Assembly (NCBI RefSeq): GCF_026967805.1 | Contig: NZ_JAPVBG010000001.1 | Location: 1,007,143 to 1,071,142, forward strand | DNA from: Blastococcus sp. VKM Ac-2987 | Lineage (GTDB): Bacteria > Actinomycetota > Actinomycetes > Mycobacteriales > Geodermatophilaceae | Reading direction: 5' to 3' | Length of the DNA: 64,000 bases | Shown: in pieces, positions 1 to 64,000 of the stretch | Layout of the letters: every line of letters begins with the position of its first letter | How positions within the stretch are numbered: the first letter of the stretch is position 1 | The notes under the pieces: model-generated | What the model was told of the DNA's origin: nothing | Database searches by the model: none | What the model saw: the letters and a program-made list of their open reading frames with translations, nothing else | Translations under genes and position numbers: made by a program

Positions 1-650
1 GCGGCACGCTGGGCGCCGGTCTCGGCGGCGTCACGGGTGGCCGCGCGGAGTACGCCGACTACCTGACGCCCGGCCTGCTGGTGCTGGCGATCACCGCGGC
101 GGCGCAGGGCACCGCCATCTCGGTCGCGATGGACATGACCGAGGGCATCATCACCCGGTTCCGGACCATGTCCATCGCCCGCGCCGCGGTGCTGGCCGGG
201 CACGTCGGGGGCGCGGTCGTCCAGACGATGGTCGGGCTGGCCCTGGTCGTGGGTGCGGCCCTGCTGGTCGGCTTCCGGCCGGACGCCGACCCGCTGGAGT
301 GGCTGACGGCGGCCGCGTTCCTCGTCCTGGTCAGCCTGGCGCTGTCCTGGCTCTCGGTGGCCATGGGGCTGACGGCGAAGAGCGTGGAGTCGGCCAGCAA
401 CATGCCGATGCCGATGCTGCTGCTGCCGTTCTTCGGCAGCGCCTTCGTGCCCACCGACTCCATGCCGGCCGGCCTGCGCTGGTTCGCCGAGCACCAGCCG
501 TTCACGCCGATCATCGAGACGGTGCGCGGCCTGCTGTCCGGCACGGAGATCGGCAGCAGCGGTGTCGTCGCCGTCGCGTGGTGCGCCGCGATCGCCCTGG
601 TCGGCTGGCTGTGGGCGCGACGCAGCTACGAGCGCCGCCCCGCCCGGTAG
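1..650 (+). CDS. ABC-2 type transporter permease (5' partial)
   Basis: This is the C-terminal two thirds of an ABC exporter membrane subunit; the reading frame is open from the window edge. Hydrophobic segments are visible around 'LLVLAITAAAQGTAISV', 'VVQTMVGLALVVGAALLVGF', 'LTAAAFLVLVSLALSWLSVA' and near the C-terminus. The stretch 'MDMTEGIITRFRTMSIARAAVL' is the cytoplasmic loop typical of DrrB-like ABC2_membrane proteins. Such permeases pair with a cytosolic ATPase, usually encoded just upstream, to export drugs, lipids or polysaccharides. The ATPase is outside the window, so the substrate cannot be inferred. The internal ATG at 81 is not the true start because the family sequence continues upstream of it. 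Confidence 0.85.
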   Translation, partial: GTLGAGLGGVTGGRAEYADYLTPGLLVLAITAAAQGTAISVAMDMTEGIITRFRTMSIARAAVLAGHVGGAVVQTMVGLALVVGAALLVGFRPDADPLEWLTAAAFLVLVSLALSWLSVAMGLTAKSVESASNMPMPMLLLPFFGSAFVPTDSMPAGLRWFAEHQPFTPIIETVRGLLSGTEIGSSGVVAVAWCAAIALVGWLWARRSYERRPAR

Positions 651-680
651 CGGCGCCCGCCAGGCTTCCCTGTGCGCGCA

Positions 681-717
681 GTCGGCTTCTGCCCACCAGT
701 GGTGGGCAGAACCCGAC
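681..717. terminator. Near-perfect 37-bp palindrome after the permease gene
   Basis: Arms 681-698 and 700-717 are reverse complements with one mismatch, around a single central G. It lies 30 bp past the permease stop and just ahead of a decayed gene. A stem-loop here could end transcription, though there is no T-run. It could also be a dispersed palindromic repeat or an operator. Confidence 0.55.
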
Positions 718-771
718 CGCGCGGTGGGGAACATCCGGCGGCCGGCCGGCGCTGCACGCGGCACTCCCCCG

Positions 772-1217
772 CTGCTGCTCGCCCTGGACGACCTGCACGA
801 GTACCACGCGGCGACGAGCGGGTCCAGCTGCTGGCGACCGGCACCGTCGACAACCACGTCGACTTCGCGGCCCTGGACGGCGGTGCCGTGAGCCTCTCCG
901 CCGACGGCACGACCGCGACCATCGAGCTGCCCGCGCCGCGACTGGGCGAGGTCCGCATCGACCCGCAGGAGAGCCGGGTCCTCGACCGCGACCGCGGGCT
1001 GGTCGACCGGATCGGCGACGCGGTCGGTGACGATCCGGTCGACGACAGCGCGCTCTACGCGGTGACCGAGGACCGGCTGACCGCGGCGGCCGCGGCGAGC
1101 GACCTCCGCGAGCGCGCCGAGACCAACACCCGCGCCATGCTGACCGGTCTCGCCCGGTCGCTCGGCGTCGACGAGGTCGAGGTCCGCTTCGAGGACACCG
1201 CCGACAGCGCCGGCTGA
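772..1217 (+). pseudogene. DUF4230-family remnant, internally deleted and frameshifted
   Basis: The C-terminal part, from 'VQLLATGTVDNHVDFAAL' to 'VEVRFEDTADSAG', resembles the end of DUF4230 proteins, usually membrane-anchored proteins of unknown function. About 12 residues that normally precede it ('LLALDDLHEYHAA') are encoded at 772-816 in a different frame. The segment that should join the two, about 20-25 residues ending near 'GER', is missing, and no N-terminal anchor is found upstream. I read this as a gene that lost its 5' part and suffered a frame-changing internal deletion. The open frame from 672 begins with non-homologous arginine-rich sequence and is probably not a real N-terminus. 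The family match is from memory of the motif. Confidence 0.6.
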
Positions 1218-1224
1218 GCGAGGA

Positions 1225-1271
1225 CGCACGTCGGCCCCCGTCCCCTTGCCGGGGAACGGGGCCGACGTGCG
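1225..1271. terminator. Bidirectional terminator hairpin
   Basis: Perfect 14-bp arms at 1225-1238 and 1258-1271 enclose a smaller G/C hairpin. The element sits exactly between two convergent genes, 7 bp past one stop and 9 bp past the other, so it likely ends transcription from both sides. There is no T-run, as is common in high-GC actinobacteria. Confidence 0.75.
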
Positions 1272-1279
1272 TGCGGGGT

Positions 1280-2479
1280 TCAGCCCTTGAGCTTGTAGGT
1301 CCTGAGCAGACCGCGGCTGATGATCGTCTTCTGGATCTCGCTGGTGCCCTCGCCGATCAGCAGGAACGGCGCCTCGCGCATGAGGCGCTCGATCTCGTAC
1401 TCCTTGGAGTAGCCGTACCCGCCGTGGATGCGGAAGGACTGCGTGGTCACCTCGGCGCAGTACTCGCTGGCGATCAGCTTGGCCATGCCGGCCTCGACGT
1501 CGTTGCGCTTGCCGGCGTCCTTGAGGCGGGCCGCGTTGACCATCATCAGGTGGGCGGCCTCGACCTTGGTGGCCATCTCGGCCAGCTGGAAGGCGATCGC
1601 CTGGTGCTGGGCGATCGGCTTGCCGAAGGTCTCCCGCTGCTGGGCGTAGGCGACGGCGAGCTCGAAGGCGCGGATGGAGATGCCGCAGGCGCGGGCCGCG
1701 ACGTTGACCCGGCCGACCTCGACGCCGTCCATCATCTGGCTAAAGCCCTTGCCCGGCTGGCCGCCGAGGATGTCGCCGGCCTCGGCGTGGTAGCCGTCGA
1801 ACACCAGCTCGGTGGTGTCGACGCCCTTGTAGCCCATCTTGTCGATCTTGCCGGGGATGGTGAGCCCGGGCTTGACCTCGCCGAAGCCGGCCGGCTTCTC
1901 GACGAGGAACGTCGTGAGGTTCTGGTGCGCCTTCTCGGCGCCCTCGTCAGTGCGCACCAGCGCCGCGACCAGGGTGGAGCTGCCACCGTTGGTCAGCCAC
2001 ATCTTCTGGCCGTCGATGACGTAGTTCCCGTCGGCCTGCTTGACGGCCTTGGTGCGGATGCCGGCGACGTCGGAGCCCAGCCCCGGCTCGGACATCGAGA
2101 AGGCGCCCCGCACCTCCCCGGTGGCCATGCGCGGGAGGTAGTGGTCCTTCTGCTCCTGCGTGCCGTGCTGCTTGATCATGTACGCCACGATGAAGTGGGT
2201 GTTGATGACGCCGGAGACGCTCATCCAGCCACGCGCGATCTCCTCCACCACCAGCGCGTAGGTGAGCAGCGACTCGCCGAGGCCGCCGTACTCCTCGGGG
2301 ATCATGAGCCCGAAGATGCCGAGCTCCTTGAGCCCGTCGACGATCTCCTGCGGGTAGGTGTCGCCGTGCTCGAGCTCCTGCGCGTTCGGGATGATCTCGC
2401 GGTCGACGAAGCTCCTGACCGTCGACAGGATCTCGCGCTGGATGTCGGTCAGATCAGCGGTCTGTGCCAAGCGGGTCAA
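1280..2479 (-). CDS. Acyl-CoA dehydrogenase
   Basis: A 399-residue FAD-dependent acyl-CoA dehydrogenase, which introduces the alpha,beta double bond into an acyl-CoA and passes electrons to ETF. It shows the N-terminal helical domain (about 10-120), the middle beta domain with 'GAFSMSEPGLGSDVAGI', and the C-terminal helical domain with 'RETFGKPIAQHQAIAFQLAEMA'. The C-terminal 'IGEGTSEIQ' contains the Glu equivalent to the catalytic base of medium-chain enzymes. The start is TTG at 2479, preceded by a GGAG about 9 nt upstream. It appears monocistronic and ends at a hairpin shared with the convergent remnant. The acyl chain or branched-chain substrate cannot be read from sequence. Confidence 0.93.
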   Translation of the reverse strand: MTRLAQTADLTDIQREILSTVRSFVDREIIPNAQELEHGDTYPQEIVDGLKELGIFGLMIPEEYGGLGESLLTYALVVEEIARGWMSVSGVINTHFIVAYMIKQHGTQEQKDHYLPRMATGEVRGAFSMSEPGLGSDVAGIRTKAVKQADGNYVIDGQKMWLTNGGSSTLVAALVRTDEGAEKAHQNLTTFLVEKPAGFGEVKPGLTIPGKIDKMGYKGVDTTELVFDGYHAEAGDILGGQPGKGFSQMMDGVEVGRVNVAARACGISIRAFELAVAYAQQRETFGKPIAQHQAIAFQLAEMATKVEAAHLMMVNAARLKDAGKRNDVEAGMAKLIASEYCAEVTTQSFRIHGGYGYSKEYEIERLMREAPFLLIGEGTSEIQKTIISRGLLRTYKLKG

Positions 2480-2675
2480 CGGGTGCGCTCCATTCGGGAC
2501 TGCGGTGTCCGAGTTACCGAGGAGTATGGGTCACGCTCGGGGCCCCTCCGGCGTGTGCCTGCTCACCTTTCCCCGCCGCACCGCCCGTCGCATCGGCCGC
2601 GTGGCGCCTCCCGCGGTCGCGCCGCGGGCGTGGTGGAGTAGCCGCTCGGCGGCACCGCACGGCACAGGAGGACCC

Positions 2676-3113
2676 ATGACCCACGGCGACGACGGGCTGT
2701 ACCGCGGCGATCCGCCGCCGGCGGCGCCCGGCGCGGGCGCCGTCCCGCCGGGAGCCGGGTACGCCCCGCCCGGCTACGCGCAGCCGTACGGTCCGCCGCC
2801 CGGGTACGGCGCTCCGCCCGGGTACGGCATTCCGCCCGGGTACGGCACTCCTCCGGGTCATCCCGCGCAGTGGGGCCGGCCGACGAGCGGCCTGGCGATC
2901 GCCGCGCTGGTCATGGCCTTCGTCTTCCCACCGGTGGGGCTGGGCCTATGCATCTCGGCGCGCCGGCAGATCCGCCGGACCGGCGAGGAGGGTGACGGCA
3001 TGGCGCTGGCCGGCGTCATCGTCGGCGGCATCGGGACCGGCATCTACGTACTGGTCCTGCTCGTCTGGATCATCGCCTTCGCGGCGCTGACCAGCACCGG
3101 CTTCGGCCCCTGA
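2676..3113 (+). CDS. DUF4190 membrane protein with Pro/Gly/Tyr-rich N-terminus
   Basis: A 145-residue protein. Residues 1-68 are a disordered cytoplasmic-type tail rich in P, G and Y with tandem six-residue units. A DUF4190 region with two membrane helices follows (about 70-90 and 107-135), with a short basic loop 'ISARRQIRRTGEEGDGMA' between them. DUF4190 proteins are small actinobacterial membrane proteins of unknown function. ATG at 2676 is chosen because a perfect AGGAGG lies at 2666-2671; the open frame extends upstream but without homology. The 196-bp gap to the divergent acyl-CoA dehydrogenase must hold both promoters; I could not place them confidently. Confidence 0.8.
   Translation: MTHGDDGLYRGDPPPAAPGAGAVPPGAGYAPPGYAQPYGPPPGYGAPPGYGIPPGYGTPPGHPAQWGRPTSGLAIAALVMAFVFPPVGLGLCISARRQIRRTGEEGDGMALAGVIVGGIGTGIYVLVLLVWIIAFAALTSTGFGP
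2793..2864 (+). repeat. Four tandem 18-bp coding repeats
   Basis: Units at 2793, 2811, 2829 and 2847 encode PPPGYG, APPGYG, IPPGYG and TPPGHP. The middle two differ only in their first codon. This looks like recent expansion by slippage within the disordered tail of the DUF4190 protein. Confidence 0.85.
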
Positions 3114-3162
3114 GCCGCCCGCGGGCCTGTCCCCGGCCCCGCCCGGTCCCTACGCTCCCGCC

Positions 3163-3870
3163 ATGGCGGCCGAGCACCCGGTAGGAGACCCCCGGGCGGT
3201 CGAGCTGGCGCTACCGTTCACCGGCCGCTGGCTGACCCGCAACAGCCCGGCCCGGCGGGTGCCGAGCCACGGCACCGACCTGCTCGGCGAGCGGTACGCG
3301 GTCGACTTCGTCGGGGTGGACGCCCAGGGCCGGACGGCGGGGATGCGCGACTGGCGGACCCTCGTCGCCACCGAGCCGCCCGAGCGCTTTCCCGGGTTCG
3401 GGCGGCCGATCCTCGCGCCGGCCGGCGGCACCGTCGTCGCCGTGCACGACGGCGAGCCCGACCACGGGGCCCGGCGGTCGCAGCTGGCGCTCGTGCCCTA
3501 CGCGCTCGGGCAGGCCGGCCGCCTCCGGGCGGGGGTGCACGCCATCGCCGGCAACCACGTGATCATCGCGCTGCCCGGGGCGCAGGCCTACGTCGCCCTG
3601 GTGCACCTCCGGCGCGGCTCGGTCCGGGTCGCCGCCGGCCAGGTGGTGGCGGTGGGCGAACCGGTCGGCACCTGCGGGAACTCGGGCAACTCGACCCAGC
3701 CGCACGTCCACCTGCAGGTCATGGACAGCGCGGACCTGTCCGTCGCCCAGGGCGTGCCGATGGTCTTCCGCCGGTTCCGCGAGCAGCTCCGCACCGGCAC
3801 CGTGCTCGTGCGGGAGCTGGGGATGCCCGGGGAGGGTTCGGTGGTGGAACCCCTGCCCGGCGAGGCATAG
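3163..3870 (+). CDS. M23-family metallopeptidase-like protein
   Basis: A 235-residue protein of the LytM/M23 fold. The C-terminal half has the family's pattern: 'GNHVIIALPGAQAYVALVHLRRGSV', then 'VGTCGNSGNSTQPHVHLQV' with the HxH zinc motif. The upstream 'SHGTDLLGERYAVDF' likely supplies the other metal ligands. Such enzymes cut peptidoglycan cross-bridges or act as regulators of amidases. There is no obvious signal peptide, so this member may be cytosolic or may bind cell-wall fragments instead. TACGCT at 3151-3156 lies 6 nt before the ATG, suggesting a leaderless mRNA. The TAG stop lies inside the large palindrome that follows. Confidence 0.8.
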   Translation: MAAEHPVGDPRAVELALPFTGRWLTRNSPARRVPSHGTDLLGERYAVDFVGVDAQGRTAGMRDWRTLVATEPPERFPGFGRPILAPAGGTVVAVHDGEPDHGARRSQLALVPYALGQAGRLRAGVHAIAGNHVIIALPGAQAYVALVHLRRGSVRVAAGQVVAVGEPVGTCGNSGNSTQPHVHLQVMDSADLSVAQGVPMVFRRFREQLRTGTVLVRELGMPGEGSVVEPLPGEA

Positions 3871-3924
3871 GAAGCTATGCCTACGAATTCGGGGTCGGAT
3901 CCGTAGGCATAGCTTCCTATGCCT
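3863..3924. terminator. Perfect 23-bp inverted repeat between convergent genes
   Basis: Arms 3863-3885 and 3902-3924 are exact reverse complements with a 16-bp loop. Each arm is itself an inverted repeat (AGGCATA ... TATGCCT), so two small hairpins can compete with one long one. The left arm contains the stop codon of the M23 gene, and the right arm ends 13 bp before the stop of the convergent lyase gene. It is much richer in A+T than its surroundings. Most likely a bidirectional terminator. Confidence 0.8.
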
Positions 3925-3937
3925 GGTGAAGTGCGGC

Positions 3938-4891
3938 TCAGCTCTCCGGCGGGGTGAAGGACGAGGTGCGGGACAGGCCGGCGGCGCGGCCCTTGCCCGC
4001 GATGACCAGCGCCATCTTGCGGCTGGCCTCGTCGATCATCTCGTCGCCGAGCATCGCCGAGCCCTTCTTGCCACCGGCCTCCGACGTCGCCCAGTCGTAG
4101 GCGTCGAGGATCAGCTCGGCGTGGTCGTAGTCCTCCTGGGACGGCGCGTAGATCTCGTTGGCGGCGTCGATCTGACCCGGGTGCAGGACCCACTTGCCGT
4201 CGAAGCCGAGCATCGCCGAGCGCTTGGCGACCTCCTCGAAGGCGGGCACGTCGCGCACCTGCAGGAAGGGGCCGTCGATCGCCTGGACGCCGCGCGCGCG
4301 GGCCGCCATGAGGATCTGCATGAGGATGTAGTGGAACGGGTCGCCCGGGTAGTCCGGGTGCAGCGCGCCCACGACCAGCGACTTCATGTTGATGCTGGCC
4401 ATGAAGTCGGCCGGGCCGAAGATGATCGTCTCGATCCGGTCGCTGGCGAACGCGATGTCGTTGACGTTGATCAGGCCCTGGGCCGTCTCGATCTGCGCCT
4501 CGATGCCGATCCGGCCGATCTCCAGGCCGTTGGCCTTCTCGATCTGGGTCAGCAGCATGTCCAGCGCCTTGACCTGGGCGGCGTCCTGCACCTTCGGCAG
4601 CATGATGGCGTCGAGGTTGGCGCCGGCCCCGCCGACGACCTCGAGCACGTCCTGGAAGGTCCACTCCGTCGTCCAGTCGTTGACGCGGACGGTGCGGATC
4701 TTGTCGCCCCAGCCGCCCTCGTTCAGGGCCGCGACGATGTTCTTCCGCGCACCGGGCTTGGCCAGCGGCGCGCAGGCGTCCTCCAGGTCCAGGAAGACCT
4801 GGTCGGCCGGCAGGCCCTTGGCCTTCTCCAGGAACCGGGGGTTGCTGCCGGGAACGGCGAGGTTGGAACGACGGGAGCGGAGCTCGGCCAC
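3938..4891 (-). CDS. HpcH/HpaI aldolase / citrate lyase beta-like (CoA ester lyase)
   Basis: A 317-residue TIM-barrel lyase of the CitE/malyl-CoA lyase family, which cleaves or forms C-C bonds in CoA esters of dicarboxylic acids using Mg2+. Recognisable blocks are 'SNLAVPGSNPRFLEKA', 'DQVFLDLEDACAP' (metal/substrate acidic residues), 'IRTVRVNDW', 'IGIEAQIETAQGL' and 'FGPADFMASINM'. The length fits L-malyl-CoA/beta-methylmalyl-CoA lyases and the stand-alone CitE-like proteins better than the citrate lyase subunit, because no alpha or gamma subunit is nearby. It is a single gene ending at a strong palindrome. The exact substrate is not decided by the sequence. Confidence 0.85.
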   Translation of the reverse strand: MAELRSRRSNLAVPGSNPRFLEKAKGLPADQVFLDLEDACAPLAKPGARKNIVAALNEGGWGDKIRTVRVNDWTTEWTFQDVLEVVGGAGANLDAIMLPKVQDAAQVKALDMLLTQIEKANGLEIGRIGIEAQIETAQGLINVNDIAFASDRIETIIFGPADFMASINMKSLVVGALHPDYPGDPFHYILMQILMAARARGVQAIDGPFLQVRDVPAFEEVAKRSAMLGFDGKWVLHPGQIDAANEIYAPSQEDYDHAELILDAYDWATSEAGGKKGSAMLGDEMIDEASRKMALVIAGKGRAAGLSRTSSFTPPES

Positions 4892-5049
4892 GGTGCCTCT
4901 CTTCGTGCAGACGACGGCGTCTTCAGCTACCGGAGGGTAGCCAGGCGACTCCCGGGCCGCTGATCACCGGATCGCGTCGAGTGCGCAGTTGTGGTCGACG
5001 ACACTTCTCGACACGCCGGATCGGGTGACCAGGACTGCCCGGTCGACGC

Positions 5050-5973
5050 TCAGGTGCCCGGCTCGACCAGGGTCGCGGGCCGGCCGGCGCGCACGACCAG
5101 CGCCACCCCGGCCATCACCAGCACGACACCCGGGAGCGCCAGCAGCGGCGGGACCTGGCCGAGCAGGACGAGGGCGAACAGCAGCGCGCCCGGGACCTCC
5201 AGCAGGATCGCGAGGCTGACGACGGTCGGCCCCACCGACGAGAGCACCAGGTTGAGCAGCGTGTGCCCGAACAGCTGCGCGGTGACGGTGATGCCCGCGA
5301 TCAGCCACCACTCCCGGGCCTCGAACCCGGCCAGCGGCGCGTCGAGGAGCAGGGCGGCGACCGCGATGACGACGGCGCACACGGAGTAGCAGACGATGGC
5401 GTAGGCCGAGGTCGCCAGCCGCCGGCGGGCGCGCGCTCCCGCCAGCACGTAACCACCGGCGCAGACCGCCCCCAGCAGGGCCAGCCCGTCCCCGGCGAGC
5501 GCCTCGGCGCTCACCGTCACGTCAACCCCCACGATGAGCAGGACGCCGGCGAACGCGAGCAGCAGTCCCCACCACACCGCGGCCGGCAGCTGCACCCCCG
5601 AGATCCGCGCCGCCAGCGCCGTCCAGATCGGCGTGGTGGTGACCAGCGCGACCGAGGCGGCGACCGTCGTCATCGACAGGCTCGGCAGCCACGCGGCGAA
5701 GTGCGCCGCGAGGAACAGCCCGGCGACGACGGAGCTGCGCAGGTCGCGCCCGCGCAGGCCGGTCAGCGTCGCCCGCTCCCGGGTGAGCAGCACCGGGACG
5801 AGTGCGGCCGCGGCCGCGGCGTTGCGCCAGAACGCCAGCGCCAGCATCGGCGCGGTCACCACCGCCGTCAGCGGCGCCGACAGCGAGATGCCGACGACGG
5901 CGAGGGTGAGCAGGCCGACGTCCCGGCTCCCCGGGCGGTGCAGCGCCCAGGCCTCGGCCGAGGCGGTGCTCAC
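5050..5973 (-). CDS. EamA/DMT-family transporter
   Basis: A 307-residue integral membrane protein with ten predicted helices in two EamA repeats, as in the drug/metabolite transporter superfamily. Typical blocks are 'LALAFWRNAAAAAALVP' in the first repeat and 'LLNLVLSSVGPTVVSLAILLEVPGALLFALVLLG' in the second. It probably exports a metabolite or amino acid. The GTG at 5973 overlaps the TGA of the upstream phzF-like gene (GTGA), which implies translational coupling. A longer open frame upstream runs inside phzF and is a shadow. Confidence 0.87.
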   Translation of the reverse strand: MSTASAEAWALHRPGSRDVGLLTLAVVGISLSAPLTAVVTAPMLALAFWRNAAAAAALVPVLLTRERATLTGLRGRDLRSSVVAGLFLAAHFAAWLPSLSMTTVAASVALVTTTPIWTALAARISGVQLPAAVWWGLLLAFAGVLLIVGVDVTVSAEALAGDGLALLGAVCAGGYVLAGARARRRLATSAYAIVCYSVCAVVIAVAALLLDAPLAGFEAREWWLIAGITVTAQLFGHTLLNLVLSSVGPTVVSLAILLEVPGALLFALVLLGQVPPLLALPGVVLVMAGVALVVRAGRPATLVEPGT

Positions 5974-6875
5974 TCCGGCACGCGGATGCGGCCGCGCGCG
6001 ACCGGGACGACGGCGCCGCGCACGGTCGCGGCGACCGCCCGCCCGCCGGCGGCGGTCACGGTGCACAGGAGGACCGAGGGCCGACCCATGCGCTCGCCCT
6101 GCCGCACGGTGTAGGAGGACGTGCCGTCGCCGGCGAGCAGCCCGCTCTCCACCAGCCACACCCCGGTGCCGAGCGCGGCCGACCCGGTGGCCGGGTCCTC
6201 CCCCCAGCCCAGGTCGCGGGCGAAGACCCGCGCCCGAATGGTGGCCGAGGCGGCGTCCCACGACAGGACGGAGACCCCCTCCCCCACGTCGAGCGCGTCG
6301 AGCGCCGCCCGGTCGGGCACGGCCCGGTCGACCGCCTCCGGGCGCACCGACACGTAGGCGAACGGCAGGCCGCAGCCGGCGACGTCGGCGGGCACGCCCG
6401 TGGCGTCGGGCTCCCCGAGGCCCAGGGCGGCGGCGAGCTCCGCGGGGGCCGGTCCGTCCTGCAGGGTGGGCCGGCCGCCGGAGAGCGTCGCGCCGTCGGC
6501 GTCGACCACCACGTCGAGGATGCCGGCGCCGCACTCCTGGCGAAGCGTCCCGGCCGGCAGCCGCCCGGTGCGCACCAGCGTGTGCGCCGCGCCGACGCTC
6601 GGGTGCCCGGCGAAGGGCAGCTCGGCGAACGGCGTGAAGATGCGCACCCGGTAGTCGGCCGCCGGACCGCCGGCCGACCCGGGGTGGTCGGCGCCCGGCC
6701 CGGTCGGATCGGACAGGAACGAGGTCTCGGACAGGTGGAACTCGTTCGCCAGCGCCTGGCACTGCGCCGTCGTCAGCCCGCCGGCGTCGAACACCACGGC
6801 CAGCGGGTTGCCGGCGAACGCCCGCTCGGCGAACACGTCGACGACCTCGTAGTCCAGCTCACCCGGGGCAGCCAC
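5970..6875 (-). CDS. PhzF family isomerase-like protein
   Basis: A 301-residue member of the PhzF/diaminopimelate-epimerase fold. It begins 'YEVVDVFAERAFAGNPLAVV', followed by 'NEFHLSETSFL', which holds the Glu used for proton transfer in PhzF. Later come 'FTPFAELPFAGHPSVGAAH' and 'DLGWGEDPATGSAALG', the second half-site. No phenazine genes are present, so a role in phenazine synthesis is unlikely; most genomic PhzF homologues have unknown substrates. GTG at 6875 is chosen because TACCGT lies 7 nt upstream. The gene is coupled to the following EamA transporter, so the two may act on the same compound. Confidence 0.87.
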   Translation of the reverse strand: MAAPGELDYEVVDVFAERAFAGNPLAVVFDAGGLTTAQCQALANEFHLSETSFLSDPTGPGADHPGSAGGPAADYRVRIFTPFAELPFAGHPSVGAAHTLVRTGRLPAGTLRQECGAGILDVVVDADGATLSGGRPTLQDGPAPAELAAALGLGEPDATGVPADVAGCGLPFAYVSVRPEAVDRAVPDRAALDALDVGEGVSVLSWDAASATIRARVFARDLGWGEDPATGSAALGTGVWLVESGLLAGDGTSSYTVRQGERMGRPSVLLCTVTAAGGRAVAATVRGAVVPVARGRIRVPE

Positions 6876-6882
6876 GGCGCCG

Positions 6883-6892
6883 ACGGTAGCCT
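6883..6892. promoter_or_regulatory. Overlapping divergent -10 boxes
   Basis: TAGCCT (6887-6892, + strand) lies 7 nt before the GTG at 6900, and TACCGT (6888-6883, - strand) lies 7 nt before the GTG at 6875. The two hexamers share the TA at 6887-6888. Both messages would be leaderless, and RNA polymerase could probably occupy only one promoter at a time. Confidence 0.5.
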
Positions 6893-6899
6893 TCGGGCC

Positions 6900-8138
6900 G
6901 TGACGACGGTGACCAGGGCGTACGTCTCCCGGCTCGCCGGGTTGACCGTCTTCGACCCCAACGGCGACCGGGTCGGCAAGGTCCGCGACGTCGTCGTCGG
7001 CCTCCGCGTGGGCACCGCGTGCCCCCGGGTGCTCGGCGTGGTCGTGGAGGTGGTCGCCCGGCGCCGGATCTTCGTGCCGATGGGCCGGGTGACCGCCCTC
7101 GACCCGGGCGCGGTGATGCTCGCCTCGGGCACGCTCAACCTCAAGCGCTTCGAGCAGCGGGCCGGCGAGACGCTGGTGCTCGGCGAGCTGCTGGACCGGC
7201 AGGTCCGGATCAACGAGTCCGGCAAGGACGCCCACGTGGTGGACGCCGGCATGGAGCAGACCCGCACCGGCGACTGGCTGCTCTCGCGACTCGCCGTCCA
7301 GGAGCCGGGCCGGCTCGGCCGCCGCGGGCAGCTGCACCAGCTCGCCTGGGACGAGGTGACCGGGCTGGCGCTCCCGCAGACCGGGCAGGGCGCGGAGACC
7401 CTGATCGCCACCTACCGCGAGCTCAACGCGGCGGACATGGCGCACGCGCTGCAGGAGCTGCCGATCAAGCGCCGGCACGAGGTGGCCGAGGCGATGGACG
7501 ACGAGCGGCTGGCCGACGTCCTCGGCGAGCTGCCCGAGGCCGAGCAGATCACCATCCTCGGCACCCTCGACGAGGGCCGGGCGGCCGACGTGCTCGAGGA
7601 GATGGATCCCGACGACGCCGCCGACCTGCTGTCGGAGCTGCACGACGTCGACCGGGACCGCCTGCTGGAGCTCATGGAGCCCGACGAGGCGGAGTCGGTG
7701 CGCCAGCTGCTCAAGTACTCGGAGGACACCGCCGGCGGGATGATGACCAGCGAGCCGGTGATCCTCGCCCCGGACGCCACCATCGCCGAGGCGCTGGCGC
7801 GGGTGCGCCAGGAGGAGATCACCCCGGCGCTGGCCAGCCAGGTCTACGTATGCCGCCCGCCGTCGGCCACGCCGACCGGTCGGTACCTGGGCCTGGCGCA
7901 CATCCAGCGGCTGCTGCGGGAGCCCCCTTCGACGCTGGTCAGCGGGGTGCTCGACGACCTCGAGCCGCTGAGGCCGGAGGCCCCGCTGGCCGAGGTCACC
8001 CACTACTTCGCCACCTACAACCTCGTGGCCGCGCCCGTGGTGGACGCGCAGGGCCGGCTGGTCGGTGCGGTCAGCGTCGACGACGTCCTGGACCACCTGC
8101 TGCCCGAGGACTGGCGGGAGCGGGCCCGCCGTGGCTGA
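6900..8138 (+). CDS. MgtE N-domain and CBS-domain protein without channel
   Basis: A 412-residue soluble protein. Residues about 8-75 look like a PRC-barrel ('AGLTVFDPNGDRVGKVRDVVVGL'). Residues about 170-275 are an MgtE N-domain of acidic helical repeats ('DERLADVLGELPEAEQITIL', 'EEMDPDDAADLLSEL'), and about 290-400 form a CBS pair. In MgtE these cytosolic domains sense Mg2+ and gate a five-helix channel, which is absent here. The protein may regulate a separate membrane partner. Its stop overlaps the start of the DUF1003 membrane gene by 8 nt, so that protein is the obvious candidate. Confidence 0.85.
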   Translation: MTTVTRAYVSRLAGLTVFDPNGDRVGKVRDVVVGLRVGTACPRVLGVVVEVVARRRIFVPMGRVTALDPGAVMLASGTLNLKRFEQRAGETLVLGELLDRQVRINESGKDAHVVDAGMEQTRTGDWLLSRLAVQEPGRLGRRGQLHQLAWDEVTGLALPQTGQGAETLIATYRELNAADMAHALQELPIKRRHEVAEAMDDERLADVLGELPEAEQITILGTLDEGRAADVLEEMDPDDAADLLSELHDVDRDRLLELMEPDEAESVRQLLKYSEDTAGGMMTSEPVILAPDATIAEALARVRQEEITPALASQVYVCRPPSATPTGRYLGLAHIQRLLREPPSTLVSGVLDDLEPLRPEAPLAEVTHYFATYNLVAAPVVDAQGRLVGAVSVDDVLDHLLPEDWRERARRG

Positions 8139-8664
8139 CGGTCCCCGGCTCGACGTCCCCAGCGGCGGCGCGCGGCGGTTCGGCAGCTTCCTGCGGCTCA
8201 ACCCCGACGCGGTCGGGCAGTTCGCCGAGAGCATCGCGCGCTTCCTGGGCACCGGCCGGTTCCTGGCCGTGCAGACGATCCTCGTCGTCGTCTGGATCGC
8301 GCTCAACGTCTTCGCCGTGCGGCTGCGCTGGGACCCGTACCCCTTCATCCTGCTCAACCTGGCGTTCTCGACCCAGGCCGCCTACGCCGCCCCGCTGATC
8401 CTCCTGGCGCAGAACCGGCAGACCGACCGCGACCGGGTGCAGGCGGAGGAGGACCGTGCCCGGGCCGCGTCGACGCGCGCGGACACCGAGTACCTCGCCC
8501 GCGAGCTCGCCTCGGTGCGGGTGGCGGTCGGTGAGCTGGCCACCCGTGACTTCATCCGCAGCGAGCTGAACCGGCTGCTGCCCGAGGACACCGACGACGA
8601 CGGCGGCGGCGAGCGGAAGAAGAAGGGCAAGAAGCGCCGGGAGCAGGCCGACCCGGTCGCCTGA
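8131..8664 (+). CDS. DUF1003 membrane protein
   Basis: A 177-residue protein. It shows two membrane helices ('FLAVQTILVVVWIALNVFAV' and 'PFILLNLAFSTQAAYAAPLIL') with the DUF1003 feature 'WDPYPFILLNLAFS' and 'LAQNRQTDRDR' after the second helix. An alanine/arginine-rich coiled-coil segment (about 105-150) follows, then a Lys-rich tail. The family's function is unknown. GTG at 8131 lies inside the end of the MgtE_N/CBS gene (8-nt overlap), which argues for joint expression. I infer that the pair forms a magnesium-linked membrane complex; the sequence alone does not prove it. Confidence 0.85.
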   Translation: MADGPRLDVPSGGARRFGSFLRLNPDAVGQFAESIARFLGTGRFLAVQTILVVVWIALNVFAVRLRWDPYPFILLNLAFSTQAAYAAPLILLAQNRQTDRDRVQAEEDRARAASTRADTEYLARELASVRVAVGELATRDFIRSELNRLLPEDTDDDGGGERKKKGKKRREQADPVA

Positions 8665-8673
8665 CGCGGCGGG

Positions 8674-9342
8674 TCAGATGATCCCGGTGTCGTGGAGCAG
8701 GCGGTTCAGCAGCTCCTGCGCCAGCCAGGCCATGGGCAGCAGCAGCCCGAGCGCCCAGAGGCGGGTGCTCCGGTGCCGCGGCAGGACGAGCACGACGACG
8801 AGGGCGACGACGATCTCCACGGCCGCCTGGACCGGGTGCAGCACCACGTCGCTGCCCGTCCGCTCCAGCCAGACGCCCCGCAGGGCGCCGTTCGCCAGGG
8901 CGGTACCCGCCGCCAGGGCGAGCACGGCACCGGCCGCCGGACCAGGCCGCCGGGTGGCCCAGCACGTCCCCATGGCGAATACGGCCACGGCGGTGGCGGA
9001 CAGGGCCAGCCAGGCCAGGATCAGCTGCGGCTCGTAGCCGAACCCGAGCACGAACACCGCCCAGCCGTAGTACGCCGCGGTCATCGCGGCGAAGAAGGCC
9101 GCGGCGCGGAGGGCCGCCGCGCCGACCCCCGGCGCGAACCGGCTGATCAGCGCGACCACCAGCACCCAGGCCGCGGGATAGGTCCCCAGGTCGCCGGCCC
9201 ACTGCCAGCCCGACTCGTCCGCGGCCTTGGCCGCGACCCCGGCGAGGGCACCGAGCACGGCGAGACCGGCCGGCCGGCGCAGCCCACGCGAGCGGGATGC
9301 CGTCCGGGCGGGCGCCGGCTCCTGCTCGCGCACCTCGGTCAC
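8674..9342 (-). CDS. Hypothetical integral membrane protein
   Basis: A 222-residue protein with about six predicted membrane helices, for example 'GTYPAAWVLVVALISRFAPGV', 'FFAAMTAAYYGWAVFVLGF', 'ILAWLALSATAVAVFAMGTCW' and 'AAVEIVVALVVVLVLP'. I do not recognise the family. The N-terminus is short, charged and probably cytosolic. The gene converges on the DUF1003 gene with a 9-bp gap. It starts at GTG 9342, upstream of and on the same strand as nothing obvious; azlD ends 58 bp further upstream, so an azlC-azlD-membrane protein transcript is possible. Confidence 0.7.
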   Translation of the reverse strand: MTEVREQEPAPARTASRSRGLRRPAGLAVLGALAGVAAKAADESGWQWAGDLGTYPAAWVLVVALISRFAPGVGAAALRAAAFFAAMTAAYYGWAVFVLGFGYEPQLILAWLALSATAVAVFAMGTCWATRRPGPAAGAVLALAAGTALANGALRGVWLERTGSDVVLHPVQAAVEIVVALVVVLVLPRHRSTRLWALGLLLPMAWLAQELLNRLLHDTGII

Positions 9343-9400
9343 GCGGCGATCGTGGCCGACGGAGGGCCGATCCGGTGGTTCCGGCGCGCAGCGGTACCGG

Positions 9401-9712
9401 TCAGCCGGTGAGGACGTGCACGAGCGCCCCGGCCGCCCCGGCGAGGACCAGAACCAGGATGAACGGCGCCCGCATCGCCAGGGCCAGAGCTGCGACGGCG
9501 AGCCCGGCCAGCCGGCCGTCGACCACGACGTCGTCGCCGCTGGTCAGCCCCTGCACCACGACCAGCGCGGCGAGCAGCGCCGCCGGCACGAAGTCCACGA
9601 CCCGCGCCACCCACGGCTGCTCCACCCACGACGCGGGCACCGACAGCCCGGCGAGCTTGAGCAGGTAGCAGCCGACGGAGGCGACGAGCACCGCCGTCCA
9701 GGTGGCGCTCAC
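9401..9712 (-). CDS. azlD: AzlD-family branched-chain amino acid export subunit
   Basis: A 103-residue protein with four hydrophobic segments and the AzlD pattern 'SVGCYLLKLAGLSVP', 'VARVVDFVPAALLAALVVVQGL' and 'AGLAVAALALAMRAPFILVLVLAGAAGAL'. AzlD pairs with AzlC to export branched-chain amino acids or analogues. The GTG at 9712 overlaps the azlC stop (GTGA), consistent with coupled translation of the two subunits. Confidence 0.88.
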   Translation of the reverse strand: MSATWTAVLVASVGCYLLKLAGLSVPASWVEQPWVARVVDFVPAALLAALVVVQGLTSGDDVVVDGRLAGLAVAALALAMRAPFILVLVLAGAAGALVHVLTG

Positions 9713-10410
9713 GACGTCACCGCACGCCGCGGCCGGCCGGCCAGGGCGACCGCCACGACGGCGGCGACCACCTGCACCCCGGGCGGGACGAACGGGGTCA
9801 GCGCCAGGGCGACCACCGCGCCGCCGAGCGCCACCCGGCGCTGCACGGCGGGCTCGGGGAACCCGCGGCCCAGCCGCGGCCAGAGCAGGGCGAGGAACGC
9901 GGCCGGGACGACGGCGTCCAGCGCCGCCCGCGCGGTACCGCCCAGCGCGGCGGCGCCGAGCGCACCGACGACGGTCGTGGCGTTCCAGGTCAGGTACAGC
10001 GTCGCCCCGCCCACCCAGAACGCCAGCCCGGCGAGCGCCCGGTCGGGGGCCGCAAGCGACAGCGCCGTCGTCTCGTCGATGACCCAGTGCGCCGTCCCCG
10101 CGCGGCGCAGCGGACCACGCGGTCGCAGCAGCGGCACCAGCCGCACGCCGTAGACGGTGTTGCGGGTGCCCAGCAGCAGCGCGCTGCCGACGGCGGCCAG
10201 CGCGCTGCCACCGGCGCCGAGCACGCCGACGAGGGCGAACTGCGAGGCCCCGGTGAACATGACGGCCGACAGCACCAGCGCCTGCCAGACGTCCAGCCCC
10301 GCCGCGTCGGCGGCGGCACCGAACGCCACCCCGTACAGGCCGACGGCGAGGCCCAGGCCGACGGCGTCGCGCAGCGTGCGGGCGCGGGCGGGATCGGGCA
10401 CGTCCGCCAA
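9709..10410 (-). CDS. azlC: AzlC-family branched-chain amino acid export subunit
   Basis: A 233-residue membrane protein with the AzlC hallmarks 'GLYGVAFGAAADAAGLDVWQALVLS', 'FTGASQFALVGVL' and 'VIDETTALSLAAPD'. With AzlD it forms an exporter for branched-chain amino acids, often under Lrp control. I take TTG at 10410 as the start, because TACCCC lies 5 nt upstream (a leaderless arrangement); a GTG at 10401 is the alternative. No Lrp/AsnC gene is adjacent. Confidence 0.87.
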   Translation of the reverse strand: MADVPDPARARTLRDAVGLGLAVGLYGVAFGAAADAAGLDVWQALVLSAVMFTGASQFALVGVLGAGGSALAAVGSALLLGTRNTVYGVRLVPLLRPRGPLRRAGTAHWVIDETTALSLAAPDRALAGLAFWVGGATLYLTWNATTVVGALGAAALGGTARAALDAVVPAAFLALLWPRLGRGFPEPAVQRRVALGGAVVALALTPFVPPGVQVVAAVVAVALAGRPRRAVTS

Positions 10411-10412
10411 GG

Positions 10413-10535
10413 CTAGGGGTACTGCTGAGCGCCGCTCCCGGGGGTGCCGGGCCCCTCCCCCGGGACCACGCGGCTCCCCTCGATCCGCTCGGTGGCGCGG
10501 CCGGCCGGCGGTGGAGCCGCGTCCGGGCTGGTCAT
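10413..10535 (-). CDS. Possible 40-aa small protein or leader ORF upstream of azlC
   Basis: The ORF begins ATG ACC AGC CCG and ends in TAG two bases before the azlC start. Third codon positions are nearly all G or C, as in real genes here. The product is hydrophilic, Pro/Gly-rich and ends 'GTPGSGAQQYP'. I see no ribosome site and no known family. Its stop abuts azlC, so it could act as a coupled leader, or it may be chance. Confidence 0.25.
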   Translation of the reverse strand: MTSPDAAPPPAGRATERIEGSRVVPGEGPGTPGSGAQQYP

Positions 10536-10691
10536 GCGCCCGAGCATGGCACCGACCTGAGCAGCAGATCACCCCCGCACCCGGGGGAGTGCCGCAGGAG
10601 CCGCCGTACAGTGGCTGGAGACCCGTGGAGGCAGTGACGCCGAGGCCCGGAGGCCGGTACGGGTGCCCCGTCGAAGGAGACACACATCCCG

Positions 10692-11843
10692 ATGTCCGAC
10701 ACCCTGACCGGCCAGCCGGCGCTCGACGCGATCAACGCCGCCCTGGCCACCGTCCAGGACCCGGAGATCAACCGCCCGCTCCCCGAGCTGGGCATGATCA
10801 AGGACGTGCGGATCGGGCCGGACGGCTCGGTCGCCGTCGAGGTCTACCTCACCGTCGCCGGCTGCCCCATGCGCGAGACGATCACCAACCGGGTCACCCA
10901 GGCCGTCTCGGCCGTCCCGGGCGTGACCTCGGTGCAGGTCAGCCTCGACGTGATGAGCGACGAGCAGCGCAGCGAGCTGCGCAAGACCGTCCGCGGGTCC
11001 GACGCCGCCGAGCCGGTGATCCCCTTCGCGCAGCCGGGCTCGCTGACCCGCGTCTACGCGGTCGCCTCCGGCAAGGGCGGCGTCGGCAAGTCCAGCGTCA
11101 CGGTGAACCTCGCCGCGTCCCTGGCCAAGCGCGGTTTGGCCGTCGGCGTCGTGGACGCCGACATCTACGGGCACTCGGTGCCCCGCATGCTGGGCGTCGA
11201 CGACAAGCCCACCCAGGTCGACAACATGATCATGCCGCCGCAGTCGATGGGCGTGAAGGTCATCTCGATCGGCATGTTCACCCCCGGCAACACCCCGGTC
11301 GTGTGGCGCGGGCCGATGCTGCACCGCGCGCTGCAGCAGTTCCTCGCCGACGTCTGGTGGGGCGACCTCGACGTCCTGCTGCTGGACCTCCCCCCGGGCA
11401 CCGGTGACGTCGCCATCTCGATCGCGCAGCTGCTGCCCAACGCCGAGATCCTCGTCGTCACCACGCCCCAGCTGGCCGCCGCCGAGGTGGCCGAGCGGGC
11501 CGGCGCGATCGCGACCCAGACCCACCAGCAGGTGGTCGGCGTCATCGAGAACATGAGCTGGATGGACCTGCCCGACGGCTCCCGCGTCGAGGTGTTCGGC
11601 TCCGGCGGCGGGCAGACCGTCTCCGACGCCCTCACCCGCACACTCGGTGCGCGGGTGCCGCTGCTCGGTCAGATCCCGCTGGACACCCGGCTCCGCGAGG
11701 CCGGCGACGCCGGCGCGCCGATCGTGCTCGCCGATCCGGACTCCCCGGCCGCGCAGGCGCTGGAGAAGATCGCCGACGGGCTCGCCGTCCGCCAGCGCGG
11801 CCTGTCCGGCATGTCCCTGGGGCTCACCCCGGTCAAGCACTGA
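10692..11843 (+). CDS. mrp: Mrp/NBP35-type iron-sulfur carrier ATPase
   Basis: A 383-residue cytosolic protein. Residues 8-90 form a MIP18/DUF59 domain, and the rest is a ParA/MinD-like ATPase with the deviant Walker A 'SGKGGVGKSS' (about 126-135), 'GVVDADIYGHSVPRML' and 'DLPPGTGDVAI'. Mrp/ApbC proteins carry and transfer Fe-S clusters. The usual C-terminal CxxC of cluster-binding members is not evident, which is common in actinobacterial forms. An AAGGAGA lies about 13 nt before the ATG. Proximity to tatB-htrA-rseA-sigE matches the actinobacterial order as I recall it. Confidence 0.92.
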   Translation: MSDTLTGQPALDAINAALATVQDPEINRPLPELGMIKDVRIGPDGSVAVEVYLTVAGCPMRETITNRVTQAVSAVPGVTSVQVSLDVMSDEQRSELRKTVRGSDAAEPVIPFAQPGSLTRVYAVASGKGGVGKSSVTVNLAASLAKRGLAVGVVDADIYGHSVPRMLGVDDKPTQVDNMIMPPQSMGVKVISIGMFTPGNTPVVWRGPMLHRALQQFLADVWWGDLDVLLLDLPPGTGDVAISIAQLLPNAEILVVTTPQLAAAEVAERAGAIATQTHQQVVGVIENMSWMDLPDGSRVEVFGSGGGQTVSDALTRTLGARVPLLGQIPLDTRLREAGDAGAPIVLADPDSPAAQALEKIADGLAVRQRGLSGMSLGLTPVKH

Positions 11844-11850
11844 GTGATCT

Positions 11851-11867
11851 GTCGGCCTCCGGCCGAC
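11851..11867 (+). terminator. Short hairpin after mrp
   Basis: Arms 11851-11857 and 11861-11867 pair perfectly around TCC, 8 bp after the mrp stop. There is no T-run. It is a plausible terminator for mrp, which converges with tatB about 220 bp away. Nothing else was found in that gap except the hairpin at 12025-12070. Confidence 0.5.
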
Positions 11868-12024
11868 GACCGCGGCCAGGAGCCGTCCCCGACCTGCGCT
11901 GAGCCCTGCCCAGCGCCTCGTCGGGGACCCTCCGGGCCCCGCTCCTCGGCGTGCCCCGCGGGGGCGGCTCCCGGTCGGTCCCGCTCCCGGGTGCTGTTCC
12001 CGATGTAGCTACGCGGCGCCGGTG

Positions 12025-12070
12025 ACGTGACGCCTCGGGAGGGCCTCCGGCCCCCCGCTCGGCGTCACGT
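12025..12070. terminator. Terminator hairpin at the 3' end of tatB
   Basis: Perfect 10-bp arms at 12025-12034 and 12061-12070 enclose an inner G/C hairpin. The right arm overlaps the tatB stop codon. Located between convergent mrp and tatB, it could serve both strands. Confidence 0.65.
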
Positions 12071-12430
12071 GGCGTCGATGTCGAAGGGCGGGGGGACGGC
12101 GCGGTCGCGCATCTGGGCGGCCACCACCGTGGCCGACGTCGCGCCGGCGGGCCCGGTCCGGCGCACCGGCACGTCCTCGTCGTCGCCCATCAGCTGGCTG
12201 CGGATGAAGGTCCTGGGGTGGTACTTGCGCAGGTCGATGTCGCGCAGGTCGGAGAACTCGTCGCCCAGGGAGTCGTTGACCTGCTCGCGCACCCCGGTGA
12301 TCGCCGAGCGCACCTTCTTGAGCCCGGACGCGGCCTCCTTGGCGAGGTCGGGCAGCCGCTCGGGGCCGAAGATGAACAGCGCCGCGAGCAGCAGCACGGC
12401 GATCTCGCCCCAGCCGATCGAGTCGAACAC
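12065..12430 (-). CDS. tatB: Sec-independent protein translocase subunit TatB
   Basis: A 121-residue protein with one N-terminal membrane helix starting 'MFDSIGWGEIAVLLLAALFIFGPERLPDLAKEA'. It contains the FGPERLP hinge and the amphipathic helix of TatB, then a polar tail. TatB receives twin-arginine precursors from TatC and passes them to TatA. The GTG start at 12430 has a CAGGAG 5 nt upstream. It is the last gene of the sigE-rseA-htrA-tatB run on this strand, 81 bp after htrA. TAGGCT at about 12478 on this strand may give it its own promoter. Confidence 0.92.
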   Translation of the reverse strand: MFDSIGWGEIAVLLLAALFIFGPERLPDLAKEAASGLKKVRSAITGVREQVNDSLGDEFSDLRDIDLRKYHPRTFIRSQLMGDDEDVPVRRTGPAGATSATVVAAQMRDRAVPPPFDIDAT

Positions 12431-12511
12431 CGTCGCTCCTGTCTGACCGACCGCCCGCGCGGTCGCCGGCTCCAGCCTAGGCGGGTGGCGCCCGCGCGGT
12501 CGCCCCCCTGA

Positions 12512-14068
12512 TCAGGCGGTGCCGAGCGTCACCTCGACGGTGCGGGAGCTCCCCCCGCGCACCAGCTCGAGGGTGACCTGGTCGCCCGGCTCGCGGGCGT
12601 CGACCGCCACCGCGAGCTCCTCCGAGCTGCCGACCGGCGTGTCGTCGACCGCGATGATGATGTCCTCCTCGCGCACGCCCGCCTGCGCCGCGGCGCTGGC
12701 CGGCTCCACGTTGAGCACCAGGGCGCCGTCGCGGGTGCCGTCGGTGACCGACCGGGCGTTGACCCCGAGGGTGGCGTGCACGGCCGAGCCGGTCGAGATC
12801 AGCTGGTCGGCGATCCGGGTCACCGTGTCGATCGGGATGGCGAAGCCGAGACCGATCGAGCCGCCGGTGCCGGTGGAGGCGATGGCGGTGTTGATGCCGA
12901 CGAGCGCCCCGCTGGCGTCCACCAGCGCCCCACCGGAGTTGCCCGGGTTGATCGGGGCGTCGGTCTGCACGGCGCTGATGACGGCGTTGGTGTCGGTGCC
13001 CTCGCCCGAGAGGCGGACCGGCCGGTCCAGCGCGCTGACGATCCCGCTGGTGACCGTGCCCGCCAGCCCCAGCGGCGACCCGATGGCCACCACCGGGTCG
13101 CCGACGACGACGTCGCCGGAGCGGCCGAGCGACGCCGTCACCAGGCCCGGTTTCTCCACCTTGATGACCGCGAGGTCGCTGGCCGGGTCGCGGCCGACGA
13201 TGCGCGCGGCGGACCCGCTGCCGTCGGAGAACACCGCCCGGATCTCCGCGCCCTCGACGTCGTCGGCGCCGGAGATGACGTGGTTGTTGGTGACGATGTA
13301 GCCGTTCTCGCCGTCGATCACGACGCCGGAGCCGGTGGCGCCGGCCTGGCCGACGCGCACCTCGATGGAGACGACCGCGGGGATGACGGCGTCGGCGATG
13401 TCGGACACCGAGCCCGGTTCGCGGGTGATGCCCGGGTCGACCTGCGAGAGAGTCGTGCCCGGGGTGAACAGCGGCGTCTCGTCGGCGGTGCGGGTCAGGT
13501 ACCAGCCGACCCCGCCCCCGACCAGGCCGACGACGAGCAGGGCGAGCACGGCGAGCGTGGCCAGGCGCACCGAGACGTCGCGCAGCCGGACCTTGCGGCG
13601 CCCCTGGGCGTCGACGACGACCGGGCCCGGCTGGCTGTCCTCGACGTACACGGCCGGGGCGCCGAGCGCGGCCGGGGACGCCGGGTCGCGCCAGGGATCG
13701 CTGCGCGCGTCGGCCTTCCACCACGGGCCGCTGGCGGTCCGGCGCGCGCCCGGGCGTCCGCCGGGCGGGTCCTGGAGCCCGCCGCGGCCGGGGGCGGGCG
13801 GGCCGAAGGCGCGCAGCAGCGCCTCCGGCGGGGGCGGCGGGACGGGGCGCGGCGGCGCCGGCGGGCGGCTCCCGGCGAAGCCGCCCGCCTCGCGCTCGGG
13901 CCGGCCGAACGCACCGGCCTGCGCGGGGGTGGGCTGCGGCGCGGGCACGGGGCGGGGGCTCAGCCGCTGCGCCGCGCTCTCGTCGAAGGCGCCGGACTGG
14001 CCGTCGGGCCGGGCGAAGGTCGCGTCGTCGGCGGGCGGGCCCGCCGCGGGTTCCCGGGAGTCGCTCAG
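12512..14068 (-). CDS. htrA: HtrA/DegP-type membrane-anchored serine protease
   Basis: A 518-residue protein if it begins at CTG 14068. Residues 1-165 are a Pro/Gly-rich cytosolic region, 168-190 a membrane helix, and about 225-430 a trypsin-like protease domain with His263 ('NNHVISG'), Asp298 ('SDLAV') and Ser378 ('GNSGG'). A PDZ domain spans about 433-518. It degrades misfolded envelope proteins outside the membrane. No ATG, GTG or TTG fits the junction; the CTG overlaps the rseA stop as CTGA. The next in-frame candidate, GTG 13948, would cut into the Pro-rich tail. It lies between rseA and tatB, as in mycobacteria. Confidence 0.92.
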   Translation of the reverse strand: MSDSREPAAGPPADDATFARPDGQSGAFDESAAQRLSPRPVPAPQPTPAQAGAFGRPEREAGGFAGSRPPAPPRPVPPPPPEALLRAFGPPAPGRGGLQDPPGGRPGARRTASGPWWKADARSDPWRDPASPAALGAPAVYVEDSQPGPVVVDAQGRRKVRLRDVSVRLATLAVLALLVVGLVGGGVGWYLTRTADETPLFTPGTTLSQVDPGITREPGSVSDIADAVIPAVVSIEVRVGQAGATGSGVVIDGENGYIVTNNHVISGADDVEGAEIRAVFSDGSGSAARIVGRDPASDLAVIKVEKPGLVTASLGRSGDVVVGDPVVAIGSPLGLAGTVTSGIVSALDRPVRLSGEGTDTNAVISAVQTDAPINPGNSGGALVDASGALVGINTAIASTGTGGSIGLGFAIPIDTVTRIADQLISTGSAVHATLGVNARSVTDGTRDGALVLNVEPASAAAQAGVREEDIIIAVDDTPVGSSEELAVAVDAREPGDQVTLELVRGGSSRTVEVTLGTA

Positions 14069-14634
14069 GGGGTGCCGCCCGGGGGGGTCAGACCGGAGGA
14101 GTTGTCGACGGTGACGGTGCGCAGGACCGGCGGGGCGACCTCGGTGTGCTGCCCGGGACGCGCCATGTCGGTGCCCGGTGCGCGGCCGGTGTCGGCGGGG
14201 AGCGTGAGCGCCAGCGCGGTCACCCCCGCGCCCAGGCCCACGATCGTCCCGGCCACGCCGCGGCGGAACCAGCGCCCGCCGAACGGACCGCGCCGGTGCG
14301 CGCCCTCGGTGAGGTCGAGCGACCACGCGCCGGTGCTCCCCGAGACGGTGAGCTCACCCGGCGTGGCGCTCATCGACCCGCTGCCCCCGCCGGAGCCCGG
14401 GACGTCGGCGGTGAAGGGGATCGCGCACAGCCGCGACACGAGGTCGCCGGGGACCGCGACGTCCGCGGAGTCGTGCAGGGCCTCCTTCGCCTCCCGCTGG
14501 GCGGCCACCGCCATGCGGCAGGACGCGCAACCGGCGAGGTGCCGCGCCGCCCGGTTCGCGGGCCCGGCGGTCAGCTCGCCGTCGACGAGCGCGGCGATCG
14601 CCTCCTGCGCGAGGTGGCTCTCCGGGATGCTCAC
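14065..14634 (-). CDS. rseA: Anti-sigma factor of the RseA/ZAS type
   Basis: A 189-residue anti-sigma factor. The N-terminal zinc-binding motif H32-x3-C36-x2-C39 ('RHLAGCASC') marks the ZAS family, which binds an ECF sigma factor and releases it under stress. A single membrane-like segment is near 128-147 ('[20 protein letters not shown]'), and a short tail follows. The GTG at 14634 overlaps the sigE stop (GTGA), so factor and inhibitor are made in a coupled way. In mycobacteria RseA is removed by phosphorylation and ClpC1P2 proteolysis; whether that holds here is unknown. Confidence 0.9.
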
Positions 14635-15224
14635 GCCCCGACCTCCCCGGGGACCATGCCCCCGCGGCGCGGGGCCAGGTGCGCCAGCGCCTCGCGCAGC
14701 TGCACCCGGCCGCGGTGGATGCGGCTGCGGACCGTGCCCAGCTTGATGCCGAGGGTCGCGGCGATCTCCTCGTAGGTGAGGCCCTCGATGTCGCAGAGGA
14801 CCACGGCCACCCGGAACTCCGGGGAGAGGGCGTCCAGCGCGGCCTGCACCTGGGGGTCCAGGTGGGTGTCGGCGTAGACCTGCTCGGGGCTCGGCGCCCG
14901 GCCGGGCAGCCGCTCGGTGTCCTCGGGCAGCGCGTCGAAGCGGATCCGCTGCCGGCGGCGGACCATGTCGAGGAAGAGGTTCGTGGTGATCCGGTGCAGC
15001 CAGCCCTCGAAGGTCCCCGGCGAGTAGTCGGCCAGCGACCGGAACACCCGGACGAAGGTCTCCTGCGTCAGGTCCTCGGCGTCCTGCGGGTTGCCCGAGA
15101 GCCGGTAGGCCAGGCGGTACACGCGGGCGGAGTGGTCGCGCACGACCTGCTCCCAGGAGGGGGCCACCCAGGCGTCGGCCTCCGCACCAGGGCCGGCGGG
15201 CTGCGCTGCGGGAGCCTCGGACAC
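14631..15224 (-). CDS. sigE: ECF RNA polymerase sigma factor SigE
   Basis: A 197-residue ECF sigma factor. Sigma-2 spans about 26-92 ('[29 protein letters not shown]', '[17 protein letters not shown]') and sigma-4 about 127-178 ('[29 protein letters not shown]', 'VRSRIHRGR'). It directs transcription of envelope-stress genes. I choose GTG 15224: a sigma-E-type promoter lies at 15314-15341, so a start at the upstream GTG 15332 would fall outside that transcript. A longer form starting at 15332 from another promoter remains possible, as alternative starts are reported for mycobacterial sigE. Confidence 0.92.
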
Positions 15225-15313
15225 GCCACCAGGATCGCAGACGGGGGCGGTCAGGACCTCCCCGGCGTCGGCGGGTCGGGCGGGCACGGCTCGCTTCAGG
15301 CGCACGTACTGAT

Positions 15314-15341
15314 CAACGGACGACCGGCACACAGGTGTTCC
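15314..15341 (-). promoter_or_regulatory. Predicted sigma-E autoregulatory promoter
   Basis: On the minus strand GGAAC (15341-15337) is followed after exactly 18 nt by CGTTG (15318-15314). This fits the ECF sigma-E consensus GGAAC-N18-CGTTG as I recall it for mycobacteria. It faces sigE with its -10 about 90 nt before the chosen start codon, which implies autoregulation. Confidence 0.7.
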
Positions 15342-15420
15342 CGTGCACCGCGGCTCACAGGAGACGCACAGGTGTGGCCGCGCACGCGGTCGCGGAGGCC
15401 CGGGCCACTACCCTCGGCCG

Positions 15421-16083
15421 GTGATGAGCGCCGAGGAACCGCCGCGCGGGCGCGGCACCGACCAGGGCGCCGCCTACGCCGACCGCTACGCCGCGGAGTC
15501 GCCCGAGATGGCGGCCGCGCGGCACCGCGCGCAGTTCCTGTCGGGGGCCGCCCCGGTCGAGCCGCCCGTGGGGGCCACCCTCGCCGTCCTCGCCGCCACG
15601 TCCGGGGCCCGCTCGGTCGTCTCCGTCGGCAGCGGGGGCGGCCTCGCCGCGCTCTGGCTGCTCCGCGGCATGCGGCCCGACGGCGTGCTCACGGCCCTGG
15701 ACGCCGATCCCGAGCAGCTCCGGGCGGCACGCCAGGCGCTCGCCGAGGCCAAGGTGCCCGCCAGCCGGGCCCGGCTGATCTTCGGCACCCCCGGCGAGGT
15801 GCTCCCCCGGCTCTCCCCCGGGGGCTACGACATGGTGTGCTGCGCCGGCCCGCCCCGCGAGTACTCCGAGCACCTGCCCGCGCTGCTGTCCCTGGTCCGC
15901 CTCGGCGGCACGCTCACCTGCCACGGGCTGCTCGAGGGCGGCCGGATCGCCGACCGCACGGCCCGCGACCCGCAGTCGGTGGCCTGGCGCGAGATCGCCC
16001 GCACGATCCGCGACGACGAGGCGCTGCTGCCCGCCGTCCTGCCCATCGGCAGCGGCCTGCTGGTCGCCACCCGGCGGGCCTGA
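15421..16083 (+). CDS. O-methyltransferase (class I SAM)
   Basis: A 220-residue SAM-dependent methyltransferase of the catechol O-methyltransferase-like family. It shows 'ARSVVSVGSGGGLAALWLLRGM' (SAM-binding glycine loop), 'LTALDADPEQLRAARQALAEA' and 'RLGGTLTCHGLLEGG'. GTG 15421 is preferred over ATG 15424 because TACCCT sits 6 nt upstream (15409-15414), giving a leaderless message. It diverges from sigE, as does the equivalent mycobacterial gene in my memory. The substrate is unknown. Confidence 0.85.
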   Translation: MMSAEEPPRGRGTDQGAAYADRYAAESPEMAAARHRAQFLSGAAPVEPPVGATLAVLAATSGARSVVSVGSGGGLAALWLLRGMRPDGVLTALDADPEQLRAARQALAEAKVPASRARLIFGTPGEVLPRLSPGGYDMVCCAGPPREYSEHLPALLSLVRLGGTLTCHGLLEGGRIADRTARDPQSVAWREIARTIRDDEALLPAVLPIGSGLLVATRRA

Positions 16084-16096
16084 CCCCCGCGCGGGC

Positions 16097-17317
16097 CTAC
16101 AGGTACGCGCGGGCGCTCTTGCCGAGGACGGTGATCCCGCCGGCGCTCACGTGGTAGCGCTCCCGGTCGAGGTCGTGGTCGTACCCGATCCGCGCCCCCG
16201 CGGGCACGACCGCGTTCTTGTCCAGGATCGCCCGCCGGACGTGCGCGCCCTCGCCGATGTACGCCCCGTCCATGACGACGCTGTCCTCGACCCGGGCACC
16301 CCGCTCGACGCGGACCCCCGGGGAGATGACCGAGCCGCGCACCGCGCCGCCGCCGATGATCGCGCCGGCGCTGACCATCGACTCCTCCGCCCGCCCGCCG
16401 AGCACGAACTTCGCCGGCGGGCGCTGCGGCGGCAGCGTGTAGATCGGCCACCGCTCGTTGTAGAGGTTGAACACCGGCGTCACCGAGACCAGGTCCATGT
16501 GCGCGTCGTAGTAGGAGTCGATCGTCCCGACGTCCCGCCAGTAGCCGTGGTCCCGGTCGGTCGCCCCGGGGATCACGTTGGTGGAGAAGTCGTAGACCCA
16601 CGCCTCCCCGGCCGCGGCCAGCATCGGCATGATCGAGCCGCCCATGTCGTGCACCGAGTCCGGGTCCTCGGCGTCGGTGCGCAGCGCCTCGAGCAGCGCG
16701 TCGGTGCTGAAGACGTAGTTGCCCATGGAGGCGAAGCTCTCCTCGGGCGAGTCCGGCAGGCCGGGCGGGTCGGCCGGCTTCTCCAGGAAGCCCCGCACCC
16801 GACCTTCGGCGTCGGAGTCGATCACGCCGAACTCGGTCGCCTCGCGCCGCGGCACCCGCAACCCGGCGATGGTGACGCCGGCCCCGGTGTCCAGGTGCTG
16901 CTGGATCATCTGCGCCGGGTCCATGCGGTAGACGTGGTCGGCGCCGAAGACGACGACGATCTCGGGCCGCTCGTCGTAGATCAGGTTCAGGCTCTGGAAG
17001 ATCGCGTCGGCGCTGCCGGTGTACCAGCGCGGGCCGAGCCGCTGCTGGGCCGGCACCGGCGTCACGTAGTTGCCCAGCAGGCTCGACATCCGCCAGGTCT
17101 GGGTGATGTGCCGGTCGAGGCTGTGGCTCTTGTACTGGGTCAGGACGGCGATCTGCCGGACGTCGCCGTTGACCAGGTTGGAGAGCACGAAGTCGATGAG
17201 CCGGTAGTTGCCCCCGAAGGGGACGGCCGGCTTCGCGCGGTCCTGGGTCAGCGGAGCAAGCCGCTTCCCCTCACCGCCCGCCAGGACGATGCCGAGCACC
17301 CGAGGACCGCCACGCAT
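16097..17317 (-). CDS. glgC: Glucose-1-phosphate adenylyltransferase
   Basis: A 406-residue enzyme that makes ADP-glucose from ATP and glucose-1-phosphate. It has '[35 protein letters not shown]' split across the nucleotide-binding and allosteric regions, '[12 protein letters not shown]', '[10 protein letters not shown]' and a C-terminal left-handed beta-helix. ADP-glucose is the donor for the divergent glgM. ATG 17317 is chosen over an upstream ATG because TACGGT lies 7 nt before it (17330-17325). It converges on the O-methyltransferase with a 13-bp gap. Confidence 0.94.
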
Positions 17318-17324
17318 GGGACGC

Positions 17325-17384
17325 ACCGTATCCGCTGCGCGGGGACGCGGCGCCATCCGTCCACCGGGACCGCCCCCCTAGGGT
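17325..17384. promoter_or_regulatory. Divergent glgC/glgM promoter region
   Basis: Minus-strand TACGGT (17330-17325) precedes the glgC ATG by 7 nt, and plus-strand TAGGGT (17379-17384) precedes the glgM GTG by 6 nt. Both look like -10 boxes of leaderless transcripts. Confidence 0.5.
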
Positions 17385-17390
17385 GAGCGC

Positions 17391-18575
17391 GTGCGCATCG
17401 GGATCGTCACGCGTGAGTGGCCGCCGGACGTCTACGGCGGCGCGGGGGTGCACGTCGAGCACCTGGTGGCGGCGCTGCGCGCGCTGCCCGCCGAGCCGGG
17501 GAGCCCGCTGGAGCTCGACGTCCACTGCTTCGGCGCGGCCCGTGCGGACGCCACCGGGCACAGCGTGCCGGCCGGCCTGCGCGAGGCCAACGGCGCGCTG
17601 CAGGCCCTGGGGGTCGACGTCGAGATCGCCGCCGCGCTCGCCGGGGCCGACCTGGTGCACAGCCACACCTGGTACGCCAACACCGCCGGCCTGCTCGCCG
17701 CGCTGGTGCACGGCGCACCGCACGTGATCACCGCGCACTCCCTGGAGCCGCGCCGGCCGTGGAAGGCCGAGCAGCTCGGCGGCGGCTACCGGCTGTCCTC
17801 CTGGGCCGAGCGCACCGCCTACCTGGCCGCCGACGCCGTCGTGGCGGTGAGCGCCGGCATGCGCGACGACGTGCTGGCCGTGTACCCCGACCTCGACCCC
17901 GCCCGCGTGTACGTCGTGCACAACGGCGTCGACGCCGAGGCCTACCGCCCCGTCCACGAGCCGGAGACCGTCCGCGCCCTCGGCGTCGACCCCGACCGCC
18001 CCTACGCGCTGTTCGTCGGGCGGATCACCCGCCAGAAGGGGCTGGCGCACCTGCTCGCGGCGGCCGACCAGCTGCCCGCCGGCGCCGGTCTGGTGCTCTG
18101 CGCCGGCGCCGCGGACACCCCGGCCGAGCGGCAGCAGGTCGCCGACGCCGTCGCCGCGCTCCAGGCCCGCCGCGACGGCGTCGTCTGGATCGAGGCGATG
18201 CTCCCCCGCGAGCAGCTGGTGCCGCTGATCACCGGCGCCACCGTGTTCGTGTGCCCGTCGGTCTACGAGCCGCTGGGCATCGTCAACCTCGAGGCCGCGG
18301 CCTGCGGCACCGCCGTCGTCGCCAGCGCCGTGGGCGGCATCCCCGAGGTCGTCGACGACGGCCGGACCGGCCTCCTGGTGCGCTACGACGAGGCCGACCC
18401 GGCGGGTTTCGCCGCGGGCCTGGCTGCCCGGATGGGCGAGCTGCTGGCCGACCCGCAGCGCGCCGCCGCCATGGGCGCGGCGGGGCGGGAGCGGGTCGTC
18501 GCGGAGTTCGGCTGGGCGGCGATCGCCCGGCAGACCGTCGAGGTCTACGCGGAGGTCCTCGCCGCCCGCGGGTGA
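17391..18575 (+). CDS. glgM: GT4 glycogen synthase / maltose-1-phosphate synthase
   Basis: A 394-residue GT-B glycosyltransferase of the actinobacterial 'glgA' type. It has 'IVTREWPPDVYGGAGVHVEHLVAALRAL' at the N-terminus, 'VITAHSLEPRRPWK', 'FVGRITRQKGLAHLL' and the retaining-enzyme motif 'VYEPLGIVNLEAAACGTAVVASAVGGIPEVV'. The mycobacterial homologue (GlgM) uses ADP-glucose and glucose-1-phosphate to make alpha-maltose-1-phosphate for the GlgE pathway; whether this enzyme does the same or elongates glycogen directly is inference. It is divergent from glgC, its substrate supplier. No glgE or glgB is in the window. Confidence 0.9.
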   Translation: MRIGIVTREWPPDVYGGAGVHVEHLVAALRALPAEPGSPLELDVHCFGAARADATGHSVPAGLREANGALQALGVDVEIAAALAGADLVHSHTWYANTAGLLAALVHGAPHVITAHSLEPRRPWKAEQLGGGYRLSSWAERTAYLAADAVVAVSAGMRDDVLAVYPDLDPARVYVVHNGVDAEAYRPVHEPETVRALGVDPDRPYALFVGRITRQKGLAHLLAAADQLPAGAGLVLCAGAADTPAERQQVADAVAALQARRDGVVWIEAMLPREQLVPLITGATVFVCPSVYEPLGIVNLEAAACGTAVVASAVGGIPEVVDDGRTGLLVRYDEADPAGFAAGLAARMGELLADPQRAAAMGAAGRERVVAEFGWAAIARQTVEVYAEVLAARG

Positions 18576-18601
18576 GCCGTCGGCGGGTGGGACGGGCCCC
18601 T

Positions 18602-18667
18602 CACATTGGGGGCGCGGACTCCCCACCCCTCGGCTGTCCGCCGACCGGCGGGGCGCCCGACACTGTG
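18602..18667 (+). promoter_or_regulatory. Two-block leader motif, copy A
   Basis: Block 1 is CACATTGGGGG (18602-18612) and block 2 is CCCGACACTGTG (18656-18667). A near-copy of both blocks, with spacing differing by only 1 nt, occurs at 21637-21701 upstream of the signal peptidase gene. Each copy is followed by an 11-codon ORF. Presumably a shared promoter or protein-binding site. Confidence 0.45.
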
Positions 18668-18722
18668 CCACGGGTCCGCTCCGCCGGAGGGGCTCGGAGA
18701 CCCGTCCGCCCAGGAGAACCGC

Positions 18723-18758
18723 ATGCCGCCCCGGATCCACGCCCCGCCCGACCGCTGA
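18723..18758 (+). CDS. 11-codon proline-rich leader ORF, copy A
   Basis: ATG at 18723 follows a CAGGAGA sequence with good spacing and ends in TGA after encoding MPPRIHAPPDR. It is too short for homology. The similar ORF at 21743-21778, also 11 codons and proline-rich with a strong ribosome site, makes translation plausible. The next gene starts 215 bp later, so any attenuation role would act over a distance. Confidence 0.4.
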   Translation: MPPRIHAPPDR

Positions 18759-18928
18759 TCATCAGGAGACCCGCCCCCTCCCGCTGCGGCGGCGTGCCCG
18801 TTCCGCACCGGGCACGACCACCCCGACGACCCGGCCGACGCGCCGAAAGCCGTCCGTGCACGATTGGCGCTCGGCCTGCCGGGGCAGAACCGTTCTCAGC
18901 CGGCTTCCTCCCTCCGCCGCACCGAGCC

Positions 18929-18953
18929 GGAACCACCGGTGCACGCGGCCGTC
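18929..18953 (+). promoter_or_regulatory. ECF-like promoter before the response regulator
   Basis: GGAAC (18929-18933) and CGTC (18950-18953) are separated by 16 nt and end 20 nt before the GTG at 18974. This spacing fits promoters of several ECF sigma factors. The match is short and could be chance in GC-rich DNA. Confidence 0.3.
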
Positions 18954-18973
18954 ACCTCAGGACAGGGGCGCAC

Positions 18974-19384
18974 GTGATCCGCCTGTTGATCGCCGACGAC
19001 CACACGGGCGTCCGGCTGGCGCTCGAGGACCTCTTCGGGTCCACCCCCGACATCTCGGTCGTCGCCGCCTGCTCCGACGGTGACGAGGTGCTGCCGGCCG
19101 CCCGGTCCACCCGCCCGCACGTCGCCCTGCTCGACCACGTCATGCCCCGGATGACCGGGCTGCAGGCCGCCGCGCAGCTGCGGGACGAGTGCCCCGAGGT
19201 CCGGGTGGTGCTGCTCACCGGCACTGTCCTGTCGAGCGTGATGGCCGAGGCGCGGGAACTGGGCGCAGCCGGCTTCCTCGCCAAGGGCGAGGACTCCGAC
19301 GCGCTGCCCCAGCGCATCCGCACCGTCGCCGACGGAGGAAGTGCCTGGCCCGAGCCGGTGCCGGCCGGAGGGCAACCCGGCTGA
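18974..19384 (+). CDS. Single-domain response regulator
   Basis: A 136-residue protein consisting only of a CheY-like receiver. It has the acidic pair Asp8-Asp9 ('IADDH'), the phospho-acceptor Asp54 ('ALLDHVMP'), the Thr in 'LLTGTV' and the Lys in 'FLAKGED'. There is no DNA-binding output domain; the tail is 'GGSAWPEPVPAGGQPG'. Such proteins act by protein-protein contact or as phosphate sinks. GTG 18974 is the only start compatible with the domain. The next genes are a LuxR-type regulator and a histidine kinase, 207 bp downstream, so cross-talk is possible. I saw nothing else in that 207-bp gap. Confidence 0.85.
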   Translation: MIRLLIADDHTGVRLALEDLFGSTPDISVVAACSDGDEVLPAARSTRPHVALLDHVMPRMTGLQAAAQLRDECPEVRVVLLTGTVLSSVMAEARELGAAGFLAKGEDSDALPQRIRTVADGGSAWPEPVPAGGQPG

Positions 19385-19591
19385 CCGCGAGCGGCGGCCG
19401 TCCGGTTCCTGGAAACCGACGCTGAGCAGCACTTTGGCGACGCAGCGCGAGGGCACGACGGTCCCGCGTCACCCGGACCGGGGACCAAGGTCCCGATACG
19501 GGCCGTTGCCGTACCACAAGAAGCTTGATCACCCCATACTCCCCGCAATGGAGGCCGCCCCCCGGGGGGCCGTGCGAGCTGGGAGTCCACC

Positions 19592-20275
19592 GTGCCCCTC
19601 ATGACCATGACCGATCGCCCTGCTCGCGTCGCCGCGGCCCGCGTCCTGATCGTCGACGACCACCGGACCTTCGCCGACCTGCTGGCCGTCGCCCTGCGGT
19701 CGGCCGGCATGGACCCGGTGGGCACGGCGACCTCGGCCGCGCAGGCGGTCGCCATGGTCCGCGACCTCCAGCCCGACATCGTGATCATGGACATCGAGAT
19801 GCCCCGGCAGGACGGCCTGTCGGCGACCCGGCAGATCCGGGAGGTCGCCCCGCGGACCGTGGTCGCCGTCGTCAGCGGGCACTGCGACCCGACCTGGGTG
19901 GTCCGCGCCGCCCAGGCCGGCGCGTCGGCCTACATCCCGAAGAACGGCTCGCTCGACGAGATGATCGACGTGCTCTCGCGGGTGCGGCTCGGCCAGATGC
20001 TCGTCGCCCCGTCCGCCTTCACCGGCGGGGGCCAGTCGGCCCCGGTCGCCCGCGCGGCCGCGCCCCCGCTGCTCACCCGGCGGGAGCAGGAGGTGCTGGA
20101 CTGCCTCGGCCGCGGCATGCAGGTCAAGGGGATCGCCCGCCTCCTGGGCATCACCGTCGAGACGTGCCGCGGTTACGTCAAGTCGCTGCACACCAAGCTC
20201 GGCGTCCGGTCCCAGCTGGAGGCGGTCATCAAGGCCCAGGAGGTCGGGCTGCTGCCGGCCTCGCGCGAGCGCTGA
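19592..20275 (+). CDS. NarL/FixJ-family response regulator
   Basis: A 227-residue two-domain regulator. The receiver spans about 17-135, with 'VDDH', the acceptor Asp in 'IVIMDIEMP', and Lys in 'YIPKNG'. A LuxR-type HTH spans about 160-222 ('LLTRREQEVLDCLGRGMQVKGIARLLGITVETCRGYVKSLHTKL'). It should bind DNA when phosphorylated by the histidine kinase encoded 9 bp downstream. GTG 19592 has GGGAG six nt upstream. The target genes are not identifiable. Confidence 0.9.
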   Translation: MPLMTMTDRPARVAAARVLIVDDHRTFADLLAVALRSAGMDPVGTATSAAQAVAMVRDLQPDIVIMDIEMPRQDGLSATRQIREVAPRTVVAVVSGHCDPTWVVRAAQAGASAYIPKNGSLDEMIDVLSRVRLGQMLVAPSAFTGGGQSAPVARAAAPPLLTRREQEVLDCLGRGMQVKGIARLLGITVETCRGYVKSLHTKLGVRSQLEAVIKAQEVGLLPASRER

Positions 20276-20284
20276 ACCGGGGCG

Positions 20285-21613
20285 ATGGCCACTGCCGCAC
20301 CGCCCCCGTGGTACCGGCGTCTTCCCGGATCGGGCCACGCCCGGGAACTGACCTACTTCGCCGGCGCGGCGGTCCTGGCGCTGATCGCCGTGTCGACCGC
20401 CACCGTGCTGATCAGCGAGCGCATCGCCCGGTCGAACGCGCTGGAGGAGGTCGAGCGGACCACTGTGCGGATCGCCGACCTGGCGATCGGGCCGCTGGTG
20501 CCCGGCTACCTGAACGGGTCGGTCGCCGACCGCGTCGAGTTCGAGCGGGCGGTCGCCAACCGCCTCCGGGACCCGACGATCGAGTCCGTCGTGATCTGGG
20601 ACGACGAGGGCCGGGTGGTCTACTCCAGCCGGCGCGAGCTGATCGGGGAACGGTTCCCCCTCAGCGACGAGCTGCGCAGCGCGCTGGCCGGCACCCTCGT
20701 GGCGGAGGTCGCCGACTCCCCCGAGACCGCGTACGAGGGCAACGGTTCCGGCCCGGCCCTCGAGGTCTACGCGCCCCTCTCGGGGAACGGCCGGGACCTG
20801 GTGCTCGAGGTCTACTACGACGACACCGTGATCGAGCGCCAGGCATCCCGGCTGCGCGGCGAGGTCCTGCCGATGGCGCTCGGCGGGCTGGTGCTCCTGC
20901 AGCTGGTCCAGTTCCCCATCGCCGCCTCGCTGGCCAGGCGGGTCCGGCGCAACGACGAGGAGCGCACCGCCCTCGCCGACGCCGCGCTCGTCGCCTCCGA
21001 GCGGGAGCGCCGGGCGATCGCCGCGGACCTGCACGACGGGCCGGTGCAGGACCTGGCCGGTGTCAGCTACGCCCTGAGCGCCCTGCGCAACAGCGTTCCC
21101 GAGCCTCGGCAGGCGATGGTCGACCGGCTGGCGGGCGTCGTCCGGACCGCCGTGGCCTCGCTGCGCCGCGTCATGCTCGACGTCTACCCGCCCGACCTGT
21201 CGGCGGACGGGCTGCCCCGCGCGCTGGACGACCTGGTCCTGCCGCTGCAGGAGCAGGGGCTGACGGTCGACGTGCGGACCGGGCCGCTCCCCCCGCTGGG
21301 CCCGCAGCAGGCCGCGACCCTCTACCGCACCGCCAAGGAGGCGCTGGCCAACGTGGCGCACCACGCCCAGGCGCAGCACGTGTGGGTGTCGCTCGAGGCG
21401 GCGGGCTCCGGACGGCGGTCGGTGGTCGCGCTCGAGGTGGCCGACGACGGCGTCGGCTTCCCCTCGTACCACCAGGGCAGCCCCGACGGCCACCTCGGCC
21501 TGAAGCTCAGCTGCGACCGGGTCCTCGCGCTGGGCGGCCGGTTCGACACCGGCAACCGGCCAGGCGGCGGCGCCCGGGTCGCGGTCGAGCTGCCGGTCGA
21601 CCGCCAGGTGTGA
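20285..21613 (+). CDS. Sensor histidine kinase (HisKA_3)
   Basis: A 442-residue membrane sensor. The first membrane helix is about 24-45, followed by an extracytoplasmic sensor of about 150 residues and a second helix about 197-220 ('VLPMALGGLVLLQLVQFPIAASL'). The HisKA_3 dimerisation domain carries the phospho-His in 'IAADLHDGPVQDLAGVSYAL'. The ATPase domain has 'TAKEALANVAHHAQAQ' (N box) and 'VADDGVGF' (G box). This is the NarX/DesK architecture that pairs with LuxR-type regulators such as the one 9 bp upstream. The periplasmic domain does not reveal the signal. Confidence 0.9.
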   Translation: MATAAPPPWYRRLPGSGHARELTYFAGAAVLALIAVSTATVLISERIARSNALEEVERTTVRIADLAIGPLVPGYLNGSVADRVEFERAVANRLRDPTIESVVIWDDEGRVVYSSRRELIGERFPLSDELRSALAGTLVAEVADSPETAYEGNGSGPALEVYAPLSGNGRDLVLEVYYDDTVIERQASRLRGEVLPMALGGLVLLQLVQFPIAASLARRVRRNDEERTALADAALVASERERRAIAADLHDGPVQDLAGVSYALSALRNSVPEPRQAMVDRLAGVVRTAVASLRRVMLDVYPPDLSADGLPRALDDLVLPLQEQGLTVDVRTGPLPPLGPQQAATLYRTAKEALANVAHHAQAQHVWVSLEAAGSGRRSVVALEVADDGVGFPSYHQGSPDGHLGLKLSCDRVLALGGRFDTGNRPGGGARVAVELPVDRQV

Positions 21614-21636
21614 CGCGCGGTGGTCCCCGGACCACC

Positions 21637-21701
21637 CACGTTGGGGGGGGTCCGACGCCCCAGGGCGCGGCTGCCCGGGTCGCGTCCGGCCCGGCACGGT
21701 G
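21637..21701 (+). promoter_or_regulatory. Two-block leader motif, copy B
   Basis: Block 1 is CACGTTGGGGG (21637-21647) and block 2 is CCCGGCACGGTG (21690-21701). They match copy A at 18602-18667 in 10 of 11 and 10 of 12 positions, with nearly the same spacing. This copy lies 74 bp upstream of the signal peptidase start and may be its promoter region. Confidence 0.45.
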
Positions 21702-21742
21702 GGACCGACCGCACGGACGGCGAGCAGCCGACAGGAGGACCC

Positions 21743-21778
21743 GTGGACGCCCCCGGACCGCCGGCGCGGCCGTCGTGA
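21743..21778 (+). CDS. 11-codon proline-rich leader ORF, copy B
   Basis: GTG at 21743 follows ACAGGAGGA, the best ribosome site in this region, and encodes VDAPGPPARPS (initiator Met expected). Its TGA overlaps the GTG of the signal peptidase gene (GTGA), so translating it could deliver ribosomes to that gene, which has no ribosome site of its own. Confidence 0.5.
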   Translation: MDAPGPPARPS

Positions 21779-22323
21779 CCGGACGGCACGCCGCCCAGAG
21801 CGCCGGATCCCGGGCGCACTCCCCCGCGTGGGTGCGCCTCGCGGCGGGGGCCCTGGTCCTGCTGGTCCTCTCCGTGATCGGCGTGCTCCCGGTCCAGCTG
21901 GTGCGGGTCGCGGCCGGCAGCATGGCGCCCACGCTGGACGACGGCGAGACCGTGCTGGTCCTCCGGTGGCCGGTGTCCGTGGACCGCTGGGACGTCGTGG
22001 TGGCCACCCCTCCCGGGCCGGACGCCGAGCCGGTGGTCAAGCGGGTCGTGGCGCTGGGCGGGGAGTCCGTCGCCATCGAGGACGGCGCGCTCGTGGTGGA
22101 CGGCGGAACCGTCTGCGAGCCCTGGAACGACCCGGCGCACCTCGACGGCGTCTGGTTCGGCCCGGTCCGGGTCCCGGAGGGCTCCGTCTTCCTGCTGGGC
22201 GACGAGCGGGACGGGACGATCGACTCCCGCGTCTTCGGGGCGGTCGGCGAGGACCGCGTCGACGGGGTGGTCGTCGCCGGTGCGTGGCCGCTGCCGCACC
22301 CGCTGCCCACCACGCCCTGCTGA
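21775..22323 (+). CDS. Type I signal peptidase (S26)
   Basis: A 182-residue membrane protease that removes signal peptides. An N-terminal membrane helix ('LAAGALVLLVLSVIGVLPVQLV') is followed by box B with the catalytic Ser ('VAAGSMAPTLDDGETVLVLR') and box D with the Lys ('VVKRVVALGGESV'). Box E is 'FLLGDERDGTIDSRVFG', with Asp in place of the usual N in GDNR. It is shorter than LepB and resembles Gram-positive SipS. GTG 21775 overlaps the stop of an 11-codon ORF. A second, housekeeping signal peptidase probably exists elsewhere. The substrates are unknown. Confidence 0.88.
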   Translation: MTGRHAAQSAGSRAHSPAWVRLAAGALVLLVLSVIGVLPVQLVRVAAGSMAPTLDDGETVLVLRWPVSVDRWDVVVATPPGPDAEPVVKRVVALGGESVAIEDGALVVDGGTVCEPWNDPAHLDGVWFGPVRVPEGSVFLLGDERDGTIDSRVFGAVGEDRVDGVVVAGAWPLPHPLPTTPC

Positions 22324-22395
22324 GCCCGCCCCGGCCGATCCCGCACGGCTGGTCCCGCCCCGGGGCCGACGCGGCCGCCTGCCGTCCGGCCGCTG

Positions 22396-22530
22396 GTACC
22401 TTTCAGGCCGCCGGCGTGTGCCGGCGGTGCAGCCGCAGCGAAGTCCGGTGCGAACCCGGCGCTGTCCCGCAACTGTGACGGCCCTCCGCGGGCCGGAGCC
22501 AGATCGCCTGCCCTGCGCCGTGCAACCGAC
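22396..22530 (+). promoter_or_regulatory. Cobalamin riboswitch
   Basis: The B12-box core is clear: 'AAGTCCGGTGCGAA', 'CGCTGTCCCGCAACTGTGA' and 'GGAGCCAGATCGCCTGCC' occur in the canonical order (22441-22512), preceded by the P1/P2 region around 'GGTACCTTTCAGG'. It lies about 80 bp before the btuF start and should turn off the B12 uptake operon when adenosylcobalamin is bound. Ends are approximate. Confidence 0.93.
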
Positions 22531-22608
22531 CCTCGCGGCAGGGGTCGCGCATCGGGCGTCGGGTCGGCTCGGGGGCGACGCCCGCCGCCTCCTCTGGAGG
22601 CCCCTCCC

Positions 22609-23595
22609 TTGCTCGGCACCTCCTCCCGCGCGGCGCGCGCCGTCCGGCACGCCCCGCGGCGGCCCTCCCGCGCCGCCCTCGCCCTCCTCGCCGCTCCGCT
22701 CCTGGCGCTGCCCGCCTGCGGCGGGTCCTCCGAGGGCGGCGACGGCGACGCCGCTGCGGTCACCACCTCGGCCGGCGGCGACGCCTTCCCGGTGACCCTC
22801 ACCGCGGACAACGGCGAGGTCACGCTCGAGGAGCGCCCGGAGGCCATCGTCTCCATGTCGCCCTCGGCCACCGAGATGCTCTTCGCCATCGGCGCCGGCG
22901 ACCAGGTCGAGGCGGTCGACGACAACTCCGACTACCCGGCCGAGGTGCCGACCACGGACCTGTCCGCCTTCACGCCGAACGCCGAGGCCATCGCGCAGTA
23001 CGACCCCGACCTGGTGGTGCTCAGCAACGACACCAACGGGATCGCCGACGCGCTGGAGACCCTCGACGTCCCGGTGCTCCTGCTCGAGGCCGCCCAGGAC
23101 CTCGACGGCACCTACGAGCAGCTGGAGCTGCTCGGCGAGGCGACCGGGCACAGCGACGAGGCCGGCGAAGTGGTCGCCGACGTGCAGGAGCGGATCGACG
23201 CCGCCGTCGCCTCCGTACCCGACGACGTCAGCGGCACGCGCGTCTACCACGAGCTCGACCCGTCGATGTACTCCGCGACCAGCGACACCTTCATCGGCGG
23301 CATCTACGGGCGCTTCGGCCTGGAGAACATCGCCGACGGCGCGCCCGGGGCCAGCGGTGGCTACCCGCAGCTGTCCGCCGAGTACGTCGTCGACCAGGCG
23401 CCGGAGCTGATCGTGCTGGCCGACACCGAGTGCTGCGGGGAGAGCGCCGAGACGGTCGCGCAGCGACCGGCGTTCGACTCGGTGCCCGCCGTGACCGAGG
23501 GCCGGATCCTCGAGGCCGACGACGACATCGCCTCCCGCTGGGGGCCGCGCGTGGCCGACTTCGCCGAGTCGGTCGCCGCGACGCTGCGGGGCTGA
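22609..23595 (+). CDS. btuF: Cobalamin ABC transporter substrate-binding lipoprotein
   Basis: A 328-residue lipoprotein. A basic N-terminus and hydrophobic stretch end in the lipobox 'LPAC' (Cys37), then a class III periplasmic-binding fold: 'PEAIVSMSPSATEMLFAIGAGDQV', 'YDPDLVVLSND' and 'APELIVLADTECCGES'. It captures a corrinoid (or possibly a siderophore) and delivers it to the permease. The cobalamin riboswitch immediately upstream supports B12. TTG 22609 is the start, with TGGAGG 9 nt before it. The permease follows after 10 bp. Confidence 0.9.
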   Translation: MLGTSSRAARAVRHAPRRPSRAALALLAAPLLALPACGGSSEGGDGDAAAVTTSAGGDAFPVTLTADNGEVTLEERPEAIVSMSPSATEMLFAIGAGDQVEAVDDNSDYPAEVPTTDLSAFTPNAEAIAQYDPDLVVLSNDTNGIADALETLDVPVLLLEAAQDLDGTYEQLELLGEATGHSDEAGEVVADVQERIDAAVASVPDDVSGTRVYHELDPSMYSATSDTFIGGIYGRFGLENIADGAPGASGGYPQLSAEYVVDQAPELIVLADTECCGESAETVAQRPAFDSVPAVTEGRILEADDDIASRWGPRVADFAESVAATLRG

Positions 23596-23605
23596 TCCAC
23601 CCGGC

Positions 23606-24706
23606 ATGAGCACCACGACCCAGGACACCCGGTCCGGCCGCCCCGCGCCCGGCTCGGGTGTCGTGCGGTCGCGCCGGTCAGCGGCGCTCGCCGTCTGCGG
23701 TGCGCTCGTGGCGCTCGTGGCGGCGGTGCTGGCCGGGGTCGGGGTGGGGGCGGTGCCGCTGGCCCCCGGCGGGGTCGTCGCCACCCTGCTCGACCGGGCG
23801 CTCGCTCCGCTCGGGGTCGACGTGCCCGGCGCCCTGGAGGGCACCGCAGCGGCCGTGCTGCTGGAGCTGCGCCTCCCCCGGGTGGTCCTCGCGGTGCTCG
23901 TCGGCGCCGGGCTGGCCGTCTCGGGGGCGGCGTACCAGGGGGTGTTCCGCAACCCGCTGGCCGATCCCTACCTCCTCGGGGCGGCGGCCGGCGCCGGCCT
24001 CGGCGCCACCCTGGTCATCGCCTATGCACCCGGGCAGCACGTCGGGCCCGTCGCGGTGGTCCCCCTGGCCGCCTTCGCCGGCGCGCTCGTCGGCGTCGGG
24101 TGCGCCCTGGCCCTGGGCCATGCCGCCGGTGGCGGCTCGCAGAGCGCCCCACTGCTGCTGGCCGGCATCGCGGTCGCCGCCTTCCTGGCGGCGGCCCAGA
24201 CGCTGGTCCAGCAGCAGAACACCGACAACCTGCGCGAGATCTACGGATGGCTGCTCGGGCAGCTCGGCGGCGCCCGGTGGTCCGACGTCGGGCTGGTGCT
24301 GCCCTACCTGGGCCTGGCCGTCCTCGTCCTGCTGCTGTGCGGCCGGGCCCTCGACGTCCTGGCGGTGGGCGACGACGAGGCGCGCTCGCTCGGCGTGCAC
24401 CCCGGGCGGCTCCGGCTGCTGGTCGTCCTCGCCGCCTCCCTGGCGACCGCCTCGGCCGTGGCGGTCAGCGGGCTGATCGGCTTCGTCGGGCTGGTGGTGC
24501 CGCACATCGTGCGGCGGCTGGTCGGCGGGGCGAACGCCCGCGTCCTCCCCGTCTCGCTGCTGGTCGGCGGGGCGTTCCTCGTGCTGGCCGACCTGCTGGC
24601 CCGGGTGGTGCTGGCGCCGGCGGAGCTGCCCCTGGGCGTGGTCACCGCGTTCGTCGGCGCCCCGTTCTTCGCCGGCCTGCTCTGGGCGGGGGCCCGGCGG
24701 CGATGA
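23606..24706 (+). CDS. btuC: Cobalamin ABC transporter permease (FecCD family)
   Basis: A 366-residue inner-membrane protein with about ten helices. The family blocks are 'LRLPRVVLAVLVGAGLAVSGAAYQGVFRNPLADPYLLG' across helix 2 and the coupling region, 'LLAGIAVAAFLAAAQTLV', and the ATPase-contact loop near 'GLIGFVGLVVPHIVRRLVGG'. It forms the channel dimer for B12 uptake with BtuD. Its stop overlaps the btuD start (ATGA). Confidence 0.93.
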   Translation: MSTTTQDTRSGRPAPGSGVVRSRRSAALAVCGALVALVAAVLAGVGVGAVPLAPGGVVATLLDRALAPLGVDVPGALEGTAAAVLLELRLPRVVLAVLVGAGLAVSGAAYQGVFRNPLADPYLLGAAAGAGLGATLVIAYAPGQHVGPVAVVPLAAFAGALVGVGCALALGHAAGGGSQSAPLLLAGIAVAAFLAAAQTLVQQQNTDNLREIYGWLLGQLGGARWSDVGLVLPYLGLAVLVLLLCGRALDVLAVGDDEARSLGVHPGRLRLLVVLAASLATASAVAVSGLIGFVGLVVPHIVRRLVGGANARVLPVSLLVGGAFLVLADLLARVVLAPAELPLGVVTAFVGAPFFAGLLWAGARRR

Positions 24707-25509
24707 GCCGGTCCCCCGAGGTCCCGCTCGCCACCGGCGGCGGCGCCCGCGTCGAGGTGCTCGGCCTCAGCGCCGCGTACGGGCGGCGGCCCGTGCTCTC
24801 CTCCGTGCGGTTCACCGTCGAGCCCGGCGGCTGGCTGGGCATCATCGGGCCGAACGGGTCGGGGAAGTCGACCCTGCTGCGCTCGGTGCTGGGCCTGCAC
24901 CCGCACGACGGGCAGGTGCGCATCGACGGTGTCCCGCTGACCGGGATGCCGCGGCGCGACCGCGCCCGCCTGCTGGCCTACGCGCCGCAGCTGCCGGTCC
25001 TGCCCGACGGCGTCAGCACGCACGACTACGTTCTGCTCGGCCGCACCCCGCACCGCCCGCTGCTGGCCGCGCCCCGCCGGAGCGACGCAGCGGTCGTCGC
25101 CGAGGTCATGCAGCGCCTCGAGCTCGAGGGGCTGGCCGACCGGGCGGTGGTCACCCTCTCCGGCGGGGAGCAGCAGCGCGCCGTCCTGGCGCGGGCGCTG
25201 GCCCAGCAGCCGCGCGTGCTGCTGCTCGACGAGCCGACCGCCGCGCTCGACCTCGGCCACGCCCAGCAGGTGCTCGACCTGCTCGACCGGCTGCGGCGGC
25301 AGGACGGCCTCACCGTCGTGAGCACGCTGCACGACCTCACCCTGGCCGGCCAGTACGCCGACCGGCTGACCCTGCTGGCCTCCGGGCGGGTGGCCGCCGA
25401 GGGCAGCCCGGACGAGGTGCTCACCGCCGCCGCGCTGGCCGACCACTACGGCGCCCGCGCGCGCGTCGTGCCCGGGCCGCACGGCCCCGCCATCCTGCCG
25501 CTGCGATGA
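24703..25509 (+). CDS. btuD: Cobalamin ABC transporter ATPase
   Basis: A 268-residue ABC ATPase with Walker A 'GPNGSGKS', Q-loop 'AYAPQLP', signature 'LSGGEQQRAVLARAL', Walker B 'VLLLDEPTAALDLG' and switch His in 'STLHDLT'. It powers B12 import through BtuC. ATG 24703 overlaps the btuC stop by 4 nt, completing a btuF-btuC-btuD operon under the riboswitch. Confidence 0.93.
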   Translation: MSRSPEVPLATGGGARVEVLGLSAAYGRRPVLSSVRFTVEPGGWLGIIGPNGSGKSTLLRSVLGLHPHDGQVRIDGVPLTGMPRRDRARLLAYAPQLPVLPDGVSTHDYVLLGRTPHRPLLAAPRRSDAAVVAEVMQRLELEGLADRAVVTLSGGEQQRAVLARALAQQPRVLLLDEPTAALDLGHAQQVLDLLDRLRRQDGLTVVSTLHDLTLAGQYADRLTLLASGRVAAEGSPDEVLTAAALADHYGARARVVPGPHGPAILPLR

Positions 25510-25625
25510 CCAGGCGATCCTCGCGGATCGCACCGCGGCCAGGTGCCGTCCGGCGCCGCCCCGACCGGCGCCCGAAACGATGGCCCACGAGATGTAGATC
25601 ACACCAGCCGGGCGGACAATCGGGC

Positions 25626-26354
25626 GTGACCATCGGGAGCCGCTTCGACGCCGCGCTCGCGCGCGAGTCGGATCCCGAGCTCGCCGGGCCGGAGCTGCTG
25701 CCGGTGCGGCTCAGCCGCGCGTGCGCCGCCCTGCTCGGCGTCGACGGCGCCGGCCTGAGCCTGGTCGACGGCACCGGCCGGCTCGTTCCGCTGGGCGCCA
25801 GCAGCCCCGTGGCGTCCAGCGCCGAGCGGATGCAGTTCACCGCCGGCGAGGGCCCGTGCGTGACCTCCCAGACGACCGGTCAGCCGGTGTTCGCCGTCGA
25901 GGAGGACCTGCGACGGCGCTGGCCCATGTTCGCCGACCTCCTGCTCGGCGGGACGCCGTTCCGGGCCGTCGTCGCGCTGCCGCTGCACCCGGGGCCCGTG
26001 GGCGACGGGGCGCTGGACCTGTTCTTCACGCGCGCCTCGGCGGTCGCCGAGCTGGACGTGTTCGCGTCGGTCGCCGTCGGCGAGCTGGTGACCTCCGCGC
26101 TCGGCGACGCCGCGGTGTGGTCGGACTGGACGCCGGCGGAGGGGCCCGGCTGGTTGCGCGGGCCGGCCCCGCGCCGGCGGGCCGCGGTGTGGGAGGCGAT
26201 GGGGAAGGTGAGCGTGGCGCTGGACATCGACACCGCCGAGGCGCTGGCGCGCATGCGCACCGACGCCTACACGTCCGGGCGGTCCGTTGACGACGTCGCC
26301 GCGGAGCTCCTCACCGGGCGCCGACCGGTCGAGGACCTCCGCCGCGGCGGCTGA
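25626..26354 (+). CDS. GAF-ANTAR regulatory protein
   Basis: A 242-residue protein. A GAF domain occupies about 20-160 ('CAALLGVDGAGLSLVDGTGRLVPLGASS', 'FTAGEGPCVTSQTTGQPV'). A C-terminal ANTAR RNA-binding helical domain follows at about 185-240 ('RRAAVWEAMGKVSVALDIDTAEALARMRTDAYTSGRSVDDVAAEL'). ANTAR proteins typically relieve transcription termination by binding paired RNA hexaloops. The signal bound by the GAF domain is unknown. GACAAT lies 5 nt before the GTG, suggesting a leaderless message, and a GTAGATCACA sequence just upstream could be part of an operator. Confidence 0.82.
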   Translation: MTIGSRFDAALARESDPELAGPELLPVRLSRACAALLGVDGAGLSLVDGTGRLVPLGASSPVASSAERMQFTAGEGPCVTSQTTGQPVFAVEEDLRRRWPMFADLLLGGTPFRAVVALPLHPGPVGDGALDLFFTRASAVAELDVFASVAVGELVTSALGDAAVWSDWTPAEGPGWLRGPAPRRRAAVWEAMGKVSVALDIDTAEALARMRTDAYTSGRSVDDVAAELLTGRRPVEDLRRGG

Positions 26355-26358
26355 ACCC

Positions 26359-26943
26359 TCAGGCGGCGAACGGGCCGACCCGGAGACCGGCGGCCTCGAG
26401 CGCGCTCCGCACCGCCCGCGCGAGCTCCACCGCGCCCGGGGTGTCCCCGTGCACGCAGACCGACCGCACGTCCACCCGCACGGTGCTGCCGTCCACCGCG
26501 ACGACGGTGCCGTCGGTGGCCATGCCGACGGCCCGCCCGGCCACCGCGGCGGGGTCGTGCACGAGCGCGCCCGCCGCCCCGCGCGGCACCAGCGTGCCGT
26601 CCGGCGCGTAGCCCCGGTCGGCGAAGCCCTCCCCCACGGTCGGCAGCCCGGCCGCCGCCGCGCTGCCGAGCAGCGCCGACCCGGGCAGCCCGAGCACGGC
26701 CAGGCGGCGGCCGAACCCGGTTAGGTCGCCGTAGGACATCTGCGCGCCGATCGCGACCCCGCCCGCCACGGCGGCGGCGCACACCCGGCGCATCGTCACC
26801 GGGTCCCCGGCGTGGAAGCCGCAGGCGACGTTGGCGCTGCTCACGACCCCCAGCAGCGCGTCGTCGTCGCCCAGCCGCCACACGCCGAACCCCTCCCCGA
26901 GGTCGGCGTTGAGGTCGATCCGACGGGCCCCCGGTGCGCTCAC
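26359..26943 (-). pseudogene. pxpA: 5-oxoprolinase subunit A (PxpA/YcsF) with internal deletion
   Basis: The 194-residue frame matches the YcsF/LamB family at both ends: 'RIDLNADLGEGFGVWRLGDDDALLGVVSSANVACGFHAGDP' and 'GFADRGYAPDGTLVPRG', 'VCVHGDTPGAVELARAVR'. At about residue 81 ('GFGRR|LAVLGLPGSA') some 65 residues are missing, including the conserved 'VKPHGALYN' segment. The frame is kept, but the active-site region is lost and the partners pxpB and pxpC are absent, so activity is unlikely. The family comparison is from memory. The gene starts at GTG 26943, divergent from the SplB-like gene. Confidence 0.75.
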
Positions 26944-26995
26944 CGGGGCAGTCTCGCACCGGAATGACGACCGGCCCCGCGACGCTGCACCGGGC

Positions 26996-28114
26996 ATGGG
27001 AGCCGCCGAGCCGCTCACGCTCTTCGACGTCGGGCCGCCGCCGGCGCCGATGCCGCCCAACCACCTCCTCCGGGTGCGCCGCGTCTACGCCGAGCCGGCG
27101 GCGGCGGAGTCCCCCCGGGGCCGCGAGGTCCTGGGCCGGTTCCCGGACGCCGAGGTGGTCGAGGTGCCGAGCCACTGGCAGATCCCGGAGCTGCACGGCA
27201 ACGCCGGCAACGTCGACCGCTGGGTGCGGGTGAAGACCGAGACGCTGGTGCTCGGCGTCCGCAAGGGCCTCGCCACCCGCCCCAACGGACGGTCCGCGAA
27301 CTTCATCGCGCCGGGCCCGGCCAACGGCTGCGCCATGGCCTGCGCCTACTGCTACGTGCCCCGGCGGAAGGGGTTCGCCAACCCGATCACCGTCTTCACC
27401 AACATCGAGCAGATCACCGCGCACCTGCGCCGGCACGTGGCCCGGCAGGGCCCCAAGACCGAGCCCGACCAGTGCGACCCGGACGCCTGGGTCTACGACA
27501 TCGGCGAGAACAGCGACTGCTCCGTCGACGCGCTGGTCAGCGACAACGTCGCCGACCTGGTGACCACCTTCCGGGGCCTGCCGACGGCCAAGGCGTCCTT
27601 CGCCACCAAGTACGTCAACCGCGGGCTGCTCGGGCTCGACCCGGCCGGCCGCACCCGCGTCCGCTTCTCCCTGATGCCCGACGACGACGCCCGGGTGCTC
27701 GACGTGCGCACCAGCCGGGTCGCCGAGCGGATCGCCGCCGTCGACGACTTCGTGGCCGCCGGGTACGAGGTGCACCTGAACCTCTCCCCCGTCGTGCTGC
27801 GCCCGGGCTGGGAGGAGGACTGGGGCCGGCTGCTGGAACGGCTGGACGACGAGCTCGGCCCCGCGGCGAAGGCGCAGGCCGCCGCCGAGGTGATCTTCCT
27901 GACCCACAACGAGGCGCTGCACGAGGTGAACCTCGGGTGGCACCCCACGGCCGAGCAGCTGCTGTGGCGGCCGGACCTGCAGGAGCCCAAGCGCAGCCAG
28001 AACGGGCAGGACAACGTGCGCTACCGGGCCGGGATCAAGCGGGCGGCGGTCGCCCGGCTGCGGGAGCTGGTGGCCCGGCACGCGCCGTGGCTGGACATCC
28101 GGTACGCGTTCTGA
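26996..28114 (+). CDS. Spore photoproduct lyase-like radical SAM protein
   Basis: A 372-residue radical SAM enzyme with the cluster motif Cys112-x3-Cys116-x2-Cys119 ('CAMACAYC'). Further blocks typical of the SplB-like family are 'DIGENSDCSVDAL', 'FATKYVNRGLL', 'RFSLMPDDDARVLD' and 'EVHLNLSPVVLRPGWEEDWGRLL'. SplB repairs the UV lesion spore photoproduct; members in non-Bacillus genomes have not all been tested, so DNA repair here is inference. ATG 26996 is chosen because homology begins soon after ('LTLFDV'). No spore genes are nearby. Confidence 0.82.
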   Translation: MGAAEPLTLFDVGPPPAPMPPNHLLRVRRVYAEPAAAESPRGREVLGRFPDAEVVEVPSHWQIPELHGNAGNVDRWVRVKTETLVLGVRKGLATRPNGRSANFIAPGPANGCAMACAYCYVPRRKGFANPITVFTNIEQITAHLRRHVARQGPKTEPDQCDPDAWVYDIGENSDCSVDALVSDNVADLVTTFRGLPTAKASFATKYVNRGLLGLDPAGRTRVRFSLMPDDDARVLDVRTSRVAERIAAVDDFVAAGYEVHLNLSPVVLRPGWEEDWGRLLERLDDELGPAAKAQAAAEVIFLTHNEALHEVNLGWHPTAEQLLWRPDLQEPKRSQNGQDNVRYRAGIKRAAVARLRELVARHAPWLDIRYAF

Positions 28115-28202
28115 CCGGTCGCCGTGTCGCGATGTCGACAAGGCCACATATCGACTGTTCGTGTCCGCACCCTCACCCGCTGTGTGAGAGGCTGAGCGCT
28201 GT

Positions 28203-28224
28203 GACGGGGCTCTGACGCCCCGTC
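28203..28224 (+). promoter_or_regulatory. Leader hairpin before the SpoIIE-type gene
   Basis: Perfect 8-bp arms (28203-28210, 28217-28224) around TCTGAC lie 26 bp before the GTG start. With no T-run and such proximity, it is more likely a leader structure or operator than a terminator. Confidence 0.4.
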
Positions 28225-28249
28225 GGAGAGTCATGGTCGAGGGGGAACG

Positions 28250-29914
28250 GTGCCCGAGTCGACCTCCGGAGTGCCCGCGGCGACCCTGCTGGCGGCGTTG
28301 CCCGACACGGTCGTCGTGGCCGGTGGTGACGGGCGGATCGCCTACGTGAGCCCGGCCGTGACGGTGCTGCTGGGCCACGACCCGGCGGCGCTGGTCGGCC
28401 GTCCGTTGCAGGTGCTCATGCCGGAGCGGCTGCGCAGCGGGCACAACGACGGCTTCTCCCGGTACCGCGCCACGGGCGTGGGCAAGCTCGTCGGCGCGAC
28501 GACGCAGCTGCCGGCGCTGCACGCGGCCGGCCACGAGGTCGCGGTCGACCTCACTCTGTCCCGCCTGACCCCGACGGAGGGGGCCTCGCCGGACGACGCG
28601 CTGGTGGTCGCCGTCCTGCGCGACGCGAGCACGACGATCCTGCTGGAGCGGCAGTTCGCCGTCAGCCGCTACCTGGCCGCGACGCTCCGGGTCACCGCGG
28701 CGCTCACCGAGGCGCGCGACGCCGACGTCGCCTTCCGCCAGCTGCTGCCCACGCTCTGCACCGAGCTCGACTGGGACGCCGCCCAGCTGTGGCAGCCCGA
28801 CGGCGACGGCGGCCGGCTGGTGCACGCCGGCACCTGGACCGCGCCCGGCGCCGCCGTTCCCGCGCTGGAGTCCGACGCCGCGCGCCGGAGCTTCCGGCGC
28901 GGCGAGGGGCTGCCGGGCCAGGCGTGGCTGCGGCGGGCCCCGGTGGTGGCCGAGGACCTGGCGTCGGACGACCAGCTCATCCGCGGCCGGGCGGCCCGAG
29001 AGGACGGGCTGCGGACCGCCGTGGTCTTCCCCGTCCTCAGCGGCGGCTCGCTGCTCGCCGTCTGCGAGCTGTTCTCGACCGCGCACCGGCCGGTGCCCGA
29101 CGAGCTGGTGGAGGTGCTGGCCCACGCCGGCCGGCAGATCGGCCAGTTCCTGGCCCGGCTGCGGGCCGAGTCGGTGGTCCGCGAGCTGGCCGACACCCTC
29201 CAGCGCAGCCTGCTGCCCTCCCACCTGCCGACGATCCCCGGTGTCCGGCTGGCGGCCACCTACCGCGCCGGTGGCGAGGCCGCCCTCGTCGGCGGCGACA
29301 CCTACGACGTCATGCCGCTGCCGGACGGGCGCTGGATGGTGCTCATCGCCGACGTCTGCGGGACCGGGGCGGAGGCGGCGGCCGTCACGGCAGTCACCCG
29401 GCACACCGCGCGGGCCGCGGCGGCGGCGGGCGGCGCCGCGGACATCCTGGCTGCCGTGAACACCGCCTTGCTGCACGAGCAGGGCGGCGGACCGCTGCGC
29501 TTCGTCACCGCGTGCTGCCTGCTGCTGGAACCGGTGGCCGAGGGGCACCGGGCGACGCTCGGCGTCGCCGGCCACCCGCTGCCGCTGCTGCGCTCCCCCG
29601 GCGGCGGCGCCCACCCGGTCGGCCGGGCCGGGCGGCCGCTGGGCATCGATCCCGACGTCGCGTTCCCGGAGGAGGAGTTCCTGCTCCCGCCGGGCGCCAC
29701 GCTGGTCCTCTACACCGACGGCGTCACCGAGGCGCGTGACGACAGCGGCGCCCAGTTCGGCGAGGACGAGCTGCTGCGGGTGGTGGCCGAGACGCCCACC
29801 GGCGAGGCGCAGGAGACCGTCACCGCGGTGTCCGCCGCGGTGGAGCGGCAGCTGGCCGGCTCCCGGCACGAGCACGACGACCTCGCCGTCCTGGCGCTCT
29901 CCGTCCCCCGCTGA
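28250..29914 (+). CDS. PAS-GAF-SpoIIE serine phosphatase
   Basis: A 554-residue regulator. A PAS domain spans about 10-125 ('DGRIAYVSPAVTVLLGHDPAALVGRPLQVLMPERLR'), a GAF domain about 150-300 ('LPGQAWLRRAPVVAEDLASDDQL'), and a PP2C-type phosphatase about 330-550. Phosphatase metal sites are seen in 'ALVGGDTYDVMPL', 'LIADVCGTGAEAA', 'LYTDGVTEARD' and 'EHDDLAVLAL'. Such RsbU/RsbP-like enzymes dephosphorylate anti-sigma antagonists and so control sigma-B-type stress responses. No partner kinase or antagonist is adjacent. The start is GTG 28250, after a leader with a hairpin. Confidence 0.9.
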   Translation: MPESTSGVPAATLLAALPDTVVVAGGDGRIAYVSPAVTVLLGHDPAALVGRPLQVLMPERLRSGHNDGFSRYRATGVGKLVGATTQLPALHAAGHEVAVDLTLSRLTPTEGASPDDALVVAVLRDASTTILLERQFAVSRYLAATLRVTAALTEARDADVAFRQLLPTLCTELDWDAAQLWQPDGDGGRLVHAGTWTAPGAAVPALESDAARRSFRRGEGLPGQAWLRRAPVVAEDLASDDQLIRGRAAREDGLRTAVVFPVLSGGSLLAVCELFSTAHRPVPDELVEVLAHAGRQIGQFLARLRAESVVRELADTLQRSLLPSHLPTIPGVRLAATYRAGGEAALVGGDTYDVMPLPDGRWMVLIADVCGTGAEAAAVTAVTRHTARAAAAAGGAADILAAVNTALLHEQGGGPLRFVTACCLLLEPVAEGHRATLGVAGHPLPLLRSPGGGAHPVGRAGRPLGIDPDVAFPEEEFLLPPGATLVLYTDGVTEARDDSGAQFGEDELLRVVAETPTGEAQETVTAVSAAVERQLAGSRHEHDDLAVLALSVPR

Positions 29915-29963
29915 GGCCAGCACCTCCCGGCGACCGGCCCGCCCTGCTGGCTACGGTGGGCGG

Positions 29964-31466
29964 ATGGCGCGGGTCGTGGTGGTGGGGGCCGGCCTCGGCG
30001 GGCTCGCCGCCGCCGCCCGGCTGGCCGCGCTGGGGCACGCGGTCACCGTGGTCGAGCAGGCGCCGGGCATCGGCGGGAAGCTCGGCTGGTTCGCCCGCGA
30101 CGGGCACGCCTTCGACACCGGCCCGAGCCTGGTCACCCTGCCGCAGGTGTACCGCGACCTGTTCGCCGCCACCGGCGGCCGGCTCGAGGACGCCGTCGAC
30201 CTCGTCCGGCTGGACCCGGCGGTCGCCTACCGCTTCGCCGACGGCACCCGGCTGACCGTGCCCGGGGACCCGGCCGCCGTGCCCGCCGCCCTCGACGAGG
30301 CGCTGGGGAACGGCGCGGGCCGGGAGTGGAGCGCGCTGCTGGACCGGGCCGCGACCATGTGGCGGATCAGCGAGGGCCCGTTCCTCCGCACCCCACTGGC
30401 GGGCGCCGCCACGCTGGCCCGGCTGGCCCGGCGCCCGGCCGACGTCGCCGCCATCGCGCCGTGGCAGTCGCTGCGCGGCCTCGGCCGCCGGCACCTGGGC
30501 CACCCCCACCTGCGCACGCTCCTGGACCGCTACGCCACCTACTCCGGCTCCGATCCGCGCCGGGCCCCTGCGGTGCTGGCCACCGTCCCGTACGCCGAGC
30601 AGGCCTTCGGCTCCTGGTACGTGCGGGGCGGGCTGCACCGGCTCGGCCTCGCGGTGCTCGACCGGGCCCTCGCGCACGGCGCGGTCCTGCGCACCGGCTG
30701 CGCGGTTCGCCGGGTGCTGGTGGAGGGCGGCCGGGCGGCGGGCGTGCAACTGGCCGACGGCGAGCGGCTGCCCGCCGACGTCGTCGTCTCCGGCGTCGAC
30801 GCCGCCGCGCTGCACGCCGACCTGCTCCCTGCGGACCCGCGCACCCGCGGCGTCCGGCGGGACCTGGCCCGCACCACCCCGTCGCTGTCGGGGTTCGTGC
30901 TGCTGCTGGCGCTGCGCGGCCGGACCCCGCCGCCGGCGCACCACACCGTGCTCTTCCCCGCCGACTACGACGCGGAGTTCGACGCGGTCTTCGGCACCGG
31001 CCGGTACGCGGGCCGCCCGTGCCCGGTGCCCGACCCCACCGTGTACGTCAGCGCACCCGACGATCCCGCGCTGGTCCCCGACGCCGACAGCTCCTCGTGG
31101 TTCGTGCTGGTCAACGCGCCGCGGCACGACCCCGCGCGCGGGGTGGACTGGGACGCCCCGGGGCTGGCGGAGGGCTACGCCGACCGCGTGCTGGAGGTCA
31201 TGGCGCGGCGCGGGCTGGACGTCCGCGACCGCCTCCGCTGGCGGGTGGTCCGCACACCGGCGGACCTGGCGCGCGGCACCGGCAGCGTCGGCGGGTCGAT
31301 CTACGGCACCTCGAGCAACGGGTCGCGGGCGGCGTTCCTGCGCCCGGCGAACGCCTCCCGCATCCCCGGGCTGTTCCTCACCGGCGGCTCGTCGCACCCC
31401 GGCGGGGGCCTGCCGCTGGTCGGGCTGTCGGCCGAGATCGTGGCCGGGCTGGTCGGCGCGGCCTGA
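29964..31466 (+). CDS. Phytoene desaturase-family FAD oxidoreductase (CrtI/CrtD-like)
   Basis: A 500-residue flavoprotein. The FAD-binding N-terminus is 'VVVVGAGLGGLAAAARLAALGHAVTVVEQ', followed by 'FDTGPSLVTLPQVYRDLF'. The C-terminal signature 'GLFLTGGSSHPGGGLPLVGLSAEIV' resembles the carotenoid desaturase group, closer to CrtD-type 3,4-desaturases than to classic CrtI in my reading. It would act on carotenoids in the membrane. No crtB, crtE or cyclase is nearby. TACGGT lies 6 nt before the ATG, suggesting a leaderless message. Confidence 0.82.
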   Translation: MARVVVVGAGLGGLAAAARLAALGHAVTVVEQAPGIGGKLGWFARDGHAFDTGPSLVTLPQVYRDLFAATGGRLEDAVDLVRLDPAVAYRFADGTRLTVPGDPAAVPAALDEALGNGAGREWSALLDRAATMWRISEGPFLRTPLAGAATLARLARRPADVAAIAPWQSLRGLGRRHLGHPHLRTLLDRYATYSGSDPRRAPAVLATVPYAEQAFGSWYVRGGLHRLGLAVLDRALAHGAVLRTGCAVRRVLVEGGRAAGVQLADGERLPADVVVSGVDAAALHADLLPADPRTRGVRRDLARTTPSLSGFVLLLALRGRTPPPAHHTVLFPADYDAEFDAVFGTGRYAGRPCPVPDPTVYVSAPDDPALVPDADSSSWFVLVNAPRHDPARGVDWDAPGLAEGYADRVLEVMARRGLDVRDRLRWRVVRTPADLARGTGSVGGSIYGTSSNGSRAAFLRPANASRIPGLFLTGGSSHPGGGLPLVGLSAEIVAGLVGAA

Positions 31467-31476
31467 GCCGCGGCAC

Positions 31477-32493
31477 TCAGCCGGGCCGGACGGCCGCCAC
31501 GGCGACGAGGGGCGCTCCCGGTGCGATCCGCCGGGGCTCGCCGGGCCGCAGACCCGCCGCGCGCAGCCCGGCCGCGAGATCCTCGGCCCCGGGCAGCGAC
31601 ATGCGGCCCTCCTGGGCGCGCAGCAGGAGGTCGAAGTGCCGGCTGAACAGCTGCGGCGTCGCCACCGTGCTGACCACCAGGAGCGTCCCTCCCGGCACCA
31701 GCCGCCGGGCCACGTCGGCGAACAGGGCGGCCCGCTCCTCCGCCGCGACGTAGTAGACGACGTTCGCCAGCAGCGCGAGGTCGAACGCCGCCTCGTCCGC
31801 GAGCTCCCGGACGTCGGCCGGCACGATCGTGGCCCGCCCGGCCAGGCCGCGCTGCTCCAGCGTCCGCACGGCGAGCGCGGCGGCGCCCTCGTCGGTGTCC
31901 ACGCCGACCCCCTCGGCGTCCGGGGCCGCGGCCAGCATCGCGGCCAGCTGCAGACCCGCGCCGCAGCCGGCGTCGAGGACCCGCCGCGGGGACACCGCGG
32001 CCACCGTCTCCCGCAGGACGTCGTCGACGAACGGCTCGAAGGCGGCGGAGATGCGCGCGATCACCGCCCCCTGCTCGGCGACGTCCCGCCGTCCGGGGCC
32101 GCCGGCCAGCAGCTCCCCGAGGTGGCGGTAGAGCCCGGTGTGGAACCCGGCGAAGGCCTCGTAGGAGGCCCGCACCAGGTCGTCGGACACCACGGCCCGG
32201 CCCGCGGGCGCCAGGGACCAGCCGGCGGCGGCCTCCCGGACGAGCCCGGCCGCGGCGAGCACGCCCAGGAAGGCGCCGAGCAGGTCCTCGTCGGCTCCCC
32301 CGAGCCGGCGGGCGAGCGCGGGGGTCGCCGCCGCACCGCCGTCGAGCGCGTCGAGGACGCCGGTCGCCAGCCCGGCCGCGCCCAGGTTCAGCCGGACGGC
32401 GGCCTGACCGTCGCGCGTGGCCCGCAGGCGGGCCCGGGCGTTCCCGGTCCGCACGACGGTGAGCAGGGTGCGTGCGCTGAACAGCCGGGCCAT
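31477..32493 (-). CDS. Class I SAM methyltransferase with N-terminal winged-helix-like domain
   Basis: A 338-residue protein. The N-terminal 130 residues resemble the dimerisation winged helix of O-methyltransferases ('GVLDALDGGAAATPALARRLGGADEDLLGAFLGVLAAAGLV'). The C-terminal part is a Rossmann methyltransferase with 'RRVLDAGCGAGLQLAAML', 'GVGVDTDEG' and 'DLALLANVVYYV'. The substrate is unknown. ATG 32493 is preceded by CGGAGGAG. It follows the unrecognised 488-aa gene by 72 bp on the same strand, so a two-gene operon is likely. It converges on the desaturase gene, 10 bp apart, and might modify a carotenoid or lipid product. Confidence 0.82.
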   Translation of the reverse strand: MARLFSARTLLTVVRTGNARARLRATRDGQAAVRLNLGAAGLATGVLDALDGGAAATPALARRLGGADEDLLGAFLGVLAAAGLVREAAAGWSLAPAGRAVVSDDLVRASYEAFAGFHTGLYRHLGELLAGGPGRRDVAEQGAVIARISAAFEPFVDDVLRETVAAVSPRRVLDAGCGAGLQLAAMLAAAPDAEGVGVDTDEGAAALAVRTLEQRGLAGRATIVPADVRELADEAAFDLALLANVVYYVAAEERAALFADVARRLVPGGTLLVVSTVATPQLFSRHFDLLLRAQEGRMSLPGAEDLAAGLRAAGLRPGEPRRIAPGAPLVAVAAVRPG

Positions 32494-32565
32494 GTCCGCT
32501 CCTCCGGGTGGACGGGCGACCACTGTGCTGCTCCGGGGCGACCGGCACCAGTACCCACGCGCCGG

Positions 32566-34032
32566 TCAGCCGCGGGCGGCCCCGTACCCGAGCAGCGCAG
32601 CCAGGCCCAGTGCGCTGCGCGGCTGGTAGGCCGCGCGCCAGAGACCGCCGTGCGCCGCCTGGTACGCCTCGTCCTGCCACGGGTGCTCCTGCGCCGGGCC
32701 GCCGCCGGTGTGCAGGTCGTGCACGAGCAGCGCGGCCATGAGCACGTTGGCGGTGGCCGGCTCGAAGATCTCGACACCGAACCGGTGGGCGCCGGCGTAG
32801 GCCGCGGCCAGCGCCCGGTTCTTCACCACCGACCGGGTCCGCGTCGGCGGGGCGACGTTCATCGAGACCGTGCTGCCCGCGGCCCGCGCCACCGTCGCCC
32901 GCCACCGCTGCAGGCGCTTGGCCAGGGCGTAGTTCGGCCCCTGCTGGGCCACCAGGCTGTCGGCGATGCCCGGGTCGGTGCCGGGCACGTAGGCGCGCTG
33001 CAGCAGCCGCCCGCCCGACACCGTGCGCAGCGGCCGGCCGAGCAGCTTGGCCGTGCGGGTGCGGCCCGCGTACGCCCGCACCGACTGCGCCACGGCGTCG
33101 GCGGGCACGGCGAAGACGTCGGTGGGCGTGGCCAGGAACGCCAGCGCGAGGTCGGCGCGCTCCGCCGCCACCCGCACCGTGAGGGCGTCGACGGCCGCCG
33201 ACACCCGCACGTTCGTGGCGCCGTCGGCGTAGACGTAGTTGCCCAGCACCGGGTTCCCCCCGGGCAGCCCGGCGATCCAGTCGGCGACCGCCGGCACCTC
33301 GGCGATCAGGTCGGCGCCGGCCCGCGCCGGGTCGGCGTCCGGTGCTGCGTCCGCCGTCGGCACCAGCAACGTCCCGGCCCCCGCGCGGGCGGTGTCGAGC
33401 ACCCGCTCCCACAGCGGCGCGCGGGGCAGGTCCACCCCGGCCACCTGCGCACCCCAGCGCAGCAGCGCGGTCAGCGGGCCCATCTCCGCGCCGGCACCCA
33501 GCACGACGACGGTGCGGCCGGGCAGCGACAGCCACTCCGGGTGCGCCGCGACCGTGCGCACCGCCGCGGCGCACGACGGCTCGACCACCCCGGCCGCCAC
33601 CCAGTCGTCCAGCCGGCGCAGCAGGGCGTCCCCCCGCAGCCGCCCGCCGCGGAAGGGCAGCGAGAACTCCCGCTCCGGCTCGGCGGTCCCGGTCACCGAC
33701 GCCGTCCGCAGCGACCGGCCGGCTGGCTCGGTGGCCAGCGCGCCCAGCCCGCTCTCGCCGTCGGGTCCGGCCACCTGCATGCGCCGGTGCAGCGCCACCA
33801 GGCCGGCGTCGGCGATGGCCCGGGCGGCCTGAGGCGAGGGCAGCCCGGCCTCGACCAGCCGGCGGAAGTGCGTCAGGTAGCCCGCCCGCCAGTTCGTCTC
33901 CCGCTCGGCGGCCATCGCCCCGGCGGCGTCGACCGGCCGCAGCGCATCGGCGACCACGGCGCGGCCGAGCGCCGCGGTGCTCCGCCGTCCGTCGGGCCCG
34001 GCCGGGAACACGACCCCCTGGTCCTCGTTCAT
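32566..34032 (-). CDS. Conserved hypothetical protein with Rossmann-like motif
   Basis: A 488-residue protein that I cannot place in a named family. It starts with a helical region ('NWRAGYLTHFRRLVEAGLPSPQAARAIADAGLVALHRRM'). A dinucleotide- or SAM-binding-like strand-turn follows ('TVVVLGAGAEMGPLTALLRWGAQVAGVDL'). The C-terminal half includes 'YVPGTDPGIADSLVAQQGPNYALAKRLQRWRA' and 'RFGVEIFEPATANVLMAALLVHDL'. There are no membrane helices. I chose ATG 34032; an upstream GTG is possible. The sequence is full-length looking and GC-typical, not a pseudogene. Its downstream neighbour is a methyltransferase. Confidence 0.7.
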   Translation of the reverse strand: MNEDQGVVFPAGPDGRRSTAALGRAVVADALRPVDAAGAMAAERETNWRAGYLTHFRRLVEAGLPSPQAARAIADAGLVALHRRMQVAGPDGESGLGALATEPAGRSLRTASVTGTAEPEREFSLPFRGGRLRGDALLRRLDDWVAAGVVEPSCAAAVRTVAAHPEWLSLPGRTVVVLGAGAEMGPLTALLRWGAQVAGVDLPRAPLWERVLDTARAGAGTLLVPTADAAPDADPARAGADLIAEVPAVADWIAGLPGGNPVLGNYVYADGATNVRVSAAVDALTVRVAAERADLALAFLATPTDVFAVPADAVAQSVRAYAGRTRTAKLLGRPLRTVSGGRLLQRAYVPGTDPGIADSLVAQQGPNYALAKRLQRWRATVARAAGSTVSMNVAPPTRTRSVVKNRALAAAYAGAHRFGVEIFEPATANVLMAALLVHDLHTGGGPAQEHPWQDEAYQAAHGGLWRAAYQPRSALGLAALLGYGAARG

Positions 34033-34161
34033 CGCTCGTTCCACCACGCCGACCAGCTTCTCCCGAGCCGCCCGCGCTCGGCCAGCGGGGTCGCCGGGGC
34101 GCCGTCGCGAGGCCCCGGGGCAACTGGGTTGAGCACGTCCGGTCCTGGCTATCAATGCGCC

Positions 34162-34839
34162 ATGCCTCCTGCAGCCACCGACTTCTACGCGGCAGCGCTG
34201 CAGTCCACGGGGACATCACGAGGTCCGGCGCCCGAACCCTGGTCGGTGCGCGACGCCGACGGCCGCACCTTCTCCCTCGCCGGCGCCCTCGACCGGTGGA
34301 CCGGCGACGCCGACGCCGTCGACCGGAACTTCCTCGCCCGTGCCCGCGGCACCGTCCTCGACGTCGGGTGCGGCCCGGGGCGGCTGGCCGCGGAGCTGGC
34401 CCGCCGCGGCGTGCACGCGCTGGGCCTCGACATCTCCCCCACGGCGCTGCGGCTGGCCCGCCGGTCGGGCGCCACGGTGATCCGGCGCTCGGTCTTCGAG
34501 CCGGTCGTCGCCGAGGGCCTGTGGGGCACCACGCTGCTGGCCGACGGCAACATCGGGATCGGCGGGGACCCGACGGCGCTGCTGCGGCGCTGCCGGGCAC
34601 TCGTCACCCCCGGCGGTCTGGTGCTCGTGGAGACCGAGCGCCCCGGCGTCGGGCAGCGCACCACCCGCCTGCGCCTCGAGCGGGCCGGCGAGGTGAGCTC
34701 GTGGTTCGACTGGGCGCACGTGGGCTGCGACGCGATCGAGGAGCTGGCGGCCGCCGCCGGGCTGCGCCTCACCGAGTCCTGGGCGGACGGCGGCCGCTGG
34801 TTCGCCGCCCTCCGGCGCACCCCGGCGCCCGTCGGCTGA
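34162..34839 (+). CDS. Class I SAM-dependent methyltransferase
   Basis: A 225-residue methyltransferase with 'GTVLDVGCGPGRLAAELARRGVHALGLDIS' (SAM loop and acidic ribose-binding residue), 'LLADGNIGIGGDP' and 'VTPGGLVLVETERPG'. The shape resembles methyltransferases that, as I recall, accompany GT2/DUF2064/molybdopterin oxidoreductase clusters in actinobacteria. Here that cluster begins 2.5 kb downstream, beyond pepA, DUF3117 and tagI. The start is ATG 34162. It is convergent with the pepA-like gene, 9 bp apart. The substrate is unknown. Confidence 0.82.
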   Translation: MPPAATDFYAAALQSTGTSRGPAPEPWSVRDADGRTFSLAGALDRWTGDADAVDRNFLARARGTVLDVGCGPGRLAAELARRGVHALGLDISPTALRLARRSGATVIRRSVFEPVVAEGLWGTTLLADGNIGIGGDPTALLRRCRALVTPGGLVLVETERPGVGQRTTRLRLERAGEVSSWFDWAHVGCDAIEELAAAAGLRLTESWADGGRWFAALRRTPAPVG

Positions 34840-34848
34840 CGGGCCCGA

Positions 34849-36441
34849 TCAACCGGCGCCGGTGACGGGCGCGCCGGCCTCCAGCCAGTGCAGCAGCGTG
34901 CGGGTGCCGAACCCGGTGCCGCCCCGCGCCAGCTCCCCGTCGTCGGACGCGGCACGCGCGGGGCCGGCGATGTCGAGGTGGGCCCACGGCAGGTCCCCGG
35001 CGAACGGCCGCAGGAAGAGCGCGGCCATGGTCCCGCCCGGACCGCTCGGCGCATCGGTCGCGTCGGCCACGGCGCTGTCGAGCAGTGCGCCGTACTCCCC
35101 GTCCAGCGGCATCCGCCAGGCCGGCTCACCGGCCTGCGCCCCCGCCGCGCCGAGGGCGGCCGCCAGCCCGTCGGTGGTGGTGTACAGCGCCGCGGTGCGG
35201 GCACCGAGCGCCACCTTCGCCGCCGCGGTCAGCGGCGCGACGTCGACCAGCGCGGTGGCCCCGAGGTGCAGCCGGGCGTGGGCCAGCGCGTCGGCGAGCA
35301 CCAGGCGACCGTCGGCCGCGGTGGTGCGCACCTCGGTCGAGCGCCCGTCCACGTGCCGCACCACGTCCGACGGGCGATAGGACGAGCCCGACACCGCGTT
35401 CTCCGACACCGGCACGACGGCGGTCACGGCGACCGGCAGCTCCAGCCGCGCGGCGGCGTCCACGGCGGCGAGGACGGCAGCGCCGCCGGCCATGTCGGTC
35501 TTTGTGTGCCGCACGGCGGCCGAGCGCGTGATCGACAGGCCCCCGGTGTCGAAGGTGGTGCCCGGGCCGACGAGCACGGGGTGCCCCGGCCCTGCCTCCG
35601 GGTGCCGGTAGGCCGCGACGACGACGGCCGGGGGGTGGGCCGAGCCGCCGCCGACGGCGAGGACGCCGCCGAACCCGCCGGCCGCCAGCTCGCGCGGTCC
35701 CAGCACGTCGACCGTGACGTGCGGCAGCCCGGCGAGCCGGTCGACGGCCTGCGCGGCCAGCCACGCGGGGGTCTTGGTGCTGGGCGGGGTGTTGACCAGG
35801 TCGCGGGCCCAGCCGACGGCGCCGGCGGCCACCTGCCCGGCGCGCACGGCGGCACCGGCCGCGTCGGCGTCGGCGAGGACGACGGCGACGGTGCACAGCC
35901 GGGGCGGGTGCGGTCGCGACGAGTCCCGGAACCGGTAGCCGGCGAGCAGGGCCCCCTCCACGGCGACCCGGACCTCCGCCGCTCCCGCGGGGGCGGCGGC
36001 ACCGTCCAGGGGCAGCACCAGCCGGCGGGCGCCGTGCCGCGCCAGCGTCTGCCCCCGGCGGACGGCGGTGGCCGCGTAGCGGCGCACCTCGGGGAGCGTC
36101 CCGTCGCCGATGCCGACGGCGACCACGCTGCGGGGCCGGCGCCCCGCGATCGGCACGTTCGTGACGGCGCGCGGCCGGCCGGTGTTCCCCGTGTCGGCCA
36201 GCGCACCGGCCAGCAGCCCGGGGTCGACCACGGGCGAGGCGGCGGCGGTGAGCCACGGCGGCAGGACGGCGCCCGTGGCGACCGGCACCGCCAGCACGTC
36301 GTCGGCCCCGAGCTCCGGGACGGCGGCCAGCACCTCGAGCCGCGGGAACGGCGCGGCCCCGGTCGCCGGCGGTGTGCCGACGGCCGGGGCCGCGTCGTCC
36401 TGCGCGGGGCTGCCCGGGGGCAGGCTCGCAGGTGGTCTCAG
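34849..36441 (-). CDS. Leucyl aminopeptidase-family (M17) protein with altered metal site
   Basis: A 530-residue protein if it begins at CTG 36441, which overlaps the DUF3117 stop as CTGA. GTG 36333 would give 494 residues but cut off the first strand ('FPRLEVLAAVPEL'). M17 blocks are 'ARDLVNTPPSTKTPAWLAAQA', 'VLVGPGTTFDTGGLSI', 'HTKTDMAGGAAV' and 'STEVRTTAADGRLVLADAL'. In active enzymes these read VGKG...FDSGG and NTDAEGRL. Here the metal-ligand Lys is Pro, the Asp is Ala and the Glu is Asp, so peptidase activity is doubtful or metal use differs. The catalytic-region Lys ('TKTDM') and Arg remain. Confidence 0.8.
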   Translation of the reverse strand: MRPPASLPPGSPAQDDAAPAVGTPPATGAAPFPRLEVLAAVPELGADDVLAVPVATGAVLPPWLTAAASPVVDPGLLAGALADTGNTGRPRAVTNVPIAGRRPRSVVAVGIGDGTLPEVRRYAATAVRRGQTLARHGARRLVLPLDGAAAPAGAAEVRVAVEGALLAGYRFRDSSRPHPPRLCTVAVVLADADAAGAAVRAGQVAAGAVGWARDLVNTPPSTKTPAWLAAQAVDRLAGLPHVTVDVLGPRELAAGGFGGVLAVGGGSAHPPAVVVAAYRHPEAGPGHPVLVGPGTTFDTGGLSITRSAAVRHTKTDMAGGAAVLAAVDAAARLELPVAVTAVVPVSENAVSGSSYRPSDVVRHVDGRSTEVRTTAADGRLVLADALAHARLHLGATALVDVAPLTAAAKVALGARTAALYTTTDGLAAALGAAGAQAGEPAWRMPLDGEYGALLDSAVADATDAPSGPGGTMAALFLRPFAGDLPWAHLDIAGPARAASDDGELARGGTGFGTRTLLHWLEAGAPVTGAG

Positions 36442-36605
36442 CTGGTCGCGCCCTTCAGTGCCTCCGACAGCGCAGCCGCCTCGTCCGGCGACAGCTCCAC
36501 CACCAGGCGACCGCCGCCTTCCAGCGGTACGCGCATGACCAGGCCGCGCCCTTCCTTGGTGACCTCGAGGGGACCTTCACCCGTGCGCGGCTTCATGGCC
36601 GCCAT
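36438..36605 (-). CDS. DUF3117 small protein
   Basis: A 55-residue protein starting 'MAAMKPRTGEGPLEVTKEGRG' and ending 'ELSPDEAAALSEALKGATS', which is the nearly invariant DUF3117 sequence of actinobacteria. Its function is unknown. ATG 36605 has an AAGGAGG 6 nt upstream. In mycobacteria the homologue (Rv1211, as I recall) lies between tagA and the glg genes. Here it is followed by the pepA-like gene with a CTGA overlap. The 111-bp region upstream presumably carries its promoter. Confidence 0.9.
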   Translation of the reverse strand: MAAMKPRTGEGPLEVTKEGRGLVMRVPLEGGGRLVVELSPDEAAALSEALKGATS

Positions 36606-36716
36606 GCGTGCCTCCTTCGCCAGCCACGCGCCTGCCGTGGGCAGCTGCGTGGTGTCCGATGCTGTGAGCTCTCGCAATGATCCCGTATGAGCGGCCGTCG
36701 TCCAACATCAGGCCCG

Positions 36717-37259
36717 TCAGGGTGACGCGCGGAAGCACTCCGCGACGTGGTCGTCGACCATCCCGGTGGCCTGCATCAGCGCGTACGCGGTGGTCGGGCC
36801 GACGAAGACGAAGCCCCGCCGCTTGAGCTCCCGGGCCATCGCGACCGACTCCGGGCTGGTCGCCGGCACGTCGGCGAGGGTGGCCGGGCGTGCCCGCGGG
36901 CCGGTCGGGGCGAAGGACCAGAGCAGGGCGGAGAGGCCCTCGGGCAGCTGCTGCGCGGCCCGTGCGTTGGCGACGGCGGCGGCGATCTTGGCGCGGTTGC
37001 GCACGATCCCCGCGTCGGCCATCAGCCGCGCCTGGTCGTCCGCGGTGAAGGCGGCGACCGCGTCGATCGAGAAGCCCGCGAACGCCGTCCGGAAGGCGGG
37101 GCGCTTGCGGAGGATGGTGATCCAGGAGAGCCCGGACTGGAAGGCCTCGAGGGTGAGCCGCTCGAACAGCGCGTCGTCCCCAGGCAGCGGCGTCCCCCAC
37201 TCCTCGTCGTGGTAGGTGACGTACTCGGGGGCGCTCGTGGCCCAGGCGCAGCGCTGCAC
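36717..37259 (-). CDS. tagI: DNA-3-methyladenine glycosylase I
   Basis: A 180-residue base-excision repair enzyme that removes 3-methyladenine from DNA. It has 'RCAWATSAPEYVTYHDEEWG', 'FERLTLEAFQSGLSWITILRKRPAFR' and the zinc-site end 'DDHVAECF' of the Tag family. GTG 37259 is chosen: TAGCGT lies 7 nt upstream, and the sequence starts at the conserved Cys. It is divergent from the SDR gene. Confidence 0.93.
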   Translation of the reverse strand: MQRCAWATSAPEYVTYHDEEWGTPLPGDDALFERLTLEAFQSGLSWITILRKRPAFRTAFAGFSIDAVAAFTADDQARLMADAGIVRNRAKIAAAVANARAAQQLPEGLSALLWSFAPTGPRARPATLADVPATSPESVAMARELKRRGFVFVGPTTAYALMQATGMVDDHVAECFRASP

Positions 37260-37266
37260 CCCCGGG

Positions 37267-37329
37267 ACGCTAGCGCCGGCCGCCGACGGTTCGCGCCGAC
37301 CGGCGGGCGCGGGCGGCCGCCAGTAGCGT
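37267..37329. promoter_or_regulatory. Divergent promoters for tagI and the SDR gene
   Basis: Minus-strand TAGCGT (37272-37267) lies 7 nt before the tagI GTG. Plus-strand TAGCGT (37324-37329) lies 8 nt before the SDR GTG. Both look like leaderless -10 boxes. Confidence 0.45.
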
Positions 37330-37337
37330 CGCGGCTC

Positions 37338-38402
37338 GTGCGCGTCCTCGTCACCGGCGGTGCCGGCTTCATCGGTTCGGCCGTCGTCTCCGCCCTGCGC
37401 GACGCGGGTTCCGAGGTGCGGGTGCTCGACGCCCTGCTGCCGGCCGTCCACCCCGACTACCCCGACGGCCCACCGCTGCCGGCGGGCGCGGAGCTGCAGG
37501 TCGGCGACGTGCGCGACGCGGCCGCGGTGGACCGCGCGCTCGACGGCGTGGACGCGGTGTGCCACCAGGCCGCGATGGTCGGCCTGGGCGTCGACGTGCA
37601 GGACATGCCCCTGTACGCGGGCATCAACGACCTCGGCACGGCCGTGCTGCTGGCCGCCATGGCGCGCGCCGGGATCGGCCGGCTGGTCCTGGCCAGCTCC
37701 ATGGTCGTGTACGGGGAGGGCCGCTACTCCTGCGCCGAGCACGGTCCGGTGCCGGCGGCGCCCCGGCGGCGCGCCGACCTCGACGCCGGCCGGTTCGAGC
37801 CGCCGTGCCCCCGCTGCGACCGGCAGCTGGGCTGGGACCTGGTCACCGAGGACGACGTGCCGGACCCGCGCAACACCTACGCCGCCACCAAGCTCGCCCA
37901 GGAGCACCTCTCGGCCGCGTGGGCCGGCGCGACCGGCGGGAGCGTCGTCGCCCTCCGGTACCACAACGTGTACGGCCCCCGGATGCCGCGGGACACCCCC
38001 TACGCCGGTGTCGCGTCGATCTTCCGCAGCGCCCTGGAGTCCGGCCGCGCCCCCGCCGTCTTCGAGGACGGCGGCCAGCAGCGCGACTTCGTGCACGTCT
38101 CGGACGTGGCGGCGGCCAACCTCCGCGCGCTCGAGCACCCGCCCGCCGGGTCCTCGCTGCGCGCCTACAACGTGGCGTCGGGCCGGCCGCACTCGGTGGG
38201 CGACATGGCCCGGGCCCTGGCCGAGGCCATGGGCGGCCCGGAACCCGCCGTGACCGGCGAGTACCGGCTCGGGGACGTGCGGCACGTGGTGGCCAGCCCG
38301 GCCCGGGCGGAGGCCGAGCTGGGGTTCCGCGCCGAGGTCGACTTCGGCGACGGCATGCGCGAGTTCGCCACCGCCCCGCTGCGCCCGGCGCCGCGGGGCT
38401 GA
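37338..38402 (+). CDS. NAD-dependent epimerase/dehydratase (extended SDR) with Cys-rich insert
   Basis: A 354-residue extended SDR. It has the GxxGxxG NAD motif ('VTGGAGFIGS'), the Tyr181-x3-Lys185 pair ('YAATK') and a C-terminal sugar-nucleotide region ('QQRDFVHVSDVAAANLRAL'). An insert of about 40 residues before the catalytic Tyr carries Cys132, His135, Cys157 and Cys160 ('CAEHG', 'CPRC'), which could bind zinc. It likely modifies a UDP- or dTDP-sugar. It opens a cluster with glycosyltransferases, so a role in making a sugar donor is plausible. The start is GTG 37338. Confidence 0.88.
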   Translation: MRVLVTGGAGFIGSAVVSALRDAGSEVRVLDALLPAVHPDYPDGPPLPAGAELQVGDVRDAAAVDRALDGVDAVCHQAAMVGLGVDVQDMPLYAGINDLGTAVLLAAMARAGIGRLVLASSMVVYGEGRYSCAEHGPVPAAPRRRADLDAGRFEPPCPRCDRQLGWDLVTEDDVPDPRNTYAATKLAQEHLSAAWAGATGGSVVALRYHNVYGPRMPRDTPYAGVASIFRSALESGRAPAVFEDGGQQRDFVHVSDVAAANLRALEHPPAGSSLRAYNVASGRPHSVGDMARALAEAMGGPEPAVTGEYRLGDVRHVVASPARAEAELGFRAEVDFGDGMREFATAPLRPAPRG

Positions 38403-38412
38403 TCCGGGCGGG

Positions 38413-39780
38413 TCACCACTCGGTGCGGACCAGCACCTCCACGGCGAGCGCGGTGACCGCCGACAGCCCCAGCCAGAGCCGCGGTCGGCCGGCCGGCAGG
38501 AAGGCGGCCGCCGCGGGCAGCCAGACGGTGAACGGGAGCCAGATCCGCTCGGTCTCCCCGCGGACCAGGCCGGTCAGGTCGCTGACCAGCAGCCCGGCCA
38601 GCACGGCACCCAGGAGCAGGGCCAGCCGGGTGCGGCGCAGGCAGGCCAGCCCGGCCACCGCCGCGGGGCCGGCCGCGATCGCCGCCGCCGCCAGGTTGGC
38701 CACCAGGAAGAAGGCCAGCGGCCGGTCCGCGTACGACGGCCCCGAGCGCACCCGCTCGGCGGTCAGCGAGAGCCCCTCGAACCAGTCGTAGCCCCCGACG
38801 GCGAACAGCGCGAACACCACGAGCACGCCGGCGGCCGCGACCGCCAGCACGCGGACCACCCCCGCCCAGCCGAGCCGGTCGCGGTGCACCAGCACGACGG
38901 CGAGCGCCAGCAGCCCCAGCGACGCCAGCCCGAAGGACAGGTGCAGCGCCAGCCCGAGCAGCAGCCCCCCGGCGATGGCGGAGCCGGCGGCGCCCCGGCC
39001 CGGCGCCCGCGCGGCGGCGATGGCCAGCAGGGCGACGCCCCAGGCCATCACCCCGGCGAACAGCGCGTCGGCGCTCGTCGCCACCCAGAGCGCCGTCGGC
39101 GCCAGCACCAGGAAGGGCGCCACCGTGCGGGCGGTGCCCTCCGCCGCCACCGCCCGCACGGTTCCCAGCACCGCGGGCACCGCCAGCGCGCCGGCTCCGA
39201 TGCACATCGCCGCCGCCCATCCCAGGGCACCGAGGCCGGCCCGGTCCAGGAGGACGAAGGCGAGCAGCGCCCCCGGCGGGTGCCCCGACACGTGCGTCGT
39301 CCACGGGTCGGCGGAGTCGGCGAGGACGGAGTCGTTGAAGGTGCGCAGCAGCTCGCCGATGCCGCCCACCCGGCCGACGTCGTAGGGGTACTCGTACCGG
39401 CTGCCCAGCGGCTCGGCCAGCCGCCCCCACCCGCTCGCCAGGGCGAGGGCGACCGCCCAGCCGGCCGTCGCCGCGGCCGAGCCGGCCAGCAGCACCGGCC
39501 ACCGGGCCCGGCGGGCGGCGGCCGGCCCCCACAGCACGAGCGCGAGCCCGACCGCGACGGGCAGGAGCACCCGCGGGGAGAGCTGCGGGTCCCACGCACC
39601 GCGCAGCACCAGACCACCGATCAGGTGCAGGTCCACGCCATCGCGGGTCAGCCGCCAGCCGGCCAGCGCCGTGCCCGCGACGAGCAGGACGGCGGCGAGC
39701 AACCCGGCGCCGGGGCGCCACCAGCGGACGCCCGCGACCCGAGCCGCCGTGCGCGGTTCCTCCGTGGTCGCCCCGGTCAC
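38413..39780 (-). CDS. Multi-spanning GT-C-like membrane protein
   Basis: A 455-residue protein with about eleven or twelve predicted helices and few soluble segments. An early extracytoplasmic loop ('LHLIGGLVLRGAWDPQLSP') and a middle loop ('PYDVGRVGGIGELLRTFNDSVL', 'THVSGHPPGALLAFVLLDRAGLG') resemble GT-C polyprenyl-linked glycosyltransferases such as GT39/GT87 types, though no definitive catalytic motif is seen. It sits between the SDR and GT2 genes but on the opposite strand, with a TAGGGT 7 nt before its GTG. I infer a glycan assembly role from context. Confidence 0.7.
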   Translation of the reverse strand: MTGATTEEPRTAARVAGVRWWRPGAGLLAAVLLVAGTALAGWRLTRDGVDLHLIGGLVLRGAWDPQLSPRVLLPVAVGLALVLWGPAAARRARWPVLLAGSAAATAGWAVALALASGWGRLAEPLGSRYEYPYDVGRVGGIGELLRTFNDSVLADSADPWTTHVSGHPPGALLAFVLLDRAGLGALGWAAAMCIGAGALAVPAVLGTVRAVAAEGTARTVAPFLVLAPTALWVATSADALFAGVMAWGVALLAIAAARAPGRGAAGSAIAGGLLLGLALHLSFGLASLGLLALAVVLVHRDRLGWAGVVRVLAVAAAGVLVVFALFAVGGYDWFEGLSLTAERVRSGPSYADRPLAFFLVANLAAAAIAAGPAAVAGLACLRRTRLALLLGAVLAGLLVSDLTGLVRGETERIWLPFTVWLPAAAAFLPAGRPRLWLGLSAVTALAVEVLVRTEW

Positions 39781-39868
39781 CAGCCGGACCCTAGGACCCC
39801 GGCCGGACGGGGCCGGCGGAGGGTGCCGTCGGCGGGCGCGACCGGCGCGTTCGTGGTTGTGTCCTGGC

Positions 39869-40522
39869 GTGCCCGACGTCGTGCTGCCCTGCCTCGACGA
39901 GGCCGGCGCGCTCCCCTGGGTGCTCGGCCGGCTGCCCGCCGGCTACCGCGCGATCGTCGCCGACAACGGCTCGACCGACGGCTCGCCGGAGATCGCGGCC
40001 GCGCACGGGGCGACGGTGGTGCACGCGCCGCAGCGGGGTTTCGGCGCTGCCGCGCACGCGGGGCTGGAGGCGGCCACCGCCGACGTCGTCTGCTTCTGCG
40101 ACGCGGACGGGTCGATGGACCCCGCCGACCTGCCGCTGGTCGCCGATCCGGTGCTCGCCGGCAGCGCCGACCTCGTGCTCGGCCGCCGCCGGCCGACCCG
40201 GCGGAGCGCCTGGCCGCTGCACGCGCGGGTGGCCAACGTGGCGCTGGGCGTCATGCTGCGCCGCCGCACCGGCCTGGCGCTGCACGACCTGGGCCCCATG
40301 CGCGCCGCCCGGCGCACCCCCCTGCTCGGGCTCGGGCTCACCGACCGCCGCTTCGGCTACCCGCTGGAGATGGTCACCCGCGCTGCCGACGAGGGCTGGC
40401 GGGTGCGCGAGGTCGACGTGCCCTACGCGCCGCGCGCCGAGGGCACCCGCTCGAAGGTCACCGGCACCGTGCTGGGCACGGTGCGCACCATCCGGGACAT
40501 GCGGCAGGTGCTCTCGTCGTGA
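39869..40522 (+). CDS. GT2-family glycosyltransferase
   Basis: A 217-residue GT-A enzyme with 'DVVLPCLDEAGALPWVLGRLPAGYRAIVADNGSTDGS' and the DxD-like 'FCDADGSMDPADL', as in dolichol-phosphate-type GT2 enzymes that act on polyprenyl phosphate or lipid acceptors. There are no membrane helices. The last 10 residues precede a GTGA overlap with the DUF2064 gene, so the two are translated together. The start is GTG 39869; upstream open frame has no homology. Confidence 0.88.
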   Translation: MPDVVLPCLDEAGALPWVLGRLPAGYRAIVADNGSTDGSPEIAAAHGATVVHAPQRGFGAAAHAGLEAATADVVCFCDADGSMDPADLPLVADPVLAGSADLVLGRRRPTRRSAWPLHARVANVALGVMLRRRTGLALHDLGPMRAARRTPLLGLGLTDRRFGYPLEMVTRAADEGWRVREVDVPYAPRAEGTRSKVTGTVLGTVRTIRDMRQVLSS

Positions 40523-41190
40523 CCGGCAGCCAGCTGCTCGTCATCACCAAGGCGCCCGTGCCCGGACGCAGCAAGACCCGGCTCAGCCCGCCCTGCACCC
40601 CGGAGCAGGCGGCGGCCATCGCCGGGGCGGCGGTCGCCGACACGCTCGACGCGGTCCGCGCGGCCCCGGTGGCCCGCCGGGTGGTGGCCCTCGACGGGGA
40701 CGCGGGCGCGCTCAACCTGACCGGCTGCGTCGTCGTGCCGCAGGCCGAGGGCGACCTGGGCGTGCGGCTGGCGGCGGCCTTCGCCGACGCCATGGCCGGC
40801 CCCGGCGGAGCGCTGCCCACCCTGCTCATCGGGATGGACACCCCCCAGGTGACCGGGGACCTGCTCGCCGGCTGCCTCGACCGGCTGGTGGCGGCCGGCC
40901 CCGGTTCGGCCGTGCTCGGCGGCGCCCCCGACGGCGGCTGGTGGGCGCTGGGCCTGCACGCGCCGGAGCCCGCGCAGGTGCTCAGCGGCGTGCCCATGTC
41001 CCGGGAGGACACCGCCGTCCGCACGCGGGCGGCGCTGGAGGGCGCCGGCCTCACCGTGCTCGACCTGCCGGTGCTCACCGACATCGACCACTTCCCCGAC
41101 GCCGTCGCGGTCGCCGCGCTGTGCGACCCCGGCACCCGGACCCACCGGGTGGTGACCGGGCTGCGCGAGGCCCTCGGGACGGCGTCGTGA
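40519..41190 (+). CDS. DUF2064 / TIGR04282-type glycosyltransferase-like protein
   Basis: A 223-residue GT-A-fold protein. It has 'LLVITKAPVPGRSKTRLSPPCTPEQAAAIAGAAVADTL', 'LLIGMDTPQVTGDLL' and 'LGGAPDGGWWALGL', the hallmarks of DUF2064. Related proteins were noted next to proposed arsenosugar genes, and others resemble nucleotidyl- or guanylyltransferases; the reaction is not established. It overlaps the GT2 gene upstream (GTGA) and the molybdopterin oxidoreductase gene downstream (GTGA), so all three are coupled. Confidence 0.85.
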   Translation: MTGSQLLVITKAPVPGRSKTRLSPPCTPEQAAAIAGAAVADTLDAVRAAPVARRVVALDGDAGALNLTGCVVVPQAEGDLGVRLAAAFADAMAGPGGALPTLLIGMDTPQVTGDLLAGCLDRLVAAGPGSAVLGGAPDGGWWALGLHAPEPAQVLSGVPMSREDTAVRTRAALEGAGLTVLDLPVLTDIDHFPDAVAVAALCDPGTRTHRVVTGLREALGTAS

Positions 41191-42425
41191 CCGGCCGGCT
41201 GGACCGGCTGCTGGGGGCCCGCATCCCGGACCCGCCCGAGGGCCTGCGCCGCGGCCCCTTCCGCGCCGGCGCCTTCCCCAGCCCGCTGCACTCCGAGCGC
41301 CGCTCGGCGCGGGTGGGGGTGTGGCTGGGCCTGGCCTTCCTGGTGTGCTTCCTGACCGGGCTGGTCAGCGACCTCATCCAGTCGGGGCCGGAGTGGTTCT
41401 ACTGGCCGTCGTCCCCGGTCTGGCTCTACGGCCTGACGCAAGGCCTGCACGTGGCCACCGGGCTGGCGGCGATCCCGCTGCTGCTGGTGAAGCTCTGGAC
41501 GGTCTACCCGCTGCTCTTCGAGTGGCCGCCGGCCGGGTCGCTCGCCCGGCTGGTGAGCCGGCTGTCGATCCTGCTGCTGGTCGGCACGGCGGCCATGCAG
41601 CTGGTCACCGGGCTGATCAACATCGCGCAGTGGTACCCGTTCGGCTTCTTCTTCCCGGTCGCGCACTACTGGACCGGCTGGATCGCCATCGGCGCCGTCG
41701 CGGTGCACGTCGGGGCGAAGGCCCCGGAGATCCGGCGCGGCCTGGCCCGTCGCGGGTCACCCGGGGCCACGGCCGGGCTGGCACCGGAGCAGGCCGCGGA
41801 GCTGGCGGCCGCGGACGCCGCCGAGGAGGAGGGCGCGATCGGCCGCCGCGCGTTCGTCCTCGCCGCCGGGCTGGGCGTCGGCGCGGTGACCGTCACCACC
41901 CTGGGGCAGTCGGTCTCCGCGCTGGCCCCGGTGTCCCTGCTCGCGCCCCGGCTGCCCACGGTCGGGCCGCAGGGCCTGCCGGTCAACCAGACGGCCGCCG
42001 CCGCCCGGGTGCGGGAGACCGCCACCGATCCCGGGTACCGGCTGGTCGTCGACGGCCCCCGCCGGCTGGAGCTCTCCCTGGCCGACCTGGCGCGGCGGCC
42101 GCAGCACACCGAGACCCTGCCGATCACCTGCGTGGAGGGCTGGAGCGCCTCCGGCCGGTGGACCGGCGTCCGCCTCGCCGACCTGCTCGAGGAGGCCGGC
42201 CTCCCCCGCGGCACCGAGGTGGTCGTCGAGTCGCTGCAGACCGGCGGGCTGTACCGCACCAGCGTGGTGGCCCCGCCGCACGCCGCCGATCCGCGCACGC
42301 TGCTGGCCCTGCAGCTCCGCGGCGAGCCGCTGGCCCTCGACCACGGCTACCCGGTGCGGCTGATCGCCCCGAACCGGCCGGGTGCCATGCAGACGAAGTG
42401 GCTGACCCTGGTGCGGCCGGCATGA
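41187..42425 (+). CDS. Membrane molybdopterin oxidoreductase (b561-like region fused to sulfite-oxidase domain)
   Basis: A 412-residue fusion. Residues about 42-180 have four membrane helices with His88, His160 and His174 that may bind heme, as in cytochrome b561-like proteins. A second segment with a Tat-like 'GRRAFVLAAGLGVGAV' (about 219-235) leads into a sulfite-oxidase-type Mo-cofactor domain from about 265. There 'ITCVEGWSASGRWTGVRLADLL' provides the Mo-ligand Cys315. It probably oxidises or reduces a substrate outside the membrane and passes electrons to heme or quinone. It is translationally coupled to DUF2064 upstream and a small membrane protein downstream. The substrate is unknown. 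Confidence 0.85.
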   Translation: MTGRLDRLLGARIPDPPEGLRRGPFRAGAFPSPLHSERRSARVGVWLGLAFLVCFLTGLVSDLIQSGPEWFYWPSSPVWLYGLTQGLHVATGLAAIPLLLVKLWTVYPLLFEWPPAGSLARLVSRLSILLLVGTAAMQLVTGLINIAQWYPFGFFFPVAHYWTGWIAIGAVAVHVGAKAPEIRRGLARRGSPGATAGLAPEQAAELAAADAAEEEGAIGRRAFVLAAGLGVGAVTVTTLGQSVSALAPVSLLAPRLPTVGPQGLPVNQTAAAARVRETATDPGYRLVVDGPRRLELSLADLARRPQHTETLPITCVEGWSASGRWTGVRLADLLEEAGLPRGTEVVVESLQTGGLYRTSVVAPPHAADPRTLLALQLRGEPLALDHGYPVRLIAPNRPGAMQTKWLTLVRPA

Positions 42426-42931
42426 GCACCGGCATCTCGCGGGACGACCGCGCGGCCCGCCGGGTCGGCCGGGGGGATGCCTACGCCTCCGATCCCGCCC
42501 GCCCGCTGGCCTCGGCCGCCCGGCCCTGGTGGCGGTGGCTGTTCCTGGTCCCGGGCCTGGCCGCCGTCGGCTGGGGGGTCGTCGGGCTGCTCGGCGCGAG
42601 CGACCGGGTGCCGCTGTCGGGGTGGGCGCCGTGGTTCCTCGGCAGCGCGCTGCTGCACGACGTCGTCATCGCCCCGCTGGTCCTCCTCGGCGGCGCCGTG
42701 CTGACCCGCCTGCTGCCGCGGCCGGCCCGGGCGCCGATCGCGGTCGGGCTGGTGGTGAGCGGGATGCTGACCCTGGTGGCCCTGCCCTTCGTGCTCGACC
42801 CGGGGAACGTGCCGGAGCCGGGGTTCCTGCCGCAGGCCTACGCCCGGAACCTGCTGCTGCTCGTCGCCGGCGTCCTCGCCGCCTCCACGGTCTGGGCCGT
42901 CGTGCGGACGCGCCGGGCACCCCGCGGCTGA
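42422..42931 (+). CDS. Hypothetical four-helix membrane protein
   Basis: A 169-residue protein with a charged N-terminal 35 residues and four predicted helices ('WLFLVPGLAAVGWGVVGLLG', 'WFLGSALLHDVVIAPLVLLGGAVL', 'PIAVGLVVSGMLTLVALPFVL', 'LLLLVAGVLAASTVWAV'). I do not recognise a family. The ATG overlaps the stop of the molybdopterin oxidoreductase (ATGA), so it is likely a partner of that enzyme, perhaps an assembly or electron-transfer subunit; that is inference. Confidence 0.75.
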   Translation: MSTGISRDDRAARRVGRGDAYASDPARPLASAARPWWRWLFLVPGLAAVGWGVVGLLGASDRVPLSGWAPWFLGSALLHDVVIAPLVLLGGAVLTRLLPRPARAPIAVGLVVSGMLTLVALPFVLDPGNVPEPGFLPQAYARNLLLLVAGVLAASTVWAVVRTRRAPRG

Positions 42932-42952
42932 CCGGGGCGCTACCGTCCGCCG

Positions 42953-44455
42953 GTGGCCGTCCGCACCGCTCCCCACGCGCCCACCCCCGAGCGGCCGGCG
43001 CTGCACCGGGGGCCGCTGCTCGCCCTCGCCGCGGGCGTGGCCGCGCTGCTGCTGGCCCTGGCCGGGCGCTACGGCTACCACCGCGACGAGCTCTACTTCC
43101 TCCGCGCCGGCCGCGAAGCCGCCCTCGGCTACGTCGACCAGCCGCCGTTCACCCCGCTGCTGGCCGCCGCGCTGGACGCCCTCGCCCCGGGCTCCCTGAC
43201 CGTGCTGCGGCTGCCGTCGGCGCTGGCGGCCGGAGCGGTGGTCGTGCTCACCGGCCTGATCGCGCGCGAGTTCGGCGGCGGCCGGGGTGCGCAGCTGTTC
43301 GCGGCCGCCTGCACGGCGGTCTCGTCGATCCTGCTGGCCGTCGGCCACCTGCTCTCCACGACGACGTTCGACCTGCTGTTCTGGGCGCTGCTGTCGTGGC
43401 TGCTCGTGCGGGCGCTGCGCGACGGCGGCGCTAGCTGGCTGGTTCCCGGCCTGGTCGCCGGGCTGGCGCTGCAGAACAAGGTGCAGCCGGCGTTCCTGCT
43501 GGCGGCCGTGGTGCTCGGCCTGGTGCTGGTCGGCCCCCGGTCGGTGTTCCGCTCGCCGTGGCCGTGGGCCGGCGGCGCGGTCGCGCTGGCGGTCTGGGCG
43601 CCCAACCTGGTCTGGCAGGCCGCGCACGGCTGGCCGCAGCTGGCGCTGGCCGAGGCGATCGCCGCGGGCGGCTCGGGCACGAGCGAGCCCTGGTACCTCT
43701 TCCTGCCCTTCCAGCTCGTGCTGGTCAGCCCGGTGCTCTTCCCGGTCTGGATGGCCGGGTGGTGGCGGCTGCTGCGCGATCCCGCGCTGGCGACGTGGCG
43801 CTGCTTCGCCGTCGCCTACGCCGTCCTGGCCGTGCTGTTCCTCGTCACCGGCGGCAAGCCGTACTACCTGGCCGGTCTGTACCCGCTGCTGCTGGCGGCC
43901 GGTGCCGACCCGGCGCTGGCCTGGGCCCGCCGGGGCGGCGCCCGGGCCCGGCGCACCCTCGTCCCGGCGCTGGCCCTGAGCCTGGCCGCCGGCGCCGTCC
44001 TCATGCTGCCGGTGCTGCCGGCCCGCTGGCTGCCGGCCACGCCCGTGCCGGCGGTCAACTACGACGCCGGGGAGACCGTGGGCTGGCCGCGGTTCGCCGC
44101 CGCCGTGGAGCGGGCACGGGCCGGGCTGCCCGCCGGGGCGGAGGTCGTCGTCCTCACCGGGAACTACGGGCAGGCCGGCGCCGTCGACCGGTTCGCCCCC
44201 GCCCTGGGCCCGGCCTACAGCGGGCACAACTCGTACTGGACCTGGGGTCCGCCACCCGAGGGCGCCGGCGCCGCCGTGGTGGTCGGCCTGGCACCGCAGG
44301 ACCTGGCCCGCTGGTTCGGCGACGTCCGGCCGGCCGGCCGCATCGACAACGGGGTGGGGCTGGACAACGACGAGCAGGGCCGCACGGTCTGGCTGGCCAC
44401 CGACCGGCGGCTGCCGTGGTCGGAGATCTGGCCGCAGCTGCGCCGGCTGGGCTGA
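42953..44455 (+). CDS. GT39-family (PMT_2) membrane glycosyltransferase
   Basis: A 500-residue polytopic enzyme. It opens with 'RYGYHRDELYFLRAGREAALGYVDQPPFTPLLAA', the first extracytoplasmic loop of PMT_2/ArnT-like proteins with its acidic catalytic region. The series of helices that follows includes 'QNKVQPAFLLAAVVLGLVLV'. A soluble C-terminal domain occupies about the last 130 residues. Such enzymes move a sugar from a polyprenyl phosphate to an acceptor outside the cell. GTG 42953 has TACCGT 6 nt upstream, so it may have its own leaderless transcript although it follows the cluster by 21 bp. Its stop abuts the stop of the convergent EamA gene with no gap. Confidence 0.87.
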   Translation: MAVRTAPHAPTPERPALHRGPLLALAAGVAALLLALAGRYGYHRDELYFLRAGREAALGYVDQPPFTPLLAAALDALAPGSLTVLRLPSALAAGAVVVLTGLIAREFGGGRGAQLFAAACTAVSSILLAVGHLLSTTTFDLLFWALLSWLLVRALRDGGASWLVPGLVAGLALQNKVQPAFLLAAVVLGLVLVGPRSVFRSPWPWAGGAVALAVWAPNLVWQAAHGWPQLALAEAIAAGGSGTSEPWYLFLPFQLVLVSPVLFPVWMAGWWRLLRDPALATWRCFAVAYAVLAVLFLVTGGKPYYLAGLYPLLLAAGADPALAWARRGGARARRTLVPALALSLAAGAVLMLPVLPARWLPATPVPAVNYDAGETVGWPRFAAAVERARAGLPAGAEVVVLTGNYGQAGAVDRFAPALGPAYSGHNSYWTWGPPPEGAGAAVVVGLAPQDLARWFGDVRPAGRIDNGVGLDNDEQGRTVWLATDRRLPWSEIWPQLRRLG

Positions 44456-45358
44456 CTAGCGCGCGGAGGAGTCGACGGCCGCGACGCTCGGCTCCGGCCC
44501 GGCGGCGCTGCGCCGGGTGGCGAGGACGCAGCCGAGCAGCACCAGCGGGAGCCCGAGGGCCAGGCCGAGGGTGAACGGCTCGCCGAGCAGCCAGACGCCG
44601 AGGAGCACGGCGACCGCCGGGTTGACGAAGGTGATCACCAGCGCCCGCTGCGGGCCCACCTCCCGGATCAGCGCGAAGAAAAGCGCCAGCGCGACGGCGG
44701 TGCAGAGCACGCCCAGCCCGAGCAGGGACAGCAGTGCCTCCGACGGCGCGGCGGCCACCTGCCCCAGCCGCGGCACCGCGAACGGCGCGTAGACCGCCGC
44801 GGTGACGACCAGGGCGACCGAGGCGGCGGCCACGCCCGGCACCTCGGGCAGCGCGCGGCTGACCACCAGCGGTGCGGTCGCGTACCCCACGACCACGAGG
44901 GCGACGGCGGCGACCGGCAGGAGCCCGGCACCCCCGGCGTCCAGGCCCAGGAGGACGGCGATGCCGACGACGCCGATCCCCATCCCGAGGAGCCGCAGCG
45001 GGGTCAGCCGCTCCTCCTCCCCGGCCAGCCGGGCGGCGAGCGCGGCCACGAACGGCACCCCCGCCACCAGCAGACCGGTGAGCGAGCTGGACAGGGTCTG
45101 CTCGGCGTAGGACAGCAGCAGCCACGGTGCGGTCATCTCCAGAACCGTGAACAGCAGCAGCGGCCGCCAGTGCCGCAGCGCCGGGCGCAGCTGCCCCCGG
45201 GTGATCGTCCACGGCAGCAGCAGGGCGGCGCCGACGACGCAGCGGGCGAAGACGACCGAGACCGGGGACACCTCGCCGACGGCCACCTTGATCAGCAGGT
45301 AGGGCACGCCCCAGATCACCGACATGGCGACGAACAGCGCCCAGCCCCGCCGGCTCAC
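44456..45358 (-). CDS. EamA-family transporter
   Basis: A 300-residue ten-helix protein of the drug/metabolite transporter superfamily. It begins 'RGWALFVAMSVIWGVPYLLIKVAVGEVSPVSVVFARCVVGAALLLP' and contains 'VITFVNPAVAVLLGVWLLGEPFTLGLALGLPLVLLGCVLA' in the second repeat, the typical EamA end. The C-terminus is a short polar tail. It is the last gene of the dapE-LOG-DivIVA-SRPBCC-EamA run on this strand, 13 bp after the SRPBCC gene. The substrate is unknown. It is not closely similar to the EamA protein at 5050-5973. Confidence 0.87.
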   Translation of the reverse strand: MSRRGWALFVAMSVIWGVPYLLIKVAVGEVSPVSVVFARCVVGAALLLPWTITRGQLRPALRHWRPLLLFTVLEMTAPWLLLSYAEQTLSSSLTGLLVAGVPFVAALAARLAGEEERLTPLRLLGMGIGVVGIAVLLGLDAGGAGLLPVAAVALVVVGYATAPLVVSRALPEVPGVAAASVALVVTAAVYAPFAVPRLGQVAAAPSEALLSLLGLGVLCTAVALALFFALIREVGPQRALVITFVNPAVAVLLGVWLLGEPFTLGLALGLPLVLLGCVLATRRSAAGPEPSVAAVDSSAR

Positions 45359-45371
45359 GAGCCGCAGCCGG

Positions 45372-45824
45372 TCAGAAGGTGCGCGCGAACGCGGCGAAGC
45401 GCTTCAGCGACAGGCGGATGCCCACGAGCGCGAACGGCCGGGCCAGCACCCAGCCGACCCGTCCCAGCAGCCCGAAGGGCAGGTCGAGCCGCTCGGTCCA
45501 CACGAAGGTGCTGTGCTCCCCGCGCGGCTCGATCTCGAAGATGCCGGGGCCGCGCACCAACCGCCCGGTGTGCTCGACCTCCACCCGCCGCGGCGGGTCC
45601 CACGCGGTGATCACCATGGTGTCGAGCAGCCCGACGTGCCGGCCGCCGGGCAGTGGCAGCCCCGTGCGCGCGGCCAGCCGGCCACCGACGCCCTGCGCCG
45701 GCCCGGAGACGGTCCGCACGTCCGTCGCGAGCATCCACTCGCCCTGGCGGGTCCACGCGGTCAGCGCGGCCCACACCCGCTCGGGTGGCGCCGCGACCTC
45801 GATCCGCTCGACCAGCTCAGGCAT
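45372..45824 (-). CDS. SRPBCC-family protein
   Basis: A 150-residue START/SRPBCC-like fold beginning 'ELVERIEVAAPPERVWAALTAWTRQGEWM' and ending with the long C-terminal helix ('LARPFALVGIRLSLKRFAAFA'). These proteins bind hydrophobic ligands in a cavity; the role here is unknown. ATG 45824 overlaps the DivIVA-like gene by 8 nt. Confidence 0.85.
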   Translation of the reverse strand: MPELVERIEVAAPPERVWAALTAWTRQGEWMLATDVRTVSGPAQGVGGRLAARTGLPLPGGRHVGLLDTMVITAWDPPRRVEVEHTGRLVRGPGIFEIEPRGEHSTFVWTERLDLPFGLLGRVGWVLARPFALVGIRLSLKRFAAFARTF

Positions 45825-46185
45825 CCCGGGTCCCTTCTCCGTCGGACGACACGACCTCCGGGTCGGTCGGCAGCTCCTCGCGGGCGTGCGCGGCCAGCTC
45901 GGCCCGCAGCGCCGCGATCTGCGCGTCGCGCTCGTCCAGGGTCAGCGCCAGCTGGTCGATCAGCCAGTCGACCTCGGCCATCCGGTAGCCGCGGAGGGTG
46001 ACCGCGATCCGCAGCGCCCGGAGGTCGTCGGACACCACCGGGCGGTCGTCGGGCAGGTGCACCGGCGAGCGGTCCGGCTCGGCCGGGGGCTGGGTCTCCC
46101 CCCGGCCGAGCAGCAGCGACGCCACCACGAACAGCACCCCGCCGACCAGCAGGACGGCGACGACGAAGACGACGAAGGAGAGCAC
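45817..46185 (-). CDS. DivIVA-domain membrane-anchored protein
   Basis: A 122-residue protein with one N-terminal membrane helix ('LSFVVFVVAVLLVGGVLFVVASLLLG'), a linker of about 25 residues, then a DivIVA-like segment ('ALRIAVTLRGYRMAEVDWLIDQLALTLDERDAQIAALRAELAAH') with coiled-coil character. DivIVA proteins mark curved membranes and poles. This short anchored form is found near dapE and tagI in other actinobacteria, as I recall (Rv1209 in M. tuberculosis). GTG 46185 starts 1 nt after the LOG gene stop. Confidence 0.8.
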   Translation of the reverse strand: MLSFVVFVVAVLLVGGVLFVVASLLLGRGETQPPAEPDRSPVHLPDDRPVVSDDLRALRIAVTLRGYRMAEVDWLIDQLALTLDERDAQIAALRAELAAHAREELPTDPEVVSSDGEGTRDA

Positions 46186-46186
46186 C

Positions 46187-47013
<827 letters not shown>

Positions 47014-47017
<4 letters not shown>

Positions 47018-48141
47018 GCCTCGCTCCTCGTGACGGGGGTTCCGGACAGGTAGGCGGTCAGCGCGTCCTCCGCCGGCTGGAGCCGGTCGACCCGGACGTG
47101 CTCCTCGCGGGTGTGCGCCAGCTGCGGATCACCCGGGCCGTAGTTGATCGCGGGGATGCCGAAGGCGGCGAACCGGGCGACGTCGGTCCAGCCGAGCTTG
47201 GCCCGCGCCGGGCGGCCGACGGCCGCGACGAAGGCGGCGGCGGCCGGCTCGGCCAGCCCCGGCAGCGCTCCCCCGGAGTGGTCGACGACGGTCAGCGTGG
47301 CGCCGGCGGCGATCGCCTCGGCGAAGACCTCGCGCACGTGCGCCTCGGCGGCGTCCTCGTCCCGGTCGGGCGCGTAGCGGAAGTTGACCGTGAGGGTGGC
47401 CTCGTCGGGGATCACGTTGCCCGCGACCCCGCCGGCGATGCCCACGGCGTTGAGCCCCTCGCGGTAGGCGCAGCCGTCGATCTCCACCTCCCGGGCCCGG
47501 TAGGCCGCCAGCGTGGCCAGCGCGCCGGCGAGCCCGTGGACCGCGTTCTCCCCGAGCCAGCTGCGGGCGCTGTGCGCCCGGCGGCCCGTCGTCGCCAGCA
47601 CCGCGCGCAGCGTGCCCTGGCAGCCCGCCTCGATCTCGCCGTCGGTCGGCTCCAGCAGGATCGCCAGGTCGCCGTAGAGCCAGCCGCGCCGCTCGCGGGC
47701 GACCCGGCCGAGGCCGTTCTTGACCGCCTCGACCTCCTCGTTGTCGTAGAAGACGAACGTCAGGTCGTGCGCCGGCTGCGCGCCCGGGATACCGAAGCGG
47801 CCGGCCAGCCGCAGCATCACCGCGTCCCCGGCCTTCATGTCGCTGGTCCCGCAGCCGTAGAGCCGGCCGGTGGCCGCGTCCAGCCGGCTGGGCAGGTTGT
47901 CGGCGATCGGCACGGTGTCCAGGTGACCGGCGAGGACCACGCGGGTCGGCAGACCCAGGTTCGTCCGGGCCAGCACCGCGTCGCCGACCCGCTCCACCTC
48001 CAGGCCGCCGAGGCCGCGCAGGGCGGACTCGACCGCGTCGGCCAGCGCGGTCTCGCTGCCGGACACCGAGGGGGCGTCGACCAGGGCCCGGGTCAGCGCG
48101 AGGACGTCGGCGGACAGGTCCAGCGGCGGCAGGGTGCTCAC
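47014..48141 (-). CDS. dapE: Succinyl-diaminopimelate desuccinylase
   Basis: A 375-residue M20 zinc peptidase that converts N-succinyl-LL-diaminopimelate to LL-diaminopimelate for lysine and peptidoglycan. Metal sites are seen in '[18 protein letters not shown]', '[17 protein letters not shown]' and '[19 protein letters not shown]', with '[21 protein letters not shown]' near the C-terminus. It is the lead gene of a five-gene run. GTG 48141 has TAGGCT 8 nt upstream. It is divergent from dapD, the enzyme two steps earlier in the same pathway. Confidence 0.94.
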
Positions 48142-48149
48142 GACGAGGC

Positions 48150-48207
48150 AGCCTAGGGCCCGCACCGCGGCCCGGCCGCCGCGGCGCGGGCAGCCGCTCG
48201 GTAGCGT
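48150..48207. promoter_or_regulatory. Divergent dapE/dapD promoters
   Basis: Minus-strand TAGGCT (48155-48150) sits 8 nt before dapE. Plus-strand TAGCGT (48202-48207) sits 7 nt before dapD. Both suggest leaderless transcripts from a 73-bp intergenic region, allowing joint control of the two lysine genes. Confidence 0.5.
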
Positions 48208-48214
48208 TCCGGCC

Positions 48215-49195
48215 GTGACCGACGCAGCGTCCGCTCCCGTCTCAGCCGTAGCCGCCGGTCTGGCGACCGTCACCCCGTCCGGCACCGTGCTGGACACCTG
48301 GTACCCCGAACCCCGGTTGGGTGCGCCCGCCGGTGCGGCGACCGGGACCACCCGGCTGGGAGCGCTCGAGCTCTCCGGCGAGCTCGGCCCCGACTACGGC
48401 GGCCTGGTGCGCCGCGACGAGGCCCGCGGCGTCGAGGTCATCGCCGTCCGCACGGTCATCGCCGACCTCGCCGCGCCGCCGGTGGACACCCACGACGTCT
48501 GGCTCCGGCTGCACCTGCTCTCCCACCGGCTGATCCGGCCGCACGGCGCGGACATGACCGGCGTCTTCGGCCTGCTCACCAACGTGGCGTGGACCAGCGC
48601 GGGCCCGGTGGAGGCCGCCGGCTTCAACGCCCACCGCCTGCGCGCCGCCGTCGGCCACCTCACCGTCTTCGGCGTGGACAAGTTCCCGCGGATGGTCGAC
48701 TACGTCATCCCCTCCGGCGTGCGGATCGCCGACGGCGACCGGGTGCGCCTGGGCGCCCACCTGGCCGAGGGCACCACGGTCATGCACGAGGGCTTCGTCA
48801 ACTACAACGCCGGCACGCTCGGCCCGTCCATGGTGGAGGGCCGGATCAGCGCCGGCGTCGTCGTGGGCGCCGACAGCGACATCGGCGGCAGCGCGTCGAT
48901 CATGGGCACCCTCTCCGGCGGCGGCACCCAGGTGATCTCGATCGGCAGCGGCTGCCTCCTGGGCGCCAACGCCGGCGTCGGCATCTCCCTCGGCGACGGC
49001 TGCGTCGTCGAGGCCGGGTGCTACGTGACCGCCGGCTCCCGCGTCACCCTCCCGGACGGCTCCGCGGTCAAGGCCAAGGAGCTCTCCGGCCGCAACGGGC
49101 TGCTGTTCCGGCGCAACAGCATCAGCGGCGCGCTCGAGGCGCTCCCGCGCGACGGCGACTGGGGCACGCTCAACGCCGAGCTGCACGCCAACTGA
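48215..49195 (+). CDS. dapD: Tetrahydrodipicolinate N-succinyltransferase
   Basis: A 326-residue actinobacterial-type DapD. The N-terminal domain precedes a left-handed beta-helix of hexapeptide repeats ('[56 protein letters not shown]'). The C-terminal cap contains '[26 protein letters not shown]'. It transfers succinyl from succinyl-CoA to tetrahydrodipicolinate. GTG 48215 is chosen from the -10 box 7 nt upstream and the homology start. Confidence 0.94.
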
Positions 49196-49265
49196 GCGGC
49201 GCACCGCCGGGGTGACCTCGCCGCGTCCCGGCGATGCCGCGAACGGCACCTACAGTCGGTAGGCG

Positions 49266-49970
49266 ATGACCAGCCCCCGTACCGCGGCGCACGCCGCCGC
49301 CGCGCGGGCGGGCACCACCACCCGGTCCCGGCCACCCGCCCGGCGCGGCACCGCTCGCCGGACGCCGGCCCGCCGCACGCCGGCGCGCCGCCCGGCTCGC
49401 CGACCCGCCGCCCGACGGCCGGGACGGCGACGTCCCGGGACCGTCCCCGCGGTCGCCCGATGGTGGCCGGCGCTGCTGGTGGCCGCAGCTGTCTTCGCCG
49501 GCGTCGGCTGGGGTGCCGACCGCCACTGGGAGGCCCCCGCGAGCGGGACCTGCACCGTGCCCGACGGCTCGGTCACCGTGACCGCCGAGCAGGCCGGGAA
49601 CGCCGCGACGATCGCCCGGGTCGGCTGGGACCGCGGCCTGCCCGACCGCGCCGTCGTCATCGCCCTCGCCACCGCGCAGCAGGAGTCCCGGCTGCGGAAC
49701 CTCGACTACGGCGACCGGGACTCCCTCGGCCTGTTCCAGCAGCGCCCCTCCCAGGGCTGGGGCTCACCGGAGCAGGTGCGCGACCCGGTCTACGCCGCCG
49801 GCAAGTTCTACGACGGGCTGGTGACCGTCCCCGGCTGGGAGGCCGGCCGGCTCACCGAGATGGCCCAGGCCGTGCAGCGCTCCGGCTTCCCCGAGCTCTA
49901 CCAGCAGTGGGAGGGCATGGCGCAGCAGCTGACGGCGGCCCTGGCCGCGGGCACGCTCGACTGCTCCTGA
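49266..49970 (+). CDS. Membrane-anchored lytic-transglycosylase-like protein
   Basis: A 234-residue protein. Residues about 20-60 are an Arg/Ala/Pro low-complexity tail ('TARRTPARRTPARRPARRP'), then one membrane helix ('WWPALLVAAAVFAGVGWGA'). An extracytoplasmic domain follows, with 'VIALATAQQESRLRNLDYGDRDSLGLFQQRPSQGWG', the lysozyme-like fold with its Glu in 'QQES'. Such actinobacterial proteins are thought to act on peptidoglycan, but many are uncharacterised. TACAGT lies 9 nt before the ATG. Confidence 0.78.
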   Translation: MTSPRTAAHAAAARAGTTTRSRPPARRGTARRTPARRTPARRPARRPAARRPGRRRPGTVPAVARWWPALLVAAAVFAGVGWGADRHWEAPASGTCTVPDGSVTVTAEQAGNAATIARVGWDRGLPDRAVVIALATAQQESRLRNLDYGDRDSLGLFQQRPSQGWGSPEQVRDPVYAAGKFYDGLVTVPGWEAGRLTEMAQAVQRSGFPELYQQWEGMAQQLTAALAAGTLDCS

Positions 49971-49986
49971 ACCCGCCGCCGGGCGC

Positions 49987-50448
49987 TCACCCCGCCGGCG
50001 CGGCGATCAGCAGGGCCGCCGCGCCCGCGGCCGCGAGGGCCCGCACCGTGTTCCACCCGGTCCACCGGCGCACCCAGCCGGGCCAGTGGTCCGCGGTCCC
50101 GGCGGAGCCCGGCTCCAGCCGCGCCAGCGCGTCGTTGAGCGGCACGTTGGCCCCCACCGTCACCCCCAGGACGCCGAACACGTAGAGCGCCGCCGCCGCG
50201 AGCACCGCCGGCCGCCGGGCGCTGCCGAGCTCGGCTCCCGCGGCCGCCAGGCACAGCACCCCGGTGCCGAAGAGCAGGGCGAGGAACGCGGGGCGGATCG
50301 CCGTCCGGTTCACCGACTGCATCGCCGCAGCACCCGCGGCGGCGGGCAGCGCGGCCAGCGCCGGCATGACCATCAAGCTGAAGACGGCGAACGCCCCGGC
50401 CACCAGCCCGGAGCCCAGCGCCGCCGCGGCCACCACCACCTCGCGCAC
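49987..50448 (-). CDS. DUF1772-family membrane protein
   Basis: A 153-residue four-helix membrane protein with the DUF1772 (anthrone-oxygenase-like) pattern 'GSGLVAGAFAVFSLMVMPALAALP', 'RPAFLALLFGTGVLCL' and 'VTVGANVPLNDALARLEPG', and a C-terminal 'WNTVRALAAAGAAALLI'. The function is not known for most members. GTG 50448 begins 4 bp after the stop of the NmrA-like remnant, so it was likely the second gene of that operon. Confidence 0.82.
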   Translation of the reverse strand: MREVVVAAAALGSGLVAGAFAVFSLMVMPALAALPAAAGAAAMQSVNRTAIRPAFLALLFGTGVLCLAAAGAELGSARRPAVLAAAALYVFGVLGVTVGANVPLNDALARLEPGSAGTADHWPGWVRRWTGWNTVRALAAAGAAALLIAAPAG

Positions 50449-50452
50449 CGGG

Positions 50453-50716
50453 TCAGCTCCGCCCGGCCGGCGCGTGGCGCAGGTGCGCGGCGACATCGGC
50501 CGGCTCGCGGCCGAGCACCCGGCGGGCCCCGTCGGTGGTCGCGGTGTCGCGGCCGTCGAGCACCTCGGTGAACAGGTGCCGCATCACCTCCCGGACCTCG
50601 GCCGGCACGCCCTGGGCGGCCAGCCCCGCCAGGTGCTCCTCGACCGGCTCGGATCGGAAGCGGACCGGCCGGCCGGTCCCGGTACCGCCCGTCACCAGGA
50701 TCCCGCTCGTCGTCAT
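50453..50716 (-). pseudogene. NmrA-type NAD(P)-binding protein with internal deletion
   Basis: The 87-residue frame starts 'MTTSGILVTGGTGTG', the nucleotide-binding start of NmrA-like SDRs. It continues directly with 'RPVRFRSEPVEEHLAGLAAQGVPAEVREVMRHLFTEVLDG', which matches the C-terminal region of the same family ('AALLAAAGLPAEYVELLLELYAAVRAGR', from memory). About 190 residues between are missing, in frame. The product lacks most of the fold and is unlikely to function. The divergent AraC-type regulator at 50798 probably once controlled it. Confidence 0.7.
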
Positions 50717-50797
50717 GCGAGAAGCACAGCCGCAGCACCGTGAGACGGTCCATCGCCCGAGCGCCCGTTCGCATGCGCGAGCGTCTACGGTGCCGGC

Positions 50798-51748
50798 ATG
50801 GACGCCGTCTCCGGGTTGCTCACCGGGCCGCGCGCGCAGGGCGCCTTCCTGCTGCGCTCGGTGCTGCGCGCGCCGTGGGCCATGCGGATCGACGACGGGG
50901 CGCCGCTCACCGCGATGACCGTCCTCCGCGGCTCGGCCTGGGTGCTGCCCGCCGACGGTGCCGCGACCCCCGTGGGGCCCGGCGACGTCGCGCTCCTGCG
51001 CGGCCCGCGGCCCTACACCGTGGCCGACGACCCGGCGACGCCGCCGCAGGTCGTCGTCGGCCCGGGCCAGGTCTGCACCCCGCTGGACCCGGCCGGGACG
51101 ACGACCCGGATGACCACGCTCGGCCTGCGCACGTGGGGCAACGACGCGGGAGGCGGGACGGTGCTGCTCACCGGCACCTACCCGGCGCCCGGGGAGGTCG
51201 GGTCCCGGCTGGTGCGGGCGTTGCCCGAGCTCGCCGTCGTCCCCGGCGACGAGAGCACCCGGGCGCTGGCCGGGCTGCTGGCCGCGGAGCTGGCCCGCGA
51301 GGCGCCGGGCCAGAGCGCCGTGCTGGACCGCCTGCTCGACGTGACCCTCGTGTCGGCGCTGCGCGCCTGGTTCGACCGGCCCGACGCCCGGGCCCCCGCC
51401 TGGTACTCCGCGCACGGCGACCCGGTGGTGGGCCCCGCGCTGGCCCTGCTGCACGCGCAGCCCGCCCACCCCTGGACGGTCGCGTCGCTGGCCGCCGAGG
51501 TGGGGGTCGCCCGCGCGACGCTGGCCCGCCGCTTTCCCGCGCTGGTCGGGGAGCCGCCGCTGACCTACCTCACCGGCTGGCGGATCGCGCTCGCCACCGA
51601 CCTGCTGCGCGACCCCGACCTGACGCTGGCCGCCATCGCCCGGCGGGTCGGGTACGCGTCGCCGTTCGCGCTGAGCGCCGCGGTCAAGCGGGTGACGGGT
51701 GCGAGCCCGGCCGAGCACCCCGCGCGGCGCCGACCGGTCAGGCGGTGA
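50798..51748 (+). CDS. AraC-family transcriptional regulator
   Basis: A 316-residue regulator with an N-terminal cupin-like ligand domain (about 15-130, 'VGPGDVALLRGPRPYTVADD') and a C-terminal AraC HTH pair (about 220-310: 'WTVASLAAEVGVARATLARRFPALVGEPPLTYLTGWRIALATDLL', 'LAAIARRVGYASPFALSAAVKRVTG'). Cupin-AraC proteins typically control a neighbouring oxidoreductase; here the divergent NmrA-like gene is broken. TACGGT lies 6 nt before the ATG. Its end overlaps the dapC end by 11 nt, tail to tail. Confidence 0.88.
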   Translation: MDAVSGLLTGPRAQGAFLLRSVLRAPWAMRIDDGAPLTAMTVLRGSAWVLPADGAATPVGPGDVALLRGPRPYTVADDPATPPQVVVGPGQVCTPLDPAGTTTRMTTLGLRTWGNDAGGGTVLLTGTYPAPGEVGSRLVRALPELAVVPGDESTRALAGLLAAELAREAPGQSAVLDRLLDVTLVSALRAWFDRPDARAPAWYSAHGDPVVGPALALLHAQPAHPWTVASLAAEVGVARATLARRFPALVGEPPLTYLTGWRIALATDLLRDPDLTLAAIARRVGYASPFALSAAVKRVTGASPAEHPARRRPVRR

Positions 51749-52859
51749 GGCGCTGCACCGCCGCGTCGATCCGCTCGTCGGTGGCGGTCAGGGCCAGCCG
51801 GACGTGGCGGGCGCCGGCCGGGCCGTAGAAGGTGCCCGGGGCGGCCACGATCCCCAGCGCGGCCAGCCGGTCGATGGTGACCCAGCAGTCCTCGTCGCGG
51901 GTGGCCCACAGGTACAGCCCGGCCTCGGAGTGGTCGATCCGCATGCCGGCGGCGCGCACGGCGGCCGCGAGCCGCTCCCGCCGGCCGCGGTAGCGCTCAC
52001 GCTGCGCGTCGACGTGCGCGTCGTCGGCGAAGGCCGCGGCCATGGCGGCCTGGACCGGGCCCGGCACCAGCAGCCCGAGGTGCCGGCGCACCTCCCACAC
52101 CCGGCGGACCAGCTCGGGGTCGCCGGAGAGCAGCCCGCCCCGGTAGCCGGCCGCCGTCGACTGCTTGGACAGCGAGTGCACGGCCAGCAGGCCGGAGTGG
52201 TCCTCCCCCGCCACGTCGGGGTGCAGGATCGACCGGGGCGTCACGTCCCAGCCCAGGGTGATGTAGCACTCGTCCGCCACCACGGGCACGCCGTGGGCAC
52301 GGCCCCACGCCACCCAGCCGCGCAGCTGGTCCGCGGTGAGCACCCGCCCGTGCGGGTTGCCCGGCGAGTTCAGCCAGACCAGGGAGATGCCGGCCCCTTC
52401 GGCCGGCGGGCTGTCGATCCGGCGGACGGCCAGGCCGGCGAGCACGGCGCCCACCTCGTAGGTCGGGTAGGCGACCTCGGGCACGACCACCGTGCTGGCG
52501 GTGCCCTGCAGGCCCAGCAACGTCGGCAGCAGCGCGACGAGCTCCTTGGAGCCGACCGTCGGGATCAGCGGCGGCACGGCGCCCAGCGGATCGGGGACCG
52601 CGACGCCCAGGCGCCGCCGGAGCCAGCCCGCTGCGGCGGTGCGCAGCGCGGCCGTGCCCAGCGCCGTCGGGTACCCCGGGGAGTCGGCCGCCCCGGCCAG
52701 GGCCTCGCGGAGCACCCCGGGGGTGCCGTCGACCGGGGTGCCGACCGACAGGTCGACGACCCCGCCCGGGTGCTCGGCGGCGCGTGCCCGCGCCCCGGCC
52801 AGGGAGTCCCAGGGGAAGTCCGGCAGGGCCCGGGAGGGCCCTGCGGCGGGAGCCGTCAG
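51738..52859 (-). CDS. dapC: Succinyldiaminopimelate transaminase (aspartate-aminotransferase fold)
   Basis: A 373-residue PLP enzyme with 'VDLSVGTPVDGTPGVLREAL', 'WLNSPGNPHGRVL', 'VVADECYITLGW' and the PLP-lysine region 'VHSLSKQSTAAGYRGG'. It makes N-succinyl-LL-diaminopimelate for lysine synthesis, between DapD and DapE. Family members begin a few residues before 'LPDFPWDSL'. The only start there is CTG 52859, which overlaps the fdxC stop (CTGA). No ATG, GTG or TTG fits without deep overlap with fdxC. Next to fdxC, as in mycobacteria. Confidence 0.9.
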   Translation of the reverse strand: MTAPAAGPSRALPDFPWDSLAGARARAAEHPGGVVDLSVGTPVDGTPGVLREALAGAADSPGYPTALGTAALRTAAAGWLRRRLGVAVPDPLGAVPPLIPTVGSKELVALLPTLLGLQGTASTVVVPEVAYPTYEVGAVLAGLAVRRIDSPPAEGAGISLVWLNSPGNPHGRVLTADQLRGWVAWGRAHGVPVVADECYITLGWDVTPRSILHPDVAGEDHSGLLAVHSLSKQSTAAGYRGGLLSGDPELVRRVWEVRRHLGLLVPGPVQAAMAAAFADDAHVDAQRERYRGRRERLAAAVRAAGMRIDHSEAGLYLWATRDEDCWVTIDRLAALGIVAAPGTFYGPAGARHVRLALTATDERIDAAVQRLTA

Positions 52860-53182
52860 TGCTCTTCGCCCTGCGGCGGCAGGGCGGCCACCAGCGGGTG
52901 GTCCCTGCCGACCTTGCCGGTCTTGGCGGCACCACCGGGGCTGCCCAGGTCGGAGAAGAACTCCACGTTGGCGTTGTAGTAGTCCTTCCACTTGTCCGGG
53001 ACGTCGTCCTCGTAGTAGATGGCCTCCACCGGGCACACCGGCTCGCACGCCCCGCAGTCGACGCACTCGTCGGGGTGGATGTAGAGCATCCGGTCACCCT
53101 CGTAGATGCAGTCCACCGGACACTCGTCGATGCACGCCTTGTCGAGGACGTCGACGCAGGCCTGGGTGATGACGTAGGTCAC
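52856..53182 (-). CDS. fdxC: 7Fe ferredoxin (3Fe-4S / 4Fe-4S)
   Basis: A 108-residue seven-iron ferredoxin of the actinobacterial FdxC type. The N-terminal cluster ligands are in 'DKACIDECPVDCIYEG'; the second set is 'CVDCGACEPVCPVEAIYYEDDVPDKWKDYY'. It carries electrons for partners such as cytochromes P450 or NAD(P)H reductases. The GTG start has GGGAGGG 7 nt upstream. It leads the fdxC-dapC pair with a CTGA overlap. A GATACTAGGT sequence about 70 nt upstream on this strand may be its -10 region. Confidence 0.93.
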   Translation of the reverse strand: MTYVITQACVDVLDKACIDECPVDCIYEGDRMLYIHPDECVDCGACEPVCPVEAIYYEDDVPDKWKDYYNANVEFFSDLGSPGGAAKTGKVGRDHPLVAALPPQGEEH

Positions 53183-53406
53183 GGGGTTTCCCTCCCGGGG
53201 ACGATCTGACGGCGCCACCGGCCGCGGCCGGAGCACCAGATGCGCACCTAGTATCACCTCCGGCGCCCGGCGGCGTTCGACGGGCCACCCGCCGCATCCC
53301 CCGGGTGGGTGCCGCGCGGTCGGGCGCACCGGACCGTCTCCCCCCGACGGGGTGGTGGTCGAAGGTGCTGCTCAAAGGCGGCGGGGCAGGCGCCGATGTC
53401 GACGAC

Positions 53407-56265
53407 GTGTCCGAGACGTCGCATCCCGAGGCCACGCCGCGGCGTTCGTCGCCGGCGTCACCCTTCGACGCCCAGGCGGCGCTCGTGCAGCTGCTGTCCC
53501 GGCTCCGCTCGTCCTCCGGGGCGACCCGCGTGTCGGTGTGGGTGCACGAGGCCACCACCGGGCTCGCCGTCCCCTTCCGGCAGGCCGTCTGCGCCTCCGG
53601 GGAGCCGCCGCCGCAGCACCCGGCGCTGCGCACCCCCGTGTCGGTCTCCGACGCCCCCTTCCTCTCCGCCGTCATCACCTCCCGCCGCCCCGTCGTCGCG
53701 CACGCCGACGGCCGCCGCGCGGTCGACCGCCAGCTGGCCGGGATCGGCATCCGCTCCGGCCACGGCGAGCCGCTGGTGCTGGACGGCGAGGTCGTCGGCG
53801 TCCTCACCGTGGAGCCTGCGGCGGCCGCCGCACCGCACCTGCTGCGCCAGGTCGCACCGAAGCTGGCCGCGGCGCTGGCCGAGGCGTGGACCCGCCGGTC
53901 GGAGCAGCGCCGGCTGGAACAGGCCGCCGTGCTCCTGCGCCTGATCGAGTCCGCCGGGCAGGCGCAGTCCATGGACCACCTGCTCGGCTCGGCGTGCCGC
54001 CAGCTCGCCGAGCTCGGCGAGGTGGAGCGCGCCTGCATCTTCCTGCTCGAGGACGGCCGGCTCGTCCCCCGGATGGCCGCCTACGCCGACGGGCGCCGCG
54101 ACCTCGCCACCTGGCAGCAGTTCCGCACCGCCCCCGTGGCCCTCCCGCTGGCCGAGACGGTGCTGCGCACCGGCCAGGCCCTGACCGCCGACCGCGACTC
54201 CGCCCTCCTCTCCGGCTGGTGGGTCGACTCCTTCCGCATCGCCTCCGCCCTGGCCGTCCCGCTGGGCCGCGCCCCGGAGCTGGCCGGCGTCCTCATCCTC
54301 GACAGCACGCACGTGCGCCCGTTCTCCGAGGACGTCCGCCGGCTGGCCGCCGCCGCCGGGGCGCACCTCGGCGGGGTGATCGAGCAGGCCCGCACGAGCC
54401 AGGCCCGCGCCGCCTCCCTCACGACCGCCCGGGTGGTGCACCAGCTGCTCGTGGACGGCTCGGGGGTCACCGGGGCCGCCGAGGCGGCGGAGGTGCTGGC
54501 CCGCGCGGTCCAGCGCCTCGCGGGCACCGACCGCAGCGCCGCCTACCTGGTCGACGACGACGACCGGATCGGCGAGATCCGGCACGTGGACTGGCCGGAG
54601 TCGCACAAGCAGGTGGTCCAGGCCCGCCTGGTCGGCCGGGCGGCGGACGACGTGGGCCTCTGGCGGCTCACCTCCGAGCGGCGGGCCCCGGTCTTCGTCG
54701 AGGACGCCGCCGCGGGCGACCTGCTCGACCCCCAGCTGGTCCGGGCCCTGGAGCTGGCCTCCTACATCAGCGTGCCGCTCCTGTCCGGCGACCGGCTCCT
54801 CGGACTGGTCGTCACCGGTTCGGTCGGGTCGGTGCGCACCTGGAGCCCGTCGGTCCGCGACGCCGTCCGCCAGGTGACCCTGGAGGGGGCGCTCGTCGTC
54901 GAGAACGCCGAGCTGCGCGCCGCCGAGCAGCTGCGCCTGGCGCAGCTGGCCACCGAGGCCCACCACGACCCCCTGACCGGGCTGGCCAACCGCCGCCGGT
55001 TCATCGAGGAGGTCGAGAACACCGTCTACGGCGACCGCGACCGCCGGTGCGCGCTGGTCATGATCGACCTCGACCGGTTCAAGGAGATCAACGACAGCTT
55101 CGGGCACAGCGTCGGCGACGACCTGCTCTGCCTGGTCGGCCCCAGGCTCCAGCGCGCGCTGGGCCCGGACGACCTGCTCGCCCGCATGGGCGGTGACGAG
55201 TTCGCCGTCCTGCTGCCCGACGCCGACGCCGACCGCGCGCGGCAGGTCGCCGAGGACATCGGCGCAGAGCTGCGCGACGCCTTCGTGCTCGACGGCATGT
55301 CCCTGCACGTCGACGCCAGCATCGGTATCGCGCTGTGCCCCGACCACGGCCGCGACCGCTCCCTGCTGCTCGCCCGCGCCGACACCGCCATGTACGCGGC
55401 CAAGCGGGGCCGCATGGGGCACGAGGTATGGGCCCCCGACGGCACCCCGGCCACCCGCGACCGCCTGGAGACCCTCGAGCAGCTGCGATCGGCCCTGGAC
55501 GGCGAGCAGCTGGACAACCACTACCAGCCCAAGCTGGACCTGCGCACCGGCACCGTGGTCGGGCTCGAGGCGCTGGTCCGCTGGAACCACCCCGACCGCG
55601 GGCTGCTCTACCCCGACGTCTTCCTGCCGCTCGCCGAGCAGGCCGGCCTGATGCGCCGGCTGGCGCTGCGCGTGCTGGAGCGCGCCCTGCGCGACCTCCG
55701 CTCGTGGCGGGCCCAGGGCCACGACCTGTCGGTCGCGGTGAACCTCTCGGTGTCCAACCTCCAGGACGTCGCCCTCCCCGAGCAGGTGGCGATGCTGCTG
55801 GACGCGTTCTCCGTGCCCGCCGAGGCCCTCGTCCTGGAGATCACCGAGGACGTGCTCATGGCCGACGCCGCCCGCAGCCAGCAGGTGATGGCCGGGCTCC
55901 GCCGGCTGGGCGTCCGGCTGTCGGTCGACGACTACGGCACCGGCTACTCGTCGCTGTCCTACCTGCGGGCGCTGCCGGTCGACGAGCTCAAGCTCGACCG
56001 CAGCTTCGTCACCCACCTGACCAGCGACACCCGGGCCGCCGCCATCGTGCGCAGCACCCTGCAGCTGAGCCGGGACCTGGGCATGAGCATGGTGGTGGAG
56101 GGCGTCGAGGACGCCGACTCGCTGGCTGCGCTGCGCGAGTGGGGCTGCGACGTCGCGCAGGGCTACCACATCTCCCGGCCCATGCCGGCCGGGCGGGTGC
56201 TCGGCTGGCTGGACGCCCGCCCGACCCCGGCAGCCTGGCGCTCCGCTCCCCGGCACCGCCCCTGA
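53407..56265 (+). CDS. Multi-GAF GGDEF-EAL cyclic-di-GMP protein
   Basis: A 952-residue signalling protein from GTG 53407; starts at 53365 or 53305 are also possible. Three GAF-like regions occupy roughly the first 500 residues. The GGDEF domain has an intact 'MGGDEFAVLL' and 'DPLTGLANRRRFIEEV', but the usual inhibitory RxxD site reads 'GPDD'. The EAL domain has 'GLEALVRWNHP', 'DDYGTGYSSLSYLRALPVDELKLDRSFV' and 'QGYHISRPMPAGRV', all consistent with phosphodiesterase activity. It likely sets c-di-GMP levels in response to GAF ligands. No membrane segment is seen, so it should be cytosolic. Confidence 0.9.
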   Translation: MSETSHPEATPRRSSPASPFDAQAALVQLLSRLRSSSGATRVSVWVHEATTGLAVPFRQAVCASGEPPPQHPALRTPVSVSDAPFLSAVITSRRPVVAHADGRRAVDRQLAGIGIRSGHGEPLVLDGEVVGVLTVEPAAAAAPHLLRQVAPKLAAALAEAWTRRSEQRRLEQAAVLLRLIESAGQAQSMDHLLGSACRQLAELGEVERACIFLLEDGRLVPRMAAYADGRRDLATWQQFRTAPVALPLAETVLRTGQALTADRDSALLSGWWVDSFRIASALAVPLGRAPELAGVLILDSTHVRPFSEDVRRLAAAAGAHLGGVIEQARTSQARAASLTTARVVHQLLVDGSGVTGAAEAAEVLARAVQRLAGTDRSAAYLVDDDDRIGEIRHVDWPESHKQVVQARLVGRAADDVGLWRLTSERRAPVFVEDAAAGDLLDPQLVRALELASYISVPLLSGDRLLGLVVTGSVGSVRTWSPSVRDAVRQVTLEGALVVENAELRAAEQLRLAQLATEAHHDPLTGLANRRRFIEEVENTVYGDRDRRCALVMIDLDRFKEINDSFGHSVGDDLLCLVGPRLQRALGPDDLLARMGGDEFAVLLPDADADRARQVAEDIGAELRDAFVLDGMSLHVDASIGIALCPDHGRDRSLLLARADTAMYAAKRGRMGHEVWAPDGTPATRDRLETLEQLRSALDGEQLDNHYQPKLDLRTGTVVGLEALVRWNHPDRGLLYPDVFLPLAEQAGLMRRLALRVLERALRDLRSWRAQGHDLSVAVNLSVSNLQDVALPEQVAMLLDAFSVPAEALVLEITEDVLMADAARSQQVMAGLRRLGVRLSVDDYGTGYSSLSYLRALPVDELKLDRSFVTHLTSDTRAAAIVRSTLQLSRDLGMSMVVEGVEDADSLAALREWGCDVAQGYHISRPMPAGRVLGWLDARPTPAAWRSAPRHRP

Positions 56266-56315
56266 TCGAGGGGGTGGCGCCGCTCCGGCCGCGGCCGGGC
56301 ACGAGGATCGGGAGC

Positions 56316-57092
56316 GTGCCCGCGTCCTCCGCCGTCCCCTCCGTCCCCCCCGTGCCCGTCGGCGACCTGGAGCGGCTGGCCGCCCGCACCTGGCGGGGGC
56401 TCGAGGAGCAGCCCTACGGCGACTGGCTGCTGCGCGCCGGCGGCGGCTTCACCGGCCGGGCCAACTCGGTCCTCGTCGTCGGGGACCCGCCGGCCGGGCC
56501 GGCCGCCGCCGTCGCGGACGTGACCTCCTGGTACGCCGACCGCGGCCTGCGACCGTGCGCCGCCGTCCCCTCGTCCGGCGCGGAGGACGCCGACGCGGCC
56601 TTCGCCGCCGCGGGGTGGACCCGCGACGAGGACACCCTGGTCCTCACCGCCCCCGCCGGCCCGTGGCCGGGGACCGGCGTCCCGGTCGAGCTCGCGGATG
56701 CCCCCGATGCGGCCTGGCTGGCCGGCTACCGGTACCGCGGCGCCGCCCTCCCGCCGTCCGCGGCCGCCGTCCTGCGCAACGCCGACCAGCCGCGGTTCGC
56801 CACCGTCCGCCTCGTCCCCGAGCCGGCCCCGCCGGCCGCCGTCGCCCGGGGCGGGCTCTGCGACGGCTGGCTGGTGGTCAGCGCCGTGACCGTCGACGAC
56901 GAGCACCGGCGGCGGGGCCTGGCGACGGCCGTGATGGCGGCGCTGGCCGCCGACGCCCGAACCCGCGGCGGCCACTCCTGCCTGCTCCAGGTCGCGGCGT
57001 CCAACGGCCCGGCGCTGGCCCTCTACGCGCGGCTGGGGTTCACCGAGCACCACCGGTACGCCTACCGGTGGGCGCCCGTCCCGCCGGCGTGA
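56316..57092 (+). CDS. GNAT-family N-acetyltransferase
   Basis: A 258-residue protein. The N-terminal half is a degenerate GNAT-like region ('LAARTWRGLEEQPYGDWLLRAGGGFTGRANSVLVVGDPP'). The C-terminal half is the active-type fold with '[61 protein letters not shown]', including the acetyl-CoA P-loop 'RRRGLA'. The acceptor is unknown. The last 53 bp overlap the end of the convergent membrane-protein gene. GTG 56316 is preferred over longer options. Confidence 0.85.
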   Translation: MPASSAVPSVPPVPVGDLERLAARTWRGLEEQPYGDWLLRAGGGFTGRANSVLVVGDPPAGPAAAVADVTSWYADRGLRPCAAVPSSGAEDADAAFAAAGWTRDEDTLVLTAPAGPWPGTGVPVELADAPDAAWLAGYRYRGAALPPSAAAVLRNADQPRFATVRLVPEPAPPAAVARGGLCDGWLVVSAVTVDDEHRRRGLATAVMAALAADARTRGGHSCLLQVAASNGPALALYARLGFTEHHRYAYRWAPVPPA

Positions 57093-57474
57093 CCGGGCGG
57101 CGCGGTGCCCCCATCGCCGAACCGGCGGCGAGCGCCCCGGCCAGCACGCCGAGCAGCAGGAAGACCAGGGTGACGCCGCCGAGCGCCCCGCCCGCACCGA
57201 GCAGCAGGTCCCCCTCGGGGCGGCGCACCATCGCACCGATCACGACCACCAGCCAGGTGACGGCGGGGAGCGCGGCGACGGCCGCCGACCCGCTGAGCCG
57301 GAGCGCGGCCCGGACGAGGAGCACGTTCCCCACGACCGCGGCGGCCACCGAGACCGGCACGAGCACGCCGCCGATCCGCAGCGGCAGCCAGAACACCTCG
57401 ACCAGCGCCAGCCAGGCGGCGAGGACGACCGCGCAGGCCCCCCAGGCCACGACGGCCCCCCGCCCGCGGCTCAC
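57040..57474 (-). CDS. Small membrane protein downstream of mshB
   Basis: A 144-residue protein with four predicted helices ('[26 protein letters not shown]', '[19 protein letters not shown]', '[17 protein letters not shown]', '[20 protein letters not shown]'). I do not recognise a named family, but mycobacteria have a membrane protein gene in the same place after mshB (Rv1171, from memory). GTG 57474 overlaps the mshB stop (GTGA). The tail runs 53 bp into the GNAT gene on the other strand. Confidence 0.75.
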
Positions 57475-58364
57475 CCGGTCAGACCGGCGAACAGGTCGTC
57501 CTCCCGGTCGTGCGGCCCGCTCCCGGGGCCCCGCTCCCCCGCCACGAGCCGGTAGTACTCGACGGCCATGACCTCCTGGCCGAGGTTGTTCGACAGCGCG
57601 AAGAACGGGCCGTCGACGGTGATCTGGGTCGGGTGGGCGCGCATGGCGGCGTCCTTGCGCCCGGCGTGCGCCCGGCCGTCGACGGCGCAGGTGACCACCT
57701 CGTCGGGCACGACGAAGGGCACCTCGTCGATGTCGCCCAGGCTGTCGAACGGCGAGGCCTCGCCGAGGGCGGCCATCGCCTCGACGCCCTCCCGGACCAC
57801 CGAGCGCGGCATGGCGTTCCAGTAGACCTTGGCCACCTCCCACGGCTCCCCGAGGTCGGCGCGGTAGGCCGGGTCGGCCGCGGCCCCGACCGCGGCCATG
57901 GCCACGCGGTGGGCCTGGATGTGGTCGGGGTGGCCGTAGCCGCCGAACTCGTCGTAGGTGACGACGACCTGCGGCCGCACCTCGCGGACGACGGCAACGG
58001 CGTGCGCCACCGCCTCGTCCAGATCGGCGTTCCAGAAGGCCCGCGGGTGCTCGTTGGCCGGCGTGCCCATCATCCCGGAGTCCCGGTAGCGCCCCGCCCC
58101 GCCGAGGAAGCGGACGTCCTCGACCCCGAGCGCGGCCATGGCGGCCCGCAGTTCCCAGATGCGGTAGCCCCCGAGCTGGTCGGCCTGGTCGGCCGCCAGC
58201 TGGGTCAGCTCCGGCACCAGGATCTCGCCCTCCTCCCCCAGCGTGCAGGTGAGGAGGGTGACGCCGGCCCCCTCGGCGACGTAGCGGGCCATGGTGGCCC
58301 CGTTGTTGATCGTCTCGTCGTCCGGGTGCGCGTGGACCAGGAGCAGGCGCCGCGAAGGGATCAC
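57471..58364 (-). CDS. mshB: GlcNAc-Ins deacetylase of mycothiol synthesis
   Basis: A 297-residue zinc deacetylase that removes the acetyl group from 1-O-GlcNAc-inositol in mycothiol synthesis. It has the PIG-L/LmbE motif '[26 protein letters not shown]', '[23 protein letters not shown]' and the MshB-specific '[31 protein letters not shown]'. Mycothiol is specific to Actinobacteria, which supports the assignment of the host. GTG 58364 is chosen from the homology. It follows the dpp operon by 89 bp on the same strand. Confidence 0.93.
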
Positions 58365-58453
58365 GGGACGGCATTCTCCCTGCCGCGTCCGCCGCGGGGC
58401 CCGGAGGGCTCCACGGAGGCACGGTGCGGTCCGGAGGACCGCGATCTCCTGGG

Positions 58454-59563
58454 CTACTCCGTCGGGACGACGTGCCGCGCCTCGGCGAAGTGGCACGCCG
58501 ACGGGTGGCCCTGCCCCCGGTCGACCAGCGCCGGCGCCTCGGCGGCGCAGATGTCCTGCGCCTTCCAGCAGCGGGTGCGGAAGCGGCACCCCGACGGCGG
58601 GTTGGCCGGGCTCGGGACGTCGCCCTCGAGCGGGATCCGCTCCTTGAGCCCTCGCAGGTGGGGCTCGTGCACCGGCACCGACGAGAGCAGCGCCTGGGTG
58701 TACGGGTGCGAGGGCGAGCCGTAGACCTGGTCCTCGGTGCCTTCCTCCACGATGCTGCCCAGGTACATGACCGCGACCCGGTCGGAGATGTGGCGCACCA
58801 CCGACAGGTCGTGGGCGATGAACAGGTAGGAGAGCCCGAAGTCCTCCTGCAGGTCCTCGAGCAGGTTGACGACCTGCGCCTGGACCGAGACGTCGAGGGC
58901 GCTCACGGGCTCGTCGCAGACGATGACCTCGGGCTGCAGGGCCAGGGCCCGGGCGATGCCGATGCGCTGCCGCTGCCCACCGGAGAACTGGTGGGGGTAC
59001 CGGTTCACGAAGTCGGGGTTGAGCCCGACCCGTTCCATCAGCTCCTGGGTGCGCTGCAGCCGGCCCTTCTTCGGCGCGATGTCGGCGTGCACCGACCAGC
59101 CCTCGGCCACGATGTCGCCCACGGTCATCCGCGGGTTCAGCGACGCGTACGGGTCCTGGAAGATGATCTGGACCTCGCGCCGGTACTGCTTGAGCCCGCG
59201 ACCGCTCAGCTTCGTGACGTCGTCGCCCTTGTAGAGGATCTGCCCGTCGGTCGGCTTCTCCAGGGCCACCAGCATCTTGGTCACCGTCGACTTGCCGCAC
59301 CCGGACTCGCCGACCAGGCCCACGGTCTCCCCGCGGCGCAGCCGGAGGTTGACGCCGTCGACGGCGCGGACGTGGCCGACCGTGCGCTTGAGGACGATGC
59401 CCTGGGTGAGCGGGAAGTGCTTCTTGAGGTCCTTGACCTCCAGGAGCACCTCGCCCGGTGCGTGCACGGGGCGGGTCGCCGCGTCCGCGGCGTCGGACAC
59501 GGCTCGCCGGTCCGCCTCCGCGGCCCGGCCCGCCGCGGTGCTCCCGGTGCTGTCGTCAGGCAT
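58454..59563 (-). CDS. dppF: Oligopeptide/dipeptide ABC transporter ATPase (DppF type)
   Basis: A 369-residue ATPase with Walker A 'GESGCGKST', '[23 protein letters not shown]', signature '[15 protein letters not shown]', Walker B '[26 protein letters not shown]', and a C-terminal oligo_HPY tail with the Cys-rich '[15 protein letters not shown]'. It pairs with DppD to power peptide uptake. ATG 59563 lies 8 nt inside the dppD end. A poorly conserved N-terminal tail of about 35 residues precedes the domain. Confidence 0.92.
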
Positions 59564-60608
59564 CGAGGACCTCCTCGCTGTAGTGGCAGGCCGCCTCGCG
59601 GCCCGGGAGGACCAGCCGCAGCGGCGGGACGTCGGCCACGCAGTCGCGACCGGGCGCGGCCTCCGCACCGGTGCGGCGCTTGGGGCAGCGCGGGTGGAAC
59701 GGGCAGCCCGAGGGGATGGCGGCCAGGTTCGGCGGCTGCCCGCCGATCGGCTGCAGCCGGCCGCCCTTGACCTCAACCTGCGGGATGGAGCGCATCAGCC
59801 CGTCGGTGTAGGGGTGCGCGGGGTTGCCGAACACCTCGTCGACGGTGCCCCGCTCGACGATGCGGCCGGCGTACATGACGGCCACGTTGTCGGCGACCTC
59901 GTTGACCACACCGAGGTCGTGGGTGATGAGGATCAGCCCCATGCCGGTGTCCCGCTGCAGGTCCTTGAGCAGGTCCATGACCTGGGCCTGCACGGTCACG
60001 TCGAGCGCGGTGGTCGGCTCGTCGGCGATGAGGATGCGCGGATCCAGGGCCAGCGCCATCGCGATCATGACGCGCTGCCGCATGCCGCCGGAGAACTGGT
60101 GCGGGTAGTCGTTGACCCGCTCCTTGGCGGCCGGGATGCGGACGCGCTCCATGAGCTCGACGGCGTGCTGCTTGGCCTCCTTGCGGGAGGTGCCCCGGTG
60201 TGCCCGGAACATCTCCCCGATCTGGAAGCCGACGCTGTACACGGGGTTCAGCGAGGAGAGCGCGTCCTGGAAGATCATCGAGATCCCCGGCCCGCGGACC
60301 CTGCGCTGCTCCTCCTCGGGCAGCGTGAGCAGGTCACGCCCCTCGAAGACGATCCGGCCGCTGGTGACCTCGGCCGGCGGTGAGTCGAGGATGCCCATGA
60401 TCGCCTGGGCGGAGACGGACTTGCCCGAGCCGGACTCGCCGAGGATCGCGACGGTCTCCCCCTCCGAGACGGTGTAGCTCACGCCGTTGACGGCGTTGAC
60501 CAGGCCCGAACCGGTGCGGAACTGGACCCGGAGGTCGTCGACCTCCAGGAGCGGCGCACCGGCGCCGCGGGCCGGGCTGGACGGGACGGACGTGGACGCG
60601 GTGCTCAT
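59556..60608 (-). CDS. dppD: Oligopeptide/dipeptide ABC transporter ATPase (DppD type)
   Basis: A 350-residue ATPase with Walker A '[16 protein letters not shown]', '[24 protein letters not shown]', signature '[15 protein letters not shown]', Walker B '[26 protein letters not shown]', and the oligo_HPY end '[12 protein letters not shown]'. It forms the nucleotide-binding dimer with DppF. Its start overlaps the dppC stop by 4 nt. Confidence 0.92.
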
Positions 60609-61546
60609 GAACGCTGCTTCGGGTCGAGGGCGTCGCGTAGAGCGTCACCCATGAGGACGAACGCCATCACCGTCAGGGTGAGGACGAGGCTCGGGAAGAG
60701 GACGGCGTGCGGCGCGGTGCGGAGCAGATCCTGACCGGTGTCGATCTGCAGCCCCCAGGAGATCGCCGGCGCCTGCAGGCCCACGCCGAGGAAGGTCAGC
60801 GTCGCCTCGGCCGCGATGAGCACCCCGATGGTGATCGTCGCGTAGACCAGCACCGGGGCGACGGCGTTGGGCAGGATGTGCCGCAGCAGGATCCGGCTGT
60901 CGGAGGCGCCCATCGCCCGGGCGGCGGCGACGTAGTCGGAGCTCTTCACCGCGATGACCTGCGAGCGGACCAGCCGCATGGCGGTCATCCAGCCGAACAT
61001 CGCCAGCGCGATCGCCACCGCGACCACGCCACGGCCCAGGATGCCGCTGCGCAGGACGACCAGGGCGCCCAGGATCAGCGGCAGCGCGTAGAAGATGTCG
61101 GCGATCCGCGACAGGATGCTGTCGGTGACCCCGCCGTAGAAGCCGGAGATCGCGCCGACGAGGACGCCGAACACCAGGATCACGACGACGGCGAGCAGGC
61201 CGATGATCAGCGAGTTCCGGGCGCCGTAGACGACGTTGGCCAGGTAGTCGCAGCCCTGCTGGTCGAAGCCGAACCAGTGCTCCGCCGAGGGCGTGCCGTT
61301 GGAGTTCGACAGGCTGCACGAGCGCGGGTCGACGCCGCGGGCGAAGACCGACGGCAGGAGCGCCATCGCCACGAAGAGCAAGCCGAACAGGGCGCCGATC
61401 CAGAAGAAGGCGTTGCGCCTGAGCTGGCGCCAGGCGTCGCTCCACAGGCTGTTCTGGCGACCCCCGCCCGGCTGGTCGGTCGCACCCGTCACGCCGCCGG
61501 CCCCGGCCTCGTCGTGGCCCACGGTCGTCAGGTTCGGCTCACTCAT
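60605..61546 (-). CDS. dppC: Peptide ABC transporter permease (DppC type)
   Basis: A 313-residue membrane protein with a cytosolic N-terminus and about six helices. An early extracytoplasmic loop contains 'NSNGTPSAEHWFGFDQQGCDYLANVVYGARNSL', and the coupling region is near 'SSDYVAAARAMGASDSRILLRHILPNAVAPV', the EAA-type loop that contacts the ATPases. It forms the transport path with DppB. The start overlaps the dppB stop by 8 nt. Confidence 0.92.
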   Translation of the reverse strand: MSEPNLTTVGHDEAGAGGVTGATDQPGGGRQNSLWSDAWRQLRRNAFFWIGALFGLLFVAMALLPSVFARGVDPRSCSLSNSNGTPSAEHWFGFDQQGCDYLANVVYGARNSLIIGLLAVVVILVFGVLVGAISGFYGGVTDSILSRIADIFYALPLILGALVVLRSGILGRGVVAVAIALAMFGWMTAMRLVRSQVIAVKSSDYVAAARAMGASDSRILLRHILPNAVAPVLVYATITIGVLIAAEATLTFLGVGLQAPAISWGLQIDTGQDLLRTAPHAVLFPSLVLTLTVMAFVLMGDALRDALDPKQRS

Positions 61547-62462
61547 AGCGGATCCTCGGGTCGAGGACGGCGTACAGCACGTCGACGACCAGGTTGAAGA
61601 AGATGAAGACGAACACCAGGAGCGTCACGATGCCGACGACGACCGCGCCCTCCTGGGCGCGCACGGCGTCGAAGACCGCCCGCCCGATACCCGGGAGGTT
61701 GAACACGGTCTCGGTGACGATCGCGCCGCCCATCAGCGTGCCGATGTCGGCGCCGACGAACGTCACGACCGGGATCAGGCTGTTGCGGAGCGTGTGCCGG
61801 ACGATGACGTCCCGGCGGGGCAGGCCCTTGGCGCGCGCGGTGCGCACGTAGTCGGCCCGCATGTTCTCCGCGATGCTCGTCCGGGTCAGGCGGGCCACGT
61901 AGGCCAGCGACCCGGCGGCCAGCACCAGGCCCGGCAGCAGGTAGCTGTACCAGCCGTCGTTGACGCCGGCGATCGGGAACAGGCCGAGCTGCAACCCGAG
62001 GGTGAACTGCGCGACGAAGGCGAGCACCAGGATCGGGATCGAGACGATCAGCGTGGTGCTCACCAGCACGACGTTGTCGAAGAAGCCGTTCTTCCGGATA
62101 CCGGCCATGACGCCGGCGACGATGCCGATCACGATCTCGAAGGCAATGGCGACCAGCGCCAGCTTGATGGTGACGGGCATCCGCTGGGTGATCGTGTCGA
62201 GCACCTCGCGGCCGCGGAAGTCGGTGCCGAAGTCGCCCTGCAGCAGGTCACCGACGTACTTGACGTACTGCAGCCAGAGCGGGTCGTTGAGGTTGAACTC
62301 GTCGGTCAGCTGGGCCACCACGGCGGGTGCGAGGGGTCGGTCGCCGCCCAGGGCCCGGATGGGGTCGCCCGGCAGCGCGTAGACCAGCGCGAAGATCAGG
62401 AAAGAGGCCCCGAGCATGACCGGGATCGTGAGTAGAAGGCGGCGCGCGATGTAGCGGCCCAT
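61539..62462 (-). CDS. dppB: Peptide ABC transporter permease (DppB type)
   Basis: A 307-residue permease starting 'MGRYIARRLLLTIPVMLGASFLIFALVYALPGDPI', the canonical DppB N-terminus. It has the EAA-like loop 'RADYVRTARAKGLPRRDVIVRHTLRNSLIPVVTFVG' and ends 'VLYAVLDPRIRYE'. It is the first permease of the operon, 149 bp after the binding-protein gene. The gap between them holds no clear feature. Confidence 0.93.
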   Translation of the reverse strand: MGRYIARRLLLTIPVMLGASFLIFALVYALPGDPIRALGGDRPLAPAVVAQLTDEFNLNDPLWLQYVKYVGDLLQGDFGTDFRGREVLDTITQRMPVTIKLALVAIAFEIVIGIVAGVMAGIRKNGFFDNVVLVSTTLIVSIPILVLAFVAQFTLGLQLGLFPIAGVNDGWYSYLLPGLVLAAGSLAYVARLTRTSIAENMRADYVRTARAKGLPRRDVIVRHTLRNSLIPVVTFVGADIGTLMGGAIVTETVFNLPGIGRAVFDAVRAQEGAVVVGIVTLLVFVFIFFNLVVDVLYAVLDPRIRYE

Positions 62463-62611
62463 GTCGCTCCTCGGTCAGGACGCGCCGTTCCCCTGTGATG
62501 GGCGCGGACGCGTCGTCCATGATGCGGGACGAGCCCGAGCGGCCGACCGCCGGGGAGCCCTGCCCGGTCTGGGCGGGGTTCCCCGGCGGCGGCCTGCGGT
62601 GTGCGGCTACG

Positions 62612-64000
62612 TCAGCTGGTGGGCGTGACGTTGGCGACGTCGATGTCACCGAAGACGTCGATCACCACGTCGCTGACGTTCTCCGAGTGCCCGGCCTGCT
62701 CGAGGTCGAAGAACATCGGGATGATCGGCATGTCCTCGAGCAGGATGTCCTCGGCCTGGTTGTAGAAGTCGAGGGCTTCCTCGTTGCTCGAGGCGCTGTT
62801 GCCCTGCTGGATCAGGGCGTCGAACTCGGGGTTCGAGTAGAACGTGGCGTTCGAACCCGCCGGCGGCAGCGCCGCCGTGGAGTACAGCGGCTCCAGGTAG
62901 TTCTGCGGGCTCGGGTAGTCCATGCTCCAGCCGAGGCGGAACGGACCGGTCACGCCCTGCTCGTCCAGCAGCGGCAGGTACTCGGCGAAGTCGAGCTCGC
63001 CCCGGAGGACGTAGTCGAGACCGAGGTTCTCGCGGAGCTGGTTGCCCACGGCCTGCACCCAGGCGTCGTGGCCGGCGCCCGCGTTGAACCACAGCTCGAT
63101 CGGCTGGCTGCGGTCGAAGCCGGCCTCGTCGAGCAGCGCGTTGGCCGCGTCGACGTCCAGCTCGCAGTACTCGCAGACACCCTCGCGGTAGCCGTCGACG
63201 ACGGGGGCGACGTAGGCGTCGGCGGGCGTGCGGCTACCGGCGAAGATGGCGTCGGAGATGGCCTGCCGGTCGACGCCCATCGACAGCGCCTGACGGACGC
63301 GCGGGTCGGAGAACCGCTCGTCGTAGGTCGGGTAGCCGAGGTAGGTGAACCCGGAGGACGGGGCCTCGAGGTAGCGGTCGCCGAGCACGTCCTGGGCCGA
63401 GGCCAGGGCGTCCGGCGGCAGGTCCGGCAGGACGTCGAGGTTGCCCGCCTGCAGGTCGTTGTATCCGGTGTTCAGGTCGGCGTAGACGCGGAAGTCCACG
63501 GACTCCGCGACGGCCGGGTCCTCGCCGGCGTAGTCCTCGTACCGGGTGACGGTGATGCCCTGACCGGGGACGAACTCGCCCTCGGCCTGGAACGGACCGT
63601 TGCCGATCGGCATGGCGCCGAAGCCCTCGGGGTCCTCGAAGAAGGCCTCGGGCATCGGCCAGAAGGCGTTGTAGCCGACGGTCACCGGGAACTGGGCGAA
63701 CGGCGAGGCGAGCTCCACCTCGAAGGTGTTCTCGTCGATGACCCGGAGGCCGCTGAGCTCCTCGGCGGCGGGGTCACCGGTGACGTTGCCCTCGTCGTCG
63801 GTCGGCGCCTGCAGGTCGTCGTACCCGAGGATGTTCGAGAAGAAGTAGGACGCACCCTGGGCGTTGGGGCTGTAGGCGGTGTAGTTCCACGCGTCGACGA
63901 AGGACTGCGCGGTCACCGGAGTGCCGTCGTGGAACGTCCAGCCGTCCTTGAGCTCGACGGTCCAGGTGGTGTTGTCCTCGGACTCGATCGACTCCGCGAC
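62612..64000 (-). CDS. Peptide-binding protein (SBP_bac_5), 5' end outside window
   Basis: The C-terminal 462 codons of a family 5 extracellular solute-binding protein, open to the right edge. Typical blocks are 'WTVELKDGWTFHDGTPVTAQSFVDAWNYT', 'PVTVGYNAFWPMPEAFF', 'YLGYPTYDERFSDPRVRQALSMGVDRQAISDAIF' and 'RLGWSMDYPSPQNYLEPLYS'. The lipobox lies beyond the window. It would capture peptides (or another oligomer) for DppBCDF. In mycobacteria an SBP5-type lipoprotein gene, lpqW, lies just before mshB, as I recall; whether this is its counterpart or a true transporter subunit cannot be decided, but the coupled permeases favour transport. Confidence 0.9.
   Translation of the reverse strand, partial: VAESIESEDNTTWTVELKDGWTFHDGTPVTAQSFVDAWNYTAYSPNAQGASYFFSNILGYDDLQAPTDDEGNVTGDPAAEELSGLRVIDENTFEVELASPFAQFPVTVGYNAFWPMPEAFFEDPEGFGAMPIGNGPFQAEGEFVPGQGITVTRYEDYAGEDPAVAESVDFRVYADLNTGYNDLQAGNLDVLPDLPPDALASAQDVLGDRYLEAPSSGFTYLGYPTYDERFSDPRVRQALSMGVDRQAISDAIFAGSRTPADAYVAPVVDGYREGVCEYCELDVDAANALLDEAGFDRSQPIELWFNAGAGHDAWVQAVGNQLRENLGLDYVLRGELDFAEYLPLLDEQGVTGPFRLGWSMDYPSPQNYLEPLYSTAALPPAGSNATFYSNPEFDALIQQGNSASSNEEALDFYNQAEDILLEDMPIIPMFFDLEQAGHSENVSDVVIDVFGDIDVANVTPTS

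What the first reader, a model, noticed from the sequence alone, without database searches (positions are those of the whole stretch)
37338..44455. Candidate undescribed glycan/redox system: SDR, GT-C, GT2, DUF2064, Mo-oxidoreductase, membrane protein, GT39
GT2, DUF2064, a b561-sulfite-oxidase fusion and a four-helix protein are chained by GTGA, GTGA and ATGA overlaps, which ties a molybdenum redox enzyme to glycosyltransfer. Flanking SDR, GT-C and GT39 genes and a nearby methyltransferase (34162) suggest a complete pathway for a modified cell-surface glycan or glycolipid. I know no characterised pathway with this set.
Basis: partly seen in the sequence, partly recalled or inferred. Interest (0 to 1): 0.7.

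Follow-up and report, generated by a model that had tools for sequence, protein, structure and literature searches.

The report
Methylthio-sugar pathway with molybdenum enzyme
This gene cluster looks like a relative of the pathway that caps a tuberculosis-bacterium surface sugar with an unusual sulfur-containing pentose, here joined to a molybdenum enzyme that may switch that sulfur between its reduced and oxidised forms.

Summary
The genes are present as described and form a real module. Across 296 Actinomycetes genomes the b561-Mo fusion occurs in 115; 113 of these also carry DUF2064 (131 genomes have it), and the two lie within 10 kb in 100 genomes of 18 families. In 30 relatives the fusion, GT2, DUF2064 and the 34162 methyltransferase occur in the same 18 genomes.

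The core is recognisable. In four mycobacterial genomes the homologous SDR, GT2, DUF2064 and GT-C follow the order MTAP-SDR-...-GT2-DUF2064-GT-C-MenE, that of the M. tuberculosis locus with MtxS (Rv0539) and MtxT (Rv0541c), which make the 5-methylthio-xylose (MTX) cap of lipoarabinomannan. MTAP lies within 12 kb of DUF2064 in 53 of 104 genomes with both.

Proposal: the module makes a polyprenyl-linked methylthio-pentofuranose and transfers it outside the membrane; the fusion, with a Cys motif like E. coli MsrP/YedY, interconverts its methylthio and methylsulfoxide forms, probably as a reductase. Against it: the window's genome shows no MTAP. It shows no Emb arabinosyltransferase either, so the acceptor is unlikely to be LAM. 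GT39 is not core. All chemistry is inferred.

The parts
34162..34839 (+). class I SAM-dependent methyltransferase, recurrent member of the module; here separated from the rest by an M17 aminopeptidase gene
   Evidence: Homologs at 100 bits or more in 53 of 60 unnamed loci; hit in 63 of 80 named fusion loci; same 18 of 30 relatives as GT2, DUF2064 and the fusion
37338..38402 (+). SDR of the NDP-sugar epimerase type (TGGAGFIG, YAATK, and an inserted CPRC), homolog of the SDR next to MTAP in mycobacteria
   Evidence: PF01370 162 bits; 62% identical (best tblastn segment) in L201, L202, L203, L205; hit in 64 of 80 named loci
38413..39780 (-). GT-C-like polytopic protein, homolog of the protein at the MtxT position
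   Evidence: 45-47% identical to the mycobacterial protein between DUF2064 and MenE in L201, L202, L203, L205; hit in 42 of 80 named loci; no Pfam match
39869..40522 (+). GT2, polyprenyl-phosphate sugar synthase type, homolog of the protein at the MtxS position
   Evidence: PF00535 71 bits; best NCBIfam similarities AglJ, dolichyl-phosphate hexose transferase and PpgS, all below cut-off; 53-55% identical to GT2 of L201, L202, L203, L205; one match per carrier genome at 1e-25 in 30 relatives
40519..41190 (+). DUF2064, CofC-like nucleotidyltransferase family; proposed to activate the pentose-1-phosphate
   Evidence: PF09837 86 bits; TIGR04282 116 bits (cut-off 134) and F420 CofC 29 bits (cut-off 105); PDB 3cgx E 1.2e-6
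41187..42425 (+). fusion: N-terminal b-type cytochrome-like helices, twin-Arg motif, then a molybdopterin domain that should lie outside the membrane
41295..41717 (+). four-helix b-type cytochrome-like part with invariant His88, His160, His174
   Evidence: Alignment A1 of 21 sequences; model helices 37-66, 79-110, 119-146, 156-177
41844..41849 (+). invariant twin arginine R220 R221 before a fifth helix: puts the Mo domain outside the membrane (inference)
   Evidence: helix 220-239 in the model
42033..42407 (+). Oxidored_molyb domain (PF00174); predicted Mo-binding Cys315 at 42129-42131 in the motif CVEGWS
   Evidence: motif aligned with E. coli YedY CVEAWS for a relative, L018
42422..42931 (+). 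small four-helix membrane protein with an invariant His-Asp; translationally coupled partner of the fusion
   Evidence: ATGA overlap; alignment A2 of 10 sequences, invariant R38, G45, W71, H79, D80, P85, Y140; 50 of 80 named loci by the window query
42953..44455 (+). GT39/PMT_2-like gene; not core to the module
   Evidence: PF13231 81 bits; found in 1 of 80 named loci

Best explanation
This is a methylthio-pentofuranose (MTX-type) glycosylation module with a dedicated molybdenum redox enzyme. Proposed steps: (1) a pentose-1-phosphate, 5-methylthioribose-1-phosphate where MTAP is present, is activated by DUF2064 acting as a nucleotidyltransferase; (2) the SDR epimerises it (ribo to xylo type); (3) GT2 moves it to polyprenyl phosphate; (4) it is flipped, and the GT-C (or GT87 in other genomes) transfers it to a surface glycan; (5) the SAM methyltransferase modifies the sugar or carrier, step unknown; (6) outside the membrane the b561-Mo fusion, with its four-helix partner, takes electrons from the quinol pool and reduces the methylsulfoxide back to methylthio, so that the surface sulfur can be oxidised by reactive oxygen or chlorine species and regenerated. 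Shown here: homology, synteny, co-occurrence and the active-site motif. Inferred: every chemical step, the sugar's identity in this genome, and the direction of the redox step.
For: Mycobacterial loci L201, L202, L203 and L205 carry MTAP+, SDR+, GT2+, DUF2064+, GT-C-, MenE- homologs with 62% (SDR), 53-55% (GT2), 42-49% (DUF2064) and 45-47% (GT-C) identity to the window's proteins in the best segment. PMC8780516 names Rv0539 MtxS and Rv0541c MtxT (figure legend); Rv0535 is MTAP (reference title). MTAP is within 12 kb of DUF2064 in 53 of 104 genomes with both, from 9 families. Two annotated plasmids, of Arthrobacter sp. U41 and Kitasatospora NBC_00039, carry MTAP within the cassette. 113 of 115 fusion genomes have DUF2064; four genes have identical presence in 30 relatives. 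The fusion shares the CVExWS motif with E. coli YedY, shows only PF00174 and ends with it, and has invariant His and RR. The sulfoxide MSX of the MTX sugar is seen in M. tuberculosis LAM (PMC8531672, passages). [quoted passage not shown] MsrP is a sulfite-oxidase-family MetO reductase (PMC7402097, passages).
Confidence: 0.5

Rival explanations
1. Same MTX-type pathway, but the Mo enzyme runs the other way: it oxidises the methylthio group to the sulfoxide and passes electrons into the respiratory chain, making MSX as the finished sugar.
For: The Mo domain is of the sulfite oxidase/dehydrogenase fold, whose solved members mostly oxidise sulfur; MSX ions are abundant among M. tuberculosis LAM termini (PMC8531672, passages).
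Against: The Cys motif and the missing dimerisation domain are those of the reductase YedY/MsrP. A b-type membrane partner fits delivery of electrons from quinol (recalled from MsrPQ, not tested). Non-enzymatic oxidation can also make MSX.
Confidence: 0.2
2. The module adds a polyprenyl-linked pentofuranose, but in this lineage it is not methylthio-xylose (for example a 5-deoxy- or an O- or S-methylated pentose made with the SAM methyltransferase), and the Mo enzyme acts on that different group.
For: No MTAP in the window's genome nor in 27 of 131 DUF2064 genomes; the methyltransferase is a steady partner (63 of 80 named loci).
Against: Homology of four proteins to the MTX locus and MTAP linkage in 9 families; a sulfur-active Mo fold suits a sulfur sugar.
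Confidence: 0.2
3. The fusion is a general extracytoplasmic methionine-sulfoxide reductase (an MsrPQ equivalent) whose position next to sugar genes reflects shared regulation rather than a shared substrate.
For: YedY-like motif; a response regulator hit in 45 and a kinase hit in 42 of 80 named loci (upper bounds, because any similar two-component pair would score); in some mycobacteria the fusion lies away from the sugar genes.
Against: The fusion almost never occurs without DUF2064 (2 of 115 genomes, one of them 72% complete), which a general repair enzyme would not show.
Confidence: 0.1

Closest known systems
M. tuberculosis methylthio-xylose (MTX) capping of lipoarabinomannan: MTAP Rv0535, MtxS Rv0539, MtxT Rv0541c (Angala 2017; paper not held, known here through passages of PMC8780516, PMC11127046 and PMC10503756)
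   Same: Homologous SDR, GT2, DUF2064 and GT-C in a matching gene order in four mycobacterial genomes; MTAP linkage in 53 of 104 genomes
   Different: Window genome shows no MTAP and no Emb arabinosyltransferase match; the module adds a methyltransferase, a b561-Mo fusion and a four-helix protein
E. coli MsrP/MsrQ (YedY/YedZ), periplasmic Mo-dependent methionine sulfoxide reductase
   Same: Sulfite-oxidase fold without dimerisation domain, CVExWS Cys motif; Mo domain outside with a membrane b-type part (inference)
   Different: Fused in one chain, far below the NCBIfam MsrP cut-off, and bound by co-occurrence to glycosylation genes
M. tuberculosis Rv0218, transmembrane protein with C-terminal molybdopterin domain (PMC5800017, passages)
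   Same: Same described architecture. The unlinked mycobacterial fusion in L101 has acyl-CoA dehydrogenase and MaoC-like genes on one side and a short ORF, an alpha/beta hydrolase and WS/DGAT on the other, which fits in part the order recalled for Rv0215c-Rv0221
   Different: L101 also has an amidohydrolase, a CoA-transferase and a methyltransferase that I do not recall there; its fusion is of a subfamily about 40% identical to the window's and unlinked to the sugar genes; identity with Rv0218 was not tested by sequence
Arsenosugar biosynthesis proteins TIGR04282/TIGR04283/ArsS
   Same: DUF2064 and GT2 are distant relatives, and one annotation of a homolog uses the TIGR04282 name
   Different: All below curated cut-offs; no match over the ArsS cut-off in the genome
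Three-component pentofuranose addition systems (Kelly 2024, PMC11127046, passages)
   Same: Polyprenyl-phosphate pentofuranose, flipping, GT-C transfer outside the membrane
   Different: Those start from PRPP with a UbiA-type enzyme part; that paper says it is unclear whether MTX addition exists outside lipoarabinomannan assembly

Membership tests
MTX (methylthio-xylose) pathway | GT2 homologous to the MtxS-position protein | tested here: met
   53-55% to the GT2 of L201, L202, L203, L205 between the SDR and DUF2064/GT-C/MenE; no M. tuberculosis sequence compared directly
MTX (methylthio-xylose) pathway | GT-C homologous to the MtxT-position protein | tested here: met
   45-47% in L201, L202, L203, L205
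MTX (methylthio-xylose) pathway | MTAP to supply 5-methylthioribose-1-phosphate | tested here: not met
   No match at 1e-20 in the window genome; its sole PNP_UDP_1 match passes a purine-nucleoside phosphorylase cut-off and not the MTAP ones. MTAP is present in 104 of 131 DUF2064 genomes
MTX (methylthio-xylose) pathway | acceptor is mannose-capped lipoarabinomannan | tested here: not met
   Indirect: no PF04602 (Emb) match in the window genome; 5 of 18 carriers and 3 of 12 non-carriers have one
MTX (methylthio-xylose) pathway | methylthio-xylose present in the cell envelope | not testable with these tools
   Needs NMR or MS
MsrP (YedY) Mo-dependent methionine sulfoxide reductase | sulfite-oxidase-type Mo domain without dimerisation domain | tested here: met
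MsrP (YedY) Mo-dependent methionine sulfoxide reductase | Cys motif C-V-E-x-W | tested here: met
   CVEGW invariant in 21 of 21 aligned sequences; aligned with YedY CVEAWS for L018
MsrP (YedY) Mo-dependent methionine sulfoxide reductase | NCBIfam NF003767 curated cut-off | tested here: not met
   28.7 bits against 207
MsrP (YedY) Mo-dependent methionine sulfoxide reductase | reduces methionine sulfoxide | not testable with these tools
   Needs enzymology
sulfite oxidase/dehydrogenase (SoxC, SorA, SorT) | NCBIfam cut-offs | tested here: not met
   49.8 of 420, 33.9 of 600, 19.3 of 570 bits
arsenosugar biosynthesis | TIGR04282, TIGR04283 and ArsS cut-offs | tested here: not met
   116 of 134 and 37.8 of 182 bits; ArsS model TIGR04167 63.5 of 300 bits in the whole genome

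The most novel reading that the evidence does not exclude
Actinomycetes far outside the mycobacteria coat their surface with a sulfur-containing pentose that works as a rechargeable antioxidant: oxidants turn its methylthio group into a sulfoxide, and a dedicated quinol-linked molybdenum enzyme fused to a b-type cytochrome reduces it back. It would be the first molybdenum enzyme dedicated to a surface glycan that I know of, and Rv0218 of M. tuberculosis would be the matching enzyme for its MTX/MSX caps.
Probability: 0.35. Interest if true: 0.88.

Novelty: new variant of a known kind. Interest (0 to 1): 0.74.

Why it matters
MTX is described as a hallmark of M. tuberculosis lipoarabinomannan (PMC8531672), and a 2024 paper states that it is unclear whether the modification exists outside lipoarabinomannan assembly (PMC11127046). 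The data here place DUF2064-fusion loci with homologs of that pathway in 18 Actinomycetes families, on chromosomes and plasmids, including the window's genome, which shows no Emb arabinosyltransferase. They also attach to the pathway a molybdenum enzyme family whose substrate I know of no test for, and suggest one, which makes both questions testable in harmless soil bacteria. If true, it also bears on how specific MTX-directed diagnostics are.

Tried and rejected

Limits of the counts: the fusion cut-off of 118 bits was chosen after seeing the list (the next independent genome scored 68); split hits on one contig were entered once. The families were first counted on a hand-made list and were recounted from the coordinates with the same result. 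In one search the place listing held 144 of 146 MTAP genomes; the other two have no DUF2064. P-values ignore relatedness. In one search (hits of 38 bits or more within 10 kb) kinase and regulator counts are upper bounds, and loci cut by contig ends were kept in n. The 60 unnamed loci are my pick from the hit lists, not all hits; the 20 DUF2064 loci are likewise a pick. The 80 named loci are the best 80 of more than 570. The NCBIfam table for the SDR showed 25 of 31 matches.
Full report
What is there. Family searches give an NDP-sugar epimerase-type SDR, a GT2, DUF2064, a molybdopterin oxidoreductase domain and a PMT_2 protein; the GT-C and the four-helix protein have no Pfam match. None of the NCBIfam matches shown for the seven is over its cut-off. 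The window lies in a genome of 4.6 Mb in 12 contigs; the best named loci are Blastococcus and Modestobacter, so I take it to be of the Geodermatophilaceae (inference).

Is it a module? I searched the fusion in 296 genomes of the class and DUF2064 in the same 296. The fusion, taken at 118 bits or more, is in 115 genomes and DUF2064 in 131; 113 have both, 2 have only the fusion (one genome is 72% complete; in the other the hit is on a 6-kb contig), 18 have only DUF2064 and 163 neither (Fisher odds ratio about 512, not corrected for relatedness). Of 134 DUF2064 places, 101 lie within 10 kb of a fusion, in 100 genomes of 18 families. Of 67 close fusions (290 bits or more) 62 have DUF2064 within 10 kb, and of 56 more distant ones 40 do; of the 21 others, 2 are in genomes without DUF2064, 5 are on the same contig but further away and 14 on another contig. 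In 30 relatives, fusion (over 200 bits), methyltransferase, GT2 and DUF2064 occur in the same 18 genomes and are missing from the same 12; within the genus, 9 of 18 have all four and 9 have none. In one carrier (G005) the fusion at this cluster is one of the distant subfamily (45% identical), which suggests that the two subfamilies do the same job.

What else belongs. Of the 80 named fusion loci, 70 have a GT2 hit, 68 DUF2064, 64 the SDR, 63 the methyltransferase, 45 a response regulator, 42 a histidine kinase, 42 the GT-C, 22 GT87, 21 MTAP, 3 EamA and 1 GT39. Family searches on representatives identify the methyltransferase, regulator, kinase, phosphorylase and GT87; the phosphorylase used as query passes the NCBIfam S-methyl-5'-thioadenosine phosphorylase (MTAP) cut-off. 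The window methyltransferase at 34162-34839 is homologous to the one that in many loci lies between DUF2064 and the fusion, with 100 bits or more in 53 of the 60 unnamed loci.

Link to a known pathway. A figure legend in PMC8780516 names Rv0539 MtxS, which forms MTX-P-C50, and Rv0541c MtxT, which transfers methylthio-D-xylose to the mannose caps of lipoarabinomannan. PMC11127046 says that the starting donor is 5'-methylthioadenosine and that it is unclear whether the reaction exists outside lipoarabinomannan assembly. Rv0535 is MTAP (reference title). I took four mycobacterial genomes in which DUF2064 is not beside the fusion. Their loci (L201, L202, L203, L205) read MTAP+, SDR+, a gap of a few kb, GT2+, DUF2064+, GT-C-, MenE-. 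The window's SDR, GT2, DUF2064 and GT-C match these at 62%, 53-55%, 42-49% and 45-47% identity in the best segment. MTAP, sought in the same 296 genomes, is in 104 of the 131 DUF2064 genomes and within 12 kb of DUF2064 in 53 of those 104, from 9 families; chance at 24 kb in 5 Mb would give about one half of a genome. On plasmids the cassette is compact: Arthrobacter sp. U41 carries fusion, small hypothetical protein, SDR, MTAP, GT87, methyltransferase, DUF2064 and GT2 with an IS3 transposase beside it; Kitasatospora NBC_00039 has the fusion, DUF2064, methyltransferase, SDR, a two-component pair and MTAP (no GT2 is annotated there, and that gene table is incomplete); a Mycobacteroides abscessus plasmid has the two-component pair, GT2, DUF2064, methyltransferase, fusion and small hypothetical protein.

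What does not fit. The window's genome shows no MTAP, and its single PNP_UDP_1 match is an ordinary purine-nucleoside phosphorylase. So the sugar here is either made by another route or is a different pentose. The window's genome shows no Emb arabinosyltransferase, and Emb is present in 5 of 18 carriers and 3 of 12 non-carriers among relatives, so the acceptor here is unlikely to be lipoarabinomannan. The step of the methyltransferase is unknown. DUF2064 occurs without the fusion in 18 of 131 genomes, in 8 of these with MTAP within 12 kb, so the fusion looks like an optional but dependent addition to the sugar pathway. The two-component system is not in the window's cluster.

Judgement. It is not without relatives: it is a variant of the MTX pathway. 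The new parts are its spread far beyond mycobacteria and lipoarabinomannan, and its tie to a molybdenum enzyme whose chemistry would suit the sugar's sulfur.

Noticed in passing
L072 (G005), fusion at about 8567-9964: In one congener the fusion in the cluster is of the distant subfamily (45% identical to the window's), while SDR, GT2 and methyltransferase are 87-93% identical.
   Followed up: partly
L231, Arthrobacter sp. U41 plasmid 152677-160058; L230; L232: Compact copies of the module lie on plasmids, the Arthrobacter one on a plasmid typed as conjugative, beside an IS3 transposase, so the module can probably move.
   Followed up: partly
L232, 6026-7283: A Kitasatospora plasmid has a cytochrome b/b6-domain gene and a molybdopterin oxidoreductase as two separate overlapping genes near the fused one.
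   Followed up: no
G028:C53:80332-81599: A second DUF2064 protein lies directly beside a PNP_UDP_1 phosphorylase, on a contig other than that of the fusion.
   Followed up: no
window 37338-38402: The SDR carries an inserted Cys-Pro-Arg-Cys stretch before the YAATK motif, which may bind a metal.
   Followed up: no
window 34849-36333: An M17 leucine aminopeptidase gene separates the methyltransferase from the rest in the window; no M17 hit was found in the matching locus of a close relative, L061.
   Followed up: no
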